This document shows, piece after piece, positions 1-64,000 of a stretch of 64,000 bases of DNA. A model generated the notes under the pieces. It was not told the origin of the DNA. It saw only the letters and a program-made list of their open reading frames with translations, and did no database searches. Each line of letters opens with the position of its first letter. The stretch's first letter is position 1. Location of the stretch: NCBI RefSeq assembly GCF_011742875.1, contig NZ_JAAQTL010000001.1:2542001-2606000 (forward strand), read 5' to 3'. A program made the position numbers and the translations under genes. Source of the stretch: Luteibacter yeojuensis (GTDB lineage: Bacteria; Pseudomonadota; Gammaproteobacteria; Xanthomonadales; Rhodanobacteraceae).

Positions 1-135
1 GATATCGGACACATGCATTCGCTGCCCGCCCTGCCGACCCAGCAGGTCGTCCTGCATTCCGCACTCAGCGATCCCCGCTCGCGCCAGACGCTGGCGACGC
101 TCGCGGCCGCTTTCAGAAGTTCGCCGGCCGCTTGA
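1..135 (+). CDS. C-terminal end of a probable LysR-family regulator (5' end outside window)
   Basis: Frame 1 is open from the first base to a TGA at 133-135 and gives 44 residues. The segment reading LPALPTQQVVLHSAL followed by SDPRSRQTL and an amphipathic helix resembles the last strand and helix of a LysR substrate-binding domain. No DNA-binding domain is visible because the gene starts to the left of the window. The family call rests on this short tail alone. It could be another effector-binding protein. Confidence 0.45.
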   Translation, partial: DIGHMHSLPALPTQQVVLHSALSDPRSRQTLATLAAAFRSSPAA

Positions 136-202
136 AGCCACGTCGCGAATGAGAGGAGCGACATCCGGGATGGATGGGACATGCCCGGTGGCAGGAAGGG
201 GG

Positions 203-232
203 CGAAAAAAAAGACCCCGATTTCTCGGGGCC
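203..232 (-). terminator. Intrinsic terminator of tRNA-Gln
   Basis: Read on the minus strand, a GGCCCCGA stem pairs with TCGGGGTC around a GAAA tetraloop and is followed by eight T residues. It lies just downstream of the tRNA-Gln gene on the same strand, so it most likely ends that transcript. Confidence 0.85.
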
Positions 233-241
233 TTTCTGGTT

Positions 242-315
242 TGGCTGGGAGACTAGGATTCGAACCTAGATAAACGGAGTCAGAGTCCGTTGTCCTACCG
301 TTAGACGATCTCCCA
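242..315 (-). tRNA. tRNA-Gln, anticodon CTG
   Basis: The minus strand folds into a cloverleaf of 74 nt including an encoded CCA end. The acceptor arm TGGGAG pairs with CTCCCA, the T loop contains GGTTCGAATCC, and the anticodon stem ACGGA/TCCGT encloses the loop CTCTGAC, giving anticodon CTG, which reads CAG glutamine codons. The gene lies downstream of rplM-rpsI on the same strand and has its own terminator. Confidence 0.95.
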
Positions 316-383
316 ATAAACCGGGCTTCGATGCGCTCTGACCTTGGAGCACCGAAGTGTGAAGCGCCTGCTCTAAGACAGAA

Positions 384-776
384 TCAGCGCTTCGAGAACT
401 GCGTAGCGCGGCGGGCCTTGTGGAGACCGACCTTCTTACGCTCGACTTCGCGGGCGTCGCGGGTCATGAAACCGGCCTTGCGCAGCGGCGACTTCAGCGC
501 TTCGTCGTACTCGACGAGGGCGCGGGCGATGCCGAGGCGGATGGCGCCGGCCTGACCCGTGATGCCGCCACCGGCAACGGTGACCATGATATCGAACTTC
601 TCGCTGTTATCGGTCAGCTCGAGCGGCTGACGGACGATCATGCGCGAGGTTTCACGACCGAAGAACTGGTCGAGCGGCTTGCCGTTGACGACGATGCCAC
701 CGGTGCCCTTGCGGAGGAACACGCGGGCGGCGGAGGTCTTGCGGCGGCCGGTACCGTAATTCTGCTGGGTAGCCAT
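384..776 (-). CDS. rpsI: 30S ribosomal protein S9
   Basis: The 130-residue product has the usual S9 length. It begins with [15 protein letters not shown], and has the [17 protein letters not shown] core and the basic tail ending in the conserved FSKR that reaches the tRNA in the ribosomal P site. The gene starts 9 bases after the rplM stop, so the two form the conserved L13-S9 operon. No frameshift or truncation is seen. Confidence 0.98.
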
Positions 777-785
777 GTCGATTCC

Positions 786-1214
786 TTAGATTTCCAGCGC
801 CTGCGGCTGCTGTGCGGTGTGCGGGTGCTCGGCGCCGCCGTACACCTTGAGCTTGCGGTACATGGCGCGACCCAGCGGGTTCTTCGGCAGCATGCCCTTG
901 ACGGCGATCTCGATCACGCGCTCGGGGTGCGTGGCGAGCAGGTCCTTCAGACTGGTGGTCTTCAGGTTGCCGACGTAGCCGGTGAAGCGGTGGTACATCT
1001 TGTCGTCCAGCTTCGCACCGGTGACCGCCACCTTGCCGGCATTGATCACGACGATGTAATCGCCGGTATCGACGTGCGGGGTGAACTCGGGCTTGTGCTT
1101 GCCGCGGAGACGGCGCGCGACCTCGGTCGACAGACGACCCAGGGTCTTGTTCGTGGCGTCGATCACGAACCAATCGCGCTTGACGCTCTCCGGCTTGGCG
1201 CTGAACGTTTTCAT
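786..1214 (-). CDS. rplM: 50S ribosomal protein L13
   Basis: Choosing the ATG at 1214 gives 142 residues starting [19 protein letters not shown], the E. coli length. Longer upstream openings add nothing conserved. L13 is an early-assembly 23S rRNA-binding protein. Conserved features are [20 protein letters not shown], the GDYIVVINA strand and MLPKNPLGR near the C-terminus. It is the first gene of an operon with rpsI and has a leader of roughly 120 nt behind a candidate promoter. In E. coli L13 represses its own operon through the leader; similar control here is inference. Confidence 0.98.
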
Positions 1215-1341
1215 TTCGAAAATACCTGGTTTGCCGCCGCGAAAGGCGGAACACGGAATCGGTGAAAGCAAAGGCGCGAGAGAATAGCGGACTTTTCCCT
1301 CATCGCGCAAGCCCACGTTGGTGCTGAGCTTTGGGCCGACA

Positions 1342-1372
1342 ATCATAGCACGGCGGCAGGGAATCTTCACAA
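1342..1372 (-). promoter_or_regulatory. Candidate sigma-70 promoter of rplM-rpsI
   Basis: On the minus strand a good -10 box, TATGAT (complement of 1342-1347), is preceded 19 bases upstream by TTGTGA (complement of 1367-1372). The spacing is slightly long and the -35 box is weak. It would leave a leader of about 120 nt before rplM. Confidence 0.45.
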
Positions 1373-1477
1373 GCCCGTCGCATCCTGGATGGGCGCGGCA
1401 ACCGGCCGCAGCGCCTTCACCCGGGACGCGACAACGGGCATTGTAACGTGTGTCGTCCCCGCCCGCTGGAGCCTCCG

Positions 1478-2119
1478 ATGTCCGTCCGCACCCTCAGCCC
1501 CCTCGACCGCCTGCTGGACGGCCTGGAGCGGGCCATGGAAGCCGTGGCGGGCGCGCCGGAACCATCGCGCCGCTCGCCGGCGGACGCCCTCCCCGATGCC
1601 GCCCTGAGCGACGCCGAGCGACGCCATGCGGCCGGGCTGATGCGGATCAACCACGTGGGCGAGGTCTGCGCCCAGGCCCTGTACGTCGGCCAGGCCGCCC
1701 TCGCCAGGACGGACGAGACGCGCGGACACCTGATGCACGCGGCCCAGGAGGAAACGGACCATCTCGCCTGGTGCGCCGAGCGCCTGAAGCAGCTCGACAG
1801 CCGGCCCAGCCTGCTGAATCCCCTGTGGTACGCGGGCAGCTACGCCATCGGCGTGGCCGCGGCGGCCGTGGGCGATCCGGTGAGCCTCGGCTTCGTCGTG
1901 GAAACCGAGCGCCAGGTGGAGGCCCACCTTGCCGATCATCTCGAACGCCTGCCGGCGCAGGACGAGCGCTCCCGCGCCATCCTCACCCAGATGCAGGCCG
2001 ACGAGATCCGTCACGCCGAGGCCGCGCAGGCCCGCGGCGGCGTGGACCTGCCATGGCCCCTGCCCGGCCTCATGCACGCCGCCTCGGCGGTGATGAAGAC
2101 CGTCGCCTACCGCCTCTAG
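1478..2119 (+). CDS. coq7: 2-polyprenyl-3-methyl-6-methoxy-1,4-benzoquinone monooxygenase (ubiquinone hydroxylase)
   Basis: The product of 213 residues is the di-iron hydroxylase that catalyses the last ring hydroxylation of ubiquinone synthesis at the inner membrane. The ligand set is visible: E62 in NHVGEVCA, the E92-x-x-H95 pair in EETDH, E144 in VETERQVE, and E176-x-x-H179 in ADEIRH. The ATG at 1478 has GGAG about 8 bases upstream and gives the family N-terminus; an in-frame GTG at 1448 would only add ten unconserved residues. It is divergent from rplM and converges on speD, with a shared terminator hairpin between them. Confidence 0.96.
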
Positions 2120-2180
2120 CGGCAGAAGCCGAAGCCGCGCCGAAGCACAGGAAGATGTCCCGCACGGCATTCCCACATGT

Positions 2181-2208
2181 GAGAAGCCCCGCTTTCGCGG
2201 GGCTTCTC
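2181..2208. terminator. Bidirectional intrinsic terminator between coq7 and speD
   Basis: A perfect 12-bp stem GAGAAGCCCCGC with a TTTC loop lies between two convergent genes, ending two bases before the speD stop codon. No long T tract follows on either strand, so efficiency is uncertain. Confidence 0.75.
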
Positions 2209-2209
2209 G

Positions 2210-2995
2210 TCACATCAGGTTGCGGCCGTGGAAGAGTTCCTCGATCTCGCGACGGAGCAGCGACTCGATGCGCTGGCGCTCCTTGAAGGAAAGATCGTCG
2301 GCCTGGGCCTCGAACAGGTAGGTATCGAGGTCGAAGTCCTTGATGTGCATTTTCGTGTGGAAGATGTTTTCCTGGTATACGTTCACATCGAACATCTCGT
2401 ACTTCTGGCGGATGTGCTTCGCCAGGTAGTCCTGCACGGAGTTGATCTTGTGGTCGATGAAGTGCTTCTTGCCCTTCACGTCGCGCGTGAAGCCGCGCAC
2501 GCGGTAATCGGCGATGACGATGTCGGACTCGAAGCTGTCGATCAGGTAGTTAAGGGCCTTCAGCGGCGAGATGACGCCACAGGTAGCCACGTCGATGTCC
2601 GCGCGGAAGGTGGCGATGCCGTTGTGCGGATGCGTCTCCGGGTAGGTATGGACGGTGATGTGGCTCTTGTCCATGTGCGCAACGACGGCGCCCGAGATCG
2701 TGTCGCGGCCGAGCTTCTCCACCACCGGCTCCTCGGAAATGAGGATGGTGACGGAGGCGCCCTGCGGATCGTAGTCCTGGCGTGCGATGTTCAGGATGTT
2801 CGCGCCGATGATCTCGGCCACGTCGGTCAGGATCTGGGTCAGGCGGTCGGCATCGTACTGTTCGTCGATGTACTCGATGTAGTTCTGCCGCTGCTGTTCG
2901 GAAACGGCATAGCAGATATCGTAGATGTTGAAGCTCAGCGCCTTGGTAAGGTTGTTGAAACCCTGCAGGCGAAGGCGGGGAAGCGGTTTGACCAC
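2210..2995 (-). CDS. speD: S-adenosylmethionine decarboxylase proenzyme
   Basis: The 261-residue protein is the long E. coli type (264 residues there), which makes the aminopropyl donor for spermidine. The self-cleavage site lies in [12 protein letters not shown]: cleavage before S111 would create the pyruvoyl group. C139 in DVATCGVIS is the probable proton-donor cysteine. The start ATG at 2995 gives an N-terminus matching the family. No spermidine synthase gene is next to it. It converges on coq7 and diverges from clp. Confidence 0.96.
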
Positions 2996-3330
2996 AGCGA
3001 CTCTCCGAGGCCGGGGGATGGCGGCCAGCAGCAGACGCGGGTTAGCAGCAAGGGTCCCCGCAAGATGAACGCGCCGAACGGGCCTAGCCTGCCCGGCGCT
3101 TGTGTACGGCGTGAGACAAGGGGTCCGGACGCCGAGGGGGTGAAATTATGGGGCAAGATGGCCAGGATTTGAACAAGCCCGGACCTCCCCCCTTTCATTG
3201 GGGTGGATTTTGGCGCCCGGATGTCTGCAATAATCGGAAAGGGACATGGCGTGTCGGCGACGCATGACGGAATTCCGTCAGCAGACGACCGAAGGGGACG
3301 CCATGCCATTGAGGCTCAACGGAATCTGCT
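2996..3330. other. Gene-free divergent region between speD and clp
   Basis: About 335 bases separate the divergent speD and clp starts. No convincing open frame, RNA gene or repeat is visible. An A/T-rich patch around 3222-3241 (TGCAATAATCGG) could hold a -10 element for clp, but I find no matching -35 at normal spacing. It must contain promoters for both genes. Confidence 0.6.
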
Positions 3331-4026
3331 GTGGCTCAACTCAAATACATGTTGCAACAGGCGTTCGAACGGTCGCAGGCTCCCTCGAGCTTCGCGCCCG
3401 ACCCGGCTTCGATGGGGCGCTTCCTGGATGCCTGCCACCGCCGCCGCTACCCGGGGAAGACGGCGATCATCCGTCCTGGCGACCCGGCCAACACGCTCTA
3501 CTACGTGGTGGACGGCTCGCTTGCCGTCTGTACGGAGGACGAGGAAGGCCGTGAGCTGATCCTGGCCTACATCAACCGTGGCCAGTTCATCGGCGAGATG
3601 GGTCTCTTCGTGGAGCAGGCGCAGCGCGAGTCGCTGGTGCGCACCCGCACGGCCGTGGAAATGGCCGAAATCAGCTATGAACGGCTCTTCCAGCTGCTGG
3701 AAGGCCCGTTGGCCGCCGAATGCCCGAAGTTGCTCTTCGCCATCGGCTCGCAGCTGACCCACCGACTCCTGCGCACGTCGCGCCAGGTCAGCCGCATGGC
3801 GTTCATGGACGTGACGAACCGGGTCTCGCGCACCCTGCTCGACCTCTGCCAGGAACCGGATGCGATGACCCATCCGGACGGCACCCAGATCCGCATCTCG
3901 CGCCAGGAAGTGAGCCGCATCGTCGGCTGCTCCCGCGAAATGGTGGGCCGGGTGCTCAAGCAGCTCGAGGAAGAGCGAATGATCGACGTGTCCGGCAAGA
4001 CGATCGTGGTGCGCGGCACCCGCTGA
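3331..4026 (+). CDS. clp: CRP/FNR-family global regulator, Clp type
   Basis: The 231-residue protein has the CRP layout: a cyclic-nucleotide-binding beta roll (about 35-130), a long dimer helix, and a C-terminal helix-turn-helix (RISRQEVSRIVGCSREMVGR). The stretch RRRYPGKTAIIRPGDPANTLYYV and the ending IVVRGTR match Xanthomonas Clp, which controls virulence and extracellular enzyme genes and, in Xanthomonas, responds to cyclic di-GMP. The start taken is GTG at 3331; a later ATG at 3349 is possible. Because Xanthomonas Clp acts on secreted enzymes, the T2SS and protease genes in this window are plausible targets, but that is inference. Confidence 0.9.
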   Translation: MAQLKYMLQQAFERSQAPSSFAPDPASMGRFLDACHRRRYPGKTAIIRPGDPANTLYYVVDGSLAVCTEDEEGRELILAYINRGQFIGEMGLFVEQAQRESLVRTRTAVEMAEISYERLFQLLEGPLAAECPKLLFAIGSQLTHRLLRTSRQVSRMAFMDVTNRVSRTLLDLCQEPDAMTHPDGTQIRISRQEVSRIVGCSREMVGRVLKQLEEERMIDVSGKTIVVRGTR

Positions 4027-4048
4027 GGCGCGACGGCCCGGAGCAGGC

Positions 4049-4999
4049 TCAGCTGCCCCGGTACAGCATGTAGACGTCGGCCCGCTCGTAATGCGAGCCG
4101 GGCCGGATGGACGACTGCCGGACGAAGCCGGCGCGCTCGTACATGCCGATCGCGCGATCCAGCCGGCTGTTCGACTCCAGGAACAGCTCCTTGCCGCCAC
4201 GCCGGCGGTATTCCGCGATGGCCGCATCGAGCAGCGCACGGCCGGCACCCAGCCCGCGGAAGTTCTCGTCCACGCCCATCTTCGACAGCTCGAAGACCCC
4301 CTCGCTTTCGCGTATGAGGGCGCAGGTGCCGATGACCTCACCCGCGTAGAGGGCGAAGAAGATGGCGCCGCCCGGCGCGACGATCTGGCCCTCGGGATCG
4401 GCGAACAGCGTCCGGTCCACGCCTTCCACCCGGAAATGACGCTCGAGCCACTGCTGGTTGAGCCGGCGGAAGTGATCGCGCAAGGCGGGGTCGAACGGCA
4501 CCACCTCGACGCCCGCGCGGGTGAGCGCTTCGCGCTGGTCGAGAATGGCCGCCACGAGTGGCCGCTCGCGCAAGGCCTGCTCGCAGTCGTCGATGGCTTT
4601 CAGCATGGTGAGCCCATGCGGTCCCAGGGAATCCGCCATGCCGCGGCGGATCGCAAGCCATACCGGCCCGAGGGCGCCGAGTGCCCGCTCGCCCGCGTCG
4701 GTGAGCGCGAGCACGCTGCGGCGCCCATCGTGCGGATCGCGCCGCCGCACCACCATGCCGGCGTCCACGAGCCGATCGGCAAGCTGGCTGACCGCGGAAT
4801 GCGTCTGGCCGATGGCCAGGGCCATGTCGGTGACGGTGGTGGGGCCCACGTCGCGGAGATAGCGCATCACCGGGAACCAGCGCGACTCGATACCGGCCCC
4901 GCAGGCGCGGTAGACCTCGTCGACGGCCGTGTAGAACTGGTCGCTCAGTGCCTTGAGCCGACTGCCGAGCGCCAGCTCGCGCAGGGATGAGAGGTACAT
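4049..4999 (-). CDS. MarR-GNAT fusion: winged-helix regulator with N-acetyltransferase domain
   Basis: The 316-residue protein joins a MarR DNA-binding domain (about 1-145; recognition region IGQTHSAVSQLADRLVDAG and the wing RRRDPHDGRRSVLALT) to a GNAT acetyltransferase domain (about 165-316). The GNAT acetyl-CoA loop is visible as FRGLGAGRALL at 248-257, and MGVDENFRG precedes it as usual. This fused architecture is known in proteobacteria, usually without an assigned substrate. It converges on clp and diverges from the TauE permease gene. Confidence 0.9.
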   Translation of the reverse strand: MYLSSLRELALGSRLKALSDQFYTAVDEVYRACGAGIESRWFPVMRYLRDVGPTTVTDMALAIGQTHSAVSQLADRLVDAGMVVRRRDPHDGRRSVLALTDAGERALGALGPVWLAIRRGMADSLGPHGLTMLKAIDDCEQALRERPLVAAILDQREALTRAGVEVVPFDPALRDHFRRLNQQWLERHFRVEGVDRTLFADPEGQIVAPGGAIFFALYAGEVIGTCALIRESEGVFELSKMGVDENFRGLGAGRALLDAAIAEYRRRGGKELFLESNSRLDRAIGMYERAGFVRQSSIRPGSHYERADVYMLYRGS

Positions 5000-5138
5000 C
5001 GGTAATCTCGCCGTGTGTGGTGGATGAGGCTAGCCGTGGCGCGAGGCCGCGTGCAAGCGCCAGAAGTCGCCCTTCATGCCCCCGTGCCGTCCACCTCGTA
5101 TATGGTGGTCGCCGGATCCACCGGAGGACGAGAAAACC

Positions 5139-5885
5139 ATGGACTGGAGCCAGTTCCTGATCTTCGTCGGCGTCGGCCTGCTGGCGCAGATGATCGACGG
5201 CGCGCTCGGCATGGCCTACGGCATCGTCTCGAACGCGGTGCTGCTCGCGTTCGGCCTGCCGCCGGCGGTCGCCAGCACCACCGTGCATACCGCCGAAGTG
5301 TTCACCACCGGCGTGTCGGGGGGTGCCCACGCCCTGTTCGGCAACGTGGACTGGAAGGCCTTCCGCCGTCTTGCCATACCGGGCGTCATCGGCGGCATCC
5401 TCGGTGCGTGGTTCCTCGCCAGCGTACCGGGCGAGGCGCTGAAACCTTTCGTCTACGCCTACCTCCTGATCCTCGGCGTGGTGGTGCTGGTGCGTGCGGC
5501 CGGACGCGTGGTGTCCCACCATCGGGTGCGCCACAAGGGAGTCCTCGGCTTCTTCGCCGGCCTGCTCGACGCCATCGGCGGCGGTGGCTGGGGCGCGATC
5601 GCCACGTCGACCCTGCTCGCCCGTGGCGGCGCGGTCAGGCAGACCATCGGCACCGTCAGCGCGGCGGAATTCGTCGTCACCATCGCCATCTCCACGACGC
5701 TGGTGGCCCACATGGGCGTCCAGCACTGGCCGATCGTCCTCGGCCTGCTGGTGGGCGGCATGCTCGCCGCGCCGGTGGCCGCCTGGCTGGTGCGTCACCT
5801 GCCGCCGCGCTACGTGATGACGGCAGTGGGCTGCCTCATCGTCGGCATCAGCCTCTACCAGCTCGGCCGCTATCTGCTGGGCTAG
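5139..5885 (+). CDS. TauE/SafE-family membrane permease
   Basis: The 248-residue product has about eight hydrophobic helices and the TauE/SafE signature: an N-terminal MIDGALGMAYG half and a mirrored C-terminal half with LLDAIGGGGWG. Members are anion permeases for sulfite, sulfoacetate or related organosulfur compounds; the substrate here cannot be read. The ATG at 5139 follows a strong GGAGG at 5123. The stop codon overlaps the stop of the convergent HAD gene in a shared CTAG. Confidence 0.9.
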   Translation: MDWSQFLIFVGVGLLAQMIDGALGMAYGIVSNAVLLAFGLPPAVASTTVHTAEVFTTGVSGGAHALFGNVDWKAFRRLAIPGVIGGILGAWFLASVPGEALKPFVYAYLLILGVVVLVRAAGRVVSHHRVRHKGVLGFFAGLLDAIGGGGWGAIATSTLLARGGAVRQTIGTVSAAEFVVTIAISTTLVAHMGVQHWPIVLGLLVGGMLAAPVAAWLVRHLPPRYVMTAVGCLIVGISLYQLGRYLLG

Positions 5886-6589
5886 TACCAGTACACCGCT
5901 TCGAGTTTGCCGGCGAGCAGGCGGCTGGCCTTCTTCAGGGTCTTCGGGGAAGGATTGACCAGGCGCGCCGCATCGGCCGCCTTCAGCATCGGCACGTCCG
6001 ACAGGGAGTCGCCATAGGCGACGGCCCAGGGCCGTGGAATGCCGGCGCGGTCGAGCGTGCGCACCTTGGCATGGTGGACGTTGTGGTTGACGAAGCGCAT
6101 GCCGAACAGACCCATGCGGGCCTGGGAGGCCACCAGCTCGCAACCCCCGAGGTTCACTTCGTCGAGCATCGCCTCCACCATTTCCTGTTCGTTGCCGGTG
6201 ACGATGACGACGCGGTCGCCGGCATCGACGTGGCGGCGCAAGGTGACGACGGCGTCGCGGCAGAACACGCCCGGGCGCCGCGCGTACGTTCGCCCGAACG
6301 CATTCATCAAGCGCCGGCATCCCGCCTCGCTGCGGCCGAACGTGACCACGCGAAGGAAGACGCGTCCGAGGAACCGGTTCCCGGCGACGCTGCCGATGAG
6401 GACCGGCACGAACGGTACGAGCGGAAGCGCCAGCAGCACACGCCAGCGTCCGAGGCCGGAAAGGCGCTGGCGATAGAACAATTCCAGCGTCTGGTGGCGG
6501 ACGATCACGCCATCGAAATCGAACAAGACGACGCGTCTCGCGCCGGCGGCGGTGTCTTCGACGACCGCCGCGTCCATCCCCTGATCCAT
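5882..6589 (-). CDS. HAD-superfamily phosphatase (HAD-IB, phosphoserine-phosphatase-like)
   Basis: The 235-residue protein has the HAD motifs in order: the nucleophile loop LFDFDGVIV with D24 and D26, the VIVTGNEQE motif II region, a lysine in HHAKVRTL, and the metal-binding GDSLSDVPM. A helical cap carries a hydrophobic stretch around 50-70 that could associate with the membrane. It begins 7 bases after trpC and is probably the last gene of the trpGDC operon. A SerB-like activity is possible, but the substrate is not established. Confidence 0.85.
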   Translation of the reverse strand: MDQGMDAAVVEDTAAGARRVVLFDFDGVIVRHQTLELFYRQRLSGLGRWRVLLALPLVPFVPVLIGSVAGNRFLGRVFLRVVTFGRSEAGCRRLMNAFGRTYARRPGVFCRDAVVTLRRHVDAGDRVVIVTGNEQEMVEAMLDEVNLGGCELVASQARMGLFGMRFVNHNVHHAKVRTLDRAGIPRPWAVAYGDSLSDVPMLKAADAARLVNPSPKTLKKASRLLAGKLEAVYWY

Positions 6590-6596
6590 GCGTTCC

Positions 6597-7448
6597 TTAC
6601 GACTTGTGTGCGGCGCTGTGCGGACGAACGCCGAACAGCTTCTGCAGTTCCGCGCCCGGATCGGCCGCGCGCATGAAGGCCTCCCCCACCAGGAACGTGT
6701 GGATGCCCGCCTCGCGCAGCTTGCGCACGTCTTCCACCGTGTGGATGCCCGATTCCGCGACGATCGCCGTTTCCGGGCCGACGCGGTCCTTCAGCCTGAG
6801 CGAGGTGCCCAGGGATGTCTCGAACGTGCGCAGGTTGCGGTTGTTCACGCCGATCAGCGGCGCAGGCGTGCCGAGGGCGATCTCGAGCTCCTCTTCGTTG
6901 TGGACTTCCATCAGCACGTCGAGGTCGAGTTCCGCGGCAAGCAGGGAAAGCTCGGTGAGGCGGCTCTCGTCGTAAACGCGATCGCCGTCCGGCTCCTTCT
7001 GCGCAAACGCGGCGACGATCAGCAGGATGCAGTCGGCGCCGATCGTGCGGGCTTCGTACACCTGGTATTCGTCGATGATGAAGTCCTTGCGCAGGATCGG
7101 CAGGCTGCATGCGGCACGCGCCTGGCTCACGAAATCCTCGTGGCCCTGGAAGAAATCGGCATCGGTGAGCACCGAGAGGCAGGTGGCCCCGCCGCGCTCA
7201 TAGCTGCGCGCGATGATGGCGGGATCGAAGTCCTCGCGGATCAGGCCCTTGCTTGGGCTCGCCTTCTTGATTTCAGCAATGACCGCCGGATCGCCGTCGT
7301 GCAGGCGCGCATCGATGGCGGCGACGAAGCCCCGCGTCGGTTCCAGGTCGGCGATGCGCGCGGCAAGGTCGTCGAGCGTACGCTTGCGGCTGCGCTCCGC
7401 AATCTCTTGCACCTTGCGATCCAGGATGCGATGGAGGATGTCGGACAT
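6597..7448 (-). CDS. trpC: Indole-3-glycerol phosphate synthase
   Basis: The 283-residue monofunctional TIM-barrel enzyme converts CdRP to indole-3-glycerol phosphate in tryptophan synthesis. Seen are IAEIKKASPSKG with K61, PILRKDFIIDEYQ with K121, GVNNRNLRTF, and ESGIHTVEDV near the phosphate site. The ATG at 7448 has an AAGGAA Shine-Dalgarno. Unlike E. coli, it is not fused to TrpF. It is the third gene of trpG-trpD-trpC. Confidence 0.97.
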   Translation of the reverse strand: MSDILHRILDRKVQEIAERSRKRTLDDLAARIADLEPTRGFVAAIDARLHDGDPAVIAEIKKASPSKGLIREDFDPAIIARSYERGGATCLSVLTDADFFQGHEDFVSQARAACSLPILRKDFIIDEYQVYEARTIGADCILLIVAAFAQKEPDGDRVYDESRLTELSLLAAELDLDVLMEVHNEEELEIALGTPAPLIGVNNRNLRTFETSLGTSLRLKDRVGPETAIVAESGIHTVEDVRKLREAGIHTFLVGEAFMRAADPGAELQKLFGVRPHSAAHKS

Positions 7449-7495
7449 CGGGGAGTTCCTTTGGTAAGGCCGGGGACTGGGGAGCCCCGACCATA

Positions 7496-8527
7496 TCAGG
7501 CACCGAGCCGCTGCGTCTCGGCCACGAATGCGGTCATTTTCGCACGGGCCGCACCGCTCGCAATGGTGGCGCGAGCGAGGTCGATGCCCTCCTGTATCGA
7601 TGGCGTGACATCGGCCGTATAAAGGGCCGCGCCGGCGTTCAGGCAGACGATGTCCTGGGGCACGCCCGGCACGCCCCCGATGGCGTCGAGGAGCATCGCC
7701 TTCGAGCCCTCCGCGTCGTCCACCCGAAGATTGCGGCTCGACGCCATCGAGAGGCCGAAGTCCTCCGGCTCGATCTCGTACTCGCGCACGACACCGTCGC
7801 GGAGTTCGCCGACCAGCGTCGCCGCCCCCAGCGATATCTCGTCCATGCCGTCGCGGCCCCACACCACCATCGCATGGCGGGCGCCCAGCGCCTGCAGCAC
7901 GCGAATCTGGATGCCCACGAGATCGGGATGGAACACGCCCATGAGGATGTTCGGGGCGTCGGCGGGATTGGTCAGGGGACCGAGGATGTTGAAGATGGTG
8001 CGCACCCCCATCTCCCTGCGCACCGGCGAGACCACCTTCATCGCGGGATGATGGTTGGGCGCGAACATGAAACCGATGTCCACCTGCTCCATGCACACCG
8101 CCACCTGCGCCGGCAGCAGGTCGATGCGCGCGCCGAGCGCCTCGAGCACGTCCGCGCTGCCCGACTTGGAGGAAACGCTGCGGCCCCCATGCTTCGCGAT
8201 GCGGGCACCCGCGGCGGCCGCGACGAACATGGACGCCGTCGAAATATTGAACGTCGAAGCACCGTCGCCGCCGGTGCCCACGATGTCGAGGAAGTGCGGA
8301 TGGGGGCCCACCTCGACCTTCGACGAGAGGTCGCGCATCACGCGCGCGGCACCCGTGATCTCGCCGACGGTTTCCTTCTTCACCCGCAGACCGGTGAGGA
8401 TCGCGGCGGTCATGAGCGGGCTCACGTCGCCGCGCATGATCTGGTGCATCAGCTCGATCATCTCGTCGTGGAAGATCTCGCGATGCTCGATCGTGCGCTG
8501 GAGCGCCTCGGAGGCAGTGATGGGCAT
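7496..8527 (-). CDS. trpD: Anthranilate phosphoribosyltransferase
   Basis: This 343-residue enzyme transfers phosphoribosyl from PRPP to anthranilate. The PRPP-binding GTGGDG loop is at 84-89 and [21 protein letters not shown] follows near 113. It is a stand-alone TrpD, separate from the glutaminase TrpG encoded 13 bases upstream; trpC follows after 47 bases. Full length with no defect. Confidence 0.98.
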
Positions 8528-8540
8528 GGAACGCGGACCC

Positions 8541-9137
8541 TCAGGCGGCGAGCGGCAGCGGCATGCCGAGGAAATTGCGGAGCAGGTCGTGACCGTGCTG
8601 GGTGAGGATCGATTCCGGATGGAACTGCACGCCCTCGATGTCCAGCGTGCGGTGGCGCAGGCCCATGATCTCGTCGATGGAGCCGTCCTCGCGCTCGGTC
8701 CAGGCGGTGACTTCCAGGCAGTCGGGTACCGAATCCTTCTCCACCACCAGCGAGTGGTAACGCGTGGCTTCGAACGGATTGGGCAGACCGGCGAAGACCC
8801 CCTGGCCGCGGTGCCGCACCGGCGACGTCTTGCCGTGCATGATCTCGCGCGCCCGGACGACCTTGCCGCCGAACACCTGGCCGATGGCCTGATGGCCCAG
8901 GCAGACCCCGAAAATGGGCAGCTCGCCCGCCAGCTCGCGCAGGATGTCGATCGACACGCCCGCGTCGTCCGGCGTGCCCGGCCCCGGCGAAATCATGATC
9001 CGCGAGGGCGCCAGCGCGCGGATATCCGCCACGGTAAGCGCGTCGTTCCGTACGACCTTGACCTCCTGCCCCAGCTCGCCCAGGTACTGGACGAGGTTGA
9101 AGGTGAAGCTGTCGTAGTTGTCGATCATGAGGAGCAT
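8541..9137 (-). CDS. trpG: Anthranilate synthase component II (glutamine amidotransferase)
   Basis: The 198-residue class I glutaminase supplies ammonia to TrpE. The catalytic triad is visible as C79 in GVCLGHQ and H173/E175 in QFHPES, with the oxyanion loop [12 protein letters not shown] at 49-60. The ATG at 9137 gives the normal [15 protein letters not shown] start; an upstream in-frame opening to 9266 is not conserved. TrpE is not encoded next to it. The same subunit may also serve PabB, as in other bacteria with one amidotransferase. Confidence 0.97.
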
Positions 9138-9327
9138 GGCATCACCAAGCCGTTGTTTTACAACCAAAGAGGCGGGAAAGCATCGCATGGCCGGACGGGG
9201 GCATGCGCCATCGCGCCAGCCGGGGGAGCGGGCATTATCCATTGAAAACACATTCTGCATCGACACGGTTGAGGGACGGCCGCCCGCGCCCCATGCTGAG
9301 GAGGTTCATCCCCCACAAGGACCCTCC

Positions 9328-10359
9328 ATGGAACACCGTCAACTCGGCCGCTCCGGCCTCAAAGTCCCCGTCCTCAGCCTGGGCACCGGAACCTTCGGCG
9401 GCTCGGGCGAATTCTTCGAACGCTGGGGCTCCACCCAGGTGGCCGAAGCGAAGCGCATCGTCGACCTGTGCCTCGAGCACGGCCTCAACATGTTCGACAC
9501 GGCGGACATCTATTCGCGCGGCATGGCCGAGGAAGTGCTCGGCGAAGCGCTCAAGGGGCGCCGCGACCAGGCCCTGATCGCCACGAAGTCGACCTTCTCG
9601 ATGGGCGACGGCCCGAACGACAAGGGGTCGTCGCGCTACCACATCGTCCGCGCCTGCGAGGCCAGCCTGCGCCGCCTGCAGACCGATCACATCGACCTGT
9701 ACTTCATGCATGGCTTCGACGCGCTCACGCCGGTGGAGGAAACCCTGCGCGCGCTCGACGACCTGATTTCGAGCGGCAAGATCGGCTACATCGGCGCCTC
9801 CAATTTCTCCGGCTGGCACCTCATGAAGTCCCTGGCCACCTCGGAGAAGTACGGCCTCGGCCGTTACGTGGCCTACCAGGGCTACTACTCGCTCATCGGC
9901 CGCGATTACGAATGGGAGCTCATGCCGCTGGCCCTCGACCAGGGCGTGGGCACGATGGTGTGGAGCGCGCTCGGCTGGGGCCGCCTCACCGGCAAGATCC
10001 GCCGCGGCAAGGCCGCCGACACCGGCCGCATCGCCTCGGGCGGTGCCGTGGGTGGGCCGCCGGTGGACGACGAAAAGCTTTACGACATCGTCGACGTGCT
10101 CGATGCCATCGCGCAGGAGCGCGGCAAGACGATCGCGCAGGTCGCGCTGAACTGGGTGCTCAGCCGTCCGTCGATTTCGAACATCGTCATCGGCGCACGC
10201 GACGAGACCCAGCTCACGCAGAACCTGGGCGCTGTCGGCTGGACGCTCACGCCGGAGGAGATCGCGCGCCTCGACACCGTGAGCCAGACCACGCCGCCAT
10301 ATCCTTACTGGCACCAGAAGGGATTCGACGAGCGGAATCCGAAGCCCACGACCTGGTAA
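9328..10359 (+). CDS. Aldo/keto reductase
   Basis: The 343-residue (beta/alpha)8 NADPH-dependent reductase has a complete catalytic tetrad: D57, Y62 (ADIYSRG), K87 (IATKST) and H128 (YFMHGFD). The LVxxNxS-type strand reads IGYIGASNFSGWHL and the cofactor end reads SRPSISNIVIGARDE. The ATG at 9328 is preceded by AAGGA. It is divergent from trpG, separated by 190 bases that must hold both promoters. The substrate is not predictable. Confidence 0.95.
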   Translation: MEHRQLGRSGLKVPVLSLGTGTFGGSGEFFERWGSTQVAEAKRIVDLCLEHGLNMFDTADIYSRGMAEEVLGEALKGRRDQALIATKSTFSMGDGPNDKGSSRYHIVRACEASLRRLQTDHIDLYFMHGFDALTPVEETLRALDDLISSGKIGYIGASNFSGWHLMKSLATSEKYGLGRYVAYQGYYSLIGRDYEWELMPLALDQGVGTMVWSALGWGRLTGKIRRGKAADTGRIASGGAVGGPPVDDEKLYDIVDVLDAIAQERGKTIAQVALNWVLSRPSISNIVIGARDETQLTQNLGAVGWTLTPEEIARLDTVSQTTPPYPYWHQKGFDERNPKPTTW

Positions 10360-10534
10360 TCCCGCGGGGGAGCGCATCGACGCGAGCCTTTCGCGCCGGT
10401 GCGTTCCCGATGCCCTTGCCGCGCCGCCAGGCACCATGGTCCGTGGCGAACGCGTTTTCTTGCGAGGGCGGGCTGAAAGGATTTCGCCAGAGGGCCGGTC
10501 ACCCTTGGTTGAATCCGACCCAAGAGCACCGACG

Positions 10535-11038
10535 ATGACCGCACCCCCGGCCGGCCGCCGACTGGCCTCCCTGCTGTTCGAACGTCCCTCGCGCTTCTCG
10601 CATTGGGCTCCGCTTGCCATCCGGCTCGTCGTCGGCGGAGGCTTCATGCAGCATGGCTTCGCCAAGCTGCTGCGCGGTCCGGACATGTTCGCCGGCATCC
10701 TCGCCGCCATCGGCGTACCGGCACCGGAACTGATGTCGTGGCTGACCGTGGCCATCGAGATCCTTGGCGGGCTGGCCCTGGTCATCGGCGCCTTCGTCAC
10801 CCTTGCCGCCATACCCATGATCGTCGTGTTGCTGGTAGCCACGTTCACCGTGCACCTGCCCTATGGCTTCAGTTCGATCAAGCTGATGTCGGTGCAGAAC
10901 GGTGTCGCCCACTTCGGCCAGCCGGGTTACGAGTGCGACCTGCTTTACCTTGCGGGCATCGTCGCGTTGATGCTTTCCGGGGCCGGGCCCTGGAGCGTGG
11001 ACACGCTGATCGCACGGCGAATGCATCGCGCGACATAG
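10535..11038 (+). CDS. DoxX-family membrane protein
   Basis: The 167-residue protein has four hydrophobic helices and the DoxX signature: RLVVGGGFMQHGFAKLL near the start, PELMSWLTVAIEILGGLAL in the middle, and a C-terminal DLLYLAGIVALML helix. DoxX proteins are linked to quinone-dependent redox and detoxification, mostly with unknown activity. The ATG at 10535 is preferred over upstream in-frame GTG/ATG codons that add an arginine-rich unconserved leader. Confidence 0.85.
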   Translation: MTAPPAGRRLASLLFERPSRFSHWAPLAIRLVVGGGFMQHGFAKLLRGPDMFAGILAAIGVPAPELMSWLTVAIEILGGLALVIGAFVTLAAIPMIVVLLVATFTVHLPYGFSSIKLMSVQNGVAHFGQPGYECDLLYLAGIVALMLSGAGPWSVDTLIARRMHRAT

Positions 11039-11046
11039 TCCGTGCG

Positions 11047-11160
11047 ATGCAAAAAAAACCTGGGTATCGTGGAGAAGCGCCGAGAAATGAACCCTATGGC
11101 ACGGTGGCTGTCTTCGAAGACCTCTACGGCAACGGCTGGGACCTGATCCAGCCGGCCTGA
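11047..11160 (+). pseudogene. 3' remnant of a VOC (glyoxalase-like) gene
   Basis: The last 25 or so codons read EPYGTVAVFEDLYGNGWDLIQ and then PA-stop. This is the typical final strand of vicinal-oxygen-chelate proteins, including the metal-ligand glutamate region. Only about 37 residues are open from the ATG at 11047, and the preceding sequence belongs to the DoxX gene, so the rest of the gene is missing. It looks like the stump left by a deletion. It lies 14 bases before the dehydrogenase gene, which may use its former transcription. Confidence 0.7.
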
Positions 11161-11174
11161 CCCAGGAAACGACC

Positions 11175-12125
11175 ATGAGCGAAGCACGCATCCGGATCGC
11201 GGTCCTCGACGATTACCAGCAGGTGGCGATGCGCAGCGCCGACTGGTCGCCTCTCGACGGCCGCGCGGACATCACCGTCTTCCACGATCACGAGGCGGAC
11301 CACGAGGCACTGGTCCAACGGCTGCAACCGTTCGACGCCATCTGCGTCATGCGCGAGCGCACGCCGATGACAGCGGCACTTATCGCCGCCCTGCCCCGCC
11401 TGCGCCTCATCGCCTCCACCGGGCGGGGCAATGCCTCGATCGACCTCGACGCAGCGGCCGCGCGCGGGGTGGAGGTGGTGCACACCAACTACGCTTCCAC
11501 ACCGACCATCGAGTTCACCTGGGCCGCCATCCTCGGCCTGATGCGCGGCATCGCCACGGAGGCGGCATCGGTGCGCGCCGGTGGCTGGCAGGTCGGGCTC
11601 GGCTCGGAACTGCGCGGCAAGACGCTGGGCATCCTCGGCCTGGGTCGCATCGGTTCCAAGGTGGCGCGCATCGGCCAGGCCTTCGGCATGCAGGTGATCG
11701 CCTGGAGCCAGAACCTGGAGGAAGAGGCAGCGAGTGCGCTCGGCGTGCGACGGGTTTCGAAGCACGAACTGCTCGCCCATTCGGACGTGCTGACCATCCA
11801 TGTCCGCCTGAGCGAGCGCACCCAGGGCCTGATCGGCGCGGCCGATCTTGCCGCGATGAAACCCACGGCAAGGCTCGTGAACAGCTCGCGCGGCCCCATC
11901 GTGGACGAGGCCGCGCTGGTGGAAGCGCTACGCTCGGAACGCCTTGCCGGCGCGGCCGTCGATGTATTCGACGAAGAGCCGCTTCCGGACGACCACCCCT
12001 TCCGCACGCTGCCGAATGTGCTGGCGACCCCCCACATCGGCTATGTCACCGAAGAGATGTACCGCACCTTCTACGGCGACACGGTACGCAACCTCGTGGA
12101 CTGGCTGGACCGCCAGCGCACCTGA
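11175..12125 (+). CDS. D-2-hydroxyacid dehydrogenase family protein
   Basis: The 316-residue NAD(P)-dependent oxidoreductase has a Rossmann loop GLGRIG at 155-160 and the catalytic R239 (NSSRGP), E268 (DEEP) and H287 (TPHIG). It resembles phosphoglycerate dehydrogenase-like 2-hydroxyacid dehydrogenases without a C-terminal ACT domain. The ATG at 11175 follows CAGGAAACGACC. It converges on the DUF2884 gene with only 12 bases between. The substrate is unknown. Confidence 0.93.
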   Translation: MSEARIRIAVLDDYQQVAMRSADWSPLDGRADITVFHDHEADHEALVQRLQPFDAICVMRERTPMTAALIAALPRLRLIASTGRGNASIDLDAAAARGVEVVHTNYASTPTIEFTWAAILGLMRGIATEAASVRAGGWQVGLGSELRGKTLGILGLGRIGSKVARIGQAFGMQVIAWSQNLEEEAASALGVRRVSKHELLAHSDVLTIHVRLSERTQGLIGAADLAAMKPTARLVNSSRGPIVDEAALVEALRSERLAGAAVDVFDEEPLPDDHPFRTLPNVLATPHIGYVTEEMYRTFYGDTVRNLVDWLDRQRT

Positions 12126-12137
12126 AGCCTCGGCCGA

Positions 12138-12971
12138 TCAGGACGAGGCGACCTTCTTGTGCTCGTCCTCGTCGCTATCGTCATCGTCGCTGTGCTTGGG
12201 CTTGATCGTCATGAGCTCGAGCGGCTTGCCATTATCCAGCCGCACCTTCCACCCACGCTGCAACTCGGCGAGTTCGTTGAGCCGCGGGCAGATGGCCTTC
12301 GTCTTGGCTTCGAGCGCATGGGACCGCTTGTCCATTTCGCGATCCATGGTCTTGTCCAGCGACTCAGCGCGTGCCTGCAACGCGGCGACCTTGGCCGAAT
12401 CGCCCGAAAGGGCCGCCGACACCGCGCCGGACGTGACCGAACCGACCAGTTCGCCCACGGAATCCGAGACCGAACCCGCGAACGTCTCGGTCATGCGATT
12501 GGCCGACCAGTGACCGGCGCCAATGCCTTCGTCGATCTCGCGCAGTGCCTGGGCCTGCTTGCGCTTGAGCTTCTCCAGCATGCTCGCGCGCTGGTCGCCG
12601 TCGGCGAAGGTCAGGGTGACGCTGGTCATGGCCGAGAAGCCCATCTGCACGCCTTCCCGGGCGATCTCCGCCACCTGCGGGAACAGCTTGCGCACGCCGT
12701 CCTCGTAGCGGCGCAGGGCTTCGGCGTCCGAACGCGACACCGCCATATCCTTGCCGTCGACACGCAGGGCCCCATCGTGCAGGAAGATCTTCGCGGGCTC
12801 GCCATCGGTGCGATGGAAGGAGAGCCCCGCGGCGGTCAGGTCCACGTCGTACGGGGTGGAATAGTCGTGATCGCAGGTATCGGTGCTGAAGCCGACGGTC
12901 CTGGCCTGCCCGGCAGCGGCCGCGACGGACAGCACGAGCACGGCGGTGCCGGCAATGAACGGATGACGCAT
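12138..12971 (-). CDS. DUF2884 (YggN-like) exported protein, copy 1
   Basis: The 277-residue product has a signal peptide ending near VAAAAGQA, a family pattern of TCDHDY near the mature N-terminus, LHDGALRVDGKD, a helical middle, and the cysteine-containing AICPRLNELAELQ near the end. The C-terminus is an unusual run of aspartate and glutamate (SDDDDSDEDEHKK). DUF2884 proteins are periplasmic and of unknown function. A second member lies at 14857-15609. The ATG at 12971 gives the signal peptide; earlier starts do not. Confidence 0.85.
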   Translation of the reverse strand: MRHPFIAGTAVLVLSVAAAAGQARTVGFSTDTCDHDYSTPYDVDLTAAGLSFHRTDGEPAKIFLHDGALRVDGKDMAVSRSDAEALRRYEDGVRKLFPQVAEIAREGVQMGFSAMTSVTLTFADGDQRASMLEKLKRKQAQALREIDEGIGAGHWSANRMTETFAGSVSDSVGELVGSVTSGAVSAALSGDSAKVAALQARAESLDKTMDREMDKRSHALEAKTKAICPRLNELAELQRGWKVRLDNGKPLELMTIKPKHSDDDDSDEDEHKKVASS

Positions 12972-13084
12972 GGTCCTTCTCCCCAGGGTTGGCGCGTGTG
13001 GGATGCGCCCGGGCACTCCAGGGTTTAAGCCGATCGTGTGCCGGAAGCATGGGCGGTTGGTCACACCCTGACTTCCGGCAGGGG

Positions 13085-13723
13085 TCAGGAGGACAGGCCG
13101 CGCTCGCGGGCGTACTCGGAAAGCCGGCTGTCGTGGTCGATGCCGAGCTTGCGCATGGCATCGCGTTTCTGCCGGCTCACCGTCTTCACGCTACGACTCA
13201 GCCGTTCGGCGATCTGCGAGATCGACATGCCGCTGACATACAACCGCACCACTTCGATCTCCCGCGCCGACAGTCGGACGACGTCGGGGGCGCGCAGCAC
13301 GCAGGCTTCGTCGAACTGACGGCGTATGGAGTCGCTGAGATAGGGATAGCCGGCCGCGGCAAGGCGAACCGCCACCGCCACTTCGGTGAGCGGCGACCGC
13401 TTGTCGCACAGGCCCAACGCCCCGCGCGTACGCATGGTCTGCAGCACCGCGACGTTGTTCACCATCGTCAGCACCACAACGGGCAGGCGCGGGTAGCGGC
13501 GACGCATGAGGTCGATCAACGACAGGCCGTCGCCGTGGCGGCCGCCGGGCATGGAGAAATCGGTAACGACGACGTCGCAAGGACGCGATGCGAGGAGATC
13601 GACGAGCTGGTCGCTGTTGGCGGCTTCGCCAACCACATCGATATCGCCTGCTGCCTCGAGCGCCGCACGGGTTCCCATGAGGACCACGGGATGATCGTCG
13701 GCAATGATCGTGCGCAGAATCAT
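13085..13723 (-). CDS. RcsB-like response regulator (receiver + LuxR-type HTH)
   Basis: The 212-residue protein has a receiver domain (1-120) with DD at 9-10, phosphoacceptor D55 in VVVTDFSMPG, and lysine in LCDKRSP. The C-terminal LuxR helix-turn-helix reads LSAREIEVVRLYVSGMSISQ then IAERLSRSVKTVSRQK. The insert GGRHGDGLSLIDLMRRRYP and the LTMVNN segment are specifically RcsB-like. No partner kinase is next to it. It sits between two DUF2884 genes, which may be targets (inference). Confidence 0.88.
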   Translation of the reverse strand: MILRTIIADDHPVVLMGTRAALEAAGDIDVVGEAANSDQLVDLLASRPCDVVVTDFSMPGGRHGDGLSLIDLMRRRYPRLPVVVLTMVNNVAVLQTMRTRGALGLCDKRSPLTEVAVAVRLAAAGYPYLSDSIRRQFDEACVLRAPDVVRLSAREIEVVRLYVSGMSISQIAERLSRSVKTVSRQKRDAMRKLGIDHDSRLSEYARERGLSS

Positions 13724-14101
13724 GTCTTTCCTCGCCGGCGCAAGTTGCACCCGCCGTCCGTGAGATGTGTCGCTCGTCGTACGGCGCGCAGGTTACCGTA
13801 AACGTCCGCGCGTGTTCGGAGGAGCGCTGCAGTGCGATTGAGATTGCGGGTCATTCCGTACCGCGTCCGTCGCGCAACGACGACCATCGGGCACCGACAT
13901 CCCTGCCTGGATGCTTCTGACGACGGAGCGACTCGAATGCAGAAGTTGTCTACGCCTCCCACCTACGCGATGTCGCAGGCACGCCGGCGGAAAAGAATGC
14001 TGAGCATTTGCTCAAGAAAAAAGATTCGAATTTTCAGACTTGTCTTATTCTCTCGCCACCCTGAAGCAAGTCATCCTGTTCGGATCACGCCGTCATGGCC
14101 T
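13724..14101. other. Intergenic region with an A/T-rich island
   Basis: This 378-base gap lies between the divergent regulator gene and a small plus-strand gene. Most is GC-rich and without a convincing gene. From about 13990 to 14052 the sequence is strikingly A/T-rich for this genome and contains a short palindrome at 14001-14014. It probably carries the promoter of the 78-residue gene, but no clean -10/-35 pair could be chosen. Confidence 0.6.
14001..14014. promoter_or_regulatory. Candidate operator palindrome
   Basis: TGAGCA and TGCTCA form perfect 6-bp inverted arms around TT, inside the A/T-rich island and about 90 bases before the small gene at 14102. The size suits a dimeric regulator site. 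No known consensus was matched. Confidence 0.35.
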
Positions 14102-14338
14102 ATGCCGGACAACTCCATGCTTCCGCACACCATCGAGTACCACATTGCCCGCATGGGCGACGCCTGGGGCATCTTCCGCGAAGGCATGCAGCTCGCCGTG
14201 CGCCGGGACCCGGCGGACGCCATCGCCTTCGCCAATTATTTCGCGGACAGGGAAACCCTCATGTCTCCGCATCCGGTACGCGTGTCGGGGGACAACCAAT
14301 TGCACCGCACGCTGCACGACCTGCGCACGGCGGCCTGA
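14102..14338 (+). CDS. Small protein of unknown function
   Basis: The 78-residue product starts MPDNSMLPHTIEYHIARMGD and continues AWGIFREGMQLAVRRDPADA. The look is of a small alpha/beta protein with a WGIF strand, similar in style to DUF2188-type modifier proteins, although I do not recognise the family with confidence. The frame is open further upstream, but the A/T-rich leader and stop-free arginine-rich sequence there look non-coding. A second ATG at 14117 is also possible. It ends 17 bases before the convergent gene. Confidence 0.6.
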   Translation: MPDNSMLPHTIEYHIARMGDAWGIFREGMQLAVRRDPADAIAFANYFADRETLMSPHPVRVSGDNQLHRTLHDLRTAA

Positions 14339-14355
14339 ACGCGCCGGATCGGGAA

Positions 14356-14790
14356 TCAGCGCCCCGCGGCACCGCCCAGGTTGGTCATGTCCAGATGCAG
14401 CAGACGCAGACGCGCGATATGCCGACCGACCATCACGCGATCGCCGGAGGTCGCCTCGAGACGAAGGAAGGCGTCGAGCAGGCGGCGCTCCATCTGCTCC
14501 AGCGTGCGGATGTAAGTCACATCGGGGTCATGGGAAAGCTTCGCGGAGGCGTCCATCATCGTCCGCCGCATGCCGCTCATGGCGCCGCCCGCCGTGGCCG
14601 GACGACCGCCGGTGGCGCTCACCTGGTCCTGCAGTTCACGAGCGATCGCGGTGAGCGAATCGGCGGACTCCTGGAGAATCACCTTCAGACCGGGCTCGCG
14701 CACACCGCGGGCGGCCTGGCGATAAAGGTCGCGATCCGCGATCACGCGCTTTATCAAACCGTTAACGACGCGATTCGAAGTGCTTTCCAT
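14356..14790 (-). CDS. PA2169-family four-helix-bundle protein (DUF2383-like)
   Basis: The 144-residue helical protein has the family pattern: NRVVNGLIKRVIADRDLYRQA, a second helix with LKVILQESADSLTAIARELQ, and a C-terminal ERRLLDAFLRLEATS helix. Such proteins are small ferritin-like four-helix bundles of unknown role, often stress-induced. It lies 66 bases downstream of the second DUF2884 gene on the same strand. Confidence 0.75.
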   Translation of the reverse strand: MESTSNRVVNGLIKRVIADRDLYRQAARGVREPGLKVILQESADSLTAIARELQDQVSATGGRPATAGGAMSGMRRTMMDASAKLSHDPDVTYIRTLEQMERRLLDAFLRLEATSGDRVMVGRHIARLRLLHLDMTNLGGAAGR

Positions 14791-14856
14791 GGGGCGGACC
14801 TTAGTCCCGTGGCACTTAGCCTGCGCTAAACGCGAAGGATGCCGGTCAGCGCGCGG

Positions 14857-15609
14857 TCATTCGCCGGACTCGATCAGGTTCAACGGCCGACCCGAGGAAT
14901 CGCGAAGTCCCGACTGCAACTCCTGGAGCTCCCGGATCGAGGGGCAAAGCGCCTGGATCCGGGGCCGCAGCGCGGCTTCCACGCGTGCCACGACGCGCGC
15001 CTGGCCACCCGTCGACACCGTGGCGACGCGGTCGCGCAGGGCTGCCGCGCCCTGGAGGTCGCCGTTCATCGCCAGCTGCATGGCTTCCCCGCCGACCTCG
15101 TTGGCGAACAGCGGGGCCACGTCCCCCACGATTTCCTGGGCATAGGCGCGCATGGCGTCTTCCTGCCAGTCGCGGGTGCTCTGGCTCGTGGCGATGCGGC
15201 GCTTGATGTCCGCGACGCGGCCGTTCAGCACCCTGTCGAGCTCGCCGCTGGCGACGGCCTGCGGGGCGGCGGTGGCCGCCTCGTCCCGCACGGCCCGCGC
15301 CGCGATGTCCACACCGTCGTTCGCGATGGCCTTGGCCTTGGGAACGAGGACGCGAACCTGGCGTTCGAACAGCGCCACGCGGTCCTGCTCGTCCGGCCGA
15401 AGCGCCACCGGCCTGCCGTCCGTGGCGAGGGCACCGTCATGCATGCGGACCGTGCGTGGCGCGGGCTCGGCCCGGTCGAACACCAGGGCGTCCGGGCGGA
15501 CGGTCAGGTCGTAGGTGCTCGCGATGCGGCAGGTGGTGGCCAGGTCCTGGGCGGACGCGCCGCCGGCAAGACAAAGAAGGACGGCAAGGACAGTGGGACG
15601 TGGGCTCAT
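14857..15609 (-). CDS. DUF2884 (YggN-like) exported protein, copy 2
   Basis: The 250-residue product has a signal peptide (MSPRPTVLAVLLCLAGGASA) and the same family marks as the gene at 12138: TTCRIAS near the mature start, MHDGALATDGRPVAL, a helical middle, and ALCPSIRELQELQSGLRDSSG at the end. It lacks the acidic tail of copy 1. One conserved cysteine at each end suggests a disulfide in the periplasm. Function is unknown. Confidence 0.82.
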   Translation of the reverse strand: MSPRPTVLAVLLCLAGGASAQDLATTCRIASTYDLTVRPDALVFDRAEPAPRTVRMHDGALATDGRPVALRPDEQDRVALFERQVRVLVPKAKAIANDGVDIAARAVRDEAATAAPQAVASGELDRVLNGRVADIKRRIATSQSTRDWQEDAMRAYAQEIVGDVAPLFANEVGGEAMQLAMNGDLQGAAALRDRVATVSTGGQARVVARVEAALRPRIQALCPSIRELQELQSGLRDSSGRPLNLIESGE

Positions 15610-15662
15610 GGCTGTTCGATAACCGGCGGCGGACGAATGCCCGCTGAACCGCCGGGAACCCG

Positions 15663-16181
15663 CTAGAGCGGCAGCCGGGCGAACTGCTGACGGACGCCCA
15701 GGCTGCCCAGTACCCAGGCCAGCCAGCCGAGTACCGGCACCGAGACGGCCTTGAGGGCCAGTCCGACCAGGAGGATCGTCCGGTGCTTCTGCCCCACCGC
15801 GAGCAACTGTGCCGGAAGGCCGGCCTGGCCCAGCACCTCTCCCAGTTGCCGCCACTGGTCGAACGCGACGAGCGCCGTATAGGCCGACCAGACCAGCAGC
15901 AGCAGGGCGACGACGCGCATCGCGCGCCGCCCCCAGTCGCGCCAGCGAAGGGTGCCGAGGGATACGACGATCACGGCGAAGGCCGCCAGCGCATAGGCCA
16001 GCGACCAGATCATGCCGATGCGCGGATCGCCCGCCCCGGCGGCGATGGCTTCCGCGCTCACCGCGCCGACGGCATTGGCGAGGACCACCGATGCGTAGGT
16101 GTTGATGACGAAACCCACGGCGGCCAGCAGCATCACCAGCCAGACCACGATGCGCCAGGACGCGAAAGGACGTGAGCGCAT
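15663..16181 (-). CDS. Integral membrane protein of unknown function
   Basis: The 172-residue product has four hydrophobic helices (IVVWLVMLLAAVGFVI; IWSLAYALAAFAVIVVSLG; MRVVALLLLVWSAYTALVAF; ILLVGLALKAVSVPVLGWL). A GTG at 16205, 3 bases after the peroxiredoxin stop, is an alternative start adding eight residues. The two genes are probably co-transcribed. No family was recognised. Confidence 0.7.
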   Translation of the reverse strand: MRSRPFASWRIVVWLVMLLAAVGFVINTYASVVLANAVGAVSAEAIAAGAGDPRIGMIWSLAYALAAFAVIVVSLGTLRWRDWGRRAMRVVALLLLVWSAYTALVAFDQWRQLGEVLGQAGLPAQLLAVGQKHRTILLVGLALKAVSVPVLGWLAWVLGSLGVRQQFARLPL

Positions 16182-16207
16182 CGCTCCCTTGACGGCACCG
16201 AACACGA

Positions 16208-16735
16208 TCAGGCGCCCGCCTTCTTGAGTTCGGCGAGGTCGGCCAGCACCTGGCCCGAATTCTTCTCCGGGTCCACATCCTTGTAGATCTTGACGATCTT
16301 GCCGGCGGGATCGATGAGGAAGGTTTCCCGGCGCGCGTACTTCTGGCCGGTCGCCGTCGTGGTGAGCACGTCGTATTTCACGGCCACGGCGCTGTCGGCG
16401 TCGGAGAGCAGCGGGAACGGCACGTGGTACTTCTCGGCGAATTCCTTGTGCGACTTGACGTCGTCGAGGCTCACGCCGAGCACGACGGCCCCGGCCTTGT
16501 GCAGCTTGGCGGTGTCGTCGCGATAGGTGCAGACCTCGGTGGTGCAGCCGGCCGTGAAGTCCTTGGGATAGAAGTAAAGGACCAGCCATTTGCCCTTGTG
16601 CGTTTCCAGCGTATGCCAGTCGCCCTTCTGGTCCTGCAGGCGGAAGTCGGGAGCCTTGTCGCCCACGGCGGGCGCGGCGGCCCAGGCGGTGGCGGTCACG
16701 ATGCACAGCGCGAGGAAGGTGAGCAGGCGACGCAT
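16208..16735 (-). CDS. Exported peroxiredoxin, PrxQ/Bcp type
   Basis: The 175-residue thiol peroxidase has peroxidatic C64 and a resolving C69 in TAGCTTEVCTYRD, the PrxQ/Bcp spacing. Unlike cytoplasmic Bcp, it begins with a signal peptide (MRRLLTFLALCIVTATAWAA). A periplasmic location is therefore inferred. Other family marks are GDKAPDFRLQDQKG and FYPKDFTAGC. The start at 16735 gives the signal peptide. The adjacent membrane protein could be a reductant or anchor partner, which is speculation. Confidence 0.9.
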   Translation of the reverse strand: MRRLLTFLALCIVTATAWAAAPAVGDKAPDFRLQDQKGDWHTLETHKGKWLVLYFYPKDFTAGCTTEVCTYRDDTAKLHKAGAVVLGVSLDDVKSHKEFAEKYHVPFPLLSDADSAVAVKYDVLTTTATGQKYARRETFLIDPAGKIVKIYKDVDPEKNSGQVLADLAELKKAGA

Positions 16736-16820
16736 GGTGGAACCTCGGGGGTGGATGGGATCGATATGAGTGTATCCCGTGCGCTCCAAGGTTGCGCCGG
16801 CATGTGCCTCGCAAAATAAA

Positions 16821-16846
16821 GAGGGCGCCCGTAGCCGGGCGCCCTC
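16821..16846 (-). terminator. Intrinsic terminator of the gene at 16870-17322
   Basis: An 11-bp perfect stem GAGGGCGCCCG with a four-base loop is followed on the minus strand by TTTATTTTG. It lies 23 bases after the stop of the upstream minus-strand gene. Confidence 0.85.
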
Positions 16847-16869
16847 TTACGGGCGTCTGCGCGCGTTTT

Positions 16870-17322
16870 TTACTTGAGCCGCTCGATCTCGAACTTGCTG
16901 AGGTCCACACCGAGGTTGAAGCCACGGCCCGTGCCCGTGACGGCCAGCGACACCTCGCCCTTGGTCATGGCGGCGCTCTCGGCGCTCTTCACCACGCCCG
17001 CATTGGCGCCCCCGCTGACGTATTCGCCGTAGATCTCCTGGATACCCTTGACGTTGGTGAACTCGCCCTTGCCGCCTTCGATGCTGAACTTGCCGGCGGT
17101 GAGGCCGCCGCCCCGCACGTGGATGATCACGTCGGCGGTCTGGCCGTTGTCGCAACGCACGTGGCCGCGGCCGTCGGCCTTCTTGTAGATCGCCGCCCAA
17201 CCCGTGGTGCTGAAGGTCATGTGGCACTTCGTCGAGGCTTCCGCGGCCTGGGCCGGCTGGACGCCGAAGGAACCTGCCGCCGCCAGAACCAGGGCGGCCA
17301 TACCCGTGATGCGCTTGATCAT
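16870..17322 (-). CDS. Exported protein of unknown function
   Basis: The 150-residue product has a signal peptide ending near VQPAQA. The mature part is glycine-rich beta structure with two cysteines (KCHMTFSTTG and VRCDNGQT), likely a disulfide. It ends GRGFNLGVDLSKFEIERLK. No catalytic motif was seen and no family was recognised with certainty. It has its own terminator and is divergent from the universal-stress gene, so it is probably monocistronic. Confidence 0.75.
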   Translation of the reverse strand: MIKRITGMAALVLAAAGSFGVQPAQAAEASTKCHMTFSTTGWAAIYKKADGRGHVRCDNGQTADVIIHVRGGGLTAGKFSIEGGKGEFTNVKGIQEIYGEYVSGGANAGVVKSAESAAMTKGEVSLAVTGTGRGFNLGVDLSKFEIERLK

Positions 17323-17506
17323 GTTCGTTCTCCGTGGAAAAGGTGGCAGGAAACTGCGACGCGGATTCTCCACTCACGATCGTGAAGAAACACGGAGCGG
17401 CATCGCGCCCGTTCAGGGCCCGCACGGCTAAGTGGACATCTCGTGAACCGCTTCGCGCGACATGCCGGCGGGCCTACTATGGCGCCATTCCCCCAAGGAT
17501 CTTCCC

Positions 17507-17920
17507 ATGCCTAAGCACATCCTCGTCGGCTATGACAGCTCCGAAACCGCCCGGCGCGCCTGCCGGTTCGCCCTGGAACTGGCCGCCTGCGCCGGGGCAC
17601 GGGTGCATGTGGTCTCGGTCCTGCAGATCGAGAACGGGGCCGATACCTCGGCCCTCATGATGACCGAGAACGGCGAAGAACGGCTCGCCGCCCTGCGTGC
17701 GGAGGTGGCCGAACTCGATCCGGCGTCCCGCGTGGCGGTCGAGGTCGACCTCGTGCACGGCAGCCCCGGCGACGCCCTGCTGTCCTATGTCGCCCAGCAC
17801 GGCGTGGACCACATCGTGATCGGCCACACCGAGCGGGGCGCCCTGGCCCGCTGGCTGGTGGGGTCCACGTCCACGGACGTGCTGGCGAAGGCGCACGTGC
17901 CGGTGACGGTCGTGCGCTGA
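17507..17920 (+). CDS. Universal stress protein (UspA family)
   Basis: The 137-residue single-domain Usp starts MPKHILVGYDSSETARRACR. Its nucleotide-binding loop region reads IVIGHTERGALARWLVGSTS before VLAKAHVPVTVVR, matching the G-2x-G-9x-G-[ST] type of ATP-binding Usps in outline. The ATG at 17507 follows CAAGGA; an in-frame ATG at 17462 adds an unconserved leader. It precedes the ferritin-like gene in the same direction by 110 bases. Confidence 0.92.
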   Translation: MPKHILVGYDSSETARRACRFALELAACAGARVHVVSVLQIENGADTSALMMTENGEERLAALRAEVAELDPASRVAVEVDLVHGSPGDALLSYVAQHGVDHIVIGHTERGALARWLVGSTSTDVLAKAHVPVTVVR

Positions 17921-18030
17921 GCCCGCAAGAACGCGCCCCGCGACCCTTTTGATGCGCCGGGCGCCCGCCTTTGTCACAATCCTGCCATTGCCCAAGGGGG
18001 CGCACGACTCGAGACCGGGGAACATCAGCA

Positions 18031-18852
18031 GTGAGTTACGCCGTCACCTTGCCATGGACGCTCGAAACATTGGACCTCTCGCGGATCGACGTCGCGAAGG
18101 TCAGGGACAACGAGGACCTGTTCCTGCTGCTGTGCAGCTCGTCCTTCGTCGAAAGCGGATCCGACCTGTACACGCACAACCTCGTGGACCACTTCGCCGG
18201 CGACGACGAACTCCAGGGCTGGCTGCGCGACCATTGGGAGCATGAGGAACTGCAGCACGGCCGTGCCCTCGCGGCCTACGTCCGCCACGTGTGGCCCGAA
18301 TTCGACTGGGACACCGGCTTCGGCAACTTCTTCGCGCATTACGGCTCGGTCTGCACGTCCGAGGAACTGGAGCCGAACCGCGGGCTCGAACTGGCCGCGC
18401 GCTGCGTCGTCGAAACCGGCACGGCCAGCCTCTACCGCGCACTGAACGACGTGACCGACGAGCCTGTGCTCCGCGAACTCACCAATCGCATCAAGAGCGA
18501 CGAGGTGCGGCACTACAAGCACTTCTACCAGCACTTCCGCATCTACCGCCAGCGCGACGGCATCGGCCGGATCAGCACGTTCCGCACCCTGCTGAAGCGG
18601 CTGCGCGAGATCAAGAACGAAGACAGCGACATCGCGCTTCGCCACGTATTCAACGTGCGCTACCCGGACAAGGCACACGACGACGCCGAGTTCCGCCGCG
18701 TCACGTCGCGCGCGGAAGGACTGCTGAAGCGGCACATCCCCGCCGAGATGACGGTGAAGATGCTGCTGCGTCCGCTGGACCTCCCGCCGAAGGTGAACTC
18801 GATGCTGGAATGGCCGCTGACGCGGATCACCGAGAAGCTGTTCCTGCATTGA
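18031..18852 (+). CDS. Ferritin-like di-iron protein
   Basis: The 273-residue helical protein carries the di-iron pattern E41, E73-x-x-H76 (EHEELQHG), E129 (VVETGTASLY), and E158-x-x-H161 (SDEVRHYKH). The pattern fits a di-iron carboxylate oxygenase or oxidase of the ferritin-like superfamily; the substrate is unknown. The GTG at 18031 is chosen because GGGGA precedes it and the upstream 20 residues look unconserved. It converges on the lipoprotein gene. Confidence 0.8.
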   Translation: MSYAVTLPWTLETLDLSRIDVAKVRDNEDLFLLLCSSSFVESGSDLYTHNLVDHFAGDDELQGWLRDHWEHEELQHGRALAAYVRHVWPEFDWDTGFGNFFAHYGSVCTSEELEPNRGLELAARCVVETGTASLYRALNDVTDEPVLRELTNRIKSDEVRHYKHFYQHFRIYRQRDGIGRISTFRTLLKRLREIKNEDSDIALRHVFNVRYPDKAHDDAEFRRVTSRAEGLLKRHIPAEMTVKMLLRPLDLPPKVNSMLEWPLTRITEKLFLH

Positions 18853-18873
18853 AGCTCGACGGCGCGGAGTGCC

Positions 18874-19581
18874 TCACTTCTTCTTCGGCAACGGCGTCCA
18901 CTTCTCCGGATCGAAGCCACCCGTTTCGAAGAGGAGCGTGGTTTCGCCGCGGCTGATGGTCACCACGTCGATCGTCAGGCGCTTCGTCTTCGCGAGATCC
19001 TTCAGGAACTGCGCATCGTTGCGGAACAGCAGTGCCGGTTCGCCGGTGGGCGGACGGAAGGCCTTGATCGTCTTCGGCTTGCCGTCGAACGTGGCCTTCA
19101 GCGAACAGTCGCCCTTGCAGACGAAGCCTTTGCCGGTCGTGGCGTAGAGGAACACGCTCTGGCCCCAGGCCGTATGCCTGCGCAGGATGAGCCGCACCGT
19201 CTGCTCGCCGGTGGGGCGGCTCGACTGGATGGTGGCCGTGCTCTGCGTGCCGCCCTGCATCGGCGAGGTCTGGTACAGCCACAGGGCGCTCAGGCGCGCC
19301 TTCTCGCTCGCGGCCTTGTAGTTCGCCTCCATGGCGTCGAGGGTCTTCTTCACCTCGGCCGCCGCGGGCGTGTCGGGGTACTTATCCACGATCTCGTGGC
19401 CGATCTGCACCGCCGGGCCATCGTTGTGCAGTTTCAGCAGCTGCTGGTAGATCTCCAGCTTCTTGGCGGCTTCGTCGGCGCGCGTGTCCGGGGCGGGAGC
19501 CTGCGCGGCCTGCTGGTCCTGGGGCGACGAGCAGGCGGTGGCGAGCGCGGCGACGGCGATGAGGGTGGCGATACGGCGCAT
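18874..19581 (-). CDS. Probable lipoprotein of unknown function
   Basis: The 235-residue product starts MRRIATLIAVAALATACSSP, a signal peptide with a probable lipid-attachment cysteine at 17, though the residue three before it is alanine rather than leucine. The mature region begins with a proline/alanine-rich linker and a helical segment (YQQLLKLHNDGPAVQIGHEI), then a beta-rich part with a cysteine pair in FVCKGDCSLKATF. No enzyme motif was seen. Confidence 0.75.
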   Translation of the reverse strand: MRRIATLIAVAALATACSSPQDQQAAQAPAPDTRADEAAKKLEIYQQLLKLHNDGPAVQIGHEIVDKYPDTPAAAEVKKTLDAMEANYKAASEKARLSALWLYQTSPMQGGTQSTATIQSSRPTGEQTVRLILRRHTAWGQSVFLYATTGKGFVCKGDCSLKATFDGKPKTIKAFRPPTGEPALLFRNDAQFLKDLAKTKRLTIDVVTISRGETTLLFETGGFDPEKWTPLPKKK

Positions 19582-19689
19582 GATCTTGCGAACCCCTGAC
19601 GGAAAGGACCTAGCTTCCCCGATACGGCCACGCCGATCAAACACGCGACGCATGAGCGTAAAATCTGCGTAAATCCCCAAGGATCGCCG

Positions 19690-20949
19690 ATGTCGTCCTC
19701 GCCCCGGGAAGCAGGCTCGCTGCTTCGTCACCGCGCCTTCGTGCAGTTCTGGTTCGCCAAGAACGCCTCCAGTTTCGGGTTCCAGATGATGTCGGTGGCC
19801 GTCGGCTGGCAGGTCTACGAGATCACCCACCGCGCGCTCGACCTTGGCCTCATCGGCCTCGTGCAGTTCGTGCCGTCGGTGCTGCTGGCCCTCCCCGCCG
19901 GGCACGTGGCCGACCAGTTCGACCGTCGACGCATCGTCGCGGCGTGCCAGGCCGTGGAATGGATCGCCATCGCCTTGCTGGCCGTCTTCAGCCTGTCCGG
20001 ACACCTGACCGAGACCGGCATCCTCGCCCTGGTGTTCGTGGTCGGTGTCGCCAAGTCGTTCGAGTTCCCGGCGCTGCAATCGATGCTGCCGGCGCTCGTG
20101 CCGATCGAGGTGCTCCCACGCGCGATGGCGGCCAACGCGGCCGCAGGACAGGCCGCGATGATCGCCGGACCGGCGCTGGGCGGCCTTCTGTATGTCGCGG
20201 GCCCCGGCAGCGTGTACGGGGTGTCGGCCGTGCTCTACCTCGTCGCGCTGGTGCTGATCTCGCGGCTCGCCTATGACCACCAGCCACCGCGCCGGGAACC
20301 GGCGACGCTGAAGACGCTGTTCGCGGGCATTCACTTCATCCGCAACCGCCCCGCCGTGTTCGGCGTGATCTCCCTGGACCTCTTCGCCGTGCTGCTGGGC
20401 GGCGTCACCGCCCTCCTGCCCATTTTCGCGAAAGACATCCTGCACACGGGCCCCTGGGGCCTCGGCGTCCTGCGCGCCGCGCCTGCCGTGGGTGCCCTCC
20501 TGATGTCGGTGTGGCTCTCCCGTCGCTCCCTGGAGCGCCGGGTGGGGCCGATCATGTTCGCCTCGGTGGCGGGGTTCGGCGTGGCGACCCTGGTCTTCGC
20601 CATCTCGAACGTCCTCTGGCTCTCCGTGGTCGCCCTGTTCGCGCTCGGTGCGTTCGACATGGTGAGCATGGTGATCCGCGGCGCGCTGGTGCAACTGGAA
20701 ACGCCGGACGACATGCGCGGCCGGGTAAGCGCGGTCAATGCCATCTTCATCAACACCTCCAACCAGCTGGGCGAGTTCGAATCCGGCCTGCTCGCCGCCG
20801 CCGTGGGCGCGGTCAACGCGGCCCTGGTCGGCGGCATCGGCACCCTCGTCGTGGTCGGGCTGTGGATGTGGTGGTTCCCCTCCCTGCGGCGTCGCCAGGC
20901 CCTGGTCTCCGAGCCCGAGCCCATCGAAGGCGCGAGCGATACGATCTGA
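19690..20949 (+). CDS. MFS transporter, EntS-like (MFS_3)
   Basis: The 419-residue product has about twelve hydrophobic helices. The conserved MFS loop after helix 2 reads PAGHVADQFDRRRIV, and the later RGRVSAVNAIFINTSNQLGE segment is typical of EntS and related exporters. Family members export enterobactin or drugs; the substrate here is unknown. ATG at 19690 has AAGGATCGCCG ahead of it. Divergent from the lipoprotein gene. Confidence 0.9.
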   Translation: MSSSPREAGSLLRHRAFVQFWFAKNASSFGFQMMSVAVGWQVYEITHRALDLGLIGLVQFVPSVLLALPAGHVADQFDRRRIVAACQAVEWIAIALLAVFSLSGHLTETGILALVFVVGVAKSFEFPALQSMLPALVPIEVLPRAMAANAAAGQAAMIAGPALGGLLYVAGPGSVYGVSAVLYLVALVLISRLAYDHQPPRREPATLKTLFAGIHFIRNRPAVFGVISLDLFAVLLGGVTALLPIFAKDILHTGPWGLGVLRAAPAVGALLMSVWLSRRSLERRVGPIMFASVAGFGVATLVFAISNVLWLSVVALFALGAFDMVSMVIRGALVQLETPDDMRGRVSAVNAIFINTSNQLGEFESGLLAAAVGAVNAALVGGIGTLVVVGLWMWWFPSLRRRQALVSEPEPIEGASDTI

Positions 20950-21012
20950 CACAAGAAGCCGTAAGCATGTTATTAGGTGGACGTCTATACCTCCAAAGGG
21001 GAAGAAGCCACC

Positions 21013-22317
21013 ATGAAGCGACTGCTCGGTGTCCTGCTCTTCGGCCTGGTCGCGACGGCCTCCGTCGCGCACCAGGGTCCCGCCAGCCTCGATGAAGCGC
21101 TGGCCCAGGGTAAGCGCGAGCACAAGCCCGTGCTGGCCGACTTCCAGGCGGTGTGGTGTTACTCCTGCTACTTCATGGCGAGCCACGTCCTCAACGGCAA
21201 GGAGTGGGACGACCTGACGGACAAGGTCGTGTTCTACGAAGCGGACGCCGACAAGCCCGACGACAAGGCGTGGATGACGAAGCTCGGCGTCCACTTCCTG
21301 CCGACCTATGTGCTGATCGGCCCCGACGGCGAGGAGCTCGGCCGCATCCTCGCGGAGCGGCCGCGCAAGACCTTCTACGCCGAGGTGGCGGGCATCCTCT
21401 CCGGCGACGCGCGCCTCTCGAAACAGAAGGCCGATGCGGCGAAGGGCTCGCTTGCCGCCGTTGCCGACGTACTCGATACCTACCAGCTGCGCTACCAGGG
21501 CAGTGAAGGAATGGCCTGGTTCGACACGCTTCCGCCGATGGTGCGCAACGTGTCCGACAAGGACAAGCGCGTCGCGCTCGCGAAGCAGCGCCTGTTGCTC
21601 CTGCAGGCGAAGGACAGGAAGGACGCCCAGGGCATCGTCGACGCCGCCACGAAAGTACTGGCGGGGAAGATCGGCTGCAACCGCCCCTATGTACTCGGCG
21701 ACCTGCTCCGGGCCAGCACGTCCCGCGCGCCCGAGGCGAAACGCAGCCTGCTGGCACCGCAGAAAGCCGCCTACGACAGATTCCTCGCCTCGCAGGTATT
21801 CACCGCGACCCCGGCCTGCGCCGACCAGCGCAGCGCCGTGCTCGCCGCGGCGGATCTCGATGCGGCGCTTGGCGACGGTGCCGGCGAGAGGGCGGTGTTG
21901 CGCAAGGCGATCGACCTCAGCCGCTCGAAGCTGGCCGGGGACCTCCGCAGCGATCGCAATATCGCCGACAACCTGCGCGTCTACCTCGTGCGCGCGAAAG
22001 CCGATGGCGAACTGGACACGCTGGAGAAGCAGCTGATCGCCGCCTATCCGGAGGACTACGTCTACAACTACCGCTATGGCCGCCGCCTCGTGGAGAGCGG
22101 CAAGGCGGCGGAGGGCCTGCCCTACCTCGACGCGGCGGCAAAGAAGGCCTACGGCGCCAACCGCATCACCGTCGCCACGTACCAGGTAAGGGCATTGCGC
22201 GCCTTGAATCGCGACGACGAGGCGCGCAGGCGTGTCGCCGAGACCGTCGCACAGGAAGGCAAGGCATTCCCGGAGCAGGCGAAGAAACTGCAGGAGTCGC
22301 TCACGAGCGCAGGCTGA
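21013..22317 (+). CDS. Exported thioredoxin-fold protein with C-terminal helical repeats
   Basis: The 434-residue product has a signal peptide ending near TASVAH, a thioredoxin domain (about 25-140) with redox motif W48-C49-Y-S-C52 and the cis-proline strand FLPTYVLIGPDG, then about 280 residues of alpha-helical repeats of TPR style. The domain resembles the DsbD-gamma/thioredoxin-7 group, suggesting periplasmic thiol redox chemistry. ATG at 21013 is chosen for the signal peptide. A REP-like palindrome follows the gene. Confidence 0.85.
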   Translation: MKRLLGVLLFGLVATASVAHQGPASLDEALAQGKREHKPVLADFQAVWCYSCYFMASHVLNGKEWDDLTDKVVFYEADADKPDDKAWMTKLGVHFLPTYVLIGPDGEELGRILAERPRKTFYAEVAGILSGDARLSKQKADAAKGSLAAVADVLDTYQLRYQGSEGMAWFDTLPPMVRNVSDKDKRVALAKQRLLLLQAKDRKDAQGIVDAATKVLAGKIGCNRPYVLGDLLRASTSRAPEAKRSLLAPQKAAYDRFLASQVFTATPACADQRSAVLAAADLDAALGDGAGERAVLRKAIDLSRSKLAGDLRSDRNIADNLRVYLVRAKADGELDTLEKQLIAAYPEDYVYNYRYGRRLVESGKAAEGLPYLDAAAKKAYGANRITVATYQVRALRALNRDDEARRRVAETVAQEGKAFPEQAKKLQESLTSAG

Positions 22318-22326
22318 GCCTGCCTT

Positions 22327-22397
22327 GCAGGAGCCGCTACGACGGCGAGGGAACCCTGCCTCGAGGCGGTATCCCTCGCCGCCTCAGCGGCTCCTGC
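22327..22397. repeat. REP-like palindromic element 1
   Basis: Arms GCAGGAGCCGCT and AGCGGCTCCTGC enclose a second inner inverted pair (GGCGAGGGA/TCCCTCGCC). It starts 10 bases after the thioredoxin-fold gene stop. It shares the core of the elements at 22863, 26224, 32257 and 44851. Confidence 0.8.
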
Positions 22398-22519
22398 AGC
22401 AGCCTCGGCGGGCCGCGACACTGAATCGCGATTCAACCCGCCGGCCTCCATTTACGCGCTCCTCACGGGTTGGACCGCAAAGTCCGGAGCGTGTAACCAC
22501 GTAACAAGGGAGCCATCCG

Positions 22520-22849
22520 ATGAGTAGAAATCGCGAGTTCGCGCGCCAGGTCGAGAGCGCCGTCAACGGAGTCTCCGGACGCGTCCGTCATTACGCCGAT
22601 GAAGCCGCGAGCGCGGGCACCGACATGCTCGACCGCAGCCGCCGCATTACCGGCAAGTTTGCACGCAACGCCAACGGCAGCAACCAGCGCATCCGCTACA
22701 TGGCGGAAGACCTGGCCGACGAGGCGACCTACCAGTACCGCAAGATGCGTCGCCGCGTGCAGCGCCACCCTGGCGTGACCCTCGGTATCGCCGCCGCCGC
22801 GCTCGGCACGTTCCTGTTGATCCGTCACGCACTGCGCGACGACGACTGA
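22520..22849 (+). CDS. YqjD/ElaB-like (DUF883) inner-membrane protein
   Basis: The 109-residue product is a charged amphipathic helix followed by a C-terminal membrane segment (VTLGIAAAALGTFLLIRHAL). This is the YqjD/ElaB/YgaM layout; those proteins are C-tail-anchored and bind ribosomes in stationary-phase E. coli. The motif RRVQRHPGVTLGIAA before the membrane helix fits the family. ATG at 22520 has AAGGGAGCC upstream. REP-like elements flank the gene. Confidence 0.8.
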   Translation: MSRNREFARQVESAVNGVSGRVRHYADEAASAGTDMLDRSRRITGKFARNANGSNQRIRYMAEDLADEATYQYRKMRRRVQRHPGVTLGIAAAALGTFLLIRHALRDDD

Positions 22850-22862
22850 TATTCGCCAGTGC

Positions 22863-22934
22863 AGGAGCCGCTACAGCGGCGAGGAAACCTCGCGACGACC
22901 TCGCAAGATTGCCTTCGCCGCTGTAGCGGCTCCT
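22863..22934. repeat. REP-like palindromic element 2
   Basis: The left arm AGGAGCCGCTACAGCGGCGA and the right arm are perfect 20-bp inverted copies. The element sits between the convergent YqjD-like gene and the DUF4377 lipoprotein gene, so its hairpin may also protect or end both transcripts. Confidence 0.85.
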
Positions 22935-22946
22935 ACCTGTCTGCGC

Positions 22947-23279
22947 TTACTGCACGGGATGCTGCTCCACCACCTTGTCCACGTGCCAGCGCACGCGCGA
23001 CGCGTCCAGCGGCGGATTCTTCCTGTGGACCTCGGTGATCTTCAGCAGGTACTCGTTGCCCGGCTTCCAGTCGAAACCCTCCATCGGAACGTAACTGGCC
23101 TGCCAGGGATCGGTCGGCTGCTCGCGGTATTGCAGGCACTCCGTCTTCATGACGCCGTTCGTGCATGGCACCTTGGTGCCCGCGATATAGAGAAGCCGGG
23201 AACGCGAACCCTGGTCGGACGGGGCGGTGGCGCATCCGGCGAGGGTGAGGACGAAGGCGGCGAGGATGAACGGGCGCAT
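22947..23279 (-). CDS. DUF4377 lipoprotein
   Basis: The 110-residue product has a signal peptide with lipobox LAGC (C16). The mature domain has the DUF4377 pattern: VPCTNGVMKTECLQYRE with two cysteines, then PMEGFDWKPGNEYLLKI and NPPLDASRVRWHVDKVV. The domain is often found with META/HslJ proteins; its function is unknown. ATG at 23279 gives the lipoprotein signal. Confidence 0.82.
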   Translation of the reverse strand: MRPFILAAFVLTLAGCATAPSDQGSRSRLLYIAGTKVPCTNGVMKTECLQYREQPTDPWQASYVPMEGFDWKPGNEYLLKITEVHRKNPPLDASRVRWHVDKVVEQHPVQ

Positions 23280-23352
23280 GGCGTGGATCCGCGGTCGGGA
23301 ACAGGAAGAAAGACTTACCACCCCACCCATCGACGATGCGTGACGCGGAAAC

Positions 23353-23382
23353 GACGAAGGCCGGGATGGCCCGGCCTTCGTC
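23353..23382 (-). terminator. Intrinsic terminator of aceE
   Basis: A 13-bp perfect stem GACGAAGGCCGGG with an ATGG loop lies 20 bases after the aceE stop. There is no long T tract, so termination strength is uncertain. Confidence 0.7.
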
Positions 23383-23401
23383 ATGCTACACGCCCCGACG
23401 G

Positions 23402-26095
23402 TCAGACCGTCATCGGATTGGGCTTGTCCGTGTCCAGCTTGTAATCCTTGATGGCGCGGCTGACGTCCTTGGGGTTGACCTTGCCGTCCTTCGCCAGCGC
23501 GGCCAGCGCCGCGTGGGCGATCCAGTAGCGATCGACCTCGAAGTGGCTGCGCAGGTTGGCGCGCGTGTCGCTACGGCCGAAACCGTCGGTACCCAGCACC
23601 GTATACCGCATGCCGTCCGGCATGAAGGCACGGACCTGGTCGGCGAACTCGCGCACGTAATCGGTCGCGGCGATGGCCGGACCCTGGCGGTCGGCGAGCA
23701 GGCCGGTGATGTACGGCACGCGCTGCGGCGATTCCGGATGCAGGCGGTTCCAGCGCTCGGCGTCGAAGCCTTCGCGACGGACTTCCGAGAAGCTCGGCAC
23801 CGACCAGATGTCGGAGGTGACGCCGAAGTCCTTCTCCAGCAACTCGGCCGCCGCGATGACCTCGCGCAGGATGGTGCCGGAGCCCATCAGCTGCACGCGC
23901 GGCTCGTTCTTCTTCGCCTTGCCGCCGTCCTTGAACAGGTACATGCCCTTGACGATGCCTTCCTCGCTGCCCTTCGGCAGGTCGGGGTGGGCATAGTTCT
24001 CGTTCATGACGGTGATGTAGTAGTAGACGTCTTCCTGCTCCTGCATCATGCGGCGCGTGCCGTCCTGCAGGATCACGGCCAGTTCGTAGGAGAAGGTCGG
24101 GTCGTACGACACCACGTTCGGGATCGCGCCGGACAGCAGGTGCGAATGGCCGTCTTCATGCTGCAGGCCTTCGCCGTTCAGCGTCGTGCGGCCCGAGGTG
24201 CCGCCGATCAGGAAGCCGCGCGCCCGCATGTCGCCCGCGGCCCAGCAAAGGTCGCCGATGCGCTGGAAACCGAACATCGAGTAGTAGATGAAGAACGGCA
24301 GCATCGGCACGTTGCTGATGCTGTAGCTGGTACCCGCCGCGAGCCACGCGCTCATGCCGCCGGCCTCGCTGATGCCTTCCTGCAGCACCTGGCCCTTCTG
24401 GTCTTCGCGGTAGTACAGCAGCTGGTCGGCGTCCTGCGGACGGTACTTCTGGCCGAACGGCGCGTAGATGCCGATCTGACGGAACATGCCTTCCATGCCG
24501 AACGTGCGGGCCTCGTCGGCCACGATCGGCACGAGACGGGGACCGAGTTCCTTGTCGCGCAGCATGAGGTTCATGCCGCGGACGAGCGCCATGGTGGTCG
24601 AGATCTCGCGGTCGCCCGTACCCTTGGTGATCTGCTCGAAAGCCTCGAGCGCCGGCGCCTTGAACGACTGGTCGGCCTTCCGGCGGCGCTGCGGCAGCGA
24701 ACCGCCGAGCGCGCGACGACGCTCGAGCATGTACTGCACTTCTTCCGAGTCCTTGCCCGGATGGTAGTACGGCACCTCGTCCAGCTTGTCGTCCGGCACC
24801 GGGATGTTGAAGCGGTCGCGGAACGCGCGCACCGCGTCGGCGTCCATCTTCTTCTGGTTGTGCGCCGGGTTCTGCGATTCGCCGGCGGCACCCATGCCGT
24901 AGCCCTTCACCGTCTTGGCGAGGATCACGGTGGGCATGCCCTTGGTATTCACGGCCGCATGGTAGGCGGCGTAGACCTTGTGCGGATCGTGTCCGCCGCG
25001 GTTGAGGCGCCAGATGTCGTCGTCGGACATGTTGGCGACCAGGGCCGCCGTCTCCGGGTACTTGCCGAAGAACTTCTCGCGCGTGTAGGCGCCGCCGAAG
25101 GCCTTGCAAGCCTGGTATTCGCCGTCGACCGTTTCCATCATCAGCTGGCGCAGCTTGCCCGAGGTATCGCGGGCGATGAGCGGATCCCAGTAGCTGCCCC
25201 AGACGACCTTGATGGCATTCCAGCCGGCGCCGCGGAACACGCCTTCCAGTTCCTGGATGATCTTGCCGTTGCCGCGCACCGGACCGTCCAGGCGCTGCAG
25301 GTTGCAGTTGATGACGAAGATGAGGTTGTCGAGGCCTTCGCGCCCGGCCAGCGAGATCGCGCCCAGCGATTCCGGTTCGTCGGATTCGCCGTCGCCCATG
25401 AAACACCAGATCTTGCGATCGGTCTTCGGCATCAGGCCGCGGTGCTCGAGGTACTTCCAGAACTGCGCCTGGTAGATCGCCTGGATGGGACCGAGGCCCA
25501 TGGAGACGGTCGGCACCTGCCAGTAGTCCGGCATCAGGTAGGGGTGCGGATAGGACGAGAGGCCACGGCCCTTGCCCGCCACTTCCATGCGGAAGAGGTC
25601 CATCTGGTCTTCGCCCAGACGGCCTTCCAGGAACGAACGCGCATAGACGCCCGGCGCCGAATGGCCCTGGTGGAACACCAGGTCGCCCGGATGCTCGGCG
25701 CTGGGAGCGCGCCAGAAATGATTGAAGCCCACGTCGTACAGCGTGGCCGAGGAAGCGAAGCTGGAGATGTGGCCGCCGAGGTCGCCGGGCTTGCGGTTGG
25801 CGCGCACGACGGTGGCCAGGGCGTTCCAGCGGATCAGGGAGCGGATGCGCCATTCGATGGCGGCGTCGCCGGGGCTGCGCGCTTCCATGTGCGGCGGAAT
25901 CGTATTCAGGTATTCCGTGGTCGGGTCGAACGGCAGGTAGCCGCCCGCGCGACGGGTGGAATCCACCATCCGCTCCAGCAGGAAATGCGCGCGCTCGGTG
26001 CCGTCGTGATTGATGACGGCGTTGAGCGACTCGACCCATTCGCGGGTTTCGGTAGGGTCGAGGTCCTGGTTCAGGATGTCGTCGAACTGGTCCAT
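23402..26095 (-). CDS. aceE: Pyruvate dehydrogenase E1 component (homodimeric)
   Basis: The 897-residue product is the AceE-type thiamine-diphosphate decarboxylase that feeds acetyl groups to the E2 core. Full length begins MDQFDDILNQDLDPTETREW. The ThDP-binding GDG motif reads CFMGDGESDEPESLGAI near residue 230. The genes for E2 and E3 are not adjacent: a malic enzyme gene lies upstream and a lipoprotein downstream. An inverted repeat about 60-95 bases upstream of the start could be a regulator site. Confidence 0.98.
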   Translation of the reverse strand: MDQFDDILNQDLDPTETREWVESLNAVINHDGTERAHFLLERMVDSTRRAGGYLPFDPTTEYLNTIPPHMEARSPGDAAIEWRIRSLIRWNALATVVRANRKPGDLGGHISSFASSATLYDVGFNHFWRAPSAEHPGDLVFHQGHSAPGVYARSFLEGRLGEDQMDLFRMEVAGKGRGLSSYPHPYLMPDYWQVPTVSMGLGPIQAIYQAQFWKYLEHRGLMPKTDRKIWCFMGDGESDEPESLGAISLAGREGLDNLIFVINCNLQRLDGPVRGNGKIIQELEGVFRGAGWNAIKVVWGSYWDPLIARDTSGKLRQLMMETVDGEYQACKAFGGAYTREKFFGKYPETAALVANMSDDDIWRLNRGGHDPHKVYAAYHAAVNTKGMPTVILAKTVKGYGMGAAGESQNPAHNQKKMDADAVRAFRDRFNIPVPDDKLDEVPYYHPGKDSEEVQYMLERRRALGGSLPQRRRKADQSFKAPALEAFEQITKGTGDREISTTMALVRGMNLMLRDKELGPRLVPIVADEARTFGMEGMFRQIGIYAPFGQKYRPQDADQLLYYREDQKGQVLQEGISEAGGMSAWLAAGTSYSISNVPMLPFFIYYSMFGFQRIGDLCWAAGDMRARGFLIGGTSGRTTLNGEGLQHEDGHSHLLSGAIPNVVSYDPTFSYELAVILQDGTRRMMQEQEDVYYYITVMNENYAHPDLPKGSEEGIVKGMYLFKDGGKAKKNEPRVQLMGSGTILREVIAAAELLEKDFGVTSDIWSVPSFSEVRREGFDAERWNRLHPESPQRVPYITGLLADRQGPAIAATDYVREFADQVRAFMPDGMRYTVLGTDGFGRSDTRANLRSHFEVDRYWIAHAALAALAKDGKVNPKDVSRAIKDYKLDTDKPNPMTV

Positions 26096-26156
26096 GGATG
26101 CTCCGCTCGCGCGTAACGCGCGCTCATGGGGACTGAAGGGGGCCGCTGGGGTGGCG

Positions 26157-26189
26157 GGAAAACCTTTTCATGATAGCGCAAGGTTTTCC
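26157..26189. promoter_or_regulatory. Inverted repeat upstream of aceE, candidate operator
   Basis: Perfect 10-bp arms GGAAAACCTT and AAGGTTTTCC are separated by 13 bases, in the A/T-richer part of the aceE upstream region. The centre lies about 78 bases before the aceE ATG. It does not match the E. coli PdhR site that I know (ATTGGT-type). It might instead form a leader hairpin. Confidence 0.45.
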
Positions 26190-26223
26190 TACACGGCATT
26201 GGATCGTGTGAAACCGCACGATT

Positions 26224-26300
26224 CTGTGGGAGCCGAGGGGGAATCCACCTCACCGCTTCATCGCTTCGTTGGCTTCTCGCCGCTCTAGCGGCTCCCACAG
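26224..26300. repeat. REP-like palindromic element 3
   Basis: Perfect 12-bp arms CTGTGGGAGCCG and CGGCTCCCACAG bound the element, with an inner TCTCGCCGCTCTAGCGG half. It lies 16 bases beyond the maeB stop, between maeB and the aceE promoter region. Confidence 0.85.
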
Positions 26301-26315
26301 TATTATGCAGGAAAA

Positions 26316-28616
26316 TCAATCGCTTATGACATTCCTCGGTTTCCCGGCCCGGATCTGCGCCTCGACGCAGGCCACCGAGGTCATGTTCACCACACGGCGG
26401 ACCGTGGCCTGCGGGGTGAGGATGTGCGCCGGCTTGGCCACGCCCATGAGGATCGGGCCGATCACCACGCCGTCGCAGAGCACGCGGACCATGTTGTAGG
26501 TCGTGTTGGCGGCGTCGAGGTTGGGGAACACGAAGACGTTGGCCTTACCTTCCAGGCGCGAGTTCGGGAAGATCCGCTCGCGCAATTCCGGGGTGAGCGC
26601 CACGTCGGCCTGCATCTCGCCCTCCACCTCGAGGCGCGGCGCGCGCTCGCGGATGAGTTGCAACGCCTCGCGCATCTTCCTGGCGCTGCGCGACTCGCGG
26701 CTGCCGAAGTTGGAATTGGACAGCAGCGCGATCTTCGGCTGGATGCCGAACAGCTTCAGGCGGATGGACGCCTGCAACGTCGCCTCGGCGATCTGCGCGG
26801 CGCTCGGGTCTTCCTGCACGTATGTGTCGAGGAAGAAGAACGTACCCTTCTCGGTCGCCACGGCCGCCATCGCGGAGGCTTCGGCGACGCCCTCGTCGAG
26901 GCCGATGATGTCGCAGATATAGCCGAGCTTGCTCTGGAAGTTGCCCACCAGGCCGCAGATCATCGCATCGGCTTCGCCGCGCTCCACCATCAGCGCCGCG
27001 ATCACCGTCGGACGCGAGCGGACCACCGCCTTCGCCGAGGCGGGCGTGACGCCGTTGCGCTCCATGATCGAGTGGTACAGGCGCCAGTAGTCCTCGAAGC
27101 GCGGGTCCGAATGGATGTTGCACATGTCGAAGTCCACGCCGGGCTTCAGGCGCAGGCCCGCCCGCGCGATGCGCTTCTCGATGACGTCGGGACGGCCGAC
27201 CAGGATGGGGCGCGCCAGTCCTTCGTCCACCACCGTCTGCACGGCGCGCAGCACGGTTTCTTCCTCGCCCTCGGCGTAGACCACGCGCTTGGGGTCGGCC
27301 TTGGCGCGGTCGAACACGGGCTTCATCAGGAGGCCGGTGCGGAACACGAAGCTGGTGAGCTTTTCGATGTATGCCGGGAAATCGGTGATCGGGCGCTCGG
27401 CCACGCCCGAATCCATCGCCGCCTGCGCGATCGCCGGCGGCAGCTGGATCAGGAGGCGCGGGTCGAAGGGCTGCGGGATGAGGTAATCGGGGCCGAAGCT
27501 CGGCGGCTTGGTGCCGTAGGCACGCGCGCTCACGTCCGACGACTCGCGGCGTGCCAGTTCGGCGATGGCATGCACGCAGGCCACCTTCATCGCTTCGTTG
27601 ATCACGGTGGCGCCGACATCCAGCGCACCGCGGAACAGATACGGGAAGCACAGCGCGTTGTTGACCTGGTTCGGGTAATCCGAACGGCCCGTCGCCATGA
27701 TGCAGTCCGGACGGACGGCCTTGGCGTCTTCCGGCAGGATTTCCGGGTTCGGATTCGCGAGCGCGAAGATGATCGGGCGCTCGGCCATGGTCGCGACCAT
27801 CTCCGGCTTGAGGATGCCGCCGGCGGAAAGACCGAGGAAAATATCCGCGCCCTCGACGATCTCGGCCAGCGTGCGCTTGTCGGTATCGCGCGCGTAGCGC
27901 TGCTTGTCCGGGTCGAGGTCGGTGCGGCCGGTGTGCAGCACGCCGTCGCGGTCGAAGGCGAGGATGTTCTCCTTGCGCATCCCCAGCGTCACCAGCATGT
28001 CCACGCAGGAAATGCCCGCCGCGCCCATGCCCGTCGTGGCGAGCTTCACGTCCTCGATCTTCTTGCCCGTGACGAGCAGGGCGTTGATCACCGCCGCGCC
28101 GACGATGATCGCGGTGCCGTGCTGGTCGTCGTGGAAGACGGGGATCTTCATCCGCTCGCGCAGCTTGCGCTCCACCACGAAGCATTCCGGCGCCTTGATG
28201 TCTTCGAGGTTGATGCCGCCGAAGGTCGGCTCGAGGCTCGCGATGATGTCGACCAGCTTGTCCGGATCGGTTTCGTCGATCTCGATGTCGAACACGTCGA
28301 TGCCGGCGAACTTCTGGAACAGCACGCCCTTGCCTTCCATGACCGGCTTGCCGGCCAGCGCGCCGATGTTGCCCAGGCCGAGCACGGCCGTGCCGTTGGA
28401 GATCACGGCCACGAGGTTCGACCGCGCGGTGAGTTCGGCGGCCTGGCCGGGATCCGCCACGATCGCGTCGCATGCGGCGGCGACGCCGGGCGAGTACGCC
28501 AGCGACAAGTCGCGCTGGGTGAGCAGCGACGTGGTCGGCGTGACCTTGATCTTTCCCGGACGGGGAAGGCGGTGGTATTCGAGAGCGGCTTGCCTCAGTT
28601 CCTCGGAGATGGCCAT
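26316..28616 (-). CDS. maeB: NADP-dependent malic enzyme with phosphotransacetylase-like C-terminus
   Basis: The 766-residue MaeB-type enzyme decarboxylates malate to pyruvate. The N-terminal malic domain includes [15 protein letters not shown] and the metal-binding [15 protein letters not shown]. The NADP domain follows, with [16 protein letters not shown]. From about 430 to the end is a PTA-like regulatory domain ([37 protein letters not shown]). ATG at 28616 gives [15 protein letters not shown], the normal start. It neighbours aceE, fitting pyruvate supply, with separate transcription likely because of the REP-like element between them. Confidence 0.97.
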
Positions 28617-28945
28617 GGGATCCTGTGGGACGTAACGGGTCGGGAAGGCGTTCGCCAGCCCCGCGGGGGCGCGCAACGCAAGCGGGCATGGTAGCACCGG
28701 CGGACGCGGCCGCCGCCGTCCTCACTGTGTGGCAATACGACAAGCAGTGATATGGATGCCGACCTATCAGCGCGATGCATACCTGCGTTGCGTACCGTGC
28801 GTGACCGTACGTCCGGCGCGTCGACCAGGACGACAGACGACCGGACCCCAAGAATCCGCCTACAGATTTTGCCGGGACTGCGGGGGTTTCATGCCTTTAC
28901 CCGACATGACGCCGGGTACTCCTCCACCCAAGGAAAGGATTCGAC
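28617..28945. other. Gene-free divergent region between maeB and a metalloprotease gene
   Basis: About 330 bases hold the promoters of both divergent genes. No RNA gene or repeat is visible. A short imperfect inverted pair (CGTAC ... GTACG) occurs near 28797-28817. An AAGGAAAGG Shine-Dalgarno lies at 28930-28938 ahead of the protease start. Confidence 0.6.
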
Positions 28946-30955
28946 ATGCCCACCCCGCATCCCCTGCTTTACACCCTCCCGGGCGTCCTCTTGCTCGCAT
29001 CGTCCCCGGCGCGGGCCGACCAGGCGCTCTGGCGCGACGCGCCGGCGATCCCGGCGGACCCATCGGCCCGAGGCTCCGATCTGCCCGCATCCGCTCGCCG
29101 GGTCGTCCTCGTCGGCGACGCGTTCGAGGCCGTCGCAAAGCGCATGCGCAAGAGTGCGACGCCATCGTCCATCGAGCTGCCTCTGCCCTCCGGGGGCACC
29201 AGCGAATTCAGACTGGAATCCTCGGGCGTGCTTCCCCCCGGCCTGGCCGCCCGCTATCCCGAACTGAAGAGCATGAAGGGCGAGGACGCCGAGGGCCGCC
29301 ACGTGCGCATCGATATCGGGCCTAACGGCATCAGCGCGGCGGTCACCGACGCCGGCGGCGACTGGCTGCTGCGCCCCGAGACCCCCGAGGCCTCCAAGGC
29401 CCGCTCCGTCGACCGGCGCCACGCCGTGTTCCGGCGCGCCGCGGCCCGCAAGAGGCCCTACCGCGAAGAACCGGGCCCCCACGACGCGGCTGCCCGGCCA
29501 GGCGAGCAGCGGTCCGCCGCGGGCCCGGCGATGTCGACGGTGCGCCGTACCTTTCGCATCGCCCTGACGGCCACGCCGTCCTATACGCAAAGCCAGGGCG
29601 GAACGCGGGCGCAGACGCTTCAGTCCATGGCGGCGACGATCAATCGCGTCAACCGCATCTTCGAGAGGGATTTCGGTGTGCACCTGGTTCTGGCGGAAGA
29701 CAGCGACAAGCTCATCTTCACGAAGGAAGGCCCCGATCCCTTCGGCGATCTCACGACCGACGACCGGTTCTACGACGCGAAGCTCGTCGAACGCAACGTC
29801 GAGGTCGTCGCGCAAGTCCTCGCCGACGATGCCTTCGACATCGGTCACGCGCTGGATGCGCGGCAAGACGCTGGGTTGGTCGGTGAGATAGGCAATACCT
29901 GCATGCGATGGACGGGCAAGCCGGAAGACCGCGCGCGCTCCAAGGCGGCGGGGATGACCGGCAGCACGCGACCGTTCGGAGACCCTTTCCACGTCGATTT
30001 CGTCGCTCACGAACTGGGACACCAGTTCGGCGCCCACCATACGTTCAACGGCTGCGGCCGCTTTTCGGAGTCATCGGGCGTGGAACTCGAACCCGGGAGC
30101 GGATCGACGGTGATGGGTTATGCGGGGCTGTGCTATGGACACAACCTGCAAGATAACGCCGACGACTATTTCCACGGCGCGAGCATCCAGGAAGTCGCGG
30201 CCTGGCTCTCCGGCGAGGGCGGCGCCTGTGCCGCGAGCGAGGCCAACCGGTCCCGCGCGCCGTGGCTCGATACCGAAGGATGGCGGCAACCCATGCTCGT
30301 CCCCGCCCACACACCGTTCCGACTGTCCGGCATCGCACGGTTCGCGGCTCCCGGTGCGAAGCCGAGCTATACGTTCGAGCAGATGGATCCTGGCAAGCCC
30401 CAGGACGAGACGACGCTGAGCGATCGCGGCACCGGCCCGCTCTTCCGTTCCCGCAAGCCCAATGCACAGGGCGAGCAGACGTTTCCTGCCATGCCGGTCC
30501 TCCTGGGCGACGAGAAGCTCGGTCTCGGCGACGCGTTACCCACGAGGCATCGCGACCTGCGCTTCCGCATGACGGTGCGCGACGAGCGCGAGGACCGGCC
30601 GTCCCCGGTGGTTTCCGCCGAGCGTGTCGTGACGGTGATCGACACGGGGCGCCCCTTCGCGATCACCGCGCCGAACGCTTCCGCCATCCTGCAACGCGGC
30701 AAGCGGCGGGTCGTGCGCTGGAACGTCGCCGGCACGGTAAAAGCGCCCATCGCCTGCCGGTCCGTACGCATCGACCTCTCGGTGGACGGCGGCCGCACGT
30801 TCCTGGAAACGCCGCTGGCATCCGCCGCACCCAATCAGGGACGCGCCACCGTCGAGATACCGGCCGGCATCGATGCGTCGCAGGCAGCGAGGCTGCGGGT
30901 CGCCTGCGCCGACGGTCGATTCTTCGCGCTCTCGCCGTCGATACGGGTGCGCTGA
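28946..30955 (+). CDS. Secreted metzincin zinc protease (reprolysin-like M12B)
   Basis: The 669-residue product has a signal peptide ending near SSPARA. The catalytic zinc site is HELGHQFGAHH with H355, E356, H359 and H365, and a Met-turn VMGYAG follows about 30 residues later. This is the HExxHxxGxxH metzincin pattern of bacterial reprolysin-like proteases. A propeptide probably covers residues 25 to about 190, and Ig-like beta domains fill the C-terminus. It is a natural candidate substrate for the T2SS in this window (inference). Confidence 0.88.
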   Translation: MPTPHPLLYTLPGVLLLASSPARADQALWRDAPAIPADPSARGSDLPASARRVVLVGDAFEAVAKRMRKSATPSSIELPLPSGGTSEFRLESSGVLPPGLAARYPELKSMKGEDAEGRHVRIDIGPNGISAAVTDAGGDWLLRPETPEASKARSVDRRHAVFRRAAARKRPYREEPGPHDAAARPGEQRSAAGPAMSTVRRTFRIALTATPSYTQSQGGTRAQTLQSMAATINRVNRIFERDFGVHLVLAEDSDKLIFTKEGPDPFGDLTTDDRFYDAKLVERNVEVVAQVLADDAFDIGHALDARQDAGLVGEIGNTCMRWTGKPEDRARSKAAGMTGSTRPFGDPFHVDFVAHELGHQFGAHHTFNGCGRFSESSGVELEPGSGSTVMGYAGLCYGHNLQDNADDYFHGASIQEVAAWLSGEGGACAASEANRSRAPWLDTEGWRQPMLVPAHTPFRLSGIARFAAPGAKPSYTFEQMDPGKPQDETTLSDRGTGPLFRSRKPNAQGEQTFPAMPVLLGDEKLGLGDALPTRHRDLRFRMTVRDEREDRPSPVVSAERVVTVIDTGRPFAITAPNASAILQRGKRRVVRWNVAGTVKAPIACRSVRIDLSVDGGRTFLETPLASAAPNQGRATVEIPAGIDASQAARLRVACADGRFFALSPSIRVR

Positions 30956-30964
30956 GGACCGTTC

Positions 30965-32245
30965 CTACAGGCCGAGGGAGATTTCCTCGGCCTCCACGCC
31001 CGCCATGTGGATGTGGTTCACGAACAGCGAGAAAGCCAGTTTTCCCGCCAGGCCGTGCACGTGCTGCATCCATGGCGGCAGGTAGCGCGGCAGCGCGATA
31101 TCGCCGCTTTCGAAGTGCGCCTCCAGGCTCATCACGTCGTGCAGCGCGAGCTTGCCCGCGAACAGGTTGCGCAGCAGGTCCAGCCGGCGCTGGCGCAGCG
31201 CCCAGCGGAAGAACGTGTGCACGGCCAGGAGGCCGCTCAGGTAGACGTTGTCCTTCGCGAACGCCGAACCGCCGGTCAGCGGTACGCCGCGAAACACGCG
31301 CTGCGCCGAATGGAAGCTGTCGGGCACGTTCTGGCCGCAATCGCGGAAGTAACGGAACACCTCGACGAAATCCGCGCCGTTGAGCGCCATGTCGATCGCC
31401 AGGATGCGCAGGCTGATGCGCTTCAGCCGGGAGATGTCGATGGCCCCGGACATCAGTTCCGCGAATACCGCGAGTCCTTCCTGCGTCGCGGTGACCCGGG
31501 GCGACGTGCGCGCCAGCGAAGCCAGCACCGGCTGCTCGCGGCCGTTGAGCGCCGTGAGCGAATGGACGAAGGCCTCGTGCGCCAGGAGCTGGTGGCGGTC
31601 GTATTCGGTGAAACGCACGCCGCCGCGCAGGCGGATACGCGTGGCGCCCGCCGCGGCCTTCGCCGTGAGCTCCGGGTCGACCTCGACCGAGATCGTTCCC
31701 GGTGCGAAGAACGCGTCGAGCCGTTCGGCCATGTCGCGGCGCAGTTCCTCCGCCGGGATGTTGCCCATGGCGTCCTCGGTCTCGAGGTCGGCGCCCAGTT
31801 CGTTGGCGAGGTTCACGAAGTAGCGCGCGGCATCGAGGTTGCTGCGGTTGCTGCCGGGAATGGCGTCACCGGGCTTCCCGTAGAGCAGCACGGACGTCTC
31901 GGTGACCCGCTCGGTGCCGGCCGCATGGAGCATGTCCGCCGCGATCCGCCACGACTCGGCGGTGCGCCGGAGGTAGTCCGCGATCGGATGGTCTTCGTCG
32001 GCCTCCGCCTCGATGGCCTCCAGCTCGGCCCGGGTCTCGTCCAGCATGGGCGGACGGTAGCGAATATCGGGGATCGACACGCATCCTGCGGCGAACTCCT
32101 CGATCAGGCGCTCTTCCACCGAAGCGGGCCAGGACACCGTGGGGAGGATGCGGATGGTGCCGGCGGCGGCGAGGAGACGCTGGTCGAGCGCCGCGTAGCG
32201 CCGCATCTCGGGCGACAGGTGGTGCGGAGCGGCCTGGGCATGCAT
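30965..32245 (-). CDS. DUF1704 / flavohemoglobin-expression-modulating QEGLA-motif protein, putative metallopeptidase
   Basis: The 426-residue product belongs to the DUF1704 family, whose eukaryotic relatives (MATCAP) are tubulin carboxypeptidases. The probable zinc site H223-E224-AFV-H228 (HExxxH) is present and the QEGLA motif lies at 255-259, with E256 the likely third ligand. The bacterial substrate is unknown. It lies upstream of, and on the opposite side from, the protease gene and runs toward it with 9 bases between stops. ATG at 32245 gives the best N-terminus. Confidence 0.85.
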   Translation of the reverse strand: MHAQAAPHHLSPEMRRYAALDQRLLAAAGTIRILPTVSWPASVEERLIEEFAAGCVSIPDIRYRPPMLDETRAELEAIEAEADEDHPIADYLRRTAESWRIAADMLHAAGTERVTETSVLLYGKPGDAIPGSNRSNLDAARYFVNLANELGADLETEDAMGNIPAEELRRDMAERLDAFFAPGTISVEVDPELTAKAAAGATRIRLRGGVRFTEYDRHQLLAHEAFVHSLTALNGREQPVLASLARTSPRVTATQEGLAVFAELMSGAIDISRLKRISLRILAIDMALNGADFVEVFRYFRDCGQNVPDSFHSAQRVFRGVPLTGGSAFAKDNVYLSGLLAVHTFFRWALRQRRLDLLRNLFAGKLALHDVMSLEAHFESGDIALPRYLPPWMQHVHGLAGKLAFSLFVNHIHMAGVEAEEISLGL

Positions 32246-32256
32246 GGTTGCGAAGT

Positions 32257-32272
32257 ATAGCGGCTCCCACAA
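32257..32272. repeat. Single arm of the REP-like family
   Basis: TATAGCGGCTCCCACA matches the right arm of the palindromic elements. No inverted partner is seen nearby. It lies in the 34-base gap between the ferredoxin-NADP reductase stop and the DUF1704 start. Confidence 0.6.
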
Positions 32273-32279
32273 AAACGGA

Positions 32280-33026
32280 TTATCGGGAGCTGATGTACTT
32301 CTCGCGACGGATGTGCTGGACCGGCAGGCCATGCTCCTTCAATGCCGAAAACGCGGCATCGACCATGTTCGGGTTGCCGCAGAGGTAGGCGATGTCCGTC
32401 TCGCCGTTCGGCTCCAGCTCGGCCAGCATGTCCTGCACGTAGCCCAGCCGGTCGTGCGGACGCGGATGGGGCCGCGCCCCGCGGGACAGGCAGGGATGGA
32501 ACGTGAAGCCTTCATGGGTTCGGGCGAAGGCCTCGAACTCCTCGCCGTAGAGCAGCTCGCCCTCGTTGCGGGCGCCGTACAGGAGCACGAACCGGCAGCC
32601 GCGCGAGGCCATGAGGGCCTCGATCTGCGGCAGCATGGCCCGGTACGGCGTGACGCCCGTGCCCGTGGCGATGAGGATGTAACGCTGGTTCCGGTCCCCT
32701 TCCATCAGGCAGAACCGGCCATACGGCCCGCTGGCATCCACCGTGCCGCCGTGCTCCAGGCCGCCCAGCAGGGCCGTCGCGGCGCCGCCGTCGACGTAGC
32801 TCACGGCGATCTCGATCCGCTGCGCGGGGCTGCTCCCATCGCCCACCGTGGCCACCGAATAGCTGCGCTTGGTCGGCTTGCCGTCGTCGTAGTGGAAGTG
32901 GATCTGGAGGAACTGGCCCGGCACGAAGGCGAGCGGCTGGCCATCCACCCGCTCGAAGGAGAGGTGGCGCACCGTCGGGGCCAGCATGAAGCTGTCGACG
33001 AGGCGGAGCGGGAACTGTTCGGCCAT
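32280..33026 (-). CDS. fpr: Ferredoxin-NADP reductase
   Basis: The 248-residue FAD enzyme shuttles electrons between NADPH and ferredoxin or flavodoxin. The FAD-binding RSYSVAT motif is at 54-60, the NADP loop GTGVTPYRAML at 122-132, and LCGNPNMVDA lies near the C-terminus. The shortened last residues (YISSR) suit the bacterial type. ATG at 33026 is the first codon giving the normal start. It is divergent from yadG. Confidence 0.92.
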   Translation of the reverse strand: MAEQFPLRLVDSFMLAPTVRHLSFERVDGQPLAFVPGQFLQIHFHYDDGKPTKRSYSVATVGDGSSPAQRIEIAVSYVDGGAATALLGGLEHGGTVDASGPYGRFCLMEGDRNQRYILIATGTGVTPYRAMLPQIEALMASRGCRFVLLYGARNEGELLYGEEFEAFARTHEGFTFHPCLSRGARPHPRPHDRLGYVQDMLAELEPNGETDIAYLCGNPNMVDAAFSALKEHGLPVQHIRREKYISSR

Positions 33027-33075
33027 GGAAAGTCTCTGTTGACGCCGGGGAACAAAGCAGCCCGGCAAAGCCCGG

Positions 33076-33081
33076 TATAAT
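33076..33081 (+). promoter_or_regulatory. Candidate -10 element of yadG
   Basis: A perfect TATAAT lies 28 bases before the yadG ATG in an otherwise GC-rich divergent gap. No good -35 hexamer occurs at 16-18 bases, so the promoter would rely on activation or an unusual -35. Confidence 0.4.
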
Positions 33082-33108
33082 AGGCGGCTTGTCATTCCGG
33101 CGCAGCCC

Positions 33109-34041
33109 ATGACCACTCCCGCATTACACGTCAACGATTTACGGAAGACCTACGGCAACGGCGTGGAGGCCCTGAAGGGCATCTCCCTGACCGTGCAGCC
33201 GGGGGATTTCTTCGCCCTGCTCGGCCCGAACGGTGCCGGTAAATCCACCCTCATCGGCATCCTCTCCTCCCTCGTCAACGCCACTTCGGGCGACGCCGAG
33301 GTGTTCGGGGTGTCCATCCACAAGCATCGCAGCGAGGCGATGCGGCTGATCGGCCTGGTCCCCCAGGAGATCAACTTCAACCAGTTCGAAAAACCTTTCG
33401 ACATCTGCGTGAACCAGGCCGGCTTCTACGGCATCGGGCGCGCGGAAGCCTCCGTGCGCGCCGAAAAGTACCTCAAGGAACTCCGGCTCTGGGACAAGGC
33501 GCACCACCAGGCGCGCATGCTCTCCGGCGGCATGAAGCGGCGCCTGATGATCGCCCGCGCGATGATGAACGAGCCGAAGCTGCTCATCCTCGACGAGCCC
33601 ACCGCCGGCGTGGACATCGAGATCCGCCGGTCCATGTGGCAGTTCGTCAGCGGCATCAACGCCGCCGGCACGACGGTGATCCTGACCACGCATTACCTCG
33701 AGGAAGCCGAACAGCTCTGTCGCAACATCGCCATCATCGACCAGGGCCGCATCGTGCAGAACACCACGATGAAGAGCCTGCTCGCCACGCTCGACGTCGA
33801 AACCTTCGTGCTCGACGTCTCCGCCGTGCCGGAGATGCTGCCCAACCTGGCCGGCGTCACGCTGCGCAGGCTCGACGACCACACCATCGAAGCCGAAATG
33901 TCCCGCGCGCACGACCTCAACTCCCTGTTCGCCGCCCTGTCCACGCATGGCGTCACCGTCACATCCATGCGCAACAAGGCCAACCGACTCGAGGAACTCT
34001 TCGTGCGGCTGGTCGAACACGGCCGGGAGAACGCGGCATGA
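33109..34041 (+). CDS. yadG: ABC transporter ATP-binding protein
   Basis: The 310-residue ATPase has Walker A GPNGAGKST at 39-47, signature LSGGM at 138-142, and Walker B LLILDEP at 158-164. Length and sequence follow E. coli YadG (308 residues). The partner permease gene begins inside its stop codon (ATGA overlap). Together they form an ABC-2-type exporter of unknown substrate at the inner membrane. Confidence 0.95.
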   Translation: MTTPALHVNDLRKTYGNGVEALKGISLTVQPGDFFALLGPNGAGKSTLIGILSSLVNATSGDAEVFGVSIHKHRSEAMRLIGLVPQEINFNQFEKPFDICVNQAGFYGIGRAEASVRAEKYLKELRLWDKAHHQARMLSGGMKRRLMIARAMMNEPKLLILDEPTAGVDIEIRRSMWQFVSGINAAGTTVILTTHYLEEAEQLCRNIAIIDQGRIVQNTTMKSLLATLDVETFVLDVSAVPEMLPNLAGVTLRRLDDHTIEAEMSRAHDLNSLFAALSTHGVTVTSMRNKANRLEELFVRLVEHGRENAA

Positions 34042-34811
34042 GCGGCTCCACCCACCTGGTCGCCCTGGGCACCATCGTCCGCCGCGAGATCATGCGCATC
34101 ATGCGCATCTGGACGCAGACGCTGATCCCGCCCGCCATCACGATGACGCTGTACTTCGTCATCTTCGGCAAGCTCATCGGCAGCCGCATCGGCACGATGC
34201 ACGGCTTCACGTACATGCAATACATCGTGCCGGGGCTCGTGATGATGAGCATCATCACGAACAGTTACGGCAACATCTCCTCGTCCTTCTTCGGCGCGAA
34301 GTTCGGCCGTTTCGTCGAGGAGATGCTGGTGTCCCCGATGCCCAACTGGGTGATCCTGCTGGGCTACGTCACCGGCGCGGTGGCCCGCGGCGTGATCGTC
34401 GGCGCCCTGGTGCTCGTCATCGCGCTGTTCTTCACCGACCTGCACGTGGCCCATCCCATCGTCACCTTCCTTTCGGTGGTGCTGGGCGCCTCGGTGTTCT
34501 CGCTGGCCGGCTTCGTCAATGCGGTGTTCGCGAAGAAGTTCGACGACATCGCCCTGGTCCCCACCTTCGTGCTCACCCCGCTGACCTACCTCGGCGGCGT
34601 GTTCTACTCGGTGGACCTGCTGGGCGAGCCATGGCACACCATCTCGCTGGCCAATCCCATCCTGTACATGGTGAACGCCTTCCGTTTCGGCGTGCTGGGC
34701 GTGAGCGACGTGCCCATCGTCACCGCCTTCGTGGTGATGCTGGTGTTCGTCGCCGGCCTGACCGCCGTGGCCCTGCGCCTTCTCACCCGTGGCGTGGGCC
34801 TGCGCTCCTAA
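34038..34811 (+). CDS. yadH: ABC-2 type permease
   Basis: The 257-residue product has about six membrane helices and the ABC-2 signature region PLTYLGGVFYSVDLLGEPW near 190. It matches YadH in length (256) and pairs with YadG by a 4-base overlap, which implies translational coupling. Substrate unknown. Confidence 0.94.
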   Translation: MSGSTHLVALGTIVRREIMRIMRIWTQTLIPPAITMTLYFVIFGKLIGSRIGTMHGFTYMQYIVPGLVMMSIITNSYGNISSSFFGAKFGRFVEEMLVSPMPNWVILLGYVTGAVARGVIVGALVLVIALFFTDLHVAHPIVTFLSVVLGASVFSLAGFVNAVFAKKFDDIALVPTFVLTPLTYLGGVFYSVDLLGEPWHTISLANPILYMVNAFRFGVLGVSDVPIVTAFVVMLVFVAGLTAVALRLLTRGVGLRS

Positions 34812-34815
34812 GGCG

Positions 34816-35535
34816 ATGCGGGTCAACAAGTACATCAGCGAGGCAGGCCTCTGCTCGCGGCGCGAAGCCGACGACCTCCTGGTCGCCGGCCGCGTCACCA
34901 TCAACGACGTCGTCGTCGGCATGGGCGCGAAGGCGCTCGAAGGCGATGTCGTCAAGGTCGATGGCGAGGTCGTCGTCGCCCGCACCCTCATCGCCAGCCC
35001 GGCGAAGAGTCGCGGCGTGTACATCGCGCTGAACAAGCCGGTGGGCATCACCTGCACCACCGACACCACGGTGGACGGCAACATCGTCGACTTCGTCGAC
35101 CATCCGCAGCGCATCTTTCCCATCGGCCGTCTCGACAAGGATTCGGAAGGCCTGATCCTGCTCACCAGCAACGGCGACATCGTCAACGAGATCCTGCGCG
35201 CCGAGAACCACCACGAGAAGGAATACCTCGTGGCGGTGAACAAACCGGTGACCGACGAGTTCCTCGCCGGCATGGCACGCGGCGTGCGTGTGCACGGACA
35301 GATGACGCGGCCGTGCAAGGTGCGCCGCATCGCGAAGTTCGGCTTCGCGATCATCCTCACCCAGGGCCTCAACCGGCAGATCCGCCTGATGGCCGCGGCC
35401 TTCGGGTACCGCGTAACCCAGCTGCGCCGCGTGCGCATCGTCAACGTGAAGCTCGGACACCTGAAAGTCGGCCAGTGGCGCAACCTGACCGAAGCGGAAC
35501 TCAAGGGGCTCTTGCCCGGCCGTAGCCACTGGTAA
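34816..35535 (+). CDS. rluF: 23S rRNA pseudouridine synthase, RluF-like
   Basis: The 239-residue protein has an N-terminal S4 RNA-binding domain (MRVNKYISEAGLCSRREADD) and an RsuA-type catalytic domain with D107 in GRLDKDSEG. The LTQGLNRQIRLMAAAFGYRV stretch is RluF-like; E. coli RluF modifies U2604. It is shorter than E. coli RluF (290), lacking the extended tail. It begins 4 bases after yadH, so the three genes are probably one transcript. Confidence 0.85.
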   Translation: MRVNKYISEAGLCSRREADDLLVAGRVTINDVVVGMGAKALEGDVVKVDGEVVVARTLIASPAKSRGVYIALNKPVGITCTTDTTVDGNIVDFVDHPQRIFPIGRLDKDSEGLILLTSNGDIVNEILRAENHHEKEYLVAVNKPVTDEFLAGMARGVRVHGQMTRPCKVRRIAKFGFAIILTQGLNRQIRLMAAAFGYRVTQLRRVRIVNVKLGHLKVGQWRNLTEAELKGLLPGRSHW

Positions 35536-35709
35536 GTTTCCCCCTACAGACATCCTGATTTTTACGCACTCGCAGCACAGGATGCGCTGACAGCGCCGCC
35601 CGCTCGCGTGCGCTCTAATGAGCAGAGTCGTGGAATCCCCGCCCGCGGCTGCCGGGACATCCCCACGTCGTCCCGACGTTGCCCCAGCCCCACAAGGACA
35701 TCCCCCGAC

Positions 35710-36831
35710 ATGAAGTCACTCTTCAGGCTGGCAGTCTTTGCCAGTCTCTTCCCCTTATCGTCCCAGGCCGGAGACCTTCCCTCCCTCGACGCCTACAAAG
35801 AACTCGTTCGCTTCCGTGTGCAGGACACAAAGGCCAATGAAGTATTCGCAGGGACGACCGGCGAGTTTCTTGCCCAGCTCCTCGTCGTTCCTTCGTCGCC
35901 TTACAGCGACCTCGTCGAGTACCCCAGGATGACCAACGAGGTATGGTGGCCGACCTTCATCGACAGCCTCCCGACGCGGCTTCCGGATGCCGAAAGAAGC
36001 TTCCTCGGCCTCCTGCAATGGCAAGTTGGCCTGAGCAAGGCCCGTCCGGGCATCGAGGTCGCCGCCAGCGACGAAGCCGTCGCGGCTTATCGCGGCATGC
36101 AGTCCGCGGCCAGCGCCCTCAAGGCGGAAGTCGATCCCGATATCTTCTGGAAGGCGCGGGACATGAATGGATCGCACTACGCTCAAGCGGCTGGTGAGGC
36201 CGTCGCGTTGCAGATCCTGCGCGACCAGATGCGCCGCAACGATCCGGCGACCTATGGCTCGCGCGCGATCTGGCCCGACGTGTTGAGCCGATACCTGGAA
36301 CAGACCGATCCAGAGGCTATCAGCAACCGTGACAGGAATTATCTCGGCGGCCTTGTCCGTCAGGCAATCACCAGCATGCCGTCGTTCGGGGATGGCGCGA
36401 GTCGTAGCGGTCTCCCGGTCGTGTACCGCGTGGCGCGCGTCGCCGCGGCCTATGCGGATGCCGAAGGCTATGTGATGGTCGGTGGCTACTGTACCGGCAA
36501 CGAACCGCGCAGCGACCTGCCCCACCAGTGGCCGCGCAAAGCGGAGCCGCTTTGCTTCGTTGCCGCCAACGATCGCGCGGTGCGGGCATGGTACCGCCAG
36601 CAGCTGCATCTGGAGACCATCAGCCGCCCGCCGGAGATCGAGCACTCGGGATTGTCCAGGCTGATGCACTGGATCGGCGCCGCGCTCCTGGTCGCCGATT
36701 TCGCCGCCTTCATCGAGGTGGCCGACTCCCTCATCGCCGACGACATGCTGTCCGAAGGGCTTATCGAAGAAGAGGACGCCGCACTGGCGGGCGAGCGGGC
36801 CGAACGGCTCACCTGCGGAGGCAACCCATGA
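35710..36831 (+). CDS. Exported array protein, family A copy 1
   Basis: The 373-residue product begins the seven-gene array. It has a signal peptide (MKSLFRLAVFASLFPLSSQA), a helical body with SPYSDLVEYP, DIFWKARDMNGS and LPVVYRVARVAAAYADAEGY, and a hydrophobic segment at about 315-337. Three cysteines (C261 in GGYC, C282 in PLCFVAANDRAV, C369 in LTCGG) recur in all three family A genes. I recognise no known family. The next gene starts inside its stop (ATGA). The start context CCCGACATGA is shared with copy 2. Confidence 0.8.
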   Translation: MKSLFRLAVFASLFPLSSQAGDLPSLDAYKELVRFRVQDTKANEVFAGTTGEFLAQLLVVPSSPYSDLVEYPRMTNEVWWPTFIDSLPTRLPDAERSFLGLLQWQVGLSKARPGIEVAASDEAVAAYRGMQSAASALKAEVDPDIFWKARDMNGSHYAQAAGEAVALQILRDQMRRNDPATYGSRAIWPDVLSRYLEQTDPEAISNRDRNYLGGLVRQAITSMPSFGDGASRSGLPVVYRVARVAAAYADAEGYVMVGGYCTGNEPRSDLPHQWPRKAEPLCFVAANDRAVRAWYRQQLHLETISRPPEIEHSGLSRLMHWIGAALLVADFAAFIEVADSLIADDMLSEGLIEEEDAALAGERAERLTCGGNP

Positions 36832-37781
36832 ACAAGCTTCGACGGATATATCGGGCCTGCGCCGCGACGGCAGCCTTCCTTTTCCTTTCGCAGGCCTCGT
36901 GGGCCGGAAAAGAGGGAGGCATCGACATCCATGTCGGCTCCGGCAACGTACTTGGCATACTGGAAGAGGAAACCCATCTCCATCTGGACGCTTTTCGGCG
37001 GGTCGTCCTGACGCGCCCCGCGTTCCATAGCAACACCTTCCTCATGAACGGATTGCAGAAGCGACTGTGGGACTCCACGGTTGCACGGTTTGACTATAGC
37101 TACAAGAACGCTTCCGGGGAGACCGTCACGCGTACCTATCATGCACGCAGCGGCCAGTCGATCGGAGGAACGATGGATGACATCGCCCATGGCGGCTCAT
37201 CCTCCGGATCTTCCTCGTCCGGGTCGGGCAAGACCCCAACCGCGAACGATCTCGATATCCTGAAAGACGCCGAAGAACGCCGGTTTTACACGGCAGACAA
37301 CGCGGAGCATGTCCGCGTGCGCAATCTCGATGCGAGGGGATCGAAGGTCAAAGTCACCAATGGCGACTTCAAACGTGTACGCGATGCCGAATTGAAGACG
37401 CTTCGGCATATTGAGTTCGACCTGCGGAATGGCGTCATCCCCGAGGGCGGGCGGATCACGGGCTATGTCAGCCAGCCTCCCTGCGACTCCTGCACGGAGG
37501 TGATCCGCAACTTCGGCGAGGACTACGAGATCGCAGGCGACATCTATCATCTCGTCCCCGCGCCGCGGAATGCTGCCCCGGCTGACGGGGAGCTCGGGGA
37601 AAGCAACAAGGCGGCAAGTCGTTACTTCAGGGTACGGAAGCGAGCTATCGAGTTCGCCCTCCAGGCCAACCGCGTGACCACTCCCGCTCCCGCCACTTGG
37701 GGTGCCGATGCCTCGGAAACGATCGGTGCCTTGCAGGCAGCCGAGCAAGGCGAGCTGAACGCATTGCCGTGCCGTAAATGA
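36828..37781 (+). CDS. Exported array protein, family B copy 1 (deaminase-like core)
   Basis: The 317-residue product has a signal peptide ending near SQASWA. The N-terminal part contains STVARFDYSYKNASGE and RTYHARSGQSIG, then a Ser/Gly linker, then a C-terminal core with D186-x-E188-x-K (RDAELKTLRHIEFDL), PEGGRITGY and C219-D-S-C222 (PPCDSC). This order resembles the zinc site of the deaminase fold, but Asp stands where His or Cys normally is. Function unknown. Its start overlaps the stop of the family A gene before it. Confidence 0.8.
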   Translation: MNKLRRIYRACAATAAFLFLSQASWAGKEGGIDIHVGSGNVLGILEEETHLHLDAFRRVVLTRPAFHSNTFLMNGLQKRLWDSTVARFDYSYKNASGETVTRTYHARSGQSIGGTMDDIAHGGSSSGSSSSGSGKTPTANDLDILKDAEERRFYTADNAEHVRVRNLDARGSKVKVTNGDFKRVRDAELKTLRHIEFDLRNGVIPEGGRITGYVSQPPCDSCTEVIRNFGEDYEIAGDIYHLVPAPRNAAPADGELGESNKAASRYFRVRKRAIEFALQANRVTTPAPATWGADASETIGALQAAEQGELNALPCRK

Positions 37782-37813
37782 TTGGACGGCCATTCATCTC
37801 CTGCCCGAGGACC

Positions 37814-38887
37814 ATGAACAGAACCTGCTCCATCGTCGCCCTGCTTTCCATCCTCATGAGCACCAGCATGGCGATCGACGCCGGCTCCGTCGTCGTCGAC
37901 GATCTCGATCTCGACGAAGGCAACGTCGTCGCCTTGCTGGAGCAAACCAGTCAGTATTATGTCGACGCCATGCACGAACTGGTGAACGCTCGTTACAAGG
38001 ACGAGTACAGGGCGATCCGCTGGGAGGATCTGGAGAACGCGATGACGCAGGCCCGGGTCGCCCGCGTCGAATACCACTTCGAGATCGACGGTCGCCCTCG
38101 GGTGCGGGTTTACCATGCGATGGGTGGCGTCCCCCTGGGCGTCATGGGTGAAGATATCTTCAGGGGACCGACGCGCCCGGGCACCCCGGTCACCCCGACG
38201 GATGCCGGCCCTCCCGAAGCGCACTGGGAGATCGACGAGGGCGATCCCGCTCCAAACGAGCCTCAACGCGATCTTGCCGGCCTCGACGCTGACGATGAGG
38301 TTTTCTTCGATCACTTCGATGACATCGACGTCCGTGCGCGCATCCTCCCCGGGCAGGGGTCCGCCTTGCCGTCGTTCCATATCGATGGACAGGATCGCGC
38401 CCTGGATCCGGAGATGAAGGCACTACGGCACATCGAAGACGATATGAAGAACAAGATCGTCCCTTCAGGGGGGCGCATCGATGCGAAGATCGGCGGCATC
38501 CTATGTTCTTCCTGTCGTCACGCCATGCAGACCATGGCCCGCGCCTACGACGTCGACATCCGCGCGACACAGATATTCCAGACCATGCCGCGGCGCCGGC
38601 AGGACGCCATGCTGCAATCGGGACGGGCGCGCATGGCAAGGGGACGCCTGGTCGACGCATCCTCCGGCCGTCCGCTCCTTGCCCACGACGTACTCAACGG
38701 TGCCCGTGAAGCGCAGGTCCGGAGAAGCCTCGGCGTACGCTCCCTGGACCGGTCCCTCAAGGGCGTGCAGTGGTCGAAGCGGTCGTTCCTCCCCGCTGCC
38801 ATGGGCAGTACGTCGGACGCGGAATCGCCACTCACGCGACGCGCAAGCAATCCGGATGTGGACGAGCCGTCGACACCCGGATGCTGA
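37814..38887 (+). CDS. Exported array protein, family C copy 1 (deaminase-like core)
   Basis: The 357-residue product is homologous to family B over most of its length but forms a separate subgroup. The signal peptide is MNRTCSIVALLSILMSTSMA. It has ARVEYHFEIDGRPRVRVYHA, GPTRPGTPVTP, and a core with D198-x-E200-x-K (LDPEMKALRHIEDDM) and C231-S-S-C234. A basic C-terminal region follows. ATG at 37814 has GAGG upstream; the ATG at 37778, overlapping the previous stop, would add 12 residues and is possible. The 206 bases after it hold no visible gene. Confidence 0.8.
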   Translation: MNRTCSIVALLSILMSTSMAIDAGSVVVDDLDLDEGNVVALLEQTSQYYVDAMHELVNARYKDEYRAIRWEDLENAMTQARVARVEYHFEIDGRPRVRVYHAMGGVPLGVMGEDIFRGPTRPGTPVTPTDAGPPEAHWEIDEGDPAPNEPQRDLAGLDADDEVFFDHFDDIDVRARILPGQGSALPSFHIDGQDRALDPEMKALRHIEDDMKNKIVPSGGRIDAKIGGILCSSCRHAMQTMARAYDVDIRATQIFQTMPRRRQDAMLQSGRARMARGRLVDASSGRPLLAHDVLNGAREAQVRRSLGVRSLDRSLKGVQWSKRSFLPAAMGSTSDAESPLTRRASNPDVDEPSTPGC

Positions 38888-39093
38888 ACCCATGAGGGCC
38901 GCTTCGCCGACACGGATCGACTCCGCGACGGCCTCCTGTTCCGCATCGCGATTGGGTATCGTTCCCCGCCCATCGCGTCCAATCATCGATGGTCGACACC
39001 GCTCATGCGCGTTCGCGATATCCCCGCAAGGCGCCAGCGGGAGGCGACGCGCCGTTCGCGGGAACGCGGTGTGCTCGCAAAGGATCTCCCGAC

Positions 39094-40266
39094 ATGATGT
39101 CACCTCCACGTCTGGCGCTCGCCGCCTGCCTGCTCCCCCTCGCCACCGTCGCCGTCCACGCGACGGACGCGGGCCGTGAAACAGCCGTTGTCCCCAAGGC
39201 CGGCACGGGCGCGTCGTTCGACATGTACGAAGCACTGTCCCGCTTCCGGATCCGGCACAAGAGAACGGCCAGTGCCCTCGAATCCACGACTGCCGGCCTC
39301 CTGAGACAGCTCCTGAAGGAGCCCGCGTCACCATACAGCGACCTGGTCGACCATCCGCCCATGACCAACCATCTCGCGTGGCGGCGCTTCACGACGGACC
39401 TCTCGTCGACGTTTCCGGATGCAGGCGAGGTCGCACTCGATACATTGCGGTGGCAGATGGGACTCACGAAGGCACGCCCCGGCGTGGACATCGCCGTCGA
39501 CGAACCCGCCATTACCCGCTACCGCGGCCGCGAAGCCGCCGCCAACGCGCGGAAGGCGGAGATCGACAGCGACATCTTCTGGAAAGCGCGCGACATGAAC
39601 GGCTCTCGCCTTGCCGAGGCCGCCGGGGAAGCAGTGGCACTGCAGATGCTTCGCGACCAGGTACGACACACCGACCCGAAGGATCATCGCGCACTGGACA
39701 TCCAGCCCGGCGTACTCGCCCGATACATGGCGCAGACCCACCCTGAGGCCATCAGCGGAGCCGATCGCCGCTACCTTGCCGAGATGCTGGGCATCGCACT
39801 CGCCGCAAGGCACTCACCGGTGGAAGGCGGCGGGAGCGGACAGTTACCGACGATCTACCGTGTAGCGCGTACGGCAGCGGCGTATGCCGATGCGAACGGC
39901 TACCTGACCCCGGGAGGCTATTGCGACGGCGACGCCCCCCGAATCCGGGCACCGGACTCACCCTTCTTCGACGAGCCATCCGCCTTGTGCTTCGTCGCCG
40001 CCACCGATCGCGCCGTTGCCCGGTGGTACCGGCGGCAGTCGCATGTCGAAGCTGTCCGGCACCCTCCGCCGCCGGAGCACGGCGGTTTCTACAATCTCCT
40101 CCACTGGGTCGGCGCGGTATTCGTACTGGTCGATTTCGCGGCCTTCATCGAGGTTACGGAAGCACTGACCGCCGAAGACATGGTCCTCGAAGGTGTGCTC
40201 GAAGACGCCGATGCGGAACTCGCCAGCAGCCGCTCCTCCCGGCTCACCTGCAGGATCTCCCAGTGA
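39094..40266 (+). CDS. Exported array protein, family A copy 2
   Basis: The 390-residue product is clearly the closest paralogue of copy 1: SPYSDLVDHPPMTN, GLTKARPGVDI, DIFWKARDMNGSRLAEAAGE and ALCFVAATDRAVARWYRRQ. A signal peptide ends near VAVHA. The hydrophobic segment FYNLLHWVGAVFVLVDFAAF is conserved in position. The three cysteines are kept (GGYC, ALCF, LTCR). The start is chosen from AAGGATCTCCCGACATGA, almost the same context as copy 1. The next gene overlaps its stop (GTGA). Confidence 0.8.
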   Translation: MMSPPRLALAACLLPLATVAVHATDAGRETAVVPKAGTGASFDMYEALSRFRIRHKRTASALESTTAGLLRQLLKEPASPYSDLVDHPPMTNHLAWRRFTTDLSSTFPDAGEVALDTLRWQMGLTKARPGVDIAVDEPAITRYRGREAAANARKAEIDSDIFWKARDMNGSRLAEAAGEAVALQMLRDQVRHTDPKDHRALDIQPGVLARYMAQTHPEAISGADRRYLAEMLGIALAARHSPVEGGGSGQLPTIYRVARTAAAYADANGYLTPGGYCDGDAPRIRAPDSPFFDEPSALCFVAATDRAVARWYRRQSHVEAVRHPPPPEHGGFYNLLHWVGAVFVLVDFAAFIEVTEALTAEDMVLEGVLEDADAELASSRSSRLTCRISQ

Positions 40267-41219
40267 AGCACGCACTCACCATATTCCGCGTAAGCCTCCT
40301 GACCGTCGTCCTGCTGCCGCACGCGCTGTGGGCCGGGGTCGTGAACATCGAACCGGGCGCGGCCTCGGCGAAACTGGCGAAGACGGCCCAGGTCCACACG
40401 ACCGCCTTCCAGATCGCGCTCGCGGATCATCCGGAATTCCTAAAGAGCGGCAAGCAGATGCGAAAGCTGCGCGCGAAGCTCCGCGGCCAGACCATCGCGC
40501 GTGTCGAATACATGCATCCCGGCGGAACGCGCGTCTACCACGGTCGCAGCGGACATTCGATCAGGAGCACGCTCGCCAGCCTCAAGTCGGGAAACAGGTC
40601 ATCACGGCCATCCGAGGGAACGACCACATCGGGGTCGGACAGTGAAACGAGTCTTGTCGACTTGAGTGACGACGTCGCTGCGGACGCTGCGGAGCAGGTG
40701 TACTATCCGGAAAATACACGCGAAGACGCGCGTGCACGGCTTCTGCCGGAAGAAGAATCCGTCGTGCAGGCCCGCGACATCGGTGACGGGCACGTCCATG
40801 CATGGGATGCGGAAATCAAGGTGTTTCGCACGATCGAGAACGACATAAGGACCGGCGTCGTGTTGCCCGGCGGCAAGATCACCGGTTATGTCAGCAAGAC
40901 TATCTGCGCATCCTGTCGTGCGGCCATCGAGGAGTTCGCCGGCGAATTCGACGTCACTGTCGATCTGTATGAAATGATCGAGGCCGGGAAGGATTTGCCG
41001 CGCACGCCCACGACGGTGATCGAGAAAAGCCAGGCCAGCTCGCGCCACCTCGCCAAAGCGCGAAAGATCGACGTTGACCACCGGATCGATCCTCAACGGA
41101 TTGGCAACCGCCGGCACGTCTCGTGGCCCGGCGAAGCACGTATCGACGCATTCTTTCTCGAGGAATCGGCACAACGCGCAACGGAGGACGCCGGTGAGCT
41201 TGCGGCATGCGATCGGTAG
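40263..41219 (+). CDS. Exported array protein, family B copy 2 (deaminase-like core)
   Basis: The 318-residue product starts with GTG inside the stop of family A copy 2. A signal peptide ends near PHALWA. It has IARVEYMHPGGTRVYHGRSG, then D182-x-E184-x-K (WDAEIKVFRTIENDI), LPGGKITGYVS and C215-A-S-C218. Its length is almost the same as B copy 1, with a similar layout. The last 26 bases overlap the start of family A copy 3. Confidence 0.8.
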   Translation: MKHALTIFRVSLLTVVLLPHALWAGVVNIEPGAASAKLAKTAQVHTTAFQIALADHPEFLKSGKQMRKLRAKLRGQTIARVEYMHPGGTRVYHGRSGHSIRSTLASLKSGNRSSRPSEGTTTSGSDSETSLVDLSDDVAADAAEQVYYPENTREDARARLLPEEESVVQARDIGDGHVHAWDAEIKVFRTIENDIRTGVVLPGGKITGYVSKTICASCRAAIEEFAGEFDVTVDLYEMIEAGKDLPRTPTTVIEKSQASSRHLAKARKIDVDHRIDPQRIGNRRHVSWPGEARIDAFFLEESAQRATEDAGELAACDR

Positions 41220-42348
41220 GATGGCTGCGGTGGCTGCGATGGCGGCGCTTGCAGCAGCCGGCCCTGCCGTCGGGACGAACATTGCCGATGTCGATATCGA
41301 CATCGTCTCGCAGTGGCAGCGTGAGCGCCTCGAAAACGTCGGCGCCGTCACGGCCCTGAACCGAAGCACGGCCTCGATCATGCGCCAAATACTCGACGAT
41401 CCGGCATCGCCCTATAGCGGCTTGCGGCCTTCGCCCGACTTCATGAACGACGTCGACTGGGCAAGCATGCTCGCCAGGACGCCGACTGGCGCAGGTACCA
41501 GCGAGAATGCCCTGGCTGTGCTGCAATGGGATCTCGGCGCCACCCGCGCGCGACCGGACATCGATGTTCCGGTAGGAGCGGCGACCGGTTATCGCGATCG
41601 TTTCGTTGCGGCAAGCACACGCAAGGCCGATGTGGATGCCGATATTTTCTGGCACATGCTCGACCTCACCGGATACCGTCATTCGACCAGGGCTGCCTAC
41701 TACGCGGTCGGCATGCAGATACTCCGAGCCCAGATCCTGGCCACCGCGCCCGATCGCCGCGCCGCGATCGGTGTGGACAAGGAGCTGTTCGATCGTGTCA
41801 TGCTGGCTCGGCATCTGGGTCACCTGACGTCGCATGACCTGACCTATCTCTCGACCCTGGTCCAGCATCGGCTCATCCACTGGCGAGTCGGCGGGATGGC
41901 GTCGACCGGTCTTCGCCAGCTTCCCGTCGCCTTCCGCATCGCGCGCGTGGCCGCCGCTTATCGCGACGCCGAAGGCTACTTCATGGCCGCGCCTTGCCAG
42001 GCCGATGCCAGCCCCGCCGACCCGGCGACGGGCGAGGGGCAGGACGATGGCACCCGTGACCTGTGCTTCGTGGCCGCGACCGACCGCGCCGTGCATCGCT
42101 GGTATCTCGACGAGTCACGACGCCAGGCCAGCTACCGCCCACGGCAGGAATCCTCGCACCGGACCTCCTTGATCGCGGCCGTCATGGCAGTGGCCTTCCC
42201 GTTGCTGGAAATCGCGAGCATGGTCGAGGTGATGGAAGCCGCCATCGCGGACGACATGGTCACTACCGAAGTCCTGACGGTAGAAGAAGCCGAGATGGTT
42301 TCGGAACGCGCGGATCTTCTTACCTGCCGCATTCCCGGAATGCCATGA
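41194..42348 (+). CDS. Exported array protein, family A copy 3 (diverged)
   Basis: The 384-residue product is the most diverged family A member: SPYSGLRPSPDF, DADIFWHMLDLTGYRH, LPVAFRIARVAAAYRDAEGY and DLCFVAATDRAVHRWYLDE. Cysteines are conserved at the three positions (AAPC, DLCF, LTCR). The GTG at 41194 is preferred: GGAGG lies directly upstream and it gives a full signal peptide (MSLRHAIGRMAAVAAMAALA). ATG at 41221 is an alternative. No counterpart exists between B1 and C1 in the first set. Confidence 0.78.
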   Translation: MSLRHAIGRMAAVAAMAALAAAGPAVGTNIADVDIDIVSQWQRERLENVGAVTALNRSTASIMRQILDDPASPYSGLRPSPDFMNDVDWASMLARTPTGAGTSENALAVLQWDLGATRARPDIDVPVGAATGYRDRFVAASTRKADVDADIFWHMLDLTGYRHSTRAAYYAVGMQILRAQILATAPDRRAAIGVDKELFDRVMLARHLGHLTSHDLTYLSTLVQHRLIHWRVGGMASTGLRQLPVAFRIARVAAAYRDAEGYFMAAPCQADASPADPATGEGQDDGTRDLCFVAATDRAVHRWYLDESRRQASYRPRQESSHRTSLIAAVMAVAFPLLEIASMVEVMEAAIADDMVTTEVLTVEEAEMVSERADLLTCRIPGMP

Positions 42349-43418
42349 AGAATCCCGGACGCGCCGTCTTCGTCCTCGCCTGCCTGGCGGGCGCCAGTTC
42401 CCTGGCCCATGCGGGCAATGTCGTCACGGACGACCTGAGCCTCGACGAGGGCAACGTGACGGCCCTCCTCGAGGCCACCAGCCAGCGGTACGTCGACGCC
42501 ATGCATCGGCTGATTGAAGCGCGGTATCGCGACGATTACCGGGCCATCCGCTGGGAAGACCTCGAAATCTCGATAACCAGGGCCCGCGTGGCCCGGTTCG
42601 AATACCACTACACGGCGAACGGCGCCGATCGCACGCGGGTGTACCACGCCATGGGCGGTGAGCCGCTGAGTTCGCTTGGCGGCCAGATCTTCGAGGGACC
42701 GACCCGGGCGGGAACCCCGGTCAGCCCCGACTCCCCCGCATCCATGGACGAGGCGGAAGTGTTCCGTGAGCCGCCGGCGCCCACGATCGATCGCGTGGCC
42801 GCCGATGCGGCGGACGATGCGCTCTTTTCGGGATTCGACGACGTCGATATCCGCGCACGCATCCTTCCCACCGGGAATTCGGTCCTGCAGCCGTTCCCCA
42901 TCGACGGCGAGGACAAGGCGCTCGATCCCGAGTTCAAGCTGCTGCGGCATATCGAACACGATATCCAGAACGGGATCGTTCCCTCCGGCGGGCGCATCCA
43001 GGGCGCCATCGGCGGCAATCTCTGCTCCTCGTGTCGTTACGCCATGAAGAGCCTGTCCAACGAGTACGGTATCGAGGTGCGCGTCACCCAGATGTTCGCC
43101 TCGCTTCCGCGGCGAGAGCAGGATGCGCTAGTGCAGTCCGGTCGTGCCGTGCTCAAGGGCCGGCTACTCGTCGACGCCCGGTCCGAGCGCCCGCTCCTGG
43201 CCTACGATGCCCTGAATCGGGCCCGCACGGCACAGGTGCAACAGAAGCTCGGCCCCCGTGCCATGGGCCGGACGTTCAAGGGGATGCTCTGGCGGAATCG
43301 ATCGTTCCGATTCAAACTCGACCCGCCACGCCTGCGCCGCGTATCGGAAAGTCCTCCGGACTCCAGCCCGCTCACGGCGAACCGCGACGTCGAGGAGCCC
43401 ACGCCCCGATGCGACTGA
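42345..43418 (+). CDS. Exported array protein, family C copy 2 (deaminase-like core)
   Basis: The 357-residue product matches family C copy 1 in length and in blocks: signal peptide MKNPGRAVFVLACLAGASSL, VVTDDLSLDEGNVTALLEAT, EGPTRAGTPVSP, D194-x-E196-x-K (LDPEFKLLRHIEHDI) and C227-S-S-C230. It starts inside the stop of family A copy 3 (ATGA). It ends 49 bases before dbpA and closes the array. Confidence 0.8.
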   Translation: MKNPGRAVFVLACLAGASSLAHAGNVVTDDLSLDEGNVTALLEATSQRYVDAMHRLIEARYRDDYRAIRWEDLEISITRARVARFEYHYTANGADRTRVYHAMGGEPLSSLGGQIFEGPTRAGTPVSPDSPASMDEAEVFREPPAPTIDRVAADAADDALFSGFDDVDIRARILPTGNSVLQPFPIDGEDKALDPEFKLLRHIEHDIQNGIVPSGGRIQGAIGGNLCSSCRYAMKSLSNEYGIEVRVTQMFASLPRREQDALVQSGRAVLKGRLLVDARSERPLLAYDALNRARTAQVQQKLGPRAMGRTFKGMLWRNRSFRFKLDPPRLRRVSESPPDSSPLTANRDVEEPTPRCD

Positions 43419-43467
43419 CGGCAAGCCCCGCCGACGCGCCGTCTCCACGGACGTGCGATCATGAGCG

Positions 43468-44844
43468 ATGACCGATTTCCAGCAACTGCCCCTTTCGCCC
43501 GCCCTGCTCGCCGCCGTCGAGGGCATCGGTTATGCCTCGATGACGGCGATCCAGCGCGAAGCCCTGCCGCCCATCCTCGAAGGCCGCGACGTCATCGCCC
43601 AGGCGCGCACCGGCAGCGGCAAGACGGCGGCCTTCGCGCTCGGGCTCCTGCAGCGCATCGACGTACGACAGGTGAGGTTGCAGGCCCTCGTGCTCTGCCC
43701 CACCCGCGAGCTCGCCGATCAGGTCAGCAAGGCGATCCGGCGCTTCGCGGCGAACCTGCCGAACGTGAAGCTGCTCACGCTGTGCGGCGGCATGCCGCTG
43801 GGGCCCCAGCTCGCCTCGCTGGAACACGATCCGCACATCGTCGTGGGCACGCCGGGGCGCGTGCAGGAACACCTCAAGCGCGGCAGCCTGCATGGCGGCG
43901 GCATCAAGGTGTTCGTGCTGGACGAGGCGGACCGCATGCTCGACATGGGTTTCGAGGAAGCCATGGACGACATCGTCAAGCGCATCGCGAAGCATCATCA
44001 GACGCTGCTCTTCTCCGCCACGTATCCCGACGCGATCCGCGCGATAAGCGCGCGCATGCAGCATGACCCGGTCGATATCGCCGTGGAGGAAACACACGAC
44101 GAGAGCAGCATCGAGCAGCGCGTCGTGGAAGCGGAGCCTTCCGTGAAAGCCGACGTGCTGGGGCGCATCCTCACCCAGGAGAAGCCCGAGGCCGCCCTCG
44201 TCTTCTGCAACATGCGCAAGGATACCGAGAGCGTCGCCGCCGAACTGGACCGCCGCGGTTTCTCCGCACTTGCCCTGCATGGCGACCTCGACCAGCGCGA
44301 TCGCGACGAGGTGCTGGTGCGTTTCGCCAACCGCAGCTGCACCGTGCTCGTCGCCACCGACGTGGCCGCGCGCGGCCTCGACATCGCCAACCTCCCGCTG
44401 GTGGTGAGTTACGACGTCGCGCACGATCCCGACACGCATACGCATCGCGTGGGCCGCACCGGCCGCGCGGGTGCAACGGGCCTCGCCATCGTCCTGGCCG
44501 GTTCGCGCGAGCTCAACAAGCTGCGTGCGATCGAGGAACGCGTCGGCGCTCCGCTGGGCCGCTATCCGGCGAAGGGTGGCGGCGACGGGCGCAAGGTGCT
44601 CAACCTCGCACCGATGAAAACCCTGGTGATCGACGGCGGCCGCAAGGACAAGATGCGCCCCGGCGACATCCTCGGCGCGCTCACCGGCGACGCGGGGCTC
44701 GACGGCAAGGACATCGGCAAGATCGACGTCTACGCGACGCGTGCTTATGTCGCCATTCGCCGCGACCTCGCCAACAAGGCGCTGGAACGGTTGCGCGCGG
44801 GAAAAATCAAGGGTAGGAACTTCCGCGTCCGCCCGTTGGGCTGA
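43468..44844 (+). CDS. dbpA: ATP-dependent RNA helicase DbpA
   Basis: The 458-residue DEAD-box helicase acts in 50S subunit assembly. It has the Q-motif (MTAIQREALP), Walker A ARTGSGKT at 46-53, DEAD at 152-155, and HRVGRTGRAG in the second RecA lobe. The C-terminal 75 residues form the DbpA RNA-binding domain that recognises 23S helix 92 (GDILGALTGDAGL; RAYVAIRRDLA). ATG at 43468 is chosen; an overlapping ATG at 43461 is in another frame. Confidence 0.96.
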   Translation: MTDFQQLPLSPALLAAVEGIGYASMTAIQREALPPILEGRDVIAQARTGSGKTAAFALGLLQRIDVRQVRLQALVLCPTRELADQVSKAIRRFAANLPNVKLLTLCGGMPLGPQLASLEHDPHIVVGTPGRVQEHLKRGSLHGGGIKVFVLDEADRMLDMGFEEAMDDIVKRIAKHHQTLLFSATYPDAIRAISARMQHDPVDIAVEETHDESSIEQRVVEAEPSVKADVLGRILTQEKPEAALVFCNMRKDTESVAAELDRRGFSALALHGDLDQRDRDEVLVRFANRSCTVLVATDVAARGLDIANLPLVVSYDVAHDPDTHTHRVGRTGRAGATGLAIVLAGSRELNKLRAIEERVGAPLGRYPAKGGGDGRKVLNLAPMKTLVIDGGRKDKMRPGDILGALTGDAGLDGKDIGKIDVYATRAYVAIRRDLANKALERLRAGKIKGRNFRVRPLG

Positions 44845-44850
44845 GCGAGA

Positions 44851-44921
44851 GCGGCGAGGAAGTATGCCTTGCCGCTTCATCGCACTGTGGGCTTCTCGCC
44901 GCTATAGCGGCTCCTACAGGA
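44851..44921. repeat. REP-like palindromic element 4 (degenerate)
   Basis: The left GCGGCGAGGA pairs partly with TCTCGCCGC, and the right half TAGCGGCTCCTACAGGAG matches the other elements. It fills the gap between the convergent dbpA and hrpB genes. Confidence 0.7.
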
Positions 44922-44925
44922 GCCT

Positions 44926-47436
<2,511 letters not shown>

Positions 47437-47471
47437 CCCCGTTATGTTACGCAACCCCGCACCGCACCGTC

Positions 47472-49670
47472 TCAGCCCTCGGCGTTTTCCTGCACCGCCG
47501 GACGGGACGCCTCGCGGGCCGCCGCCTCGAAGGGCTGCAACGAGCGGAACTTGAGCCTGTAGTCGTCGGAGACACGCTTGGCGTCCTCGCCGTTCGCGAT
47601 GACCTTGGGCGTGATGAGCACGATCAGTTCGGTGCGTCCGCTGCCGCTCGAACGATCGCGGAACAGGGCGCCGAGCAGCGGGATGCGCGACAGTCCGGGA
47701 ACGCCGTCTTGCTTCGTGTGGGCGCTGTCCTGGATAAGCCCACCCAGCAAGACGGTCTGACCGCTCTGCACCGCCACCTGGGTGGTGAGCTTGCGCTTGG
47801 AAATCGCAAGATTGCCCTCGGTTTTCCTTGTCTCGTCGGGCCGGCTCACTTCCTGGGTGACGTCGAGGTAGACCAGGCCACCGGGATTCACCCGCGGCCG
47901 CACGTCGAGGATGACGCCGGTGTCCTTGTACTCGACCTGTCCCACCGGATTTCCACTGCCGAAGCCAGGGTTCACGAACGTCTGCGTGACCGGAATCTGG
48001 TCGCCCACCTGAATGCGCGCTTTCCGGTTGTTGACGACGACGAGGGAGGGCGCCGAAAGCGTCCTGGTGTTCCCGCTCTGTTCCATCGCGCGGATCGCCA
48101 CCGATACATTCCTGTTCGCGAACGAGTAGTAGAAGGTATCCTCGGACTTCGCCGGTGCGTTGCCCAGCTTCCAGCGCTGCTTGTTGCCGGGCTGGGTCAC
48201 CTCGCCGTCGCCACCGGCGAGGCCTTCCAGGTACCACTGGACGCCGAAACGGAATGCGTCGACCAGATTGACCTCCAGGATGCGCGTTTCGATCTGCACC
48301 TGCAGCGGCGTGGCGTCGAGCCGCTCGATCGCCTGACGGATCTCCGCCCATTGCGAAGGCCGCGCGCGGATCATCAACTGGTTGTTCGCATCGACGGCGG
48401 TGATCCGTATCCCGGACTTCGCGTCGCCCGGGTGGCCGGACGAGGCCGCGGGTTTCGGCGGACTGAAGAACGCCGACGCTTCGTCCGCCGGGTTGTCGCC
48501 GGTAAGCGAGGCCGGGTCGTCGCTCTTCGCGTCGATTCCCAGGCCGCCGAACAGCGAGGTCGCCGAAAGACCGGGCGCGATGCTGGGCGGCGAGTCGCCA
48601 GCCACCGCACCGCCGAAGACGTTGCCGACGTATTTCGCGACATCCGAGGCCAGGAGATTGCGTACCTCGTAGACGAACAGGCGCGGTTCGTTGCCGCCAC
48701 CGCGGTCGATGCGCGCGATCCAGTCGCCCACCTGGTCGACATGCTCGGCGCGCGTGGCGATGACGACCAGCGCGTTGGTCCGCTCGATGGGAATGAAACG
48801 GAACAGGCCCGCGATGGGCGTATTGCTCTTCTCGCCGAACACCGATTCCAACGCCGGCAGCAACTCGCCGACGTAGGCGTTCTCGAGACTGAAGACGCCG
48901 ACCGACATGCCGGCCACCCAGTCGACGTCGAAGGTCTCGATGGTTTCCTGGTAATTGGCCAGTTCGTCGCGCGTGCCGGCCACGACGAGGACATTACGCG
49001 CGGGATCGGCGAGGAGGATCGCGCCGGGCAAGGCAAAGGGCTCGAGCAGCTTGGCCATCGCCGGCGCCGCCACGTGGCGCAGCGGGAACAGTCTCGCGTT
49101 CGTTCCCGCGGCGGGCTTGGCCGCCTTCAGGCTGGGCGCGATACGCCCTGCCACGGCACGGCTGGCCGGCAGGATGCTGTAGCGGCCGTGCTCGCGCACG
49201 AGCGCATTGCCCGTCCAGGAAAGCAGGGTTTCGAGGATCGGCAAGGCTTCTTCCTGCTTCACCGGCTTGGCGGTGGAAAAGGAAATGGCGCCTTCCACGC
49301 CGGGCGCGATCGAATAATTGGCATCGAGGAGATCGCCGAGGATGGCCTTGACCACGGCTTCGATCGGCTGGTTCTCGAAGTTGAGCGTGACCGCGCCCTC
49401 GCCCTTCGCTTCCGGCTTCGGCGTGGCGACCCCGTGCGGACGGATGAAGTGTCCATTGCCGCGGCTGATGTCGCCGATGCGGCGCCCGGCCGGCGTGTCC
49501 GACGCCTCCGGCGCGTCCTCTCCGCCAAGCGGAAGCGCCGCCGGTACCGGGTCGTCGACACCGGCCAGGGCTTCGCGCTCGAGGACGCCATCCGATTTCA
49601 CGTTCTTCGAGGTGCAAGCCACCGTCAGCAAGGCCGCAAGGACGGCCGTGCCGAGCATTCCGCGTTTCAT
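47472..49670 (-). CDS. gspD: Type II secretion outer-membrane secretin
   Basis: The 732-residue protein forms the T2SS outer-membrane channel. Its N-terminus (MKRGMLGTAVLAALLTVACTS) is a signal peptide with a possible lipobox cysteine at 19, as in lipoprotein-like XpsD. N-domains cover about 95-450. The secretin core near the end includes TQTFVNPGFGSGNPVG, VEYKDTGVILDVRPRV and QSGQTVLLGGLIQDS. It is the last T2SS gene, in the Xanthomonas position rather than between C and E as in enterobacteria. Confidence 0.95.
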   Translation of the reverse strand: MKRGMLGTAVLAALLTVACTSKNVKSDGVLEREALAGVDDPVPAALPLGGEDAPEASDTPAGRRIGDISRGNGHFIRPHGVATPKPEAKGEGAVTLNFENQPIEAVVKAILGDLLDANYSIAPGVEGAISFSTAKPVKQEEALPILETLLSWTGNALVREHGRYSILPASRAVAGRIAPSLKAAKPAAGTNARLFPLRHVAAPAMAKLLEPFALPGAILLADPARNVLVVAGTRDELANYQETIETFDVDWVAGMSVGVFSLENAYVGELLPALESVFGEKSNTPIAGLFRFIPIERTNALVVIATRAEHVDQVGDWIARIDRGGGNEPRLFVYEVRNLLASDVAKYVGNVFGGAVAGDSPPSIAPGLSATSLFGGLGIDAKSDDPASLTGDNPADEASAFFSPPKPAASSGHPGDAKSGIRITAVDANNQLMIRARPSQWAEIRQAIERLDATPLQVQIETRILEVNLVDAFRFGVQWYLEGLAGGDGEVTQPGNKQRWKLGNAPAKSEDTFYYSFANRNVSVAIRAMEQSGNTRTLSAPSLVVVNNRKARIQVGDQIPVTQTFVNPGFGSGNPVGQVEYKDTGVILDVRPRVNPGGLVYLDVTQEVSRPDETRKTEGNLAISKRKLTTQVAVQSGQTVLLGGLIQDSAHTKQDGVPGLSRIPLLGALFRDRSSGSGRTELIVLITPKVIANGEDAKRVSDDYRLKFRSLQPFEAAAREASRPAVQENAEG

Positions 49671-49706
49671 GATGTGATTCCTCCTTCCGTGGGGGCAAGA
49701 CGCCCG

Positions 49707-50486
49707 CTATCTCGAATCCGTGGCCTGCTGCTGTCGTTGCTGCTGTTCCATGCGGCGCCTCTGGACCGCCTGTTTCAGGGCCTCGATGCGGGCGCGCTGG
49801 AGCGCGTCGTCATCCTGCCTGGGCTGCGGTGCGCGCGCCGTGCCGGCGGCGGCCGGTCGCGGGAGCGCCGGGCCGGTCATGCCGGACGACGCCTGCCGCT
49901 CGATGTGCACGCCGTTGCCGGTGGCGGGTTGCGGACGCGACGGCACGGGCGGCTGACCGGGTATCGGCGGCATCCCGGGACGTTGCGGGCCTTTCGCGGG
50001 TGCGTCGGGAGCGGCCACCTTCAAGGTAAGTTCGCGCCGCTCGCCGCCGCTTTCGAACACCGCGCTGCGTGGCGACAGGGATGCCAGCGTCCAATGGCCG
50101 TCGGCGAGCGCGCTGCCCTCCTTCACCCGCACGGTACTGTCCTTGGTGCGGTCGCGCAGCAGCGCCATGCGCAGGCCGGGGGTCACGATGATGCCGGTGA
50201 GTTCGAGGTCGCCGATGTTTCCGGTGTCTTCGCCCGTTTCGGCCACGGCGGCCGGTTTGCGATCCGGCATGAAGAGCGGGCGCTGCCAGACCTCGGCGAA
50301 TCGCGCCAGCAAGGTGGGCGGCGGCATGGCCACCGGCCGCACGGCCGGCAAGGGCTGGGGTTCGCCCGGAGGGTCCCAGCGTACGCCGCGCCCCAAGCCC
50401 AGGACCAGCGACACGACGAACAGCGCCAGCACGATGGCCACGATGGCGAGGACCGGCGTAAGGCGTCGCTGACCGGCCGCGTTCAC
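49707..50486 (-). CDS. gspN: Type II secretion GspN/GspC-like inner-membrane protein
   Basis: The 259-residue product has one N-terminal membrane helix (VLAIVAIVLALFVVSLVLGL), a periplasmic GspC-HR-like region (ELTGIIVTPGLRMALLRDR), and a proline/glutamine-rich tail. It takes the XpsN position: no separate GspC gene is present, and XpsN serves as its functional counterpart in Xanthomonas. GTG at 50486 overlaps the gspM stop. The symbol follows locus order and could be named gspC. Confidence 0.8.
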   Translation of the reverse strand: MNAAGQRRLTPVLAIVAIVLALFVVSLVLGLGRGVRWDPPGEPQPLPAVRPVAMPPPTLLARFAEVWQRPLFMPDRKPAAVAETGEDTGNIGDLELTGIIVTPGLRMALLRDRTKDSTVRVKEGSALADGHWTLASLSPRSAVFESGGERRELTLKVAAPDAPAKGPQRPGMPPIPGQPPVPSRPQPATGNGVHIERQASSGMTGPALPRPAAAGTARAPQPRQDDDALQRARIEALKQAVQRRRMEQQQRQQQATDSR

Positions 50487-51085
50487 GAGGACACCTTCGC
50501 CACGCGCACCGCGTGGATGTAACCCGAGACGGTGAACTGGACTTCCATCGGTGCCGCCGCGCCGTTGCGTGCGGCGACGGGATTGCGATAGATGCTGAAG
50601 TCTTCGATGAAGAGATAAGGGGTTTCTTCCTCGATGTCGTGCAGCACCGCGGCCATCGGTTGCATCTGGCACCGCAGGCTGATGTTGACGGTGACTTTCC
50701 GGTAGGGATCGCCGCCTTTCTCCTGGCTGGGCACGGGCATCTTCTGGACGACGTCGCAGGCGCCATCCTCGCGATGCGCGGCGGCGACGTCCACGATGCG
50801 CTGCATGAGGCCGGCGGCCGCCGCGTTCGCGTCGTCGCCGGGCAGGAACGCATCGCTGCGCGTCTGCCCCTGCTCGAGCGCGGCGAGGCGTTTCAGCAGC
50901 TGCGGACGCTCCGCGATGGCCGCGGCATAACGGCGCTCCGTGTCGCGGAGGTCGCTCATCTGGCTCGCGATCGCCAGCTGCGGCGCCACGAACCACCAGT
51001 GGATGAGGACGAAATAGCCGGCCACCAGCACGGCCACCAGCAGCAGGATCGCAGCGGCGCGGGATTCAGCGGGCTTCAGGCGCAT
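50483..51085 (-). CDS. gspM: Type II secretion protein GspM
   Basis: The 200-residue bitopic protein has one N-terminal membrane helix (AAAILLLVAVLVAGYFVLIH) and a periplasmic ferredoxin-like domain near the C-terminus (VTVNISLRCQMQPMAAVLHD). It partners GspL at the inner-membrane platform. Its start overlaps the gspL end by 20 bases and its stop is shared with the gspN start. Confidence 0.88.
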   Translation of the reverse strand: MRLKPAESRAAAILLLVAVLVAGYFVLIHWWFVAPQLAIASQMSDLRDTERRYAAAIAERPQLLKRLAALEQGQTRSDAFLPGDDANAAAAGLMQRIVDVAAAHREDGACDVVQKMPVPSQEKGGDPYRKVTVNISLRCQMQPMAAVLHDIEEETPYLFIEDFSIYRNPVAARNGAAAPMEVQFTVSGYIHAVRVAKVSS

Positions 51086-52214
51086 TCGCGGTCTCCGGCT
51101 TCGGCATCAGTGCCTTCGCCTGCATGTAGAAGCGCTCCTTGCCGGAGGTGGGATCGGACTGGATGGTGCCCTGGAAGCTCGGTTCGCCGAGGGTGCGCGC
51201 GCCCTTGAGCGCATCGATGAGCCGCGCCGCCTGCGGGCTCTGGCCCTGGAAGCCGAGCTGGCCCGTACCGTTGAGCGTGAACCGCTCGAGCCAGGTGTCG
51301 TCGGGCAGGCGATGGGTCAGTTCCTCCAGCACGGGCATGATGGAAGGACTTTCGGTTTTCTTGCGCGCCAGGAATCCCGACGCGCCGGCGCTGTCGGTCA
51401 GCCGCTGGCGCAATGCCGAGACCTTCTGCGCGTCGGCGCGCATCGATTCGACGGTGGCGCTCATCGTGGCGAGCGCGGCGTTCCGGTTGTGCAACCAGGT
51501 GAGCATGCCCGCGAACACGAGCAGCACGATCGCGGCGACGAGCGCGGCATTGAGGCGCCGGCGCCGGTCGACGCGCCGCGGCGCGCGCGCCGGAGGGAGC
51601 AGGTCGACGCCGGCCAGGGCGCTGCCCTGGGCCACGTCGACGCGATCCGGGTGGATGCCCAGCACGGCGAGCTCGTCGAGCAGGGGATCGAGCGTGGACC
51701 GCGGGGTGGCGGCGAGCTCCGCGACGAAGCGGCCTTCGCTGGCGGTCTCCTCGAGTTCGCGCACGCCGTAGTGGATGTCCTCCGCACGGAACGGGGTTTG
51801 CCTGTCGAGGTCGAAGCCGACCACCTGGCGCAGGTTGTCGCGGGCCGCGACCGGCAGGACGAGACGGCGGCGCAGTACCTGCGCGGACGGGAGCACGAGC
51901 GCCACCCGGCGGTCGGTCGGATCGGCTTCGCGCAGGGCATGGGCCAGCACACCGGCGCGGTGTTCCGCGCCATCGATATCGGCGATTTCCGCGAGGCTGG
52001 CCGCCTCGCCGGCGCGGCGCAGCCGCCAGCCGTCCTCGCCTCGTTCGATGGCGTACCAGCGCTGCCCTCCCGCAAACGCCGCGCGCCAGCGGGCCGGAAC
52101 GAGGGGGGACAGTTCGCCACCCCACCAGCGCAGGAAGCCCGGCAGCGCGCTGCCTCGCCAGGCGCGGCGCATGCGATCGAGCTGTAGCTGGGAGGCGTCC
52201 TGCAATGTCGTCAT
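51066..52214 (-). CDS. gspL: Type II secretion protein GspL (PilM/PilN-like)
   Basis: The 382-residue product has a cytoplasmic actin-like domain (about 40-200; LRQVVGFDLDRQTPFRAEDI), one membrane helix (NAALVAAIVLLVFAGMLTWL), and a periplasmic PilN-like domain with LEELTHRLPDDTWLERFTL. It links the GspE ATPase to the platform. The ATG overlaps the gspK stop (ATGA). Confidence 0.9.
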   Translation of the reverse strand: MTTLQDASQLQLDRMRRAWRGSALPGFLRWWGGELSPLVPARWRAAFAGGQRWYAIERGEDGWRLRRAGEAASLAEIADIDGAEHRAGVLAHALREADPTDRRVALVLPSAQVLRRRLVLPVAARDNLRQVVGFDLDRQTPFRAEDIHYGVRELEETASEGRFVAELAATPRSTLDPLLDELAVLGIHPDRVDVAQGSALAGVDLLPPARAPRRVDRRRRLNAALVAAIVLLVFAGMLTWLHNRNAALATMSATVESMRADAQKVSALRQRLTDSAGASGFLARKKTESPSIMPVLEELTHRLPDDTWLERFTLNGTGQLGFQGQSPQAARLIDALKGARTLGEPSFQGTIQSDPTSGKERFYMQAKALMPKPETANAPEAR

Positions 52215-53065
52215 TCAGCGTCTCCTTCGCGCCAACGCAACACGGCGTAGGGCTGGTTTCCCGATCTTATCCCACGCAGTCGGATCGTCGATGTAAGGGA
52301 ACTCCTGGTTCCGTCGTCAAGGATCGCTTCCGCACGTATCGTGTGCGTGACACCGTTACCGCCCGCGACGGTGGAAGCGTCGACCTGGCCGCGCTTCGCC
52401 AGGATCGCGGCCACGCCCGCCTGGCCCAGGCCGGGAATCGCCGCCAGCGCCAGTGGCTGCGCGTGTTCGCTGTTGGGCCGCTCGCGACCGGACCAGATGG
52501 TCAGCGCGGGAGCGACGGCCGTCCAGGTCTTCGCGTCCATGCCCAGCACCATGCGCGCTTCCTCCACCGAGGCGAAGGGGCCGTTGCGCGGACCGTAAGC
52601 CAGCCCCGCCGCCTCGTATTGCGGTTTCTTCGCGCCGTTGGGCGAAGCCGCGTCGCCGGGACGCCGCCAGTCCTGGACGGCGGCGGAAAGACGGTGGGCC
52701 TTGTCGTCCGCCACGCCCGCCGCCTTGAACAGTCCGGTGAGCACGTCGCCGGATGCGGCGTTCAGGTCCACCTTGCCGTCCTCGTCGACGATGGTGATGG
52801 CTACCTTCGCACCGTCGAACTCGAAGGGATAGACGCGGCCATCGGCGACCCAGCGCGACGCGAAGTCGCGGCTCTGCAGACCTTCGATCGCACGCATGAT
52901 GCCGGCCTCGGCCGCGTAGTGCGCACGCGTCTGCGCGTACTGGTAACGGGCCTGCAAGCCCTCGGTGCGAGCCAGCGCGGCGAACCCGCCGAGCATGATC
53001 GCCAGCAGGGTGCATCCCCACAGGACGATGAGCAGCGCCACGCCTCGGTCGCGTCGGATCGTCAT
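52211..53065 (-). CDS. gspK: Type II secretion minor pseudopilin GspK
   Basis: The 284-residue product is the large tip pseudopilin. The prepilin site is G8/V9 (RRDRG|VALLIVLWG). Position +5 is isoleucine rather than glutamate, as is normal for GspK. The SAM-like domains include DEDGKVDLNAASGDVLTGLF and ALAAIPGLGQAGVAAIL. Start overlaps the gspJ stop. Confidence 0.92.
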   Translation of the reverse strand: MTIRRDRGVALLIVLWGCTLLAIMLGGFAALARTEGLQARYQYAQTRAHYAAEAGIMRAIEGLQSRDFASRWVADGRVYPFEFDGAKVAITIVDEDGKVDLNAASGDVLTGLFKAAGVADDKAHRLSAAVQDWRRPGDAASPNGAKKPQYEAAGLAYGPRNGPFASVEEARMVLGMDAKTWTAVAPALTIWSGRERPNSEHAQPLALAAIPGLGQAGVAAILAKRGQVDASTVAGGNGVTHTIRAEAILDDGTRSSLTSTIRLRGIRSGNQPYAVLRWREGDAE

Positions 53066-53727
53066 CGGTTCCCCCGCCCGCCCGGCAGCCGGCCGGCGCT
53101 GAGGCCGTTCCGCGACGCGGACGGATCGATCCGCACGGGCGCGACCATCGCCGGGAACGCGACGTTCCCCTGCACTTCGAGTTCGATCCGCACCAGCGAC
53201 GGCGTGCGCCGCCCGTCGGACCAGGCTTCGGTCCAGTCGCCCGGACGGTTCTGTTCGTCCATGCCACGGTAGGCGAACGCGCCCTTGCGGATGCCGCGAA
53301 GGAGGACTTCCGGTTCGCCGAGCGGCTGCGGGTCGCTGCCGTCGGGCGGCAGCAGCGCCAGGCGTACTTCCAGGCGATAACCCGAGTGGCCGTCCTCGAC
53401 CAGCGAGACCGTCTGCAACTGGGGACCGAGCCTCGAAAGGTAGCCCGGCAACGGCGCGACGAAACGCAACGTGTGGTCGTCGCCACCGAACACGATGGGG
53501 TCGCCCTCGTCGGTCTGGTCGAACGGCACGACCAGCGCCTGCGCCAGTTCGCCGCGCAGGAAATTCTGCGCGGAACGTATTTCGTCCATCCGTTCGATGG
53601 CGGCATCGCCGCTGCGCACGATGCGCGTCGCCGTGCTGATGCCCGAGTAGACGCCGAGCAGCACGATCGTCAGCAGCGCGAGCGCCGCGAGCACTTCCAT
53701 GAGACTGAAACCGCCCGCGCGCCTCAT
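53062..53727 (-). CDS. gspJ: Type II secretion minor pseudopilin GspJ
   Basis: The 221-residue product has prepilin cleavage motif AGG|FSLMEVLAALALLTI with E at +5. It is processed by the prepilin peptidase, which is encoded elsewhere. Its start overlaps the gspI stop by ATGA, and its stop is shared with the gspK start. Confidence 0.92.
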   Translation of the reverse strand: MRRAGGFSLMEVLAALALLTIVLLGVYSGISTATRIVRSGDAAIERMDEIRSAQNFLRGELAQALVVPFDQTDEGDPIVFGGDDHTLRFVAPLPGYLSRLGPQLQTVSLVEDGHSGYRLEVRLALLPPDGSDPQPLGEPEVLLRGIRKGAFAYRGMDEQNRPGDWTEAWSDGRRTPSLVRIELEVQGNVAFPAMVAPVRIDPSASRNGLSAGRLPGGRGNR

Positions 53728-54158
53728 GGCGCGTTACCCCCGGCGGAACCGGCCAAGCGCAGCGTGGAGAAACGCGCATGCCGCTCGCCGCCGCCCTGTC
53801 CCCAGATCACGTCGAGGTCCAGGCGATACATCCCGCCCGCGCCGCCATCGAGGCCAGGCTGCGCATCGCCGGGCGGCACGTCGCCGGGTGGCTGGTAGCG
53901 GGTGACGTTCATCCGCCAGCGATAGGTGTCGTCGAAGCGTCCGTCGCTTACGCCTTCGCGTACCGGTTCCATGACGAAGGCGCCGTCGAGCAGGGTCCGC
54001 GCGCGCAGCGCCGCCTGGGTGCGCTCGTTCGCCCGTGCGGTGAGGCTGAGCGAACTGCCCGCGACCTGCATGAGCGCCGCGAACGCGATCGCGAGTATCG
54101 CGATGGCGGCGATCACTTCGAGCAGGCTGAAGCCGCCCTGGTGGAAGCGCCGCTTCAT
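53724..54158 (-). CDS. gspI: Type II secretion minor pseudopilin GspI
   Basis: The 144-residue product has the prepilin motif QGG|FSLLEVIAAIAILAI and a short C-terminal beta domain (MYRLDLDVIWGQGGGERHAR). ATG at 54158 overlaps the gspH stop. Short length is normal for GspI. Confidence 0.9.
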   Translation of the reverse strand: MKRRFHQGGFSLLEVIAAIAILAIAFAALMQVAGSSLSLTARANERTQAALRARTLLDGAFVMEPVREGVSDGRFDDTYRWRMNVTRYQPPGDVPPGDAQPGLDGGAGGMYRLDLDVIWGQGGGERHARFSTLRLAGSAGGNAP

Positions 54159-54595
54159 TTCGTGTCCACCACGCTCACCGCACCGGTAAGCCAGGCGACG
54201 TTGACGTGCCACTCGCGCTGGCCGCGCTTGAGCGTGATGCGGCCCCCGGTGGAACTGCCGTCGGGAAAGAAGCGGATGCGTCCGGCGGTCGCGCTGGCCT
54301 GATCCTCGCGCGCGCTGGTGATCGACACGCGCATGTCCTTGGGCAGGCGGACGTCCGCCTTGCCCGGCACCTTATAGGTCGACGCCGCGGTGTCCACTTC
54401 CAGCGCGAGGCTCTTCCCGCGCACGATCGACTGCGCGCGTGTCCAGCGCAGCGCCGCCGCGAGTTCGCCACTGGCCGCGTTGACGCGCGCGCTGGCGAGC
54501 CCCTGCGTGACCGGTATCGAGACGGCCGCGGCGGCGATCCCGATCAGCAGGATCACGGCCAGCATCTCGAACAGCGTGAATCCGCGCGCGCGCAT
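54155..54595 (-). CDS. gspH: Type II secretion minor pseudopilin GspH
   Basis: The 146-residue product has the prepilin motif MRARG|FTLFEMLAVILLIGI. The globular part includes LRWTRAQSIVRGKSLALEVD and an ending GQREWHVNVAWLTGAV. ATG at 54595 follows gspG by 23 bases; upstream openings are not conserved. Confidence 0.9.
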   Translation of the reverse strand: MRARGFTLFEMLAVILLIGIAAAAVSIPVTQGLASARVNAASGELAAALRWTRAQSIVRGKSLALEVDTAASTYKVPGKADVRLPKDMRVSITSAREDQASATAGRIRFFPDGSSTGGRITLKRGQREWHVNVAWLTGAVSVVDTK

Positions 54596-54618
54596 GGCCG
54601 TGAACCCCGGGTGTCCTT

Positions 54619-55044
54619 TTACTGCCAGTTGCCCGCGTCGGCCGAATAGCCGTCGCCGCCGGCCTGTCCGTCCTGGCCGTAGAACACGAGGTCGAAGCTG
54701 CCATGCTCGCCCGGGTAGCGGTAACCGAACGCGTGGCCCCACGGATCCTTGAGGTCCGATTCCTTCGCGTAGGGACCCTGCCAGTTGCTGGCGTCGGCCG
54801 GCTTCTTCGTGAGGTCTTCCAGCGCATGCGGCGGGGTGCCGTTGTCCAGCGCGTAGTTTTCGATCTTCTGGCTCAGCGTGGTGAGCTGCGCCTTGCCCGC
54901 GCCGTACTTGCCCTTGTCGACGTTCTTGCCGACCTGGGTGACCACGATGGCACCGATGATGCCGATCAGCACGATCACCGCGAGCATTTCCAGCAGGGTG
55001 AAGCCGCGGGCATGGCTGTGGCGGAGGGTACGGTTCGCACGCAT
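54619..55044 (-). CDS. gspG: Type II secretion major pseudopilin GspG
   Basis: The 141-residue product has prepilin cleavage at G14/F15 with E19 at +5 (ARG|FTLLEMLAVIVLIGI). The C-terminal calcium-binding loop region DPWGHAFGYRYPGEHGSFDL and the ending GGDGYSADAGNW are typical. It is the main subunit of the pseudopilus. Confidence 0.95.
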   Translation of the reverse strand: MRANRTLRHSHARGFTLLEMLAVIVLIGIIGAIVVTQVGKNVDKGKYGAGKAQLTTLSQKIENYALDNGTPPHALEDLTKKPADASNWQGPYAKESDLKDPWGHAFGYRYPGEHGSFDLVFYGQDGQAGGDGYSADAGNWQ

Positions 55045-55069
55045 GGGAAAGCTCCTTGGAACGGTTCGA

Positions 55070-56287
55070 TCAGTTGATGTTGCTGGTAAGGCTGAGCAGC
55101 GGCAGCAGGATCGCCGCCATGATGAAAGCGACGAGCACGGTCATGACGATGGTGAGGGTGGGCACCAGCGCGGCCAGCAGGCGATCGATGGCGCGCCTGG
55201 CTTCCACGTCGAAGGTGTCAGCCACCTTGAGCAGCATGGCATCCAGCGCGCCGGCTTCCTCGCCCACCTGGATCATCTGCAGGGCGAGCCGCGGGAAACG
55301 CTCCGTCTGGGCCAGCGCCGTGCCCAGGCCCGCGCCGCCCTTCACCCGGTCGGCGGCCTGCTCGAGCGCGAGGTCGAGCGCGCGGTTGCCGGTGACCTGG
55401 CGAGCGATGGCGAGCGAGGACAGCAACGGCACGCCGTTCTTCAGCAGCGTGCCCAGGGTGCGCGCGATGCGCGCCGTTTCCACTTTCAGCAGGAGCGGGC
55501 CGGCCACGCGCATCGTCAGCAGATAGCCGTGGAAGGCGAGCTTCGTGTCCGGATCGCGCAGGCGCATGCGCAGCACCGCGACCACCAGCACGAGCAGTAC
55601 GAGGAACGCCCACCACCAGTCGCCTATCGCCGTGCCGAGCGCCAGCACCACCTGGGTGATGAGCGGGATCGGCACCTGCATGTCGGCGAAGATCGGTACG
55701 AACTGCGGCACCACGTAAGCCAGCAGCAGCACCAGCGAACCGAGCACGCCGACCATGAGGAAGGCCGGATAGATCAGCGCGTTGACGATGCTGCCACGCA
55801 AGGCCTGCGCGCGTTCCAGGTAATCGGCGAGCCGGCGCAGCGTCTCGTCCAGCGAACCGCCGGCTTCGCCCGCGCGCACGAGGCTCACGTACAGGCGCGG
55901 AAAGACGCCGTTTTCCTCGTCCAGCGCCGTGGACAGGGTGGTGCCGCCGCGCACGCGGTCGCGGATGCGTTCCACCATGTTCTTCGCGCGCTCGCCTTCG
56001 GGCAGGTCGAGCAGGATGCCCAGCGCGCGATCGAGCGGCTGGCCCGCGCCCAGCAGGGTCGCGAGCTGATGGGTGAACTGGGCGAGCTGGTCGCCGGTGA
56101 AGGGGCCTTTGCGGAACATGGCCGCGATGCCGCCGCCCGACGATTCGCCATCCGCGGGCGCGGCCTCGAGCGGCGTATGCCCCTGGTCCTGCAGACGGGC
56201 GACCACGTCCTCCACGGACAAGGCCTCCATCCGGCCCGAAAGGACCTCGCCGGCGGCGCTGATGGCTCGGTAGCGGAATTGGCTCAT
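55070..56287 (-). CDS. gspF: Type II secretion inner-membrane platform protein GspF
   Basis: The 405-residue product has two cytoplasmic six-helix domains and three membrane helices (LIYPAFLMVGVLGSLVLLLA; WWWAFLVLLVLVVAVL; and a final helix near IVMTVLVAFIMAAILLP). The T2SF repeats read FTHQLATLLGAGQPLDRAL and TARIARTLGTLLKNGVPLLS. It starts 10 bases after gspE. Confidence 0.95.
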   Translation of the reverse strand: MSQFRYRAISAAGEVLSGRMEALSVEDVVARLQDQGHTPLEAAPADGESSGGGIAAMFRKGPFTGDQLAQFTHQLATLLGAGQPLDRALGILLDLPEGERAKNMVERIRDRVRGGTTLSTALDEENGVFPRLYVSLVRAGEAGGSLDETLRRLADYLERAQALRGSIVNALIYPAFLMVGVLGSLVLLLAYVVPQFVPIFADMQVPIPLITQVVLALGTAIGDWWWAFLVLLVLVVAVLRMRLRDPDTKLAFHGYLLTMRVAGPLLLKVETARIARTLGTLLKNGVPLLSSLAIARQVTGNRALDLALEQAADRVKGGAGLGTALAQTERFPRLALQMIQVGEEAGALDAMLLKVADTFDVEARRAIDRLLAALVPTLTIVMTVLVAFIMAAILLPLLSLTSNIN

Positions 56288-56297
56288 GCGCGCGGGC

Positions 56298-58022
56298 CTA
56301 GGATTCCTGCGTGACGCGCAGGACTTCCTCGATGGTAGTGATGCCGGCCACGGCCTTCGCGAGACCGTCCTCGTACATCGTGCGCATGCCCTCGGCGCGC
56401 GCCTGGCGTTCGATCTCGCCGGCGTCCGCGCGCTGCATCACCAGCCGGCGCAGGGGATCGCTCATCACCAGGAATTCCATGATGGCGCGGCGGCCGCGAT
56501 AGCCGGTGGGGTTCGCCGCGCTGGAGCCCGGCTTCCACAGGCGGATGGGCCGCTCGTCGGTGTACTTGTGCAGTTCGAACTGCTCGATCACCTCGGGCAA
56601 CGCTTCATAAGGAATGGCCGTTTCCGGATCCAGGCGGCGGACGAGGCGCTGGGCCAGGATGCCGTTCACCGTGGAACCGAGCAGGTAGTCCTCCACGCCC
56701 ATGTCGAGCAGGCGGGTGATGCCGCCGGACGCGCTGTTGGTATGCAGCGTGGACAGCACCAGGTGGCCGGTGAGCGCGGACTGGATGGCGATGCGGCAGG
56801 TTTCCAGGTCGCGCATTTCGCCGATCATGATCACGTCCGGATCCTGGCGGACGATGGAGCGCAGGGCGCCGGCGAAGTCGAGGCCGATCTGCGGCTTCAC
56901 CTGGATCTGGTTGATGCCTTCGATCTGGTATTCGACCGGGTCCTCGACAGTGATGATCTTCACGTCGGGCGTGTTGATCTGGGAGAGCGCCGTATACAGC
57001 GTGGTGGTCTTGCCCGAGCCGGTGGGTCCGGTGACCAGCAGGATGCCATGCGGGCGGTCGAGCACTTCGACGAAGCGCCCGCGGAAGTTGTCGGTGAAGC
57101 CCAGCGACGCGAAATCGAACACGACCGATTCGCGATCGAGGATTCGCATCACCACCGACTCGCCGAAGCTGGTCGGCACCGTGGAAACGCGAAGGTCCAG
57201 TTCCTTGCCTTGCACGCGCAGCTGGATGCGGCCGTCCTGCGGCAGGCGGCGCTCGGCGATGTTCAGCCGCGCCATGATCTTCACGCGCGAGATCACCGCG
57301 GCGGTGGAACTGGAAGGCGGCGCTTCCACTTCGTGCAGCACCCCGTCGATGCGATAACGCACCTTGAGCCGGTTCTCGAACGGCTCGATGTGCACGTCCG
57401 ATGCGCGCTGCTCCACCGCGCGCTGGAGGATCAGGTTGACCAGGCGGATCACCGGCGCTTCGGAAGCGAGGTCGCGCAGGTGCTCGACGTCGTCCTCCAC
57501 CGCGGCGTTGCCGTCGAGGCTTTCCACGATGCTGCCCATCGCCGAGCGGCCCTGGCCGTAATACCTTTCGATCAGGTCGTCGATCTCGGAACGCAGGCCC
57601 ACGCGCAGCTGCACCTCGCGGCCTGTCGCGAGGCGCACCGCCTGCAACGGGTACGGATCGGCGGGATCGGCCACGAGCAGGGCCAGGCCGTCGTCCCCCT
57701 CGCGGACCGGCACCACGTGGTACTGCTTGAGGAAGCGGAGCGACAGGTCGGTGTCCGCCGGCGGCAGCTCCGGCGCATCCTTGGCGGCCAGGAGGGGCAG
57801 CCCGAGGAGGTCGGCCCAGGCATCCGCGAGGTCGCGTTCCGATACCAGGCCCAGACGGGCCATCAGCGCCGTGAGGGTGCCCTCCGGCGTTTCGTCGTGC
57901 AGGCGCCGCGCCCGCGCGAGGTCGGTGTCCTTCAGGCGGCCATGCGCGACGAGGTGCGCGCACACCTGCGCCTCGCCGGGCTCCCCGGTGAGCATGTCCC
58001 TGTGCTCGGTCATCGCAGACAT
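56298..58022 (-). CDS. gspE: Type II secretion assembly ATPase GspE
   Basis: The 574-residue ATPase powers pseudopilus assembly. It has an N-terminal MshEN-like domain (about 20-170), Walker A GPTGSGKTT at 332-340, Asp box ITVEDPVEY at 357-365, Walker B DPDVIMIGEMRD at 394-405, and His box TGHLVLSTLHTN at 418-429. The C-terminal zinc tetracysteine motif of many GspE proteins is absent: the matching stretch reads KPGSSAANPTGYRGRRAI with no cysteine. It is the first gene of the operon. Confidence 0.96.
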   Translation of the reverse strand: MSAMTEHRDMLTGEPGEAQVCAHLVAHGRLKDTDLARARRLHDETPEGTLTALMARLGLVSERDLADAWADLLGLPLLAAKDAPELPPADTDLSLRFLKQYHVVPVREGDDGLALLVADPADPYPLQAVRLATGREVQLRVGLRSEIDDLIERYYGQGRSAMGSIVESLDGNAAVEDDVEHLRDLASEAPVIRLVNLILQRAVEQRASDVHIEPFENRLKVRYRIDGVLHEVEAPPSSSTAAVISRVKIMARLNIAERRLPQDGRIQLRVQGKELDLRVSTVPTSFGESVVMRILDRESVVFDFASLGFTDNFRGRFVEVLDRPHGILLVTGPTGSGKTTTLYTALSQINTPDVKIITVEDPVEYQIEGINQIQVKPQIGLDFAGALRSIVRQDPDVIMIGEMRDLETCRIAIQSALTGHLVLSTLHTNSASGGITRLLDMGVEDYLLGSTVNGILAQRLVRRLDPETAIPYEALPEVIEQFELHKYTDERPIRLWKPGSSAANPTGYRGRRAIMEFLVMSDPLRRLVMQRADAGEIERQARAEGMRTMYEDGLAKAVAGITTIEEVLRVTQES

Positions 58023-58156
58023 GCCATCTCCACACGTTCCGTTGAATGCATTGTCCGTCCCGGTTGTTCCTGCCAGGACGGGCCGCTATTGGTAGCACAT
58101 ACCGTGCGTCGGCGGCGACCGCAAATCGAGTGATCCGAGACACGGCGCAAAAAGAA

Positions 58157-58180
58157 AAAGCCGGCGTTGCCGCCGGCTTT
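58157..58180 (-). terminator. Intrinsic terminator of the trimeric autotransporter gene
   Basis: On the minus strand AAAGCCGGCG pairs with CGCCGGCTTT around GCAA and is followed by TTCTTTTTG. It lies 41 bases after the adhesin stop codon. Confidence 0.88.
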
Positions 58181-58189
58181 CAAGGACTT

Positions 58190-58213
58190 GGCGGCGCCCT
58201 GTAGGGCGCCGCC
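58190..58213 (-). other. Second hairpin between adhesin stop and terminator
   Basis: GGCGGCGCCC and GGGCGCCGCC form a perfect 10-bp stem with a four-base loop, 8 bases after the stop codon and without a T tract. It may stabilise the 3' end of the long adhesin mRNA. Confidence 0.6.
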
Positions 58214-58220
58214 GGGCTTA

Positions 58221-61200
58221 TTACCAGCCTACGCCTACACCGACGCCGCCCGAGCTTTCGCCGCCGCTGATCGCGGCGCCGAAGGTGACCGTGGCATTCG
58301 GCGTGATGCTGCGCGAGTAGCCCACCGACAGGGCGCCCTGACCCTTGTAGCCGCCGACGCCCACGCCGAGCCGGTTTTCGCCATTTACGCCCTGGGTGCT
58401 GAAGGCCATCTGCGACATCGCTGCCCCCATGGCGCCGACCTTGTCCAGCCGGTCGTTGAGGTTGGTGAAGCGGCGGTCCACCGTTCGCTTGTACTCGTCG
58501 AAGGCGCCGCCGCTGACCACATCGCCGAACTTCTGGTCCGTATAGGTCTTTGCGGCCTGCAACGTGGTGGCATCGCCCTGGTCGGCATAGGACTTGGCGG
58601 TGGCCACCGCCTGGTCGACCTGGCTGACGTTCGCCGCGTCCGTCGGCGCGGTACCCGCGGCGACATTGGTGATCGGCGCGCCGCCGCCGTCGATGGCCGT
58701 CGGGGTGACCGGCAAGGCGGCCGCCGCGGGTGCCGGTGCGGCCGCCGGTGCCGCCGCGGCGGATGTCACCGCCGCCGTGACCTCGGGGACCGTCGCCGCG
58801 GGTGTTGCCACGGAGCGGGCCGCGACCGACGGCGCCGCCGTCCGCTGGGACGCCGGGCCCGGCTTCAGGCCGCCGTCCGGTGGCGTCTCGAGCGCGCCCA
58901 CGCGGCTGTCGAGGGACGAGATGGCGCCATCCAGCGCACCCACCGCGTCGCCCACCGAACCGTAGGAAGCGCCCTGCACCCGGTACACCGGGCCGACGAG
59001 GCCGTTCACACCCATCGTCGCGCCGCCGCCCAGGGCCATGGCCACGGCGTTACCCGCCGTGCTGGACGACCCGGAGAAGGCGCCGGAGAGGGCACTGTTC
59101 AGCTGACCGAGGTTCACCGCATCGGTGTTCTGCGTACCGGCCGCCACGTTGGTGATCTGACGGTTGTTGCCGGCACTGCCCACCGACACCGTGTTCGCCC
59201 GCGTCGCCAGCGATCCGGCACCGAGGGCCACCGAGTTTGCGGCCAGCGCCCGCGCGCTGTCGCCGATCGCGGTGGATGCGGCACCGCTGGCGGTCGAGAA
59301 CGTCCCCACCGCCGTGGTCGATTCGTTGCTCGCCGTGGCGAAGGCGCCCGAGGCCGTCGAGAGGTCGCCCGTAGCGCTGCTGCCGGCCCCCGTAGCCGTG
59401 GCCAGTTGGCCGGTGGCCGACGCGTCGTCCGAGCCATCCATCGCGCCGGTGGCTTTCACGTAATGGGCCGCCGGGGCGACGCTGTCGGCCAGCGTATCGA
59501 GCTGGCCCTTGTTCACCGCGTCGGTGGCTTCCGTGCCGGCGGCGACATTCGTGATCTGGCGCTCCGCGCCGGCGTCGCCCACCGAGACCGTGTTCGCGCG
59601 GTCGTTGTACGAACCCGCGCCAAGGGCCACCGAGTTGTCCGCCGAGGCGTAGGACGATTCGCCGATCGCCGTGCTGCTCGCGCCATCGGCCCAGCTGTTC
59701 CAGCCCAGCGCCGTCGCATAGTCGTTCGTCGCCCACGCGCCGGCACCGAACGCCGCCGCGCCCACCCCCGTCGCCTGCGCCGGAATGAGCCCGAAGAACG
59801 TCGTGCCGCCGACGGCGACGCTCTCGTCGCCGAGCGCCTGCGCACTCTCGCCCACCGCCGTGCTGCTCACGCCGGTGGCCGCGCTCAACGTACCGACCGA
59901 GGTCGAGTAATCGCCGATCGCATTCGCCACCGCGCCGAACGCCGCCGACTGCGCGCCGGATGCGTAGGCACCCACGCCGTTCGCCGTCGAGGCGAAGCCG
60001 CTTGCGTTCGCGCTCGCACCCACCGCCGTGCCACCCACCCCCGCGCTGGTCGCGCCGGTATCCACCGGCACGCCGCCGTTGGTGATCAGCGGATTGCCGT
60101 CTTCGTCCACGGCATTGCCGCCCACCGCCACGCTTCCCGGACCGTCGGCCTGCGCGCCCGAACCATAAGCCGCGCTGTTCTGGCCCGTCGCCACCGCGCC
60201 GTAGCCAACGGCGGTCGACTGCTGCCCCGTCGCCACGGCGCCACTCCCCAGGGCGCTCGCGCCCTGGTTGCCGGCAAAGGCCCCGGAACCGGCCGCCGTG
60301 GCTTGATCGCCGACCGCCAGTGCATCGTCGCTGCCATCGCCAAGGCCGTTTGCCTTGAAGTAATGGCTGGCGTCGGTCACGCCGCCGGCCACCGCGTCAA
60401 GCTGGCTCTTGTTCACCGCGTCGGTAGCTTCCGTGCCGGCGGCGACATTCGTGATCTGGCGTTCCGCACCCACGTCGCCCACCGAGACCGTGTTGTCGCG
60501 CGTGGACACCGAGCCGGCGCCGAGCGCAACCGAGTTCACTCCCGAGGCATGCGAGGAATCGCCGATCGCCGTGGCACTCGTGCCATCCGCCCAGCTGTTC
60601 CAACCCAGTGCCATGGCATAGTCGGCCGTCGCCCAGGCACCCGTGCCGAAGGCCGCCGCACCGATACCTGTCGCTTGCGTCGGAATGAGGCCGAAGAACG
60701 TCGCGCCACCGACGGCGACGCTCTCGTCGCCAAGCGCCTGCGCACTCTCGCCTACCGCGACGCTGCTCGCGCCAACGGCCGCGCTTTGTGTACCCACCGC
60801 CGTCGACAGATCGCCGATCGCATTCGCCACCGCGCCGAACGCGGCCGACTGCGCGCCGCTCGCAAACGCGCCCACGCCGTTCGCCGTCGAGGCGAAGCCG
60901 CTCGCGTTCGCGCTCGCACCCACCGCCGTGCCACCCACCCCCGCGCTGGTCGCGCCGGTATCCACCGGCACGCCGCCGTTGGTGATCAGCGGATTGCCGT
61001 CCTCGTCCACCGCGTTGCCGCCCACCGCCACGCTTCCCGGACCGTCGGCCTGCGCGCCCGAACCATAAGCCGCGCTGTTCTGGCCCGTCGCCACCGCGCC
61101 GTAACCTGCCGCGATGGATTGCTGTCCTGTCGCTACCGCTCCGCTACCGAAGGCACTGGCGCCCGATGCTCCGGCGAAGGCACCCGAGCCAGCTGCCGTG

Positions 61201-64000
61201 GCGTAGTCGCCGGCCGCCACGGCGTCATCGCTGCCGTCGTTCAGGCCATTCGCTTTGAAGTAATGGCTGGCGTCGCTCACTCCGCCGGCCACCGCGTCAA
61301 GCTGGCTCTTGTTCACCGCATCCGTATCTTCCGTGCCGGCGGCCACGTTCGTGATTTGACGATCGAACGCCTCGTGCACCACGCCATTCGTATCGGTCCA
61401 CGCCTGCGACGCACCCACCGATACGGTGTTGTCGCGCACGGTCATGGAGTTGGTGCCGAGCGCGACCGAATTCGTGTTGTTCGCATACGCGTTCGTACCG
61501 AGAGCCACCGCGCCATCGAACACACCGATGCTGTGCGAGCCGATGGCGATGGTGTCGGGGTCCGCCGTGCCGGCCTTGTAACCCAGCGCGATGGAATTGT
61601 TGCCGTACGCGGAAGATTCGCCGCCTATGCCCGTGGAATTGACACCGTAGGCGATGGCGAACTCGCCGAGCGCCGTCGCGTTCTCCTGGTAGGTCAGCGC
61701 GCTCCAACCGACGGCCGTCGTGTTCGCCGCACCCGCCACGGCCAGGAGGCCGACGGCCGTGCCGTAATCGCGGGCCAGCGCGCCAGCACCGATAGCGGTC
61801 GAGCCATAGCCCGCCGCTTGCGTGTCGAAAAGAAAGGTGTAACCGGTGCCGTAGAGCACGTTGGCCGGGCCACCGATGGCCACGCTGGACTCGCCGTTTG
61901 CCTGGCTCTTGTAGCCGATCGACGCGGCGTAGTCGCCAAGCCCCTGTGCTGCGCCGCCGACTGCGACGGTCTGCAGACCGCTGGCCGTCGCCGCATTGCC
62001 GAACGCGGACGCCTGCGCGCCGGAAGCCAGCGAATCCGCGCCATGCGCCGTGCTCTGCTCGCCCGTCGCCTGTGCGTTCGCGCCGTGCGCGGAACTGCCT
62101 GCACCGGTGGCGACACTGCCGTAACCGCTCGCCGTGGCGAAACTTCCCGTGGCGACCGCACCGCTGCCGTTCGCCGTCGCGCCGTCCGCACCCGCGAACG
62201 CCCCCGAACCCGACGCCGTGGCGTACTGGCCCGTCGCCAGCACATCGTCGCTGCCGTCGCCGTTGCCTGTGGCCTTGAAGTAACGCGTCGCGTCGTTCAC
62301 CGACGCATCGAGCTGGCCCTTGTTCACCGCGTCGGTAGCTTCCGTCCCGGTCGCGACATTCGTGATCTGGCGCTCCGCGCCGGCGTCGCCCACCGAGACC
62401 GTGTTCGCGCGGTCGTTGTACGAACCCGCGCCAAGGGCCACCGAGTTGTCCGCCGAGGCGTAGGACGATTCGCCGATCGCCGTGCTGCTCGCGCCATCGG
62501 CCCAGCTGTTCCAGCCCAGCGCCGTCGCATAGTCGTTCGTCGCCCACGCGCCGGCACCGAACGCCGCCGCGCCCACCCCCGTCGCCTGCGCCGGAATGAG
62601 CCCGAAGAACGTCGTGCCGCCGACGGCGACGCTCTCGTCGCCGAGCGCCTGCGCACTCTCGCCCACCGCCGTGCTGCTCACGCCGGTGGCCGCGCTCAAC
62701 GTACCGACCGAGGTCGAGTAATCGCCGATCGCATTCGCCACCGCGCCGAACGCCGCCGACTGCGCGCCGGATGCGTAGGCACCCACGCCGTTCGCCGTCG
62801 AGGCGAAGCCGCTTGCGTTCGCGCTCGCACCCACCGCCGTGCCACCCACCCCCGCGCTGGTCGCGCCGGTATCCACCGGCACGCCGCCGTTGGTGATCAG
62901 CGGATTGCCGTCTTCGTCCACGGCATTGCCGCCCACCGCCACGCTTCCCGGACCGTCGGCCTGCGCGCCCGAACCATAAGCCGCGCTGTTCTGGCCCGTC
63001 GCCACCGCGCCGTAGCCCGACGCGATCGACTGCTGTCCTGTCGCCACGGCGCCGCTGCCAAAGGCGCTCGCCCCCTGCGCACCCGCGTAGGAACCCTGTC
63101 CGGCCGCCGTCGTGTAGTCGCCGTTCGCGAGGCTGCCGGCACCGAAGGACGATGCGCTGTTGCCGCTGGCGATCGCGCCATGACCGTTCGCCGTCGACTC
63201 GTCGCCGATGACCGTGCTGCTTTCGCCCGTGGCGGTCGAGCCGCTGCCCTCGATCGTCGTATTCGCGCCGACCGCGGTGCTGTTGTCGCCATCGATGTTG
63301 GAAGCGCTGCCGAGACCGGTCGCGTTGTCGCCCCAGACGAAGGTGTTCGAACCATAGGCCGAGGCGCTCTCGCCCCAGACGAAGGAATTCGTGCCGACGG
63401 TGGTCGTCTGCGTGCCGATGGCGGCGCTGCGATAGCCCACGGCCACCGCGCCGACGTCGAGGGCGCCCGCCACCGCGCCGACCGCCGTGGCGTACAGATG
63501 ATCCGCCGTGCTCGACCAGCCTAGCGAGGTCGTGTAATCCGCCGAGCCCCAGGCTCCGTTGCCGAAGGCCGACGAACCCACACCGCTCGCGAGCGTCGGC
63601 ACGAAACCGCCGTACGCCGTACCGCCGACGGCGACGCTTTCCTCGCCGGTGGCCTGCGCGCTTTCGCCTACCGCCGTGCTGCTCACGCCAGTAGCCGCGC
63701 TCTGCGTGCCGACGGCGGTCGAGTAATCGCCGATCGCATTCGCCACCGCGCCGAACGCCGCCGATTGCGCGCCGGATGCGTAGGCACCCACGCCGTTCGC
63801 CGTCGAGGCGAAGCCGCTCGCGTTCGCGCTCGCACCCACCGCCGTGCCGCCCACGCCCGCGCTCGTCGCGCCGGTGTCCACCGGCACCCCCTGGTTGGTG
63901 ATCAGCGGGTTGCCGTCCTCGTCCACCGCGTTACCGCCCACCGCGACGCTTCCCGGACCGTCGGCCTGCGCACCGGCGCCGAATGCGGCCGCGTTCTGGC
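58221..64000 (-). CDS. Giant YadA-like trimeric autotransporter adhesin (5' end outside window)
   Basis: The frame is open from the right edge to a TAA at 58221 and gives 1,925 residues of C-terminal sequence. Long runs of the YadA head motif (GxxAxAxGxxSxAxG type) alternate with six stalk motifs of the form ITNVAAGTEATDAVNKSQLD. A Pro/Ala-rich segment and a coiled coil lead to the YadA membrane anchor, which ends GVGVGVGW with the aromatic final residue of outer-membrane barrels. Type Vc adhesins bind host surfaces or other cells. Signal peptide and start are not visible. A long reading frame on the opposite strand is an artefact of composition. Confidence 0.95.
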   Translation of the reverse strand, partial: QNAAAFGAGAQADGPGSVAVGGNAVDEDGNPLITNQGVPVDTGATSAGVGGTAVGASANASGFASTANGVGAYASGAQSAAFGAVANAIGDYSTAVGTQSAATGVSSTAVGESAQATGEESVAVGGTAYGGFVPTLASGVGSSAFGNGAWGSADYTTSLGWSSTADHLYATAVGAVAGALDVGAVAVGYRSAAIGTQTTTVGTNSFVWGESASAYGSNTFVWGDNATGLGSASNIDGDNSTAVGANTTIEGSGSTATGESSTVIGDESTANGHGAIASGNSASSFGAGSLANGDYTTAAGQGSYAGAQGASAFGSGAVATGQQSIASGYGAVATGQNSAAYGSGAQADGPGSVAVGGNAVDEDGNPLITNGGVPVDTGATSAGVGGTAVGASANASGFASTANGVGAYASGAQSAAFGAVANAIGDYSTSVGTLSAATGVSSTAVGESAQALGDESVAVGGTTFFGLIPAQATGVGAAAFGAGAWATNDYATALGWNSWADGASSTAIGESSYASADNSVALGAGSYNDRANTVSVGDAGAERQITNVATGTEATDAVNKGQLDASVNDATRYFKATGNGDGSDDVLATGQYATASGSGAFAGADGATANGSGAVATGSFATASGYGSVATGAGSSAHGANAQATGEQSTAHGADSLASGAQASAFGNAATASGLQTVAVGGAAQGLGDYAASIGYKSQANGESSVAIGGPANVLYGTGYTFLFDTQAAGYGSTAIGAGALARDYGTAVGLLAVAGAANTTAVGWSALTYQENATALGEFAIAYGVNSTGIGGESSAYGNNSIALGYKAGTADPDTIAIGSHSIGVFDGAVALGTNAYANNTNSVALGTNSMTVRDNTVSVGASQAWTDTNGVVHEAFDRQITNVAAGTEDTDAVNKSQLDAVAGGVSDASHYFKANGLNDGSDDAVAAGDYATAAGSGAFAGASGASAFGSGAVATGQQSIAAGYGAVATGQNSAAYGSGAQADGPGSVAVGGNAVDEDGNPLITNGGVPVDTGATSAGVGGTAVGASANASGFASTANGVGAFASGAQSAAFGAVANAIGDLSTAVGTQSAAVGASSVAVGESAQALGDESVAVGGATFFGLIPTQATGIGAAAFGTGAWATADYAMALGWNSWADGTSATAIGDSSHASGVNSVALGAGSVSTRDNTVSVGDVGAERQITNVAAGTEATDAVNKSQLDAVAGGVTDASHYFKANGLGDGSDDALAVGDQATAAGSGAFAGNQGASALGSGAVATGQQSTAVGYGAVATGQNSAAYGSGAQADGPGSVAVGGNAVDEDGNPLITNGGVPVDTGATSAGVGGTAVGASANASGFASTANGVGAYASGAQSAAFGAVANAIGDYSTSVGTLSAATGVSSTAVGESAQALGDESVAVGGTTFFGLIPAQATGVGAAAFGAGAWATNDYATALGWNSWADGASSTAIGESSYASADNSVALGAGSYNDRANTVSVGDAGAERQITNVAAGTEATDAVNKGQLDTLADSVAPAAHYVKATGAMDGSDDASATGQLATATGAGSSATGDLSTASGAFATASNESTTAVGTFSTASGAASTAIGDSARALAANSVALGAGSLATRANTVSVGSAGNNRQITNVAAGTQNTDAVNLGQLNSALSGAFSGSSSTAGNAVAMALGGGATMGVNGLVGPVYRVQGASYGSVGDAVGALDGAISSLDSRVGALETPPDGGLKPGPASQRTAAPSVAARSVATPAATVPEVTAAVTSAAAAPAAAPAPAAAALPVTPTAIDGGGAPITNVAAGTAPTDAANVSQVDQAVATAKSYADQGDATTLQAAKTYTDQKFGDVVSGGAFDEYKRTVDRRFTNLNDRLDKVGAMGAAMSQMAFSTQGVNGENRLGVGVGGYKGQGALSVGYSRSITPNATVTFGAAISGGESSGGVGVGVGW
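58672..58893 (-). other. Pro/Ala-rich segment within the adhesin stalk
   Basis: Roughly 74 codons encode a low-complexity stretch with PPDGGLKPGPASQRTA and AAAAPAAAPAPAAAALPVTP, between the last head/stalk module and the final stalk motif before the anchor. It is unlike the rest of the protein and probably forms a flexible spacer. Confidence 0.75.
59551..60197 (-). repeat. Adhesin internal direct repeat, copy 1
   Basis: About 645 bases here match 62362-63008 with no difference that I could find by eye, at an offset of 2,811 bases. The matching end is sharp near 60197. A shorter, slightly diverged relative of the right part occurs at about 60808-61103. Confidence 0.85.
62362..63008 (-). repeat. 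Adhesin internal direct repeat, copy 2
   Basis: Near-identical to 59551-60197. The right-hand part is also related to 63700-63960. Such a long identity in a high-GC coding repeat suggests recent duplication or gene conversion. Confidence 0.85.

Follow-up and report, generated by a model that had tools for sequence, protein, structure and literature searches.

A seven-gene array in the analysed window (the whole stretch of 64,000 nucleotides) looks like an exported two-part effector, composed of deaminase-fold proteins (family B/C) and helical partner proteins (family A). The deaminase fold of B/C is almost certain, and we propose, with slightly less than even confidence in the mechanism as a whole, that the two proteins of an A-B or A'-C pair form a deaminase effector that is exported by Sec and probably secreted by the type II system. 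New base editors have come from deaminase toxins, which also account for mutagenic antagonism among bacteria. The named examples ride injection systems or giant carriers, whereas the genomes analysed here encode 71 small, apparently self-exported relatives with one constant partner. If active, these would make a new route of delivery available and supply compact deaminases. Among the matches listed from the open-licence literature on Luteibacter, PF14424 and secreted deaminases, no paper describes such an exported A-B pair in the text available. Luteibacter includes fungal endosymbionts (PMC9040847), and the main text of this study of a Luteibacter-fungus transcriptome does not contain the terms "deaminase" or "type II secretion", although the type II secretion system (T2SS) is mentioned there in other words.

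The array consists of adjacent plus-strand ORFs in the order A1 B1 C1 A2 B2 A3 C2 between rluF and dbpA (Table 1), all of which code for signal-peptide proteins, and an ORF check together with the pairwise identities bears out the first-pass annotation with regard to the gene ends and to two families without mutual relation. Within the window, A1 shares 51% identity with A2 and 32% with A3, while the B/C proteins show values of 33% (B1/B2), 26% (B1/C1), 24% (B1/C2) and 55% (C1/C2). The two families had been described as alternating, which is true in part, B1 and C1 being direct neighbours. Likewise, the statement that most junctions overlap applies to three to five of the six, depending on the start codons: overlaps of 4 nt occur at A1/B1, A2/B2 and A3/C2, the B2/A3 junction shows either a 26-nt overlap (GTG start of A3) or a 1-nt gap (ATG start), and the 32-nt gap between B1 and C1 turns into a 4-nt overlap if C1 starts at the ATG at 37778. 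Because A1 and A2 share the start context CCCGACATGAnGTCA, as had been noticed before, and a gap of 206 nt separates C1 from A2, A1-B1-C1 and A2-B2-A3-C2 look like two units. Duplication and likely co-expression, also proposed in the first-pass annotation, are supported by the layout and the family trees. Promoter-like and terminator-like sites in 35400-43600 showed no excess over shuffled sequences, and no small immunity gene is seen between the packed genes.

Table 1. Positions of the array genes and their neighbours in the window.
Feature	Position	Strand	Description
rluF-like gene	34804..35535	+	Name from first-pass annotation; conserved flank of main array
A1	35710..36831	+	Exported helical protein, 373 aa
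B1	36828..37781	+	Exported deaminase-fold protein, 317 aa; DxE at residues 186-188, CxxC at 219-222
C1	37814..38887	+	Exported deaminase-fold protein, 357 aa; no A of its own upstream
A2	39094..40266	+	Exported helical protein, 390 aa; structure modelled
B2	40263..41219	+	Exported deaminase-fold protein, 318 aa; GTG start
A3 (A' clade)	41194..42348	+	Exported helical protein, 384 aa; GTG start, or ATG at 41221
C2	42345..43418	+	Exported deaminase-fold protein, 357 aa
dbpA-like gene	43468..44844	+	Name from first-pass annotation; present in 13/25 fetched stretches
hrpB	44926..47448	-	Helicase (HrpB_C); between array and T2SS
gspD	47472..49670	-	T2SS secretin; further T2SS genes (M, L, F, E) up to 58022

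The B/C family had been left unrecognised in the first-pass annotation, but can be identified as deaminases of the BURPS668_1122 type, which belong to the realm of polymorphic toxins. Sequence comparison places B and C in one family, with the BURPS668_1122 toxin deaminases (PF14424) as relatives. At E<=0.01, the PF14424 profile matches 19 of 32 members (best value 9.6e-9); B1 itself scores 27.0 bits, below the cut-off of 29.6, and PF14424 is listed as precomputed annotation for B1 and three relatives in a protein search. The [HCD]xE and CxxC motifs published for this family (PMC3482391) are present in B/C, where full alignments show DxE in 69 of 70 members and CxxC in all 71, and the predicted fold matches deaminases. 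The deaminase identity of B/C is not new, since deaminases of this family are described as tips of polymorphic toxins (PMC3482391) and the UniRef name of one Luteibacter B homologue begins with "Deaminase of polymorphic toxin". The array members are not tips of a large carrier with variable tips, but proteins of 249-362 aa with one constant motif (excluding a 116-aa fragment, L044_3688, from length counts and trees). Variable toxin tips were suspected from matches covering only about 100 residues and were ruled out by the full alignments. A search of NCBIfam gave nothing near any cut-off, PADLOC yielded nothing but one chance match (E 0.12), and neither a phage search with B1 nor a plasmid search with A2 produced a match; a match from Faecalibacillus (L061), comprising 52 residues at 32% identity, was set aside.

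The pairing of the two families was followed in the window and 25 fetched stretches, which together contain 67 A and 71 B/C genes. Both A and B are present in all 23 genomes of the genus (Luteibacter, by the names of the homologues), with one to five A genes per genome. The linkage of A with B/C had been set beforehand as a test of the first-pass annotation: a B/C gene lies directly 3' of A on the same strand for 66 of the 67 A genes (26 stretches, 23 genomes), so the families are almost never unlinked, the sole exception in order being L050, where B precedes A. Overlaps of 4 nt are found at 25 of the 66 A-B junctions. The trees of A and B/C agree with r 0.71, compared to a mean of 0.19 and a maximum of 0.47 in 2000 within-genome reshuffles (quick trees of 65 of the 66 pairs, over-long ORFs from L056, L053 and L058 being trimmed beforehand and one A record of L056 being left out here and in the divergence and neighbourhood comparisons), which shows joint inheritance of the partners, not contact. 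Clades of 19 A and 19 B proteins match each other in the two trees, as do clades of 18 A' and 19 C proteins. The usual order at the main site is A-B-A'-C, and the window array A1-B1-C1-A2-B2-A3-C2 is therefore best explained by duplication of this quartet, with probable loss of the A' belonging to C1. An odd third cysteine near the C-terminus is found in most A and B proteins and is present in both partners in the alignments of 60 of the 66 pairs, which predicts an A-B disulfide; co-loss in only one of the six exceptions weakens this prediction. Two irregular loci were noticed in the course of these comparisons. A C-gene remnant of 116 aa, retaining only the CxxC half and lacking an adjacent A, is located between rluF and dbpA (L044:3727-4077, plus strand). 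A single open frame on the minus strand (L056:13131-15260) combines part of a B gene with the A gene after it, and an in-frame TGA is reported for the B that follows in this genome; the frame may represent either the decay of a double pair or a naturally fused B-A gene.

For family A, we could not recognise a relative outside the genus. The names of its homologues are Luteibacter or plain "hypothetical protein", apart from one record filed as "Xanthomonas sp. NCPPB 2632" (P0016), which may be misnamed because A is otherwise found in one genus only. Genome searches, with full scoring of the best four to eight preliminary candidates per genome, detected A in 23 of 233 genomes of the family (all in one of 26 genera), in 20 of 398 of the order (one of 98 genera) and in one of 369 of the class, namely the window's own. 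A PDB sequence search with 31 A members gave no match at E<=5, and a Pfam search with the same number yielded only one chance match (0.042) and no immunity family. The model of A2 (pLDDT 75) is all-helical with a C-terminal helix of 36 residues, and Foldseek found no match to it at E<=0.001 in PDB or BFVD, which does not prove a new fold; VIA matches of A lie mostly in long helices at residues 328-390. Eight residues are invariant in all 67 A proteins (G122, R255, R258, A261, C276, C298, D304 and W310, counting from the second Met of A2). In 37 of the 67, the C-terminal part is about as hydrophobic as a transmembrane segment, in keeping with the earlier suggestion of an exported effector with a membrane-anchored partner.

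The main array lies beside rluF in all 23 genomes, and pairs occur on either side of dbpA or of hrpB, genes that were found in 13 and 22 of the 25 fetched stretches, respectively. In 22 of the 23 genomes, the distance between the array and a T2SS secretin gene is 0.15-4.31 kb; the remaining genome is a draft of about 510 contigs and carries the secretin gene on a contig other than that of the array. In the sister genus g19, the secretin gene, hrpB and an ABC gene occur within 20 kb in three stretches, in which no array was found, so the proximity to the T2SS may predate the array. The genome of the window has a second secretin gene above the family cut-off at G000:C1:1256091-1258043, only the window copy (47472-49670) adjoining the array. 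Further pairs in the additional stretches L043, L050 and L055 have no rluF, dbpA, hrpB or secretin neighbours; these include an A-B pair that adjoins a CorA-like gene and is separated by about 1.4 kb from the type VI secretion system (T6SS) gene vipA (genome G110, L043:7239-10600) and a related pair of reversed B-A order, again next to a CorA-like gene (genome G115, L050:7836-11032). The array genes are under purifying selection, yet evolve fast: in 27 comparisons from six genome pairs, A and B are 46-91% identical and show dN/dS values of 0.14-0.37, as opposed to 92-100% and 0.01-0.13 for the flanking genes. Note that these values cover best matches of more than 40% identity, that several dS values exceed 1, and that faster-evolving members are absent from them, e.g., window B1 and B2 versus L040. 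The A-then-B order in 66 of 67 cases and dN/dS well below 1 in all 27 comparisons place the array beyond chance.

Signal peptides were predicted for 63 of 67 A and 66 of 70 B/C proteins, compared to 28 of 680 controls, by a simple rule rather than SignalP and with start codons chosen partly by hydrophobicity beforehand. As would be expected of T2SS substrates, most of the proteins have a Sec signal peptide by this rule, and the genome encodes a T2SS. We propose that the products of every A-B or A'-C pair together make up an exported deaminase effector. Both would leave the cytoplasm via Sec and, once folded in the periplasm, associate 1:1, perhaps with a disulfide between the C-terminal cysteines. 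As a deaminase of this family has little obvious substrate in the periplasm, exit of the complex through the T2SS would be the simplest next step. A would then act as either a carrier or an inhibitor; its favoured role is that of a carrier or protective partner, which would shield or deliver B, and B would deaminate nucleic acid bases of another organism, such as a bacterial competitor, a fungus, a protist or a plant. Duplication and divergence of the pairs may have provided a set of specificities per genome. Rather doubtful is the narrower version, according to which B is secreted via the T2SS, perhaps disulfide-linked, on a helical A carrier into target cells, the paralogous pairs representing target specificities; if true, it would constitute a route for deaminase toxins that needs no injection machine, giant carrier or small immunity gene. 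A type IV secretion system may serve as an alternative route, a VirB10-like protein being encoded in all 23 genomes. The T6SS was ruled out as obligatory route, with VipA encoded in 15 of the 23 genomes and not found in that of the window.

The A-then-B order, the short overlaps and the co-inheritance would also agree with B being an antibacterial deaminase toxin and A its cognate exported inhibitor, protecting producers and siblings at the periplasm or membrane, but we regard this as unlikely. The targets of such toxins are usually cytoplasmic, whereas A is exported and matches no Pfam immunity family. Moreover, no A stands alone among the 67, yet three full-length B/C genes with intact motif lack their own A (window C1, L038_8904 and L052_11961), which is the reverse of what is expected. 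The polymorphic toxin/immunity option of the first-pass annotation is weakened by this distribution and by the same motif recurring in every B, even though an all-helical structure is common to the model of A, to SsdAI and to Imm2 and Imm3, the immunity proteins named for this deaminase family (PMC3482391, PMC7901873). It appears improbable that B deaminates free nucleosides, bases or environmental nucleic acids for uptake, with A as an assembly or binding partner: the fixed site in all 23 genomes and the nucleoside and base deaminases among the fold matches of B would fit such a nutrient system, but B is nearest in sequence to toxin deaminases rather than nucleoside deaminases, and fast divergence and several paralogous pairs would be unusual for housekeeping catabolism. 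We consider it very unlikely that B is a non-catalytic, conserved binding protein on a deaminase scaffold, as might be suspected from the weak profile scores and the Asp replacing the usual His or Cys, since the motif is nearly invariant and Asp is also found in canonical members of the family and allowed by the motif as published (PMC3482391). Least probable is an envelope defence in which A-anchored B edits phage or foreign DNA or RNA crossing the periplasm, for which the exported deaminase fold, the hydrophobic C-terminal helix of A and the fast evolution might speak, but no noteworthy PADLOC match was obtained and no defence island was noticed at the main site. To our knowledge, an envelope-anchored deaminase defence is without precedent.

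The proposed exported effector pair can be compared with several known systems. The DNA deaminase toxins include DddA (BaDTF1), SsdA (BaDTF2) and DddB (BaDTF3), of which DddA is delivered by a T6SS and has a dedicated immunity determinant (PMC7901873), whereas the array proteins are predicted to be exported by Sec. A parallel in organization is offered by the Maf system of Neisseria, as far as described in the available text of PMC4287609: mafA is often located directly upstream of mafB, both products are exported, mafA is genus-specific and the islands occupy conserved sites. The array likewise contains an exported upstream partner limited to one genus at a conserved site. However, the Maf system combines MafA, predicted to be a lipoprotein, with variable MafB tips and with immunity conferred by MafI (PMC4287609), whereas only one of the 67 A proteins has a lipobox-like sequence, B has one constant core, and no MafI-like ORF was seen in the window. 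One Luteibacter genome additionally encodes a TPS/haemagglutinin-repeat protein of 3609 aa with a canonical PF14424 deaminase at its C-terminal end (L129:3885-14714, minus strand), followed by an overlapping ORF of 119 aa without Pfam match (L129:3529-3888, minus strand), which is a candidate immunity gene. The PF14424 tip shares the DxE...CxxC core with B1 (35% identity over 60 residues), but is attached to a giant secreted carrier, while the array proteins are small and stand-alone, carry their own signal peptides and are paired with A.
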